Positions 1 through 23,839 of a DNA stretch of 23,839 nucleotides are shown in pieces (positions within the stretch are counted from its first letter, which is position 1; the number at the start of each line of letters is the position of its first letter). The position numbers and the translations under genes were made by a program. This stretch comes from a virus: positions 1 through 23,839 of IMG/VR virus record IMGVR_UViG_3300036846_000729; one strand, written 5' to 3'. The notes under the pieces were generated by a model, which did no database searches, was not told the origin of the DNA, and saw only the letters and a program-made list of their open reading frames with translations.

Positions 1-52
1 GTCATGCGGGTGGTCACACCAAAAAACAGACCCCCCTTTTCGCGCATCGCGT

Positions 53-148
53 CTAGCCCCAGCCCTTGAAGTAGGCGAGGATCACGAACACTGCGATGAC
101 GACCATCGCTACTTCGCCGAGCGTGATCGTCATGGTCCCGATCTTCAC
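53..148 (-). CDS. 31-residue single-pass membrane peptide
   Basis: A GTG start at 148 overlaps the TGA of the preceding gene (GTGA), the same junction used by most genes here. The peptide is VKIGTMTITLGEVAMVV followed by IAVFVILAYFKGWG and a TAG stop. Residues about 7-26 form one hydrophobic span ending in an aromatic/basic/Gly tail (YFKGWG), which fits a one-pass inner-membrane micropeptide. An in-frame ATG lies at 133. It is the last gene of the early operon visible here. I recognise no family. It could be a small regulator or a membrane-perturbing or exclusion peptide; that is inference only. The junction and hydrophobicity argue that it is translated. Confidence 0.5.
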   Translation of the reverse strand: MKIGTMTITLGEVAMVVIAVFVILAYFKGWG

Positions 149-543
149 TCGTCGTCGGGTTGGTCTGGTTCAGGGACTGGCGTCGGTGTCGGCTCGGTGG
201 GCTCCGGTGTCTCGCTGCGCATTGGTGCCTCCCTGTTGTTTGCGGGGATTATGCCTGCTTGTTCGCATAATTCGCAGAAGACTTTGAAGTCGAGTGCGAC
301 GATCGGTGAACGGTCGTTGTGGCCGGCGACCACAACCAACCATGGTCTCGCTTCGCGTCTGCCTTGGTCGCGTGCCTGGGTGATCCACGCTGTGAGGACT
401 GGTGGCCCGGGTCTCGAGGAGCGTTTGATTTCGACGGCGAAGGGGGTGTTGACGCAGTCTGAGACGGCGGCGCCGATTGGTCCGGCGCGTCTGCCGCCGA
501 GGGCGGTGCAGATTCGGCGTTCGAGGTCTTTCCATGCGGTCAT
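145..543 (-). CDS. PD-(D/E)XK-like nuclease (Holliday-junction-resolvase-like phage protein)
   Basis: This 132-aa protein opens with an amphipathic helix (WKDLERRICTALGGRR) followed by a segment containing Asp29, Glu38 and Lys40 in the context FAVEIKRS. That matches the E-x-K half of a PD-(D/E)XK core. A later strand (PWLVVVAGHNDRSPIVAL) and a closing helix fit small archaeal-Hjc-like or phage resolvase folds common in actinophage replication regions. The C-terminal 25 residues are a Pro/Glu-rich tail of low complexity. The ATG start overlaps the upstream TGA (ATGA). Its likely role is cleavage of branched DNA during replication or recombination, consistent with the nearby RecT-like and replication genes. 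Family membership rests on motif reading only. Confidence 0.55.
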   Translation of the reverse strand: MTAWKDLERRICTALGGRRAGPIGAAVSDCVNTPFAVEIKRSSRPGPPVLTAWITQARDQGRREARPWLVVVAGHNDRSPIVALDFKVFCELCEQAGIIPANNREAPMRSETPEPTEPTPTPVPEPDQPDDE

Positions 544-1049
544 GGCTTGTACCGGTCGGCGAGCCGCTTCGCGAGCTCGAGCCCGAGTTCGCGGTCGACG
601 GGTTCGGCGGGTTCGGGTTGGTGCTTGGTGTAGGCGCCGGCGTTCGACCTAGGCTCGTCGCTGCCGGTTTTCGCCTTTGCTTTTGGCGCGTGAGCGACCG
701 CCGTTTTCTTCTCTCCTCTTAAGATCTTCTCTCGCGAGCGCGCGAGCGCTAGCGGCTTGCTAGCAGAGAACTCGATCAAACCGGCATGGTTGAGCGATTC
801 GAGGTCGCGTGTCGTTACTCTCTCACCGAGCTGCCGTGATAGCTGTCGTGTGTCTGCCAACAGTTGTCCGTTGCTTGACGCGTACGCGAGACGGAGGTCT
901 TTGAGGATGCCGCGAAGGTGGAACGAGAGCCTGCGGTAGTCACCGTGGGAGTGCTGGCTCACGTAGTCCTTGATCCAACTCGGGTCGCGGTCCTTGTAGT
1001 GCTGAAACTCGGGCCAGTTGTGGATCACGATCCAGGGGTCAGCGCTCAT
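540..1049 (-). CDS. replication-initiator-like / winged-helix phage protein
   Basis: This protein is 169 aa from the ATG at 1049, chosen because it forms an ATGA overlap with the small gene upstream; an in-frame extension to 1082 is possible but less likely. The N-terminal half (WIVIHNWPEFQHYKDRDPSW, then a predicted helical region with RQLSRQLGERVT and LESLNHAGLIEF) resembles the DNA-binding N-terminal domain of phage replication initiators and replisome organisers, in which a short gene-specific HTH recognises the phage origin. The C-terminal third is basic and low-complexity (KKTAVAHAPKAKAKTG). It sits downstream of the RecT-like gene, the usual place for a replication module. No helicase loader or primase is visible in this window. 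I infer origin binding or host replisome recruitment. Confidence 0.5.
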   Translation of the reverse strand: MSADPWIVIHNWPEFQHYKDRDPSWIKDYVSQHSHGDYRRLSFHLRGILKDLRLAYASSNGQLLADTRQLSRQLGERVTTRDLESLNHAGLIEFSASKPLALARSREKILRGEKKTAVAHAPKAKAKTGSDEPRSNAGAYTKHQPEPAEPVDRELGLELAKRLADRYKP

Positions 1050-1189
1050 CGTTTCGCCCGTTTGATGGCGCGTTCGCGCCACAGGTCACGGGAGCGGCGG
1101 AGCTCCCAGACGCGGGTGCGGAGCAGCTCGACGCGATGCTCGAGCTCGCGGATCCGCTCGAACGCCCACCGCTCCGTCTTCTCGCTCAC
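1046..1189 (-). CDS. small charged coiled-coil protein
   Basis: This 47-aa protein was found by reading the minus strand between two larger genes. The GTG at 1189 overlaps the stop of the preceding gene (GTGA), and its TGA overlaps the ATG of the next (ATGA), so both ends are coupled to neighbours. An in-frame ATG at 1216 would give 56 aa. The sequence is almost entirely helical and Arg/Glu-rich (RIRELEHRVELLRTRVWEL), with heptad-like Leu/Val spacing typical of a short dimeric coiled coil. I recognise no family. It may be an accessory to the replication protein that follows. Confidence 0.5.
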   Translation of the reverse strand: MSEKTERWAFERIRELEHRVELLRTRVWELRRSRDLWRERAIKRAKR

Positions 1190-1659
1190 CGCGCCCTGGT
1201 AATCGTCGCCCTCCATGGCGCCGGCACGACGCTCCTACACGCCTCGATGATCTCGCGGTATTCCGGGTTGGCGCCGGCGAGCTGTTTCAGGACGCGACCG
1301 TCGGGCTTGTACGAGATCACTTCTTGCACGGCGGCCATCACGCGGTCTTCGGGCAAACCCGCTGCTCGCAGCTGGAGGGCGAGTTTGTGGCCGTCGTACT
1401 CGGTCCGCTCGCCACCGTGGATCACGGCTTTCAGCTCGTCCAAGTACAGCGTTTTGGTGCCCTGGAGGTGCGCCTCGAGCCGTAACGCGTCTGTGAGGAC
1501 GCCGCGGAGCTCGTCCAAGCGGTGGCGGATGTCGGTGAGCTGATCCAACGCGTCGGCGACCTGGTTGGGGTCGCGGAGGTCGACGATGACGCCGGTGAGG
1601 GGCATCACGAGCTCGGGGTTCTCCTCGACGCCCTGGGCGATCAGGGCGAGCTCACTCAT
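1186..1659 (-). CDS. phage hypothetical protein, helical
   Basis: This 157-aa protein begins at the ATG at 1659, which overlaps the end of the RecT-like gene by 8 nt (ATGAGTGA). It is mostly helical. A central stretch (DALDQLTDIRHRLDELRGVL) looks like a coiled coil, and a C-terminal half (LALQLRAAGLPEDRVMAAVQ, then YKPDGRVLKQLAGANPEY) looks globular. It lies between the single-strand-annealing protein and the replication-initiator-like protein, where many phages encode a Gp157-like or other accessory recombination protein. I do not recognise this one firmly. No catalytic motif is visible. Confidence 0.55.
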   Translation of the reverse strand: MSELALIAQGVEENPELVMPLTGVIVDLRDPNQVADALDQLTDIRHRLDELRGVLTDALRLEAHLQGTKTLYLDELKAVIHGGERTEYDGHKLALQLRAAGLPEDRVMAAVQEVISYKPDGRVLKQLAGANPEYREIIEACRSVVPAPWRATITRAR

Positions 1660-2458
1660 CGGCGGCTAGCTGCTCGAGCTCAGCGATCGTCTCGGCCTCC
1701 GCGTCGTCGGGCTCGATGGGGTCGCCGAACGGGATGTCCTCATCGACCAAGTACGACTCCTGGACTTCGACGCCGGGGTTGATCTCATGCAGCTCGTCGT
1801 CCAGCGAGAAGCCGAGCGCGACTTCGGGTGCGAAGTCGACGATCGCGTTCTTCGACGCCCTTGCCCACAGCATCCGTGCCGGATGCGTCAGCCAGGGTGA
1901 ACCCTGCCTGACTATCCCCGCCGTTTTGGCTTGCTCGAGCGTGTAGGTGGCTTCGCCGACGACCTCGCTGTTGGAGTCGACCAACCTCGCGGTGCACGAC
2001 GTGTCGGACGAGTCGACGCGGTAGACGCGGTAACCAGCCCGGATCGCGAGGGCGCGGAGCAGCTGGGCGCCGACGTACAACCGTCCTTTGATCAGGCTGA
2101 GTTCGGCGGCGGCCATCGGCGTGAGGCCAAGCTCAGCGATGTAGTACAACCGCAGGGCGGCAGCTGCGCCACGGGCTTTCTCGGTGTTCTCACCCGACTC
2201 GGACAGGGCGAGCCATTGCCCTAGCCGGGCGAGCTCGTCGAGCCTCGTGGGTTCGCGGACGGCCAGTTGGGTCTCTTGGGTGCTCACGGGTGGTTTCCTT
2301 TCTTCGATCACGGTCAGTAACCAGGTCGGGTACGTGCCGGGCGTGGGGCGTGTGGAGTTGTCGAACCGGACGAGCGGCCAGCCGCGTTCCGTGGTCTCGA
2401 ACCCGGTGACGACCCCGTGGGTGCCGTCGCGGGTGCGGACACGGTCACCGACGTTCAT
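1652..2458 (-). CDS. RecT-like single-strand annealing protein with N-terminal SH3/KOW-like extension
   Basis: This 268-aa reading frame has two parts. Residues 1-52 (VGDRVRTRDGTHGVVTGFE, then LVRFDNSTRP) look like a small beta-barrel of the SH3/KOW type. Residues about 70-225 match the pattern of actinophage RecT-like recombinases: LGLTPMAAAELSLIKGRLYV, ALAIRAGYRV, then YTLEQAKTAGIV and WLTHPARMLWARA, ending near PEVALGFSLDDEL. Such proteins anneal complementary single strands in phage recombination. The C-terminus is acidic, as often in annealing proteins. A GTG at 2287 behind a good Shine-Dalgarno could start the recombinase alone (211 aa), so the extension may be a separate product or a true fusion. 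Family assignment is by pattern, not by search. Confidence 0.6.
   Translation of the reverse strand: MNVGDRVRTRDGTHGVVTGFETTERGWPLVRFDNSTRPTPGTYPTWLLTVIEERKPPVSTQETQLAVREPTRLDELARLGQWLALSESGENTEKARGAAAALRLYYIAELGLTPMAAAELSLIKGRLYVGAQLLRALAIRAGYRVYRVDSSDTSCTARLVDSNSEVVGEATYTLEQAKTAGIVRQGSPWLTHPARMLWARASKNAIVDFAPEVALGFSLDDELHEINPGVEVQESYLVDEDIPFGDPIEPDDAEAETIAELEQLAADE
2285..2301 (-). promoter_or_regulatory. internal ribosome binding site and GTG start in the RecT-like gene
   Basis: On the minus strand AAAGGAAACCACCCGTG places a purine-rich Shine-Dalgarno 8 nt before an in-frame GTG (2287-2285), exactly at the junction between the SH3-like segment and the RecT-like domain. By contrast, the ATG at 2458 has its only nearby GGAG 16 nt upstream. 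Confidence 0.5.
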
Positions 2459-2493
2459 TGCCGCTCATCGCTGCTCCTGGAACGCCGCGCCGG

Positions 2494-2829
2494 TCACAGC
2501 AGCCCGCACAGCCTGGCGCTCGTGGGCCACGGCCAGAACCCACGCCCCGCCAAATACGCTTTGATCGCGACGGCGATCTGGACCTGCGGCGGCCAGTGGT
2601 CGGCGGTCCCCCAGGCCCTAAAATAGTCGCGGCCGTAAGTGAGTTGGAACTCAATATCCATTTGCAGGCCGCCGTAGTAGGGGGCGCCCGGATCGGTCCA
2701 TGATCCTTCGTACCGATGTATGCACAGAAACGCCGACATCAGCGCGGTCGGGCTCGAGCTGCCGGCGAGCGCCGGTGTTGGTAAGGCGATCGCGACAGCT
2801 GCGACGGGGACTACTAGCAGGCGGGACAT
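2494..2829 (-). CDS. secreted transglycosylase-like (Rpf-type) peptidoglycan enzyme
   Basis: This 111-aa protein has an N-terminal signal peptide (MSRLLVVPVAAVAIALPTPALA, with cleavage predicted after Ala22). The mature part begins with a Cys36-x4-Glu41-Gly-Ser-Trp motif, then YYGGLQMD, WGTADHWP and FWPWPTSARLCGLL. Glu41 aligns with the catalytic glutamate of resuscitation-promoting factors and lytic transglycosylases (CESGGNW...YYGGLQF). Cys36 and Cys108 could form a disulfide. The short architecture resembles host proteins of Thermoleophilia/Actinobacteria. The start has a strong ribosome site (AAGGAGGACACGT before ATG). It would be exported and cleave glycan strands. Its place in the early operon, away from endolysin and tail genes, is unusual and suggests host modification rather than lysis. 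Confidence 0.75.
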   Translation of the reverse strand: MSRLLVVPVAAVAIALPTPALAGSSSPTALMSAFLCIHRYEGSWTDPGAPYYGGLQMDIEFQLTYGRDYFRAWGTADHWPPQVQIAVAIKAYLAGRGFWPWPTSARLCGLL

Positions 2830-2856
2830 ACGTGTCCTCCTTGCTCGGGAACATGG

Positions 2857-3057
2857 TCACGCGACGGCCTCGGTGAGGTCGTCGTTCAGCTCCAACGCGT
2901 CGGTGAGGGCCAGCTCGGACAACATGAGCGCCCTCGCGGCGAGCTCGAGGGCGACGGGATGGTGGTTCTGGTGGGCGGCGTCGGCGTAGTCGGCGGCGAC
3001 GCGGCGGAGGGCGGCGGCGGTGCGGAGGAGCCGGGACCGTTTCGCCGCGGTTCTCAC
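2857..3057 (-). CDS. small helical phage protein
   Basis: This 66-aa protein starts at the GTG at 3057, which overlaps the TGA of the upstream gene (GTGA). The reading frame extends to 3102, but the overlap rule favours the shorter form. It is rich in Ala, Leu and Arg, with two likely helices (RSRLLRTAAALRRVAADYAD and ALELAARALMLSELALTDAL). I recognise no family and see no motif. The helix pair resembles small DNA-mimic or adaptor proteins common in early regions, but nothing decides this. Confidence 0.5.
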   Translation of the reverse strand: MRTAAKRSRLLRTAAALRRVAADYADAAHQNHHPVALELAARALMLSELALTDALELNDDLTEAVA

Positions 3058-3416
3058 GGGGTCGTCTCCGTCCCGGCCAGCGCCGCCCGGAGCGCGGCCC
3101 ACGCTTCTACGGCTTCGTCCAGCTTGTCTTCCGCAAGCATCGGCAATCCGAGGAAGTTGGGGTGGAGTGCGTTCAGGCGCTCGGCTGCTCGGGCGATGGC
3201 GAGAAGCGCCGGAAGAGCCGCGACGGCAGCCACGATCAGCTCGTTATCGGCTCGCTTCGAGGAATACGCGCCGATGGGGTGGATCCAGCCGCATGTCTCG
3301 CCGTGCTCGAAGTCTTCTGGGCCGTCGTCCATGCCGTCCGTTTCGATGCGCCACGGCCCAGGTGTCGCCGCTGCGAGCGCGGCTTCGAGGGCTGCTGTGT
3401 CTACCCGGCCAGTCAC
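3054..3416 (-). CDS. Ea22-like phage protein (ATPGPW motif)
   Basis: This 120-aa protein starts at the GTG at 3416, which overlaps the stop of the alanine-repeat gene (GTGA). The reading frame runs open to 3884 only because it crosses the 12-bp repeat, so the longer version is an artefact. The protein begins VTGRVDTAALEAALAAATPG with the PW that follows; AATPGPW and the later DNELIVAAVAALPALLAIA are hallmarks of a widespread phage early-region family (Ea22-like / ead-like) of unknown biochemical function. The first 28 nt of the gene recur at 4224-4251, on the far side of the repeat gene. Confidence 0.6.
   Translation of the reverse strand: MTGRVDTAALEAALAAATPGPWRIETDGMDDGPEDFEHGETCGWIHPIGAYSSKRADNELIVAAVAALPALLAIARAAERLNALHPNFLGLPMLAEDKLDEAVEAWAALRAALAGTETTP
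3389..3416 (-). repeat. 28-nt direct repeat, copy A (start of the Ea22-like gene)
   Basis: The first 28 nt of the Ea22-like gene (GTGACTGGCCGGGTAGACAC and the 8 nt after it) match 4224-4251 at 25 of 28 positions in the same orientation. The two copies bracket the alanine-repeat gene. Confidence 0.8.
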
Positions 3417-4195
3417 GCTGTTTCCGTGACCTCGATGAGGCGGTCGAGGAGGAGCAATGCTGAGGCTTGGAGTGCCTTCGTGGTCGGCGTGAGTGCGGCC
3501 CCCGCTGCGTCCCCCGCTGCGTCCCACGCTGCGGCCCTCGCTGCGTCCCCCGCTGCGGCCCTCGCTGCGGCCCCCGCTGCGGCCCCCGCTGCGTCCCCCG
3601 CTGCGGCCCTCGCTGCGGCCCACGCTGCGGCCCTCGCTGCGTCCCACGCTGCGGCCCCCGCTGCGGCCCACGCTGCGGCCCTCGCTGCGTCCCACGCTGC
3701 GGCCCCCGCTGCGGCCCACGCTGCGGCCCACGCTGCGTCCCACGCTGCGGACGAATCCTTCCTGGCCATGTCTAGGCTCGGCTGCGCCTTCCAGGCCGCC
3801 GCGCTGCTCGTCAATGGCGCGAGTGCTTCGAGCGTCTCGGCCTGGGCGGTCAGTCCCGCGAGGCGCAGCCATGCCGGCGCGCACTCACGGGCGAGCCAGT
3901 CCGTCAGCATCCACGCCCGCTTCGACTCCTGCGCCGCCGTGCCCTTTGTCCCGACGAGTCGAGTGATGTACGGCTTCAGCATCTGCCGGTCGGTGTCGTT
4001 CATCGCGTCGTTCCACCGGATCAGGAACGCGGTAATCACCTTCGACGCGCACACCGGATGGTCAGACCACGGCTCGCGGGAGATGTAACTCACGGCTTCC
4101 ATCACGCACGCCGCGCCGTTCGGCGCCGGGTGCGAACCGTGCGCGAGTTCGACGTGGTCGAGCCACGCCTCAAGCTCGGGTGTCAGGGTGCTCAT
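3413..4195 (-). CDS. phage protein with C-terminal tetrapeptide (A-A-[WRG]-[DA]) repeat
   Basis: This 260-aa protein begins at the ATG at 4195, behind a strong ribosome site (AAGGAGGGAAGT). Residues 1-130 form a globular domain (ACVMEAVSYISREPWSDHP, FLIRWNDAMND, KPYITRLVGTKGT, RAWMLTDWLARECAPAWLRL) that I associate with a recurrent actinophage/prophage family of unknown function; Cys30, Cys49 and Cys105 and several Trp are present. Residues 149-231 are about twenty tandem copies of Ala-Ala-(Trp/Arg/Gly)-(Asp/Ala), expected to be a long helix. A closing helix (ALQASALLLLDRLIEVTETA) follows. The repeat spacing of four residues would put Trp/Arg and Asp on a slowly rotating face. Function is unknown; a surface-binding or scaffolding role is only a guess. 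Confidence 0.65.
   Translation of the reverse strand: MSTLTPELEAWLDHVELAHGSHPAPNGAACVMEAVSYISREPWSDHPVCASKVITAFLIRWNDAMNDTDRQMLKPYITRLVGTKGTAAQESKRAWMLTDWLARECAPAWLRLAGLTAQAETLEALAPLTSSAAAWKAQPSLDMARKDSSAAWDAAWAAAWAAAGAAAWDAARAAAWAAAGAAAWDAARAAAWAAARAAAGDAAGAAAGAAARAAAGDAARAAAWDAAGDAAGAALTPTTKALQASALLLLDRLIEVTETA
3504..3751 (-). repeat. 12-bp tandem repeat array, about 20.7 copies, in-frame
   Basis: On the plus strand the unit is GCTGCG-K-CCC-H-C. I count 20 complete units from 3504 to 3743 plus a partial at 3744-3751, and a decayed unit upstream of 3504. Only two positions vary: position 7 (T in 7 copies, G in 13) and position 11 (C, A or T). In the coding (minus) frame these change Asp/Ala and Trp/Gly/Arg respectively. 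Because 12 is divisible by 3 and the unit has no stop in any frame, all six frames are open across it. Confidence 0.95.
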
Positions 4196-4223
4196 ACTTC
4201 CCTCCTTGAAGATGGTGTGCGCG

Positions 4224-4251
4224 GGGCTGCTATGTCCACCCGGCCGGTCAC
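4224..4251 (-). repeat. 28-nt direct repeat, copy B (orphan gene start)
   Basis: GTGACCGGCCGGGTGGACAT and the following 8 nt read V-T-G-R-V-D-I-A-A, like the start of the Ea22-like gene, then diverge. The frame continues for only 19 codons and stops with a TGA that overlaps the ATG of the alanine-repeat gene at 4195. It looks like the remnant of a gene start displaced by an insertion. Confidence 0.7.
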
Positions 4252-4266
4252 TGACCAGGAGGACGC

Positions 4267-4476
4267 TCACCGTGGTCTCATCTCCAGGATCTCGGTGACG
4301 CACCGGTCGACGCTTTGGGCGAGCTCATCGGTCGTCAACCACCGTTGCTGGTGGGGGTCCCAGACGCGGGACCAGTCCGAGACGGCGGCGCGGAGCCGGC
4401 CTTGGCGCCTCTCCAAAGGCTCGGCCGGCCCCACAGCCGTCCTGTTACGGCTGGCCCAGTCCGGCAGCCGTGACAT
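4267..4476 (-). CDS. small phage protein
   Basis: This 69-aa protein starts at the ATG at 4476, which shares one base with the TGA of the methyltransferase (TGATG). The reading frame extends upstream to 4668 but that part is antisense-like and lies inside the methyltransferase gene. The protein (MSRLPDWASRNRTAVGPAEP, then RVWDPHQQRWLTTDELAQSV) has no motif I recognise. The WDPHQQRWLTTDELA stretch looks folded, and co-translation with the methyltransferase is likely. Confidence 0.5.
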   Translation of the reverse strand: MSRLPDWASRNRTAVGPAEPLERRQGRLRAAVSDWSRVWDPHQQRWLTTDELAQSVDRCVTEILEMRPR

Positions 4477-5405
4477 CACGGCGCGTATCCCCCGTACTGT
4501 CGAAACACGCGCCGGAATCTCCGCCTGTCCGAACCGAAATAGAAGAACGACTGCCCGTGCGTAGGAGTCTTCCGTTCGGCCAGCTCGTCCTCGCTCGCCT
4601 CCAGGAAACTGATGCGGCCGCGGGTGAAGCAGAGAGCGGTAGCGGCGTTCATTGCCGTGTGGAACCACTCCGTGTCGGTCGCGCTGTTCGTGAGCAGGAT
4701 CCCTTCCTTGATATGGCCTTCTTGAAATGACTCGACGAGCTTGAAGACGAACTGCTTTACGTCGGGCATCTTGTAAGGCGGGTTGAGGAACACGCGACCG
4801 TGCCAGCGTTGAGCCAGCCCGTCTTCCTCGCGAGTGAAGTAGTCCTCAGCCTTTACGTGTTCCTGGGCGCGATCAGAGGAGGCCGGGTCGAGTTCGATCG
4901 CGCCCATGACCTCAACAGCGGCGTCGAGGTATTCACGCGGCGTGTACCACTCGACTTCGCCGGTCAGCGAGATGTGCCGAGTCACGTTGACGCTGCCGGG
5001 GTTCTTGATCATCCGCAGCATCGCTCGACGTGACACCCACCACTCCTCATCGGCGAACCGTCCATCCAACGCGCGGGAGAGCAACCGGAACTCACCCCGC
5101 TCGTCCTTGCTCAAACCCGAATCGGTCACGACCGACTCGGCATGTACTCCGCGTTTAGGCTCGCCGAGGAGTTGGCCGATCCGTCCCTCTAGACGACGCT
5201 GAGCACCGAGCATGTGGCCACGCGCTTCGCGGTCCCGTAGATACGCGGTTAGGGCGCGGGCACCGTCAAGCCAAGTCAGACCAGCTTCGACGTCCTGAAC
5301 TTCGGACAGGCGCGAAGCAACTTGTTGCTCGATCGTCGCGGCCTGGGTGGCCACCAGCTCCTGCCCAACCGGTGGCAGTACAGGCAGCAGGCCATTGCCG
5401 GTCAC
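4476..5405 (-). CDS. phage Dam-type DNA N6-adenine methyltransferase
   Basis: This protein is about 309 aa. It starts at the GTG at 5405, which overlaps the nuclease stop (GTGA); another in-frame GTG lies at 5414. Residues 1-135 are a helical N-terminal region with many charged residues. Residues about 150-305 are the phage Dam family (PF05869 type): EWYTP near 152, LDPASS near 172, the catalytic NPPY at about 208-211 (class motif for N6-adenine transfer), LLTNSATDTEWF, CFTRGRISF and the closing GQSFFYFG. It would methylate adenine in phage and host DNA, either to evade restriction or to guard against the nuclease encoded just upstream. The coupling to that nuclease gene is by direct overlap. 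The target sequence cannot be read from the protein. Confidence 0.85.
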   Translation of the reverse strand: MTGNGLLPVLPPVGQELVATQAATIEQQVASRLSEVQDVEAGLTWLDGARALTAYLRDREARGHMLGAQRRLEGRIGQLLGEPKRGVHAESVVTDSGLSKDERGEFRLLSRALDGRFADEEWWVSRRAMLRMIKNPGSVNVTRHISLTGEVEWYTPREYLDAAVEVMGAIELDPASSDRAQEHVKAEDYFTREEDGLAQRWHGRVFLNPPYKMPDVKQFVFKLVESFQEGHIKEGILLTNSATDTEWFHTAMNAATALCFTRGRISFLEASEDELAERKTPTHGQSFFYFGSDRRRFRRVFRQYGGYAP

Positions 5406-5917
5406 CGCGGCCACGCCCCATTGACGAACTCCAGGAACCCGTCGTAGTCAACGACATGCCAGGTTCGCCCCACTACGGCAGGCCGAGCAGCGAGCCAGTC
5501 GAAAGCCGCCTTGCCGCGACCCACCTTCCAAACGGCACCCTCGAGCAGCGCCACCCAGTTGGGAACATCGGACGTCAGGAACGCCTCGTAGACGTAGGGC
5601 AGTTTCTCGTCGACCGAGCCTGGGCTCTCTTGCCATTTCGCTTCGACGACGACGCGAACTAGGCCGTCAGCATCAGCAACCAATCCATTCGCGCTGCCTT
5701 CGGCGACCAGCAGCGCCTCCTTCGTGCCGCGAGTGCCATAGAGAGAGGGGTGGGGCCAACCTGTAATGGCGTACCGTGGCCCAACTGTCCCTGCCGCTAC
5801 CGTCTTCTGGAAGAGTGGGTGGCTGTAGACCTCGAACCCGGCGAGCCGAAGCGCGAGGATCGACTGTTCGAGCAGGCGACTCTTCTGCCCTTTCTTCCGG
5901 CGACGAGTCGGCGTCAT
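5402..5917 (-). CDS. PD-(D/E)XK-type nuclease, restriction-like
   Basis: This 171-aa protein has its ATG at 5917 overlapping the stop of the 65-aa ORF (ATGA). Its N-terminus is basic (MTPTRRRKKGQKSRLLEQSI). The core contains D82/D84, then VVVEAKWQESPGSVDEKLPY, giving Glu92-Ala-Lys94 as the E-x-K of a PD-(D/E)XK site. A Gln follows (WQ), as in several restriction and repair nucleases, along with the G-S-x-D-E-K signature of a restriction-endonuclease-like family. It overlaps the adenine methyltransferase by 4 nt, so the two are probably made together. It could be the nuclease half of a phage-borne restriction-modification pair, or a recombination nuclease. Specificity and partner are inference. 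Confidence 0.65.
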   Translation of the reverse strand: MTPTRRRKKGQKSRLLEQSILALRLAGFEVYSHPLFQKTVAAGTVGPRYAITGWPHPSLYGTRGTKEALLVAEGSANGLVADADGLVRVVVEAKWQESPGSVDEKLPYVYEAFLTSDVPNWVALLEGAVWKVGRGKAAFDWLAARPAVVGRTWHVVDYDGFLEFVNGAWPR

Positions 5918-6111
5918 AGCCCCAAAACCCTGGTGTTTGCAGGGCTTTTGGCCGTTAATGTTCGGCGGTCTGTAACAGCGGTAAAAGCCCCGACCGACCG
6001 CTCTGGGTAGGTTTGGCTCAGAATGGCCCTAAGGGCAGGTAACGCCTTTAGTGCCCACTCCAAGCTACGACTGGCTTCCTGAGCCAAAAACTCTAGGGAC
6101 TCCTGGCTCAC
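5914..6111 (-). CDS. 65-residue ORF of unknown function overlying the candidate attP
   Basis: The GTG at 6111 overlaps the integrase stop (GTGA) and its TGA overlaps the nuclease ATG (ATGA), the pattern of real genes in this operon. Yet its codon use is unlike its neighbours: TTG, TTA, CTA and AGG are common, and the base composition is less GC-rich. The protein (VSQESLEFLAQEASRSLEWA and onward) shows one likely helix and no known motif. The DNA beneath is packed with inverted repeats. It may be a small excisionase-like or accessory protein, or a non-functional frame that happens to span attP. I cannot decide between these. Confidence 0.4.
   Translation of the reverse strand: MSQESLEFLAQEASRSLEWALKALPALRAILSQTYPERSVGAFTAVTDRRTLTAKSPANTRVLGL
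5922..6110. other. candidate phage attachment site (attP) region
   Basis: CCAAAACCCTG (5922-5932) and CAGGGCTTTTGG (5940-5951) are inverted arms with one extra base in the second, around a 7-bp centre GTGTTTG. This is the geometry of a tyrosine-recombinase core site. Toward the integrase lie AGCGGT/ACCGCT (5977-6002), GCCCT-A-AGGGC (6026-6036), TTTGGCTCAG/CTGAGCCAAA (6012-6021 and 6079-6088), and a third TGGCTCA near 6104, which could be arm-type sites. The region adjoins the integrase stop, where attP usually lies. The first palindrome, flanked by A and T runs, could instead be a bidirectional terminator. Confidence 0.45.
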
Positions 6112-7139
6112 AGGTTCGCGACCTTCTCGGCGACGTCGTCGACGGTCAAATGGCCGTAGTAGTACTGCGTCGTGCGGATCGACTCGTGCCCCATCATCAG
6201 CTGCCGCTCCTCGATGTCGAACCCCTCAGTGCGCAACCACCACCCGTAGGTGTGCCTGGTTTGGTGCGGGTTGAGGTAACGCACGCCTGCGTCACACACA
6301 CCGCGTTTGTACCAATGCTCGAACGTGGTATCGCCGATCGGCTCACGGTGAACCCTGTGCGGACCACCACCTGGGCGCTTGTACCAGAGGTAATCGTTCC
6401 GGTCGAGCCGTTCGAGCAGGTCGAGGTCAGCGACGGCGGCCAATGCGGCCGGCGGAAGCGCGACGATCCGGTCCTTGCCGCCCTTGCCGTCGTACACGTA
6501 GAGACGAGCGCGGTTCAGGTCGATCTGGGAGCGGTTCAGATGGCGGGCTTCGCCGCGTCGGAGCCCGGTCTTGAACAGGATCGTCCACAGCTGCCCGTCC
6601 GGGGTTGGGAGCGCCTCGAGCAGGCCGATCTCCTCGTCGGTGTACAGCTCGGAGGGGCGCCGTTTCGGGGCGCGGAACGTCGGCACCTTGCCCATCGGGC
6701 TCCGGTCGATCCGTTCTTCCATCTCGGCCCACGCGAAGAACCGGTTGTAGATGCTCCGAGCGATGTGACGTGACCGGACGGGGATGCTGATGAGCTCCCT
6801 GTTGATGTCGGCGCCGGTGAACTCGCAAAGCCGTTTGCGTGGATGGGCACGCAACAGCGGCGCGACCTGCCGCACGTACGCGTACTGCGTCTTCGGCCGT
6901 TTGCCCTCAAGCTCGAGGTAGACGAGCCAGTCGATCACATCCTGAAACGCGACGGCGGTCTCGTGCCGGACGTCACGCAAGAGATCCTCCAACACGAGGA
7001 ACTCGGCGGAACGCGAGTACGTAGGATCGGTCGTGCATGGGAGCTGACTCCTCCTGTGCCTGCCCCGGGACGTTACAGCGTCGCCGGGGCGCTTTCTATT
7101 GTCGGTCAGGAGAGTAGCGCGAAGAGCACTGACGATCAT
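6108..7139 (-). CDS. int: tyrosine recombinase / phage integrase
   Basis: This 343-aa protein starts at the ATG at 7139, overlapping the upstream stop (ATGA). Residues about 45-145 form the SAM-like core-binding domain (YLELEGKRPKTQYAYVRQV). Residues 165-335 are the catalytic domain with a full set of active-site residues: Arg194 (TGLRRGEA), Lys219 (GKGGKDR), His292 and Arg295 (PHQTRHTY), His318 (MGHES) and the nucleophile Tyr328 (TTQYYYGH). It would catalyse integration and, with an excisionase, excision by way of a covalent 3'-phosphotyrosine. It is cotranscribed with the Cro-like gene from the early promoter, rather than being set apart. The first 35 residues are basic and of uncertain fold. 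Candidate attP lies directly downstream. Confidence 0.93.
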   Translation of the reverse strand: MIVSALRATLLTDNRKRPGDAVTSRGRHRRSQLPCTTDPTYSRSAEFLVLEDLLRDVRHETAVAFQDVIDWLVYLELEGKRPKTQYAYVRQVAPLLRAHPRKRLCEFTGADINRELISIPVRSRHIARSIYNRFFAWAEMEERIDRSPMGKVPTFRAPKRRPSELYTDEEIGLLEALPTPDGQLWTILFKTGLRRGEARHLNRSQIDLNRARLYVYDGKGGKDRIVALPPAALAAVADLDLLERLDRNDYLWYKRPGGGPHRVHREPIGDTTFEHWYKRGVCDAGVRYLNPHQTRHTYGWWLRTEGFDIEERQLMMGHESIRTTQYYYGHLTVDDVAEKVANL

Positions 7140-7393
7140 TCGTCCTCCTCATCGTGGTAATGCCACTCCGCGTCGAACCGCGGCACCTCGGGCGGCGGCC
7201 CGTCGACGAGCTCGACGACCATCCGCTCAGGGTCGGCCTCGACGCGCGCATGCAGCGTCTGGGCGTGCAGGAGTTCGCCCTCGGTGATCTCGACGCGGCC
7301 GCCGGCGCGCTGCACGAGCGCTTTGAACGCGACCGTGAGCCCAGCCATCTCGTTGAGGCCGACCGGGTCGCCGTGACGAGGGTCGCCGCTCAC
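7136..7393 (-). CDS. small acidic phage protein
   Basis: This 85-aa protein has a GTG start at 7393 overlapping the Cro-like gene stop (GTGA), and its TGA overlaps the integrase ATG (ATGA). The sequence (GLTVAFKALVQRAGGRVEIT, then MVVELVDGPPPEVPRFDAEW) suggests a helix plus two strands and an acidic His-containing tail (HYHDEEDE). I recognise no family. Its position between the Cro-like protein and integrase would suit a regulator or excision factor, but it lacks an obvious HTH. Confidence 0.55.
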   Translation of the reverse strand: MSGDPRHGDPVGLNEMAGLTVAFKALVQRAGGRVEITEGELLHAQTLHARVEADPERMVVELVDGPPPEVPRFDAEWHYHDEEDE

Positions 7394-7623
7394 AGCGGCT
7401 CGGGCAGGAGGTCGGCCACGCGAATCCGGAGCGTTGAGGCGAGCCGGTAGAGAGTGTCGATGTCAGGTTTGTTCGCGCCTCGCTCCCACCGGGAAACAGT
7501 GAAAAGGCTTACGCCGAGCTCCCGGGCAAGCGCCTCCTGCGAGTACCCAGCGGCCTTGCGGTGACGTCGGACGCGCGCTCCGAAGAGCTTGTCGCGCCCC
7601 CCCCGGGGCTCCTCGAGTGTCAT
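7390..7623 (-). CDS. XRE-family transcriptional regulator (Cro-like, early operon)
   Basis: This protein is 77 aa from the ATG at 7623; an in-frame GTG at 7635 falls close to the predicted transcription start and could be used leaderless. It has an HTH_3 domain: FGARVRRHRKAAGYSQEALA, RELGVSLFTVSRWERGANKP, then IDTLYRLASTLRIRVADLLP. The recognition helix is around SLFTVSRWERG. It diverges from a second XRE gene across about 60 bp that contain a near-consensus promoter and three palindromes. By analogy with lambdoid and actinophage switches it is probably the Cro/early regulator, made first on the operon that includes integrase. It may bind the palindrome that overlaps its own start. Confidence 0.85.
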   Translation of the reverse strand: MTLEEPRGGRDKLFGARVRRHRKAAGYSQEALARELGVSLFTVSRWERGANKPDIDTLYRLASTLRIRVADLLPEPL

Positions 7624-7631
7624 TACTCGAG
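7612..7631. promoter_or_regulatory. candidate operator O1 over the Cro-like start codon
   Basis: CTCGAGT (7612-7618), 6-bp spacer, ACTCGAG (7625-7631) is a perfect inverted repeat. It covers the ATG at 7623 and sits just downstream of the predicted early transcription start. The spacing suits an XRE dimer. Confidence 0.5.
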
Positions 7632-7644
7632 TCACTCTGTGACT
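7630..7644. promoter_or_regulatory. candidate operator O2 over the early -10 and +1
   Basis: AGTCAC-TCT-GTGACT is a perfect 6-bp inverted repeat with a 3-bp centre. It shares bases with the -10 hexamer TATAGT, so a bound repressor would block polymerase directly. Confidence 0.6.
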
Positions 7645-7670
7645 ATACGAGGCTAGCTTTTCAATGTCAA
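7642..7670 (-). promoter_or_regulatory. early sigma70-type promoter
   Basis: Reading the minus strand, -35 TTGACA (7670-7665) is followed by a 17-nt spacer and -10 TATAGT (7647-7642). This is a perfect -35, optimal spacing and five of six at -10. Transcription would start near 7635, right at the first codons of the Cro-like gene. It is the best promoter I see in the window. Confidence 0.8.
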
Positions 7671-7674
7671 GCTA
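7654..7674. promoter_or_regulatory. candidate operator O3 over the early -35
   Basis: TAGCTT (7654-7659), 9-bp spacer, AAGCTA (7669-7674) is an inverted repeat that encloses the TTGACA of the early promoter. It lies close to the start of the plus-strand XRE gene. Its sequence differs from O1 and O2, so it may serve the other regulator. Confidence 0.4.
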
Positions 7675-7686
7675 TTGTATATCCAC

Positions 7687-8064
7687 ATGGCGGCTAACAC
7701 CTCTCTAGCCAAGTCGCGCACAGTGGGGGTCTATGTGCAAGAGGCTGTGGTGGTTGTGAGTGAACGCGCGAAGGCCATCGGGTCGCAGATCGCGGCCGCG
7801 CGGAACGACAAGCATTGGAAGCAGAAACAGCTGGCTGCGGCCGTACACGTGGAGCCGGTCACCGTCTCCCGTTGGGAGCGCGGCCAGCATGTTCCGAGCT
7901 ACGAGACCTTGGAGTTGATCGCAGAGGCCACCGAGAAGACCTTGTCCTTCTTCTTGCCAGAAGACGACGTGAAGAACGCGGAATCTGGTTCTGACGCAGA
8001 AGTGATCGCACGACTCGACCGAATTGAGGGCATGCTCGAGAAGCTTCTCGCCTTCTACATCTAA
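7687..8064 (+). CDS. XRE-family repressor-like regulator (lysogeny side)
   Basis: This protein is 125 aa from the ATG at 7687. GTG starts at 7750 (with AAGAGG 5 nt before it) and 7756 would give about 105 and 103 aa, and I am unsure which is used. The HTH_3 domain runs RAKAIGSQIAAARNDKHWKQ, then KQLAAAVHVEPVTVSRWERG, then TLELIAEATEKTLSFFLPED. A short C-terminal helix (EVIARLDRIEGMLEKLLAFY) looks like a dimerisation coiled coil. There is no LexA-type peptidase domain, so RecA-driven self-cleavage is not expected. It is one of only two plus-strand genes and opposes both large operons. It is probably the maintenance repressor acting on the palindromes at 7612-7674. Confidence 0.8.
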   Translation: MAANTSLAKSRTVGVYVQEAVVVVSERAKAIGSQIAAARNDKHWKQKQLAAAVHVEPVTVSRWERGQHVPSYETLELIAEATEKTLSFFLPEDDVKNAESGSDAEVIARLDRIEGMLEKLLAFYI

Positions 8065-8070
8065 GGAAGA

Positions 8071-8107
8071 GGGTTGGCGCCGCACTCGGACGCGCGGCAG
8101 CCAACCC
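8071..8107 (+). terminator. strong hairpin after the repressor gene
   Basis: GGGTTGGCGCCGC (8071-8083) pairs with GCGGC-A-GCCAACCC (8094-8107): 13 pairs with one bulged A and a 10-nt loop. It begins 7 nt after the repressor stop. There is no T-run, so it is an intrinsic-like hairpin or a 3' stabiliser of the kind common in GC-rich actinobacteria. Confidence 0.65.
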
Positions 8108-8133
8108 GGAGGGCACGGTACAGTGACACCGAA

Positions 8134-8154
8134 CCCCGCCGATAATCAGCGGGG
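8134..8154 (+). promoter_or_regulatory. palindrome with -10-like core upstream of the secreted protein gene
   Basis: CCCCGC (8134-8139) and GCGGGG (8149-8154) enclose CGATAATCA, which contains GATAAT (five of six to a sigma70 -10). I see no good -35. It may be the promoter/operator of the next gene, separated from the repressor by the preceding hairpin, or an RNA hairpin in its leader. Confidence 0.35.
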
Positions 8155-8175
8155 GAACTCGGACAAAGGGAACTC

Positions 8176-8553
8176 ATGAATCGTCTAATCCCAACCACTC
8201 TCGCAGTGGCCGCCATCACCTGTGCGATCGCGCTCACGAGCTCGGCCGCCCCGACCCTCGTCACTCCTACCCCCGCGAACTGGAAATGCAAGCCGTTCCA
8301 GAACGCCGGTCTCGTCGTCGCGTTCACGAGGAAAACGCTCGTCTACAACGGCTTCCACCCGAACATCCAGTTCACATGCAATGCCGGCATCATCAGGCTC
8401 GTCGGGATCATGGACGGCGAGGAGTATCTAGGCGCCGTCGACAAACTAGGTCCTCACAGGATCAGCATCGGGATCGTCGAGCACCCAGCCTCGCCGCCCG
8501 GGCGCAGCCTGTACACCGACACCTCGAACTTCACAGTCCCGTTCGTGGCGTGA
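8176..8553 (+). CDS. secreted protein of unknown function, candidate moron
   Basis: This 125-aa protein has its ATG at 8176 after AAAGGGAACTC. Residues 1-24 are a signal peptide (basic MNR, hydrophobic core, ALTSSAA before cleavage). The mature protein has two Cys (38 and 68) suited to a disulfide and a beta-rich look (NAGLVVAFTRKTLVYNG, NAGIIRLVGIMDGEEYLGAV, ISIGIVEHP, TSNFTVPFVA). I recognise no family. It lies on the repressor strand, ends 3 bp from the stop of the last late gene, and may have its own regulatory element. This is typical of a moron expressed from a prophage, for example for superinfection exclusion or lysogenic conversion. That role is inference. Confidence 0.65.
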   Translation: MNRLIPTTLAVAAITCAIALTSSAAPTLVTPTPANWKCKPFQNAGLVVAFTRKTLVYNGFHPNIQFTCNAGIIRLVGIMDGEEYLGAVDKLGPHRISIGIVEHPASPPGRSLYTDTSNFTVPFVA

Positions 8554-8556
8554 CTT

Positions 8557-8787
8557 CTACTTAGGCACGTCTCTCTTCTCGGGTGGGAGCTCGAGTGTGT
8601 CGTCGAGCTTCCACCCCTCCACCAGCTCCTCGTCGTCGTGGTGGTAGCGGTCGCGTTCGAGGAAGAACCCGAACCGTGTTCGCCGCACCTCACTGTCTCT
8701 GAGCAGCACCCGGGCCGCGACGAGCACGAGCACGATCAGGACACCGGCGATGATCGCGAGGTCGGTGCTGCCGAGGAAACCGGTCAC
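8557..8787 (-). CDS. single-TM protein, candidate holin
   Basis: This 76-aa protein has its GTG at 8787 overlapping the endolysin stop (GTGA). One membrane segment (residues about 9-28, DLAIIAGVLIVLVLVAARVL) is followed by a charged cytosolic-type tail (RDSEVRRTRFGFFLERDRYH and an acidic/Pro end). It is the last gene of the late operon, immediately after the endolysin, where actinophage holins are normally found. The one-TM topology fits a class III-like or pinholin-like protein, but sequence alone cannot prove that it forms holes. No second TM protein is present nearby. Confidence 0.6.
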   Translation of the reverse strand: MTGFLGSTDLAIIAGVLIVLVLVAARVLLRDSEVRRTRFGFFLERDRYHHDDEELVEGWKLDDTLELPPEKRDVPK

Positions 8788-9698
8788 GGCCCGGCGACAC
8801 GCACGAACAGGGTTGCCTGGCCGGTGGTGGAGCGGGTGCAGCGCATCACCATGCCGCCGTTCGAGTAGTCGGTCGGGCTGGTGTTGCCCTCGATCGCTTT
8901 GAAGCTCGACCCGCCGGCCCACGTCTCGAAGATCCCGATGTGGTCATGGGTGCCGTCGTACGCCCAGTCGTACACAACGAGGTCACCAGGGATAGGGCTC
9001 TGCGTCGTTGTAAGCCCGTTCCGCTGGTTGCGGGCGTCCTGGACGACGTAGGGGCAGTATGCGTACGCCGACGCCTTAGCGAACGACGGTGAGCCTCCCG
9101 CCTTCGTCTCGTAGCACCACGTCACGAACATCGCGCACCACGGCTGGTAGTTCATCCCGTACCAGTCGCCGTACTTCGTGTCGTTGTTGCCGGTTTCGGC
9201 GTACCCGATCTCCGCGGCTGCAGCGTCGAGTGCGCGTTCCCGTGTTGTTTTCACGGCCCCGGGTTTCGGGGGTGCGGGCTCATGGCCGCCGTACAGCTCC
9301 CATGCCTGCGCGACGAGGTTGGCGGCGTTCGCGTCCATCGCCATCTCACCCTCATGCGGGCCGGCCGGGACACGGATCGAACGCAAGAGGTTGAACGTCT
9401 TCTCGCCGATGTAACCGGTGTCAGCGAGACCCTGCTGGCGCTGCACCCCCGCGACGCCGGTCTCGGAGACGTTGCCGCCCTTGCCGTGACTGAACGCGTT
9501 GCTGAACGCCCGGTCGAAGGCTGTGGCGGGGCCGGGCCAGCGGCCAGCGCGCCAAACAGTGCGTTTGTACGCCTCTATGTCTGGCCCGTCAACGGAGGCC
9601 GTGTGGCCCGGCTCCGCGTCTGGGGGGTAGCAAGGACGAGGGAACCCGGGGACGGCGACCATCGGGCCGCCCTTGTACGGGTGCTCCCACCAGCTCAT
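8784..9698 (-). CDS. endolysin with peptidoglycan-binding segment and CHAP amidase/peptidase domain
   Basis: This 304-aa protein starts at the ATG at 9698, overlapping the previous stop (ATGA). Residues about 37-110 form a PG-binding-1-like segment (GVAGVQRQQGLADTGYIGEK, then TFNLLR). Residues about 155-300 form a CHAP domain: PWCAMFVTWCYE with nucleophile Cys188, PIPGDLVVYDW, HDHIGIFE with His253, and AIEGNTS with Glu270/Asn272. There is no signal peptide, so release would depend on the adjacent holin candidate. It would cut peptide or amide bonds of peptidoglycan at the end of the lytic cycle. The N-terminal 35 residues (PYKGGPMVAVPGFPRPCYPP) are typical of actinophage and Thermoleophilia endolysins in my recollection. 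Confidence 0.88.
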   Translation of the reverse strand: MSWWEHPYKGGPMVAVPGFPRPCYPPDAEPGHTASVDGPDIEAYKRTVWRAGRWPGPATAFDRAFSNAFSHGKGGNVSETGVAGVQRQQGLADTGYIGEKTFNLLRSIRVPAGPHEGEMAMDANAANLVAQAWELYGGHEPAPPKPGAVKTTRERALDAAAAEIGYAETGNNDTKYGDWYGMNYQPWCAMFVTWCYETKAGGSPSFAKASAYAYCPYVVQDARNQRNGLTTTQSPIPGDLVVYDWAYDGTHDHIGIFETWAGGSSFKAIEGNTSPTDYSNGGMVMRCTRSTTGQATLFVRVAGP

Positions 9699-9874
9699 AC
9701 CTTCTCCTCCGTTCGGGCGGCGAGCTCGAGCTCGAACCGCTCGATCAACGCCGTCGCTTGCTCAAGGCTGTATACCGCGACGGTCTCACCGGCAACCTCC
9801 CGGGTGATGTGGCCGTCCTGGTCGCGTTCGATCGCAACAGGTTGCACCAAATATTTGAACGGTTCGATCGTCAT
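9695..9874 (-). CDS. small late protein
   Basis: This 59-aa protein has its ATG at 9874 overlapping the stop of the zinc-ribbon gene (TGATG), and its own stop overlaps the endolysin ATG (ATGA). The sequence MTIEPFKYLVQPVAIERDQD, then VAGETVAVYSLEQATALIER, looks like strand-strand-helix. Proteins with this look are common just before actinophage lysis genes, but no function is known to me. Confidence 0.6.
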   Translation of the reverse strand: MTIEPFKYLVQPVAIERDQDGHITREVAGETVAVYSLEQATALIERFELELAARTEEKV

Positions 9875-10110
9875 CAGCCTGGTTCGGGTGGTGGCAGCTC
9901 GATCGGCGGCCCGATCGGCGGGGGGACCGGGACCGCCTGGACCGTGCCGGCGCACGCCTGGCAGCAGTAGACGAACTGCTCGGTCGGTGACCCGTACACC
10001 TCCCTGTTCAGGAACGTCCACCCGGTCCGGTCGGCCGGGTCGAGGGTGTTGCCGGGACACGCCGGGTTGTCGCAGGTGATGTGGATAGCGCTCGTGTCGG
10101 TTACAGGCAT
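9874..10110 (-). CDS. small zinc-ribbon-like protein
   Basis: This 78-aa protein has its ATG at 10110 after AGAGGAGCGAG. Cys13 and Cys18 (ITCDNPACPG) and Cys49, Cys50 and Cys53 (FVYCCQACAG) form two knuckles suited to one zinc ion. The C-terminal 20 residues are almost all Pro plus Gly, Glu and Leu. It lies between the collagen-like fibre gene and the lysis cassette. Its role is unknown; it may be a virion-tip or lysis accessory protein. Confidence 0.6.
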   Translation of the reverse strand: MPVTDTSAIHITCDNPACPGNTLDPADRTGWTFLNREVYGSPTEQFVYCCQACAGTVQAVPVPPPIGPPIELPPPEPG

Positions 10111-10122
10111 CTCGCTCCTCTC

Positions 10123-11646
10123 TTAGTTGGGGACGCGGAGCATCCGGTAGCCGGTCCCCCCGGAGTCGTTGGCGCCGACCTGGACGAGCTGGGATGAGCC
10201 GCCGAGCCCGGCGATGATCAGGTTCCCGTCCGTCTTAAGCGTCGCCGCGGCGGAGCGGTACAGGTTTGTGTCCCAGGAGTTGTTGGTGCCGAACTGGATT
10301 GCGGCTGCCGCGCCGCCCATGTAGCCGAGAAGGACTTCTAACCCGGCTGCGGCCCCGACGTTCTGCGCGTTCGCACGAACGTAGTAGCGAGCGTCGAGAT
10401 GGCCGTCCGTTCCCAGCACGACCGCGCCGTTCCCCGCCTGGAACTGACTGGGTGTTTGCAGGATCTGAGCCGCCGCGCGGTTCAGGTGTGTGTCGGGGTT
10501 GGTCGCGCCTCCCGGCCCCCAGTGGAGAGACCCGTCCCCGCTGAGCGTGAACGCGGCCGCGGTGTCAGTCGTTAGAAGCCGTTGCGCGAGGATAGGAGTG
10601 GCTGCGGGCTGGTACGTCTTCAGCACCGCGGTCGCCGCGAGAGGGCTGAACGCGAACGTCCCGTCGGTCTGCAACACCGCCGCGGCGGACCGGTACAGGA
10701 ACGTGTCCGGGGCGGTCGACCCTCCCGTGCCCCACGAGTGTTTTCCGTCCCCGGTGATCTTGAACGCCGGCTGCGTGTCCCCCGCGACAAGCATCGACTG
10801 CACAAGCCGGGTCGCTGCCGCAGTGACGCTGTCTTTGTCGACTTTCCCGGTGATGTCGAGCTGCGCCACCCACGCGGTCGCGTAATCCGCGCCGCTGGTT
10901 TTGGCGAGGATCTGCCCTGTGGTGCCCCCGGTCGGGACACCCGGGCCTGTTGGGCCGGCTGGGCCGGTGGCGCCGCCACCGCTTGCTCTGGTGAACCTGA
11001 GGAACGCGGGTGGCTGGTTGGCGGTGCCGCCAGGGCCGGCGTAGATCGTGCCGCTGGCGGTGCCGCGGAGCGCAGTCACTGTGTAGGTGTGCGACCCGGC
11101 GGTCGGTGTGAACTCGTACAGTGCGGTGACGGGACCGCCGGCGCTGCTCACGTTTTCGATCGCGAGCCGGGTGATCTCGGTTGAGCCCTCGAACAGGCAG
11201 ATCGTCACGAAATCGTTGCTGCCCGGTGAGACGAGCGGCGCGAAGAACGTCGCGATCACGGGTGTCCCGTCGAACGTGTGCGGGGCCGCGGCGATCACGG
11301 TGGTCCCGGCCGACTCCGACGTGCCGGTGACGGTGACCGCGGCTGTGATCTGGTCGTAGCCGATCACGATCGTCCCGGTGCCGCCACCGCCGCCGCCTGT
11401 TGGTGTCGCCCAGATCGTGTCGTAGTCGGTGCCGCTGTTCTTCTCGAGCACCTGCCCGGTGGTGCCGCCCACGGGGACACCCGGGCCGGCCGCACCTGTG
11501 GGGCCGGTCGGCCCAGCGGGACCCGTCGGGCCTGTCGGGCCTGCGGGCCCGGTGCCGCCGCTCCCGTCGACGCGGATCACGCCAGGGTCGGGTTGGGTGA
11601 CGGTGAGGCCGTCGCCGAACTGGACCTGGTTCCACTGGCCCGGCAT
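10123..11646 (-). CDS. tail fibre with collagen-like and beta-repeat segments
   Basis: This 507-aa protein has its ATG at 11646 directly after the previous stop (TAAATG). Residues 31-57 are Gly-x-x collagen-like triplets (GPAGPTGP type). A module GTTGQVLEKNSGTDYDTIWA follows, and both recur near residues 220-258 (short GPAGPTGP, then GTTGQILAKTSGADYATAWV). The middle is Thr/Val-rich beta structure. The C-terminal half has three copies of a unit like HSWGTGGSTAPDT-x-LYRSAAA-x-LQTDG, typical of actinophage fibres. It would be a trimeric receptor-contacting or stalk protein on the tail tip. Repetition within it favours recombination and host-range change. Confidence 0.75.
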   Translation of the reverse strand: MPGQWNQVQFGDGLTVTQPDPGVIRVDGSGGTGPAGPTGPTGPAGPTGPTGAAGPGVPVGGTTGQVLEKNSGTDYDTIWATPTGGGGGGTGTIVIGYDQITAAVTVTGTSESAGTTVIAAAPHTFDGTPVIATFFAPLVSPGSNDFVTICLFEGSTEITRLAIENVSSAGGPVTALYEFTPTAGSHTYTVTALRGTASGTIYAGPGGTANQPPAFLRFTRASGGGATGPAGPTGPGVPTGGTTGQILAKTSGADYATAWVAQLDITGKVDKDSVTAAATRLVQSMLVAGDTQPAFKITGDGKHSWGTGGSTAPDTFLYRSAAAVLQTDGTFAFSPLAATAVLKTYQPAATPILAQRLLTTDTAAAFTLSGDGSLHWGPGGATNPDTHLNRAAAQILQTPSQFQAGNGAVVLGTDGHLDARYYVRANAQNVGAAAGLEVLLGYMGGAAAAIQFGTNNSWDTNLYRSAAATLKTDGNLIIAGLGGSSQLVQVGANDSGGTGYRMLRVPN

Positions 11647-11796
11647 TTAGCGCTCGGCCTCCTGTTCGGTTGGTTTGTCGGCGGGTTGTTCGTGCTCGGC
11701 AAGTCTCGCCTTCGCGAGCTCGAGCTCCGTTTCGAGCACCTCGACACGGATAATCGCCCGACCGAGGAGGAGCGCGACGCGGTCCTCGGCTCTCAC
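11647..11796 (-). CDS. 49-residue coiled-coil protein between fibre genes
   Basis: The GTG at 11796 overlaps the upstream stop (GTGA), and its TAA is immediately followed by the next ATG. The protein (VRAEDRVALLLGRAIIRVEV, then LETELELAKARLAEHEQPAD) is a single charged helix with heptad-like Leu/Val spacing. Both junctions indicate a real gene. It may be a fibre chaperone or trimerisation helper; this is inference. Confidence 0.55.
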   Translation of the reverse strand: MRAEDRVALLLGRAIIRVEVLETELELAKARLAEHEQPADKPTEQEAER

Positions 11797-12371
11797 AGGT
11801 CGAACACCAGGCTTTTCCCGGTTTTGCCGTGCAGGCTGCCGTCGTCACGGACCTGGAAGATCGCCGCGCCGGTGTGATCGTAGACGGTGACAACGTTCGT
11901 TCCTGTTGGGGTGCAGCGGAACTGCGTGAGCGGGGTGTTGTCCATGATCTCGAACGAGGCGCCGTGGTTCAGGAGCCGGTTCTGGATCCCCGCCACCCCG
12001 CTGCCGCTGTTCGAGAGGATGAACACGGTTGTGTTCCCGAACACGGTTGCGCCGCCACCCCAGCCTTCCAGGTTCGCGGCGCCGCCGCTCGAGTGGACCA
12101 TGATCGAGCCGCTCGACTGGAGCGTCGCGGTGCCGCCGGTGGATTGGAGGTTGAGGTTCGCGCTCGACTCGAAGTCGATCCCGTTCGTGTTCGGGCCGCC
12201 AGACCCGGTCGTCGACGCGTACAACCAGGTGCCCGCTTGCGGGTAGGTGGCGAACTGGATCCCGGTCGTTCCGCCGCCGCCGGAGCTGCCGACGTCGTCC
12301 CACAGGAGCAGGGTGGGGTCGGCCCCGCCGGGGGCGTGGTCGCGGCCGTGGAGGACAGGGCGGTCTCTCAT
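11793..12371 (-). CDS. tail fibre / minor tail protein
   Basis: This 192-aa protein has its ATG at 12371 overlapping the previous stop (ATGA). It opens with MRDRPVLHGRDHAPGGADP, a short conserved-looking anchor motif that I associate with actinobacterial prophage tail proteins. It continues with a Gly/Ser linker and a beta-helix-like stretch rich in Ser, Gly, Asn and Thr (ANLNLQSTGGTATLQSSGSI). The C-terminus (TVYDHTGAAIFQVRDDGSLH, then GKTGKSLVFDL) resembles the end of fibre proteins. It likely sits on the baseplate or tip with the 507-aa fibre. Confidence 0.65.
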   Translation of the reverse strand: MRDRPVLHGRDHAPGGADPTLLLWDDVGSSGGGGTTGIQFATYPQAGTWLYASTTGSGGPNTNGIDFESSANLNLQSTGGTATLQSSGSIMVHSSGGAANLEGWGGGATVFGNTTVFILSNSGSGVAGIQNRLLNHGASFEIMDNTPLTQFRCTPTGTNVVTVYDHTGAAIFQVRDDGSLHGKTGKSLVFDL

Positions 12372-13810
12372 GACGGCGGGGGCGGGAACATCGTCACGTC
12401 GGTGAAGAACGCCACCGGGGACAGGTCCAGGGTCAATGTGACGTCGTCCATCGTCGGGTTCAAAGCCTGGACGGTTTCGTGGACGCCTTCGACGTAGAAC
12501 TGCGCGTCCAAATCGGCGGTGCCGCCGAACCCGCCCCCACCCGGTGAGCCCACGGTGATGTCAACGCGGTCGGAGATGTCGACCTTCGAGAGGAGATGCC
12601 ATGTGGCGCCGGCTCCGACGGCGGATGTGCTGATGGAGCGGAATCCACACGCGGTCACGCGGTTCCTCGGCGTGGAGTAGTTGGTGACCATGTACTCGGC
12701 GAACCGGTGTGTTTCGGTGAGATCATTGGCCCCGTCGACGAGGCTTGTTTTCACGATCAGGTTCTCGGCGGTCCAGGCGCGGATGCCGCGGAGCCCGACC
12801 GAGGTGGCGTCGACGACGAGCTGCCCGCTGATCTCCGCCGGGGTGAGGTCGACCCCGGACGCGGCCCGTGACGGCGTGGCGTACGCCTGGTTGATCACCT
12901 TCGAGAGGCCGCGGTTGAACGCGAACTCCCTAAGGTGCGCGGTCGTGGAAGGGGCGGCGGCGACGGCCGCTCCATCGCCAGCGTACAAGTGCGACCAGTC
13001 CCACTCATCCGACACGCCCGGGCCGGCGAGTACACCGGCGGGGTCGAACTTCGCGTACCTGCCGTGGAACACCAGGCGGCCGAACCTGTCGACGTAGACG
13101 TTCGAGACGCCGGGGAACTCCGCGTCGGCGACTTCCTGGATCGCTGTCATCGGTGACTCGCCGGGGGTGTAGACGGCGTCCTGGAGCTGCACATTCCCCG
13201 AGAAAACGACGCGGTAGTCGACGGGGATCAGGGAGCGGTCGAGGATGTTGGTGATCCTGGTGCCCGCGCTTTGCACCGTGGTGTCGGGGTTGACGTTGTC
13301 GAACCACACCTGCCCGTCCGTGACCGCCGGCCTCGGCGTGGTCGTGTCCGAGAAGTACGAGGTGCCGTCGGGGTTCTTGTCGTGCATCTCGATCCCGGAC
13401 ACCATCTCGAACAAATCCACCAACGTGATCGTGAGGCGGTTGACCTGCTGCGAGGGGTCGAACGCGTAGTCGTAGTCCTCGATGAAACCCCTGTAGCGGG
13501 TGTACCAGGTCGAGTCGACGGGGTTGTAGCGGCCGATCATCGCCTGCAACAAAGGCTCGAGCAGCCCGTAATGCGGCCCGGCCGCGTTCGTGGGGTCGAG
13601 GATCCCATCCTTGTCGGCGATCGCAACGGTGGCGCGGCCGACGTCGGTGCGGTCCAATTCGTACTGTCGGCCACGGTCGATCTGGTACGACGTGACCAGG
13701 TTCGGCGTCGAGTCCAGCCGGGTCCACACGGGCGCCCATGTGAAGGGGCCGGTGCCGGCCGCGTCGAACGCGACCAGGAACCGGCCGGCCGGGGCGACAG
13801 GGAGGGTCAC
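12368..13810 (-). CDS. minor tail protein (distal-tail / tail-tip type)
   Basis: This protein is 480 aa from the GTG at 13810, which overlaps the tape measure stop (GTGA). The frame is open up to 14662, but the extra 284 residues are an Arg-rich antisense-like product of the tape measure gene. Recognisable features are GRQYELDRTDVGRATVAIAD, RYRGFIEDYDYAFDP and LTITLVDLFEMVSGIEMHDK, which belong to a widespread actinophage minor tail family, and a C-terminal region (FYVEGVHETVQALNPTMDDV) reminiscent of phage tail proteins that close the tube. Its place after the tape measure fits a distal tail or tip hub protein. Confidence 0.75.
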   Translation of the reverse strand: MTLPVAPAGRFLVAFDAAGTGPFTWAPVWTRLDSTPNLVTSYQIDRGRQYELDRTDVGRATVAIADKDGILDPTNAAGPHYGLLEPLLQAMIGRYNPVDSTWYTRYRGFIEDYDYAFDPSQQVNRLTITLVDLFEMVSGIEMHDKNPDGTSYFSDTTTPRPAVTDGQVWFDNVNPDTTVQSAGTRITNILDRSLIPVDYRVVFSGNVQLQDAVYTPGESPMTAIQEVADAEFPGVSNVYVDRFGRLVFHGRYAKFDPAGVLAGPGVSDEWDWSHLYAGDGAAVAAAPSTTAHLREFAFNRGLSKVINQAYATPSRAASGVDLTPAEISGQLVVDATSVGLRGIRAWTAENLIVKTSLVDGANDLTETHRFAEYMVTNYSTPRNRVTACGFRSISTSAVGAGATWHLLSKVDISDRVDITVGSPGGGGFGGTADLDAQFYVEGVHETVQALNPTMDDVTLTLDLSPVAFFTDVTMFPPPPS

Positions 13811-15912
13811 CGCGCCCCACGCCTCACCTTCGGCCTCGCCTTCGCCCTTGCCTCGAGCTCGTTCTCGAGCTTCGCGAAGTCCTGCACACCGTGCAAGTGG
13901 AGGCCGCCGTTGATCACGACGCCGCCGGCTCGGGTGAGCGAGTACGGCTTCGCCTGCGCGATGTCGTTCGAGAACCCCTTCGCCTGCCCGCCCAGCTGGC
14001 TGTTGATGTTCGTGATCTCGTTCAACAACTGGAGCTGCGCGTTCCCGAGGTACAGCCCACTTTTCAACGCTTTCAGGGCGGCCTGCCGCATCTTGATCAG
14101 GATCGGTCGTTCGCGCCCGCTCAAGGTTTCGGGCGACCCGAACGCCTGCGCGCGGGCCAATGCGAGCTGGAGGCCCATCGGTTCCGCGTACCCGGCCGGT
14201 AGATGGATCCCGATCTTGCTCGTGTCGACGCCCTGCAGGAACACCTGCGCGATCCCCTCGCCTTCTCGCTGGTTCCTGGCGAGCAACCTCGCGGCTGCGG
14301 CCTTCGCCCTTGCGGCTGCGGCTTTCGCTTTGTCGGCGGCCGACTTGGTTGCGGCCGCGGCTGCGGCGTTGATCGAGTTGATCGTGCTCATCGTCGAGAC
14401 GAGGTCGTTGGCGTACGCAAGCGTTTCGTCGTGCCACTGCTTGTTCGTGATCCGGCCCTGCCTCTGGAGGGTTTTCAGGAACGCGATCTGTCTGTTGTCG
14501 TACGCGGCCTGCTGCTGGAGCAGCTTCATGTTGTTCGGGTTGAGGGCAAGCGCGACCGAGAGGGCCGTCTCGCCGGACGGCGTTTCGTTCCCGAACCCGG
14601 CGGCGCGGCCGGGGATGTTGAACCTCGGGTTCGGTGTCAGGCCCCCGGCAGCTGGAATCCACTTGCCTAGCCCGCTGAACCCAGCGAACCCACCGCCGCC
14701 CTGCGTTCCGCCACTACCGAACTGTTGCGCGATGTAGTCGTAGACGTTCTTGAACGCCTGAGACCCCGCTTTGTAGATGTCCTTTGGCCCGGCGAACAGC
14801 GCGCTTGCCGGGCCGAGGTTCCTGTCGATCCAGCTCTTGCCTTTCTTGTATGCCGTGGATTGCAGGATCGTTTCGGCGACGACGACGGGAACCACGATCG
14901 TCCCCATCGTCTGCAGCCTGGTCAGGGAACCGCGGAGCGTTCCCACCTTGCCGGCCGCGGTTCCGGCGGTCGACCCGATCCCGGCGAGGCCGGACACGAT
15001 CCTGGCGGTCTTGAACGCTGCGAACGCTAGGACGAGGTCGGTGACGGCGTTGGTGGCGCCGCCGACGGCCTTGCTGAAGACGTCGAACGCGTGCGCGAGC
15101 GGGACCACGATGTCTTTGAGCTTCTCGAACATGGCGGTGGCGTCTTTGACGGCGGTGGTGACGTCGCGTTGCGTTTTCCCGGTCCGGTTCATGTTGTTGA
15201 GCCAGGTGTCGAACCGGCCGAGGAGCCGATCCACGGTCGGCAGCAGGCCGGTGCCGATAATCACCTCGGTGTCGTAGATGGTTTTGTGGAACTGGTCGAG
15301 AACGGTTGTGTTCGCGGCGGCCTGACCGTGGAACTTCTGCGCGACGATGTAGAGCGCCTCCATTCCTTTGGTGCCTTTCGGGAGCTCGACGCCGAGCCGC
15401 TTCAGCGATGTGGTGTTCCCGTCGTACGCTTTGCCGAGGATCAGCGCCGCCTCCGACAAGGTTTTGTTTTTAGCCTTCGCGACGTCCGCGGCGATCCCCT
15501 GGATCTGGATCGCTTTGCTGATGTTCCCGGTCGCGCGTTCGAGGGTCGTCAAGGCGCGCGCGGAGTCCACGCTCGTGAATCCGTACTTCGCTAAGGAAAG
15601 TTCGGCCGTGTCGATCCGGGCTTTGTTCTGCTGGAACGACTCACCTGACGCTTTCATCTGCGCCGCCAAGGATTTCTGCGCGACGGCGGCGTCCTCGGCA
15701 GCGCCGATGCTCTTCGTGAACGCCTCGGTGATCCCACCGACACCAACCAGCGCGGCTGTCCCCAAGGCGATGTTCCGGCCGACGTTGCGGAACGTGTGCT
15801 CGATCGTCCCCTGGAACGACGTCGCGTCACGGGATGCCTGGTGGAACGCGCGGGAGAGCCCGGCGGTCTCGCCAACAACTTCGACGATTAGCTTGCGCGC
15901 GATTGCTCCCAC
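13807..15912 (-). CDS. tape measure protein
   Basis: This 701-aa protein starts at the GTG at 15912; the ribosome site (GGAGG) runs right up to the GTG and the gene overlaps the HNH gene by 25 nt. The N-terminus (RKLIVEVVGETAGLSRAF, then helices such as TFRNVGRNIALGTAALVGVG) is typical of siphovirus tape measures. Hydrophobic stretches occur near residues 290-320 and 345-360, followed by a Gly-rich segment (FGSGGTQGGGGFAGFSGLG) and an Ala/Lys helical repeat (KSAADKAKAAAARAKAAAAR). By the usual scale of about 0.15 nm per residue the tail would be near 105 nm. It sets tail length and is probably ejected with the DNA. Gene order agrees. Confidence 0.88.
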   Translation of the reverse strand: MGAIARKLIVEVVGETAGLSRAFHQASRDATSFQGTIEHTFRNVGRNIALGTAALVGVGGITEAFTKSIGAAEDAAVAQKSLAAQMKASGESFQQNKARIDTAELSLAKYGFTSVDSARALTTLERATGNISKAIQIQGIAADVAKAKNKTLSEAALILGKAYDGNTTSLKRLGVELPKGTKGMEALYIVAQKFHGQAAANTTVLDQFHKTIYDTEVIIGTGLLPTVDRLLGRFDTWLNNMNRTGKTQRDVTTAVKDATAMFEKLKDIVVPLAHAFDVFSKAVGGATNAVTDLVLAFAAFKTARIVSGLAGIGSTAGTAAGKVGTLRGSLTRLQTMGTIVVPVVVAETILQSTAYKKGKSWIDRNLGPASALFAGPKDIYKAGSQAFKNVYDYIAQQFGSGGTQGGGGFAGFSGLGKWIPAAGGLTPNPRFNIPGRAAGFGNETPSGETALSVALALNPNNMKLLQQQAAYDNRQIAFLKTLQRQGRITNKQWHDETLAYANDLVSTMSTINSINAAAAAATKSAADKAKAAAARAKAAAARLLARNQREGEGIAQVFLQGVDTSKIGIHLPAGYAEPMGLQLALARAQAFGSPETLSGRERPILIKMRQAALKALKSGLYLGNAQLQLLNEITNINSQLGGQAKGFSNDIAQAKPYSLTRAGGVVINGGLHLHGVQDFAKLENELEARAKARPKVRRGAR

Positions 15913-16367
15913 CTCCGTTTCGTGGCGGCGCTGAGCTTGGCACGCGTCTCGGCGGCGACGGGGCGACCTTTAGCGGCGTCGCCGATCTTGCGTCGTTTCT
16001 CCTGGGTCATGTCGAGCTTGCGGTGACACGAGACGCACAACTCGAGGTAGTCGGTGACGTCGCGGCGGTACTCGCCTGAGACGTTCGCCCATTCGGTCGC
16101 GACCCGCCGTTTCTTCGGTTCCGGTGTTGCCCCGCAGCTTTCGCAGACGCCTGTCTTCGCCCTGTTCCGGTTGAGCCAAGTGTGGAGCGCGAAGTAGCCG
16201 ACCTCATGCCCTTTCCAGTTGCCGTGCTCGAGGCCGGTCGCCTTCCTGGCGTTGCGTCTGTTCTCGGTCGACTCGGCGGAGCCCTGCGCAGGTACACCGG
16301 CCTCACGTCGCTTCCTGGCGGCGTACTCGCGGTTCCACGCGCGTATCTGAGCTGCGGTCCTAGCCAT
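15888..16367 (-). CDS. HNH endonuclease with NUMOD3-like tail (free-standing homing type)
   Basis: This 159-aa protein starts at the ATG at 16367. Cys75 and Cys78 (GVCESCGA), TEWANVSGEYRRDVTDYLEL, then Cys111, Cys114 and His115 (LCVSCHRKLD) make the zinc-binding beta-beta-alpha nuclease fold seen in phage HNH proteins. Residues 125-150 (KRRKIGDAAKGRPVAAETRA, KLSAATKR) look like a NUMOD3 DNA-binding motif, common in homing endonucleases. The N-terminus (RAWNREYAARKRREAG) is basic. It overlaps the upstream gene by 8 nt and the tape measure by 25 nt, in the middle of the tail operon. It may be a selfish insertion that spreads by cutting phages that lack it. Confidence 0.8.
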   Translation of the reverse strand: MARTAAQIRAWNREYAARKRREAGVPAQGSAESTENRRNARKATGLEHGNWKGHEVGYFALHTWLNRNRAKTGVCESCGATPEPKKRRVATEWANVSGEYRRDVTDYLELCVSCHRKLDMTQEKRRKIGDAAKGRPVAAETRAKLSAATKRRWEQSRAS

Positions 16368-16755
16368 GGTTGAACTGGTCCGCGACGCGGTCGAGCATCC
16401 GCTCGACGTTGAGCTCGAGCTCACCCCGGTGCCTGTCGAGGGCGGGTTCCATGGCGCGGCTCATCATCAGGTCCGCCAGGTTGGGCCGCCGTCTCGGCCC
16501 TTGCCCACGGACACCCCTTTGCCTGGGTGCGACGTAGACGAGGGTGCGGGTGACACCGATCCGCATCCCCGCCCACCTGGGCGACGCGGGCATCCCCGTG
16601 ATCGTCGCGAGGGCGAGCTGTTGCGCGTCTGACGCGATCGGTTTGGCGATGTCTCTCAGTTCGTGCCGGACGCCGAGCCTCGAGTTGCGGTCAGCGCGGG
16701 CGAGCGCGCGCTGGAACTCGGCCATCCCTGCGATCCGAACAGCGGGCTCCGGCAT
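16360..16755 (-). CDS. HK97 gp10-like / minor tail component
   Basis: This protein is 131 aa from the ATG at 16755; a GTG one codon upstream overlaps the GT stop (GTGATG). Its pattern (IAGMAEFQRALARADRNSRL, LRDIAKPIASDAQQLA, a central basic stretch, a closing helix) matches gp10-like head-tail or tail-completion proteins. These normally sit before the major tail gene. Here the gene lies after the chaperone genes and next to the HNH endonuclease, which suggests a rearrangement or a different tail role. Assignment is moderate. Confidence 0.6.
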   Translation of the reverse strand: MPEPAVRIAGMAEFQRALARADRNSRLGVRHELRDIAKPIASDAQQLALATITGMPASPRWAGMRIGVTRTLVYVAPRQRGVRGQGPRRRPNLADLMMSRAMEPALDRHRGELELNVERMLDRVADQFNHG

Positions 16756-17275
16756 CACTCGGCCTCGTGGACGGCTTTGAACAGCTCGAGGCAGTCCATC
16801 AGCTGTGACGGGGTCAGGTCTCCCACGCCACCGGGAGCGACTCCGAAGTATCCGAGGCGGGGATCCCAGAGGCTGGGCGGATCACGGCCAATGTCTCCGA
16901 GCTCGTCGGTGAATCGGTCCCAGAAGAGCTGCCGTTCCCGGACCTGTCTTCGGGAGGAGGGCTGTCGGGCTCGACCTCGGCGGGCTCGTCGGCTTCGTAG
17001 CGGATCGTGGCGCCGTACGGGACGTCGATCAGCCTCTCGTACGTGTCGCTCGCTTCGGCCGGGGTGATCCTGCCGGCCCTGCGTAACGCGATCACGGCGA
17101 ACACCGCGAACAACTCCGGGTCGCCGCCCTTCAACCCGTCCTCGATCGTCAGTGGCAGGTACCCGGACAGCCGTTTGATCCAACCCCACTCACGCGTCGT
17201 GGGTTCCTGGTCGGCGATGTCGAACGGGTAGCGGCCGTCCCACGGCTTCACCCCTTCGAGGACGATCCAGTCCAT
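16755..17275 (-). CDS. tail assembly chaperone GT (programmed -1 frameshift product)
   Basis: The upstream protein G starts at 17275. A second minus frame (-1 relative to G) is open to 16755 and encodes RERQLFWDRFTDELGDIGRD, then PPSLWDPRLGYFGVAPGGVG and MDCLELFKAVHEAE. This second part looks like a folded GT C-terminus but has no usable start codon of its own. The slip is likely between about 16935 and 16965, where the zero-frame codons CCT-CCT-CCC-GAA and TCC-GGG-AAC occur. I cannot name the exact slippery heptamer, as neither is a perfect X-XXY-YYZ. The layout, between major tail and tape measure genes, is the classical place for this frameshift. Confidence 0.7.
16814..17275 (-). CDS. tail assembly chaperone G (unshifted product)
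   Basis: This protein is 153 aa without a frameshift. The ATG at 17275 lies 4 nt past the major tail stop. The folded part is residues about 1-90 (MDWIVLEGVKPWDGRYPFDI, TTREWGWIKRLSGYLPLTIE, AVIALRRAGRITPAEASDTY). The remainder is Pro/Ser/Glu-rich and low-complexity, as expected where the true continuation is in another frame. It would coat the tape measure during tail assembly and recruit tail protein. Confidence 0.75.
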   Translation of the reverse strand: MDWIVLEGVKPWDGRYPFDIADQEPTTREWGWIKRLSGYLPLTIEDGLKGGDPELFAVFAVIALRRAGRITPAEASDTYERLIDVPYGATIRYEADEPAEVEPDSPPPEDRSGNGSSSGTDSPTSSETLAVIRPASGIPASDTSESLPVAWET

Positions 17276-17279
17276 CGGG

Positions 17280-17702
17280 TTACGCGGTGACCCAGGCGAG
17301 CCCGGCGGCGTCGGCGGGCATGAACGTCACCTGGAACGCGTCCTCCGCCCCACGTGTCGCTCCGGGGCCGTAGTCGTAGATCATCACGTTCCCTTTCAAC
17401 GCGGGGGCTGTGGGGCCGACAGGGACGGTCCCGAGGGGTTGCCACTCGAACGACGTCACGGTCCGGTTCACGTGGAGCGGCTCCAGTGTGGCGTGGACCT
17501 CACCGGTGCCGTAGGAGCCGTAGAACTCGACGGTGACCGACTGGGTGGTGGCGCCCGCCAGGTACTCGTTGCTGCCGGCGGGGTTGAACCCGCTTACGTC
17601 GATCTGGGCGTGCGACGAGACCGTGGCGACCGACCGGGAGAAGTCGGACAGGTCGACGGCGTCAATCGTGAGTTTGTCCTGTAGCGCGATCCGTTTCGGC
17701 AT
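17280..17702 (-). CDS. major tail protein
   Basis: This 140-aa protein has its ATG at 17702 behind a strong Shine-Dalgarno (AAGGAGGACGGCG), the best of the late operon and fitting a highly expressed gene. The sequence is beta-rich (LTIDAVDLSDFSRSVATVSS, TTQSVTVEFYGSYGTGEVHA, FEWQPLGTVPVGPTAPALKG, EDAFQVTFMPADAAGLAW), like short siphovirus tube proteins that polymerise as hexamers. It is smaller than the usual 180-250 aa, so a lone tube-fold domain is likely. It lies directly before the chaperones. Confidence 0.78.
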   Translation of the reverse strand: MPKRIALQDKLTIDAVDLSDFSRSVATVSSHAQIDVSGFNPAGSNEYLAGATTQSVTVEFYGSYGTGEVHATLEPLHVNRTVTSFEWQPLGTVPVGPTAPALKGNVMIYDYGPGATRGAEDAFQVTFMPADAAGLAWVTA

Positions 17703-17850
17703 CGCCGTCCTCCTTCTTCCTGGTTGTTTTCTTGATCGAGCCCCTCGCGATCGCCCTCGCTTCCAACGCGGGGTCGAGCTCGGCCTCGAACGTGTCGCCG
17801 GGCGGATGGCCCATGAACGCGACCGGGCCGGTCACGACGTATTTGCTCAT
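17662..17850 (-). CDS. small phage structural-region protein
   Basis: This 62-aa protein starts at the ATG at 17850, overlapping the previous stop (ATGA). It reads MSKYVVTGPVAFMGHPPGDT, then FEAELDPALEARAIARGSIK, and ends in a basic then acidic tail. The motif VTGPxxFMGxxPGDxFEAxLxxxxExRAIxRGxI recurs in small phage head-tail region proteins of unknown function. Its end overlaps the major tail gene by 41 nt, so the last residues are dispensable-looking. Confidence 0.65.
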   Translation of the reverse strand: MSKYVVTGPVAFMGHPPGDTFEAELDPALEARAIARGSIKKTTRKKEDGDAETDRATGQTHD

Positions 17851-18245
17851 GTGAACACTCCTACTTGCCATTGGCAGCCCAACCACTCAGGATGGTCCGT
17901 GAACGTCTGGAACCCCGACACGCTTGATTGGTCGTCGACGGTCGCGTCGATCCCCGCCAAGGCAACCTCGACGGAGGCGGGGTCGTCCGGGTCGAGGAAC
18001 CTGAGCAGGAGCGTTTGGCCGGCGTTCGGGTCCGCTGTTGACACCATCGCGCGCACCGTCCAGTAGGTGCGTTTGTTGCGGACGCCGAAGCCGGCGCCGA
18101 CCTGGAACGGCGTACTGGGGAACACGTCGATCGCTGGTGGGGTGATGTCGGTGTTCCAGCCGGGGATGATCTGGAGCTCGGGAACCTCGACGGTGAGCGG
18201 CTCCAACGCGGCTGCGATATCTGTGGGGACATCCTGGAGGCTCAC
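17847..18245 (-). CDS. probable tail terminator / head-tail joining protein
   Basis: This protein is 132 aa from the GTG at 18245, which overlaps the connector stop (GTGA). The reading frame runs open to 18377, but the overlap marks the start. The sequence begins VSLQDVPTDIAAALEPLTVE and contains FQVGAGFGVRNKRTYWTVRA and TLLLRFLDPDDPASVEVALA. This is the length and alpha-beta pattern expected of a neck or tail-terminator protein, and it sits between the connector and the tail tube gene. No firmer family evidence is visible. Confidence 0.6.
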   Translation of the reverse strand: MSLQDVPTDIAAALEPLTVEVPELQIIPGWNTDITPPAIDVFPSTPFQVGAGFGVRNKRTYWTVRAMVSTADPNAGQTLLLRFLDPDDPASVEVALAGIDATVDDQSSVSGFQTFTDHPEWLGCQWQVGVFT

Positions 18246-18589
18246 CCGATCCCCCACGACGTCTTCAACGGCAGCAGCCTGAGCCGGTGGCGGTACCAGC
18301 TGTCCCTTGCGCCCATGATCGGGACCTGATCGGGGCCGACCGGGACGAGCAGGAACGGGCGGAACTCCATGTTCCAAAGCTCGACGGCGCGGGCGAGGTT
18401 GACCTCCTCGAGGATGTCGAAGTCCGGCCCTGTCGTGGGCGCCGGGTTGTCGACTGGGTCGTACGACAGTTCCCAGTCGATTTCCCGTGCGCCCTCGTTC
18501 AGGACGCGATCCATCGCGTCGGCTTCCAGTGCTGTCGGTGCCGGTTTGGCGAGGACGCGTTGGAGGTCGGCGGTGGTCGCGTACGGCAA
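18242..18589 (-). CDS. head-tail connector (gp6-like adaptor)
   Basis: This 115-aa protein uses an unusual TTG start at 18589, with GAGGAATAAC supplying the ribosome site across the stop of the upstream gene. It reads MPYATTADLQRVLAKPAPTA, then REIDWELSYDPVDNPAP and VELWNMEFRPFLLVPVGPDQ. The pattern of N-terminal helices, a central acidic region and EVNLARAVELWN is that of HK97 gp6-like connectors that dock beneath the portal. Its position after the capsid supports this. Confidence 0.75.
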   Translation of the reverse strand: MPYATTADLQRVLAKPAPTALEADAMDRVLNEGAREIDWELSYDPVDNPAPTTGPDFDILEEVNLARAVELWNMEFRPFLLVPVGPDQVPIMGARDSWYRHRLRLLPLKTSWGIG

Positions 18590-18590
18590 G

Positions 18591-18887
18591 TTATTCCTCG
18601 TTGTCGTCGATCACGGCGCGGATCTCGTCCTTCGCCATGCTCGCGTTCGCCGGTGTGTACCCGCGCGCTTGGGCGTACTCGAGCAGCTCCGTCTTCGTCA
18701 TCTCGTCCAACGTCCGCTCCTCATCCGCGTCCTCGTCGGCCGGTTTGGTTTCCTTCTGCGGGTCGGGGCTGCCGCCGGCACCGGTGCCTTGCTCCCACGA
18801 CGGGGATTGGTCTTCGCGGACGACCTGCTGGTTGGGGTCGTCCCAGATCGTTCCGCCCGGCTCCGCGACGGTCTCGGTGCCGCTCAC
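18591..18887 (-). CDS. small head protein with SAP/Rho-N-like C-terminus
   Basis: This 98-aa protein has its GTG at 18887 overlapping the capsid stop (GTGA). The first 55 residues are acidic and disordered-looking. Residues 60-98 (LDEMTKTELLEYAQARGYTP, ANASMAKDEIRAVI) resemble a small helix-turn-helix SAP/Rho-N-like module found in many actinophage proteins between capsid and connector. Its function is unknown; it may be a head completion or decoration protein. Confidence 0.65.
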   Translation of the reverse strand: MSGTETVAEPGGTIWDDPNQQVVREDQSPSWEQGTGAGGSPDPQKETKPADEDADEERTLDEMTKTELLEYAQARGYTPANASMAKDEIRAVIDDNEE

Positions 18888-20101
18888 GGGGTTTTCACGA
18901 CCTTGATGATCCCGAGCGGCTCGATCACCATCGGCGTGAAGTAGCCGGCGTAGGCGACCTGGACACCCAACACGGACGGTTCGACGACCTGGAGGGAGCC
19001 GATCCGCTCCTCGTAGACTTCGGCGGCGGCGGTGCTGAACACCAACGAGGTGTAGTTGGGAAGCGCGGACAGCGCCGGGGAGCAGAAGATCGGGATCCCC
19101 GCGATCTGGCCCATCAGACCGGAGCCGAAGTTGCCGGCGTTGAAGCCGGGTGACTGCTGGTTGAACGGGTTCACCGGCGGGAACATGCCGCCCCAGATCG
19201 CGAGCAGGCCGGGCGGGATCACCGCGAACACGGTTCCGGCGCCTTTGGTGCCTGTGTAAATCGCCGCTGCGGCGGCCCAGAGCGCGTTCGAGACGTCGCT
19301 GGGCTGGTTCGGCCCGGTCGGAAGCACGGTGCCTGCTGTTGCGGCAGCGTTGAACGCTGTCGCCGACGCCGCTTCGGTCTGGATCGCGTACTGCGCCGCC
19401 AGGTCCGTGATCACCAGATCCATCACGCCGGGCTGCGTGAAGTCGATGCTTTGACGGGAGACGTTGACGTATCCTCCGTACGTGCTGGCGGTCGCGGCGA
19501 GCTTCGTGATCGTCATCTTCTGCGACGTCAGTTCCGCCTTCTCAGCCGACTGCACACCCACCGTCGTGTGGACCGTCACTTTCGGCCTGGACCAGTTCTG
19601 CCCGGGCAGCTGCCTGGGCCCCAATGCGTTCACGAGTGGGCGGCTCGCGTCGATGAAGTCGACGACAGGTCCGAGGATCGGCGTCGGGATCAGACCGGGC
19701 GAGTCGGCGGTCGTCTGGTGGGAGGCGGCGCGGTTGTAGACGTCGAGCCGCTGCTTCGACTCGGCGTCGCCGAGCCCTGACCGCCACATGTCGAGGGCGT
19801 AGTCGCCGGCGGAGCGATACTCGATCTCCCTGGGCCGCTCCTGCTGGGTGTCGCGCATCAGCGGCGCGATCTCCGCGATCATCGCGCGGCTGTCGACGTC
19901 GAACTGGCGCATCTCCTTCAGCGGGCGGATCTGGTTGTTGAGCTCCTCGAGCCGGTTGCGGGCCCGGGTTGCGAGCTCCATCTCCTGGCTGTTGAGGTCG
20001 CGGCCGTGTTTCTCGGCGTCCTCGACGAGCCCGTCGATGAACTGCTGCTTCTCTTCCGACTCGGCGACGAGCCGGGCGAGCATCTGGTCGGTGGTGCGCA
20101 T
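18884..20101 (-). CDS. HK97-fold major capsid protein
   Basis: This 405-aa protein has its ATG at 20101 preceded by GAAAGGAA. Residues 1-75 are a charged coiled coil (EEKQQFIDGLVEDAEKHGRD, ELATRARNRLEELNNQIRPL) matching the delta domain removed by the prohead protease. The body has the MCP pattern: DSPGLIPTPILGPVVDFIDA, GGYVNVSRQSIDFTQPGVMD, the glycine-rich GFNAGNFGSGLMGQIAGIPI and the C-terminal FTPMVIEPLGIIKVVK. It forms the icosahedral head. The preceding gene is the matching protease. Confidence 0.9.
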   Translation of the reverse strand: MRTTDQMLARLVAESEEKQQFIDGLVEDAEKHGRDLNSQEMELATRARNRLEELNNQIRPLKEMRQFDVDSRAMIAEIAPLMRDTQQERPREIEYRSAGDYALDMWRSGLGDAESKQRLDVYNRAASHQTTADSPGLIPTPILGPVVDFIDASRPLVNALGPRQLPGQNWSRPKVTVHTTVGVQSAEKAELTSQKMTITKLAATASTYGGYVNVSRQSIDFTQPGVMDLVITDLAAQYAIQTEAASATAFNAAATAGTVLPTGPNQPSDVSNALWAAAAAIYTGTKGAGTVFAVIPPGLLAIWGGMFPPVNPFNQQSPGFNAGNFGSGLMGQIAGIPIFCSPALSALPNYTSLVFSTAAAEVYEERIGSLQVVEPSVLGVQVAYAGYFTPMVIEPLGIIKVVKTP

Positions 20102-20177
20102 GATGTGGGGTTCCTTTCGGGCGCGAACGGGTTAGCGTTATCGCTCGAGCGCCACCTCACCCCACGGGCCGCGCGGC

Positions 20178-20192
20178 GTCCCCCACGGGGAC
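20178..20192. promoter_or_regulatory. hairpin in the 118-bp gap between protease and capsid genes
   Basis: GTCCCC-CAC-GGGGAC is a perfect 6-bp stem with a 3-nt loop (20178-20192). A second CCCCACGGG lies at about 20160-20168. The 118-bp space (20102-20219) is the longest non-coding gap in the late operon; I found no clear promoter in it. The hairpin may stabilise or process the capsid mRNA so that capsid is made in excess. Confidence 0.4.
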
Positions 20193-20219
20193 CATCAACG
20201 CGCGTTTGTCTCTTGGCGG

Positions 20220-20795
20220 TCAGTCAATCATGGCATAACGGTCGGACAGCCGCCACCCCCGAACCACATCAAGGTTCGGGCGGCCCGCCAGCCCAACGTC
20301 GGGCTCAGTGGTTTCGCGGACGGCGAGCACGTTCGCGGTCTTGTACGCCGGGTCGGGTGTCATCGCGATATGGTCGAGCCACAACCGGTTCAGACGCCTG
20401 AGTCCTTGCTCGGGCCAGGTTTCGCCGCCGTCAGGGACACCGAACCCCGCCGACGCGTCCAACAGGCCCTCGCTGGCGAGCTGCAACGTCTCGTCGCCGT
20501 CGACGGTCTTCGCGATCTGCAGCTCGGCGACCAAGCCGTTGTCGCGGGCGGGGTGGAACGCGACCGCTTTGCCGACGACGTGGTCGATCCTGTGACCGCG
20601 GTTGACCATGATCCTCCGCCTCGCCGCGTCCAGGCCTTCGAACGCGCCGCGGGAGACGACCTCGCGGATCAGCCGGCCTTTGTGGACGACCTGGGCTTCG
20701 GTTTCGTAGGGCATCACGACAAGCTCGATCTGGCGTTTCGGGAAGCTCACGTCGAGCTGCGTCGCGGCCCTCCATTCGATCACGAGTTGGGTCAT
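20220..20795 (-). CDS. HK97-type prohead protease (S78 family)
   Basis: This 191-aa protein has its ATG at 20795 overlapping the portal stop (ATGA). Catalytic-type residues are visible: His68 in MVNRGHRIDHVVGKA and Ser115 in LLDASAGFGVPDG, with the conserved LWLDHIAMTPDPAYKTANVL segment after it. The N-terminus (FPKRQIELVVMPYETEAQVV) is the usual first strand pair. It cleaves the capsid delta domain and itself during prohead maturation. Position and size fit. Confidence 0.88.
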   Translation of the reverse strand: MTQLVIEWRAATQLDVSFPKRQIELVVMPYETEAQVVHKGRLIREVVSRGAFEGLDAARRRIMVNRGHRIDHVVGKAVAFHPARDNGLVAELQIAKTVDGDETLQLASEGLLDASAGFGVPDGGETWPEQGLRRLNRLWLDHIAMTPDPAYKTANVLAVRETTEPDVGLAGRPNLDVVRGWRLSDRYAMID

Positions 20796-22048
20796 TTCAA
20801 CACTCCCGCGGCTAGGTCAGTTGGCGTGCTGTTGTCGAACCGTTCGGCGGCGCGGATCTCGTCGACGGTCATCGCCGGCTTCCCCGTCACCGGGTCAACG
20901 ATCGACGCGAGGATCTGGTAGGTCTGGGCGCGCTCCAACGGTTCGCCCTGGACGTAGTCGTCGCTGTTCAACTCGACCACCGTCCCCCTCGGCAGCGCCC
21001 AGTTCGACAACGCTGTCATCACCGCGGCGGCTTTCGGACGTAGCCCGGAGCGCCAGTGCTGATCGTAGAGCATCGACACGTTCCGGTACGTCATCGGGTC
21101 CCCACCCGTCGGGAGCCCCACCAGGACGGGTGGGATCCCGAGGAGCTCCGCGATCCTCGACTGGTTGAACCTAAGCAGGTCGAGGAGGGCCATGTCGGAC
21201 GGGTTGACCTGGGTTGGTGTCCAGGTCACGCCGCCGGAGAGGACAGCGGGTTCGCCGATCGCGGAGCTCCTGGCGGTGATCCACTGCGCTTTCGCGTCAG
21301 CGGCCTGGGCCGCGCTCAACCCTTCCGGGAACGACAACAGGCCCGACGGGACACCCGTCGTCGCGAGCGTCGTGCCGTACTGGGTGAGGACCTGGTCGGC
21401 GATCATCCGCATCGACCCCGCATCGAGCGGCCCGGTGCCGTGCGCGTACCCGGTCGACGACTGGTAGCGGATATGGAGGATGTCGTCGGTGACGTCACGC
21501 CCCGCGATCTCGTAGGTGCGGATCCCGTTCAGCAGGTCGATGTTGACGAACCATCCCGGCACCACATGGAACCGCGACGGCCACCCCGTCGCGTAGTACG
21601 ACGTCGCGAGGATAAAAGCCTCGCCGAGCTGATACGACCAGAAAACCTGCTTCAGGAACTCGTCCCAGCCGGTGTACAGGATCGGGTCGGGGTTGTTCAA
21701 CCAGTCCGCGTTCAACGTCGGTGACGCGTTCACCAGGTAGGGCGGCATCGCCGAGAGGACGGCCGCGTTCCTGTCGAGGCACATCCACGCGGTGTCGGTG
21801 AGGATCTCGGTTCCTTGTTGGCCCCACTGCGGCGTCGCCCAATCAGCGGGCCAGCCGGCCCACGCCGACGGGACGATCCGCGGTGGCGGCGACCAACCCG
21901 GGTCAGGGTCACCGGTGAGCACGATCCCGTCGGGGTCACCGGGTGTCGCGTCGGGCGGCCCCACACTCGCGGGCGGCACACCCGGCGGGTTCGTGTTCGG
22001 CACCTCCGGGTCGGAGCTGGGCCTGATCGAGCGGGTCCAGAACGCCAT
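20792..22048 (-). CDS. HK97-family portal protein
   Basis: This 418-aa protein has its ATG at 22048 directly after the terminase TAG. The first 60 residues are Pro-rich and disordered. The fold segments include VFWSYQLGEAFILATSYYAT, FHVVPGWFVNID, DDILHIRYQSSTGYAHGTGP and RIAELLGIPPVLVGLPTGGD, then TYRNVSMLYDQHWRSGLRPK, all strong portal hallmarks. It forms the dodecameric DNA channel. The length is typical. Confidence 0.9.
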   Translation of the reverse strand: MAFWTRSIRPSSDPEVPNTNPPGVPPASVGPPDATPGDPDGIVLTGDPDPGWSPPPRIVPSAWAGWPADWATPQWGQQGTEILTDTAWMCLDRNAAVLSAMPPYLVNASPTLNADWLNNPDPILYTGWDEFLKQVFWSYQLGEAFILATSYYATGWPSRFHVVPGWFVNIDLLNGIRTYEIAGRDVTDDILHIRYQSSTGYAHGTGPLDAGSMRMIADQVLTQYGTTLATTGVPSGLLSFPEGLSAAQAADAKAQWITARSSAIGEPAVLSGGVTWTPTQVNPSDMALLDLLRFNQSRIAELLGIPPVLVGLPTGGDPMTYRNVSMLYDQHWRSGLRPKAAAVMTALSNWALPRGTVVELNSDDYVQGEPLERAQTYQILASIVDPVTGKPAMTVDEIRAAERFDNSTPTDLAAGVLK

Positions 22049-23803
22049 CTAGTACACCGCCGCCGCCGGTTTGGGGGCGTGCGCAGCCTGAACGGCCCAA
22101 CACAACGCCTTCACGAGATGAGCCGACGATGAAGGCACCAACTGGAGGCCGGTCGAGAGCTCCTTCACCTGCGCCCCACCGATAGCCTGGTCGAGCTCCC
22201 CGGTGTTGTCGTGCGCGAGCACACCGCCGGCCGCCAAGTCACGCAACAGCGGCAACCCCAGCCTCGTCTCAGCGCCACCCGCTGGTTGCGGGGCCGGGAT
22301 CATCCCGTCCGGCACACGCCCCAGCAGCGACGCACCAACCAGGAGGACGCGCATCTCGCGGAACACGCCGAGACGCTGCACATCCAGCATCGCGGTGTCC
22401 CAGTCCTCACACGTCCACCCGTCGACCTCGAGGCGGCCATCGCCGAGCTCCGCGGCCGCCGCAACAGCGGCCCCGGTGCCGAAATGATCCTCAACAGCCA
22501 GGTACAGCGGGCCGTCGCCCAACAACCCTGGCGCCTCGAGATGCGCCCACAACCCGGCCGGCAACAGCAGCTCACCAACACCCGTCGGGACGGTCCTGTT
22601 CGGCCACCGGTTCAGCCACTGCGCCTCGAACGCCTCGACCGGGTCGGTCTCGTCCTCGTACACCTCCGACTCACCCGCCTGGACCGCGTCCAGCTGGCGA
22701 CGGATCAACCGCTCCCGCTGCGGCGTCCAATGAGGCGACGCCTGACGCCAACCCTCGACGTCGTCGAGCGCGCACGTCTTCGGGGTCGACCACTCGATCA
22801 ACAGATCACCGTCGCCGCTCTCAAGCCTTTCGAGAGCCGCCTTCCGGCGGGCCAACATCAACGCGGTCGCCTCACGGTGCGCGGTCGAGATCAGCCACAG
22901 CTGCGGCTGCTCCCGCTCCACCATCGTCGGAGCCAACCCCTCGTCGACGATCTCAGGCCTCACCTTCCACGCCTCGTCGACGGCACCCACGCTGACCGAG
23001 TAGCCGTACACCGCCGTCTTCGCGCGCAACAACCACCGTGACCTGTGCGCGAGCAGCTCGATCGACGTGTCACCCGCACCACGCGAAACCTTGAACCCCG
23101 GCTGCCGGTCCGCCCACGGCAACGCCGGCCGCATCACCTCCCGGATCACCTGCACATCCTTCCCCGTATGCAACACATCCTGCGGCTCACCGAACCGCTC
23201 CGCCTGATGCATACGCCACAACAACAACTCACGCAACAACCACGACTTCCCCAACTGCCGCGCCATCGTCAACAACATCGTCTCCCACACCAACCGGCCA
23301 TCCACGTCGACCTCGAGCAACCTCGCCGCGACCAACCGCTGGAACCACCGGAACGGCCTGCCCTCCCTCGCCTCCGCCCACACCTCGAACTCCCGGCCGA
23401 GCGACGCGACCGCACGCGGATGAGGCACCGACATGTACCGCGGCCACGTCGCATCAGCCGGAACCACCAACAGCTCCTCCAACCACGGCACCCGCCAACA
23501 CCCATGATCCGCCGGCAACCCCTCCGGTTCGGGTTCGGGCTCCGGAGCAGGCGGCGGCACCCACCTCCGCCCGCTCGTCGCCCGATTACACCTAGCGTGC
23601 TCAGGCCCCGAATACCGCGACCTGTCCGCGTCGTCATGACCCAAATCCCACGGCTCACCCGGGACGATCAACTCACCACAACGAGCACACCGCACATCGC
23701 CGGCGAGCACGAACGCCTCAAGCCGGCGGCGGGTCGCTACATGCTCCCGACCATAGCCAGCCTGCGCCGTATTCAGCCCCGCACGCCTCAGCTTCGTCGG
23801 CAT
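22049..23803 (-). CDS. HNH nuclease fused to terminase large subunit
   Basis: This 584-aa protein has its ATG at 23803. Residues 28-80 carry an HNH domain: Cys39 and Cys42 (VRCARCGE), WDLGHDDADRSRYSGPEHAR with His56 and His69, Cys72 and Asn73. A Pro/Glu-rich linker (83-95) leads into TerL. The ATPase has Walker A ARQLGKS (Lys186, Ser187) and Walker B AVDEAW (Asp276, Glu277). The C-terminal nuclease region contains YLAVEDHFGTGAAVAAAAEL and a closing VLAHDNTGELDQAIGG. It packages and cuts DNA into proheads. In many cos phages a separate HNH protein acts with terminase; here both are in one chain with no frameshift between them. Confidence 0.88.
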   Translation of the reverse strand: MPTKLRRAGLNTAQAGYGREHVATRRRLEAFVLAGDVRCARCGELIVPGEPWDLGHDDADRSRYSGPEHARCNRATSGRRWVPPPAPEPEPEPEGLPADHGCWRVPWLEELLVVPADATWPRYMSVPHPRAVASLGREFEVWAEAREGRPFRWFQRLVAARLLEVDVDGRLVWETMLLTMARQLGKSWLLRELLLWRMHQAERFGEPQDVLHTGKDVQVIREVMRPALPWADRQPGFKVSRGAGDTSIELLAHRSRWLLRAKTAVYGYSVSVGAVDEAWKVRPEIVDEGLAPTMVEREQPQLWLISTAHREATALMLARRKAALERLESGDGDLLIEWSTPKTCALDDVEGWRQASPHWTPQRERLIRRQLDAVQAGESEVYEDETDPVEAFEAQWLNRWPNRTVPTGVGELLLPAGLWAHLEAPGLLGDGPLYLAVEDHFGTGAAVAAAAELGDGRLEVDGWTCEDWDTAMLDVQRLGVFREMRVLLVGASLLGRVPDGMIPAPQPAGGAETRLGLPLLRDLAAGGVLAHDNTGELDQAIGGAQVKELSTGLQLVPSSSAHLVKALCWAVQAAHAPKPAAAVY

Positions 23804-23806
23804 CGC

Positions 23807-23839
23807 TCAGACCCGCCGAGGGTGTGCGAAAAAGTTGAA
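23807..23839 (-). CDS. end of an upstream gene (partial)
   Basis: The last ten codons FNFFAHPRRV and a TGA end at 23807, 3 nt before the terminase ATG. The tight spacing suggests the 3' end of a coupled gene, perhaps the small terminase. It is too short to identify and is cut by the window edge. Confidence 0.3.
   Translation of the reverse strand, partial: FNFFAHPRRV

Follow-up and report, generated by a model that had tools for sequence, protein, structure and literature searches.

Soil bacteria are often slow or dormant, and phage reproduction in such cells is an open question. The locus described here raises a narrower form of it: what might a phage do with a secreted-looking relative of the resuscitation factors (Rpfs) that is encoded among its recombination and replication genes?

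The gene and its surroundings

The window (the whole stretch of DNA that was analysed) is a 23,839-base virus record with an HK97-type portal and capsid, an integrase, a CHAP endolysin, a Dam methylase and RecT. The gene under study and the elements read within or beside it are the following.

2494..2829, minus strand: predicted gene for an Rpf-like secreted transglycosylase, 111 aa, ATG start
2836..2842, minus strand: strong Shine-Dalgarno AAGGAGG, 6 nt before the ATG, from sequence
2764..2829, minus strand: signal-peptide-like N-terminus, residues 1-22 (MSRLLVVPVAAVAIALPTPALA), read from sequence
2497..2751, minus strand: catalytic domain, residues 27-111, predicted lysozyme-like Rpf fold (AlphaFold2 pLDDT mostly >90; Foldseek)
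2722..2724, minus strand: Cys36 codon, shifted cysteine, first of the pair
2707..2709, minus strand: codon of the putative catalytic Glu41, invariant in 48 aligned relatives, register anchored by the bacterial copy L088
2506..2508, minus strand: Cys108 codon, shifted cysteine, second of the pair

The open reading frame at 2494-2829 on the minus strand is a real gene. A gene caller based on codon usage and trained on the remaining genes of the window picked it (score 14.5), and a chance reading frame is ruled out by relatives encoded in 61 contigs of the viral collection, far beyond chance, when the window protein is the query (169 contigs when the family alignment is used). Pairwise dN/dS values among close relatives lie mostly between 0.14 and 0.4 and consequently indicate purifying selection. 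The earlier note on this DNA had described a signal peptide and the pattern CxxxxEGSW...YYGGLQ. The motif is present as described (C36-x4-E41-G-S-W...Y51-Y-G-G-L-Q), and the N-terminus, MSRLLVVPVAAVAIALPTPALA followed by GSS, looks by eye like a Sec signal peptide with putative cleavage between ALA and GSS; model confidence is low in this segment, and many relatives have similar N-termini.

Seven close relatives (L002, L003, L004, L005, L007, L009 and L010) have no ATG, GTG or TTG at the expected start and show ATC or CTG there after a purine-rich stretch. This suggests that near-cognate starts (CTG or ATC) are used in several close relatives, so that translation may be weak.

The surroundings of the gene comprise the following features.

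540..1049 (ORF 540-1082), minus strand: replication protein (phrog_26426, E=2.5e-4)
1652..2458, minus strand: RecT-like ssDNA annealing protein (phrog_561, E=2.6e-16), next gene downstream after a 35-bp gap
6108..7139, minus strand: tyrosine integrase of the same putative operon (PF00589, E=8.8e-25)
7390..7623, minus strand: Cro/CI-like HTH protein (PF01381, E=4.9e-15), first gene of the putative leftward early operon
7642..7670, minus strand: promoter-like TTGACA-17-TATAGT (11/12 match), candidate early promoter
7756..8064, plus strand: divergent HTH protein, candidate repressor
8784..9698, minus strand: endolysin with CHAP domain (E=4.4e-9), a separate lysis gene

The promoter-like site at 7670-7642 points away from the candidate repressor, and no minus-strand terminator-like site was found from there down to position 1100. 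Closely spaced minus-strand genes follow in the order HTH, integrase, nuclease, dam, three small genes, Rpf-like gene, recT and replication gene. The Rpf-like gene thus probably lies within a leftward operon, which would be transcribed early; note that operon position does not prove early expression of the gene itself. A RecT-like neighbor and an endolysin 6 kb away had been reported previously, and both were confirmed. The CHAP endolysin lies 5.96 kb from the gene, with the candidate repressor between the two, which is not the position of a late gene beside holin and endolysin.

Two further genes of the window were noted. A secreted-looking 125-aa protein encoded on the opposite strand (8176-8553, plus), in the interval that separates the candidate repressor from the lysis genes, has no Pfam, PHROG or PADLOC match and is a candidate lysogenic-conversion gene. 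The minus-strand gene at 3413-4195 ends in an Ala/Trp/Arg-rich repeat (AAARAAAWDAA...), and its homologue in L012, 61% identical, adjoins the Rpf-like gene.

A branch of Rpfs with moved cysteines

Against Pfam PF06737 (Transglycosylas) the window protein scores 16.3 bits (E=0.016), below the gathering cut-off of 27, and it has no curated Pfam or NCBIfam match. PF06737 is nevertheless matched by 26 of 48 relatives at E<=0.1 (best 8.2e-13). Searched against the PDB, the family profile finds RpfB, RpfE and RpfC at 3.6e-9 to 4.7e-5 (RpfB at 3.6e-9), and profile-profile comparison with classical Rpfs gives a probability of 98.9 and E=3.9e-17. The AlphaFold2 model of the window protein (pLDDT 88.6) has the predicted Rpf lysozyme-like fold, with E41 closing helix 1, just ahead of the YYGG loop. 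The top 15 Foldseek matches of this model in the PDB are all RpfB, RpfC or RpfE chains with probability 1.00, none of which passes E 0.001, and TM reaches 0.84 over the RpfB catalytic domain. As a family, these proteins are clearly related to the Rpf/lysozyme superfamily. No PADLOC match marks the Rpf-like gene as a defence gene. It is a stand-alone 111-aa gene with a signal-peptide-like N-terminus and not a domain inside a virion tail protein, and the tape measure protein of the window shows no Pfam lysin domain.

Alignment of 48 relatives revealed invariant residues at C36, E41, G53, G54, Q56, G66, G74, Q84, G97, W101 and C108. E41 corresponds to the catalytic Glu of Rpfs, because L088 has the sequence CIAGHESGGRW, in which ESGGRW is the counterpart of ESGGNW in classical Rpfs. 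Loss of Glu41 in relatives, which the earlier note had named as evidence against its idea, was not seen, and the residue is kept in 76 of 76 distinct viral loci. The cysteines set the family apart. The combination of C-x4-E with WP-x5-C occurs in all 76 viral and all 20 bacterial copies compared and in none of 25 classical Rpfs, all of which carry instead CE and WP-x-C. The first cysteine of the subfamily stands five residues before the Glu, and both cysteines are displaced by four residues, roughly one turn of a helix, as expected of a disulfide that has moved and would still be paired. The tree separates the shifted-cysteine branch from classical Rpf with a support of 100/100; judged by its sequences, the subfamily is a distinct Rpf branch.

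RpfB, RpfC and RpfE of Mycobacterium tuberculosis (PF06737) share with the window protein the lysozyme-like fold, YYGGLQ, the Glu that ends helix 1, a conserved pair of cysteines and secretion, which for the window protein is putative. In contrast to them, the window subfamily has both cysteines shifted by four and a GTADHWP...CGLL signature, and the window protein lacks accessory domains. The Rpf/transglycosylase-like identity proposed at first reading therefore stands in part: by profile and fold the protein is secreted-looking and Rpf/lysozyme-like, but it is not an ordinary Rpf, because its PF06737 score falls below the cut-off and its cysteines are shifted.

Recurrence beside replication genes

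The nearest marker within 2.5 kb was a co-directional replication or recombination gene in 36 of 76 distinct viral loci. Among the 40 loci that have a replication or recombination gene within 3 kb, the nearest one was co-directional in 39. The gene abuts terminase or portal in 18 of the 76 (12 on the same strand, 6 on the opposite strand); the remaining loci have an integrase only (3), a co-directional CHAP lysin (4), no marker nearby (13) or another arrangement (2). When positions were drawn at random within each locus, nearness to replication genes was found in 25 of 36 loci versus 18.8 expected (simulated p ~0.02), a weakly significant result from related loci that are not independent.

Four genome plans have a replication-adjacent Rpf-like gene, and they are unrelated to each other: integrase-RPF-recT-rep-terL; serine integrase / RPF-exonuclease; PolIII-RPF-HU-ThyX; and PolA-exo-Sak4-RPF. 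The early-operon placement to which attention had first been drawn in the window thus recurs in unrelated phages, as a matter of position and not of expression. Twelve contigs of the PolIII and PolA plans, which may be incomplete, gave no Phage_integrase or Resolvase match, and this weakens a role restricted to lysogeny.

Distribution and origin

Bacterial copies at E <1e-24 were found in 36 of 61 genomes related to the L063-bearing genome. Across the phylum, the same subfamily occurs in only 3 of 396 sampled genomes, the other matches there being ordinary Rpfs at E >1e-13. As far as sampled, the subfamily appears confined to one actinobacterial lineage, its phages and some Saccharimonadales. 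The actinobacterial lineage, with its chromosomal copies, is the likely host and may, judging by similar sequences, belong to the class Thermoleophilia. The subfamily may be the sole Rpf-like enzyme of this lineage, since a PF06737 search finds no separate classical Rpf in G001, G009, G026 and G054, assemblies that may be incomplete.

The bacterial copies L067-L088 belong, like the window copy, to the shifted-cysteine subfamily, but they are chromosomal and carry roughly 100 extra residues between signal peptide and domain, of which the window copy has none. In two trees, built on 80 columns only and with deeper forks not resolved, the window copy falls among viral copies (81% to L003/L117) and apart from most bacterial ones. 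Comparison with host transglycosylases had been proposed as a check on recent capture from the host; for the window copy such capture is rejected, because its nearest kin are viral in both trees. Several moves between virus and bacterium are needed to explain the tree, and three changes of virus label are forced by well-supported branches. Six loci (L035, L168, L170, L171, L177 and L178) have an Rpf-like gene of bacterial type beside terminase or portal and on the strand opposite to its neighbors; these copies were plausibly acquired from bacteria more recently. Promoter and terminator scans of L171 and L168 gave no clear signature of independent transcription.

The same shifted-cysteine transglycosylase was observed in Saccharimonadales-type sequences (L064 at 3678-4532, L206, L207 and L208) at a single conserved site, flanked by an S4-domain/TlyA-like gene on one side and YchF/CRP-like genes on the other, with efp and ssb close by. 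One genome has an allele of bacterial type, whereas in others the allele is closer to the phage type. Misbinning of these four sequences was rejected on the flanking ssb, efp, S4-domain and YchF-like genes, which were identified by eye at that site.

Rpf-type genes in other phages

Stand-alone Rpf genes are already annotated in cultured actinophages, namely prophi79-1, GiJojo and Weasels2. Mycobacterium phage prophi79-1 gp102 resembles the window gene in being phage-borne and a stand-alone Rpf domain of ~102 aa, but it is annotated as RpfC type and lies between a terminase and a RuvC-like gene, with no recT/replication operon. Rhodococcus phage Weasels2 (gp46, three genes from thymidylate synthase) and Streptomyces phages GiJojo (gp174) and BRock likewise have stand-alone Rpf-like (transglycosylase-like) genes. 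These were found only via the divergent member L060; the window protein itself had no match in the cultured phage collection. Rpf-like domains also occur in tape measure proteins (PMC1796659) and in a few LysA endolysins (PMC3314691). The tape measure motifs of mycobacteriophages (motif 1 of Barnyard, motif 3 of TM4) share Rpf-type or related wall hydrolysis with the window gene. Unlike it, they are virion tail domains that act at DNA entry, where TM4 motif 3 matters on stationary hosts (PMC1796659), and not a separate secreted protein of an early region. The literature searched yielded nothing about phage-encoded Rpfs of soil viruses, nor about phages of Thermoleophilia.

Possible functions

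The reading that we prefer, tentatively and at somewhat less than an even chance, is that an early exported lytic transglycosylase remodels the wall of the infected cell and perhaps enables resting cells to sustain infection. The gene would be transcribed together with integrase, dam, recT and replication genes as part of the leftward early operon, and the Sec pathway would export a lytic transglycosylase of ~89 mature residues. Outside the cell, the mature enzyme would cut the glycan strands of host peptidoglycan during phage genome copying. The wall of the infected cell would be remodelled, its turnover sustained and the host's own Rpf-like enzyme boosted, and a slow or resting cell would thereby be able to support infection. 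We infer the export, disulfide pairing, enzyme activity, early timing and host identity that this scheme supposes; the benefit to the phage is a guess. Counting against this reading are the 18 loci in which the gene abuts terminase or portal and the four in which a same-strand CHAP lysin precedes it.

Those four loci (L165, L049, L183 and L136), with a co-directional CHAP lysin within 2.5 kb, bear on the idea of an additional wall lysin that exports itself, thins the wall and assists the CHAP endolysin as infection ends. The protein is a wall hydrolase by its predicted fold, and the Rpf-like hydrolase of GiJojo lies three genes from the endolysin. We consider such a lysis helper unlikely, given that in the window the gene lies 6 kb off, in another module and behind the early promoter-like site, that in most loci the CHAP lysin is far from the gene or lies on the other strand, and that an early exported lysin risks premature lysis unless it is weak. 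Superinfection exclusion appears equally improbable. An early exported enzyme would here alter the outer wall, and later phages could neither adsorb to the infected cell or lysogen nor penetrate it. An exported early-operon product in integrase-bearing phages would suit this role, as would the lone opposite-strand gene of the six loci of bacterial type, which is placed as an independently expressed accessory gene might be; yet nothing points to exclusion specifically, and a role in lysogens would not be general because two genome plans have no detected integrase.

The earlier note had itself proposed that an early phage copy might stimulate resting hosts. In this reading the enzyme would leave the cell and resuscitate resting neighbors, providing more growing hosts for the progeny. 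In the part of PMC1796659 that cites Mukamolova 2006, peptidoglycan degradation is apparently required for Rpf resuscitation, and the window protein looks exported and, unlike the bacterial copies, has no stalk. We regard a diffusible wake-up factor as quite improbable, as the subfamily is distinct from proven Rpfs and no published phage example was found in the literature searched. Just as doubtful is a wider version, in which independent exploiters of the lineage (phages of at least four plans, and Saccharimonadales possibly living on it) would carry the form of the resuscitation factor that is peculiar to that lineage, exported as an enzyme or signal to drive resting hosts back into growth.

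Implications

An Rpf-related wall enzyme whose catalytic residue is kept across 76 viral loci, often among the replication genes of unrelated phages, brings the question of phage reproduction in dormant hosts within reach of a test that needs a single small protein and a point mutant of it. The enzyme also defines an Rpf branch with moved cysteines that is common to a bacterial lineage, its phages and Saccharimonadales. These patterns suggest, and do not prove, that phages of this actinobacterial group rework or wake the host wall before making progeny.
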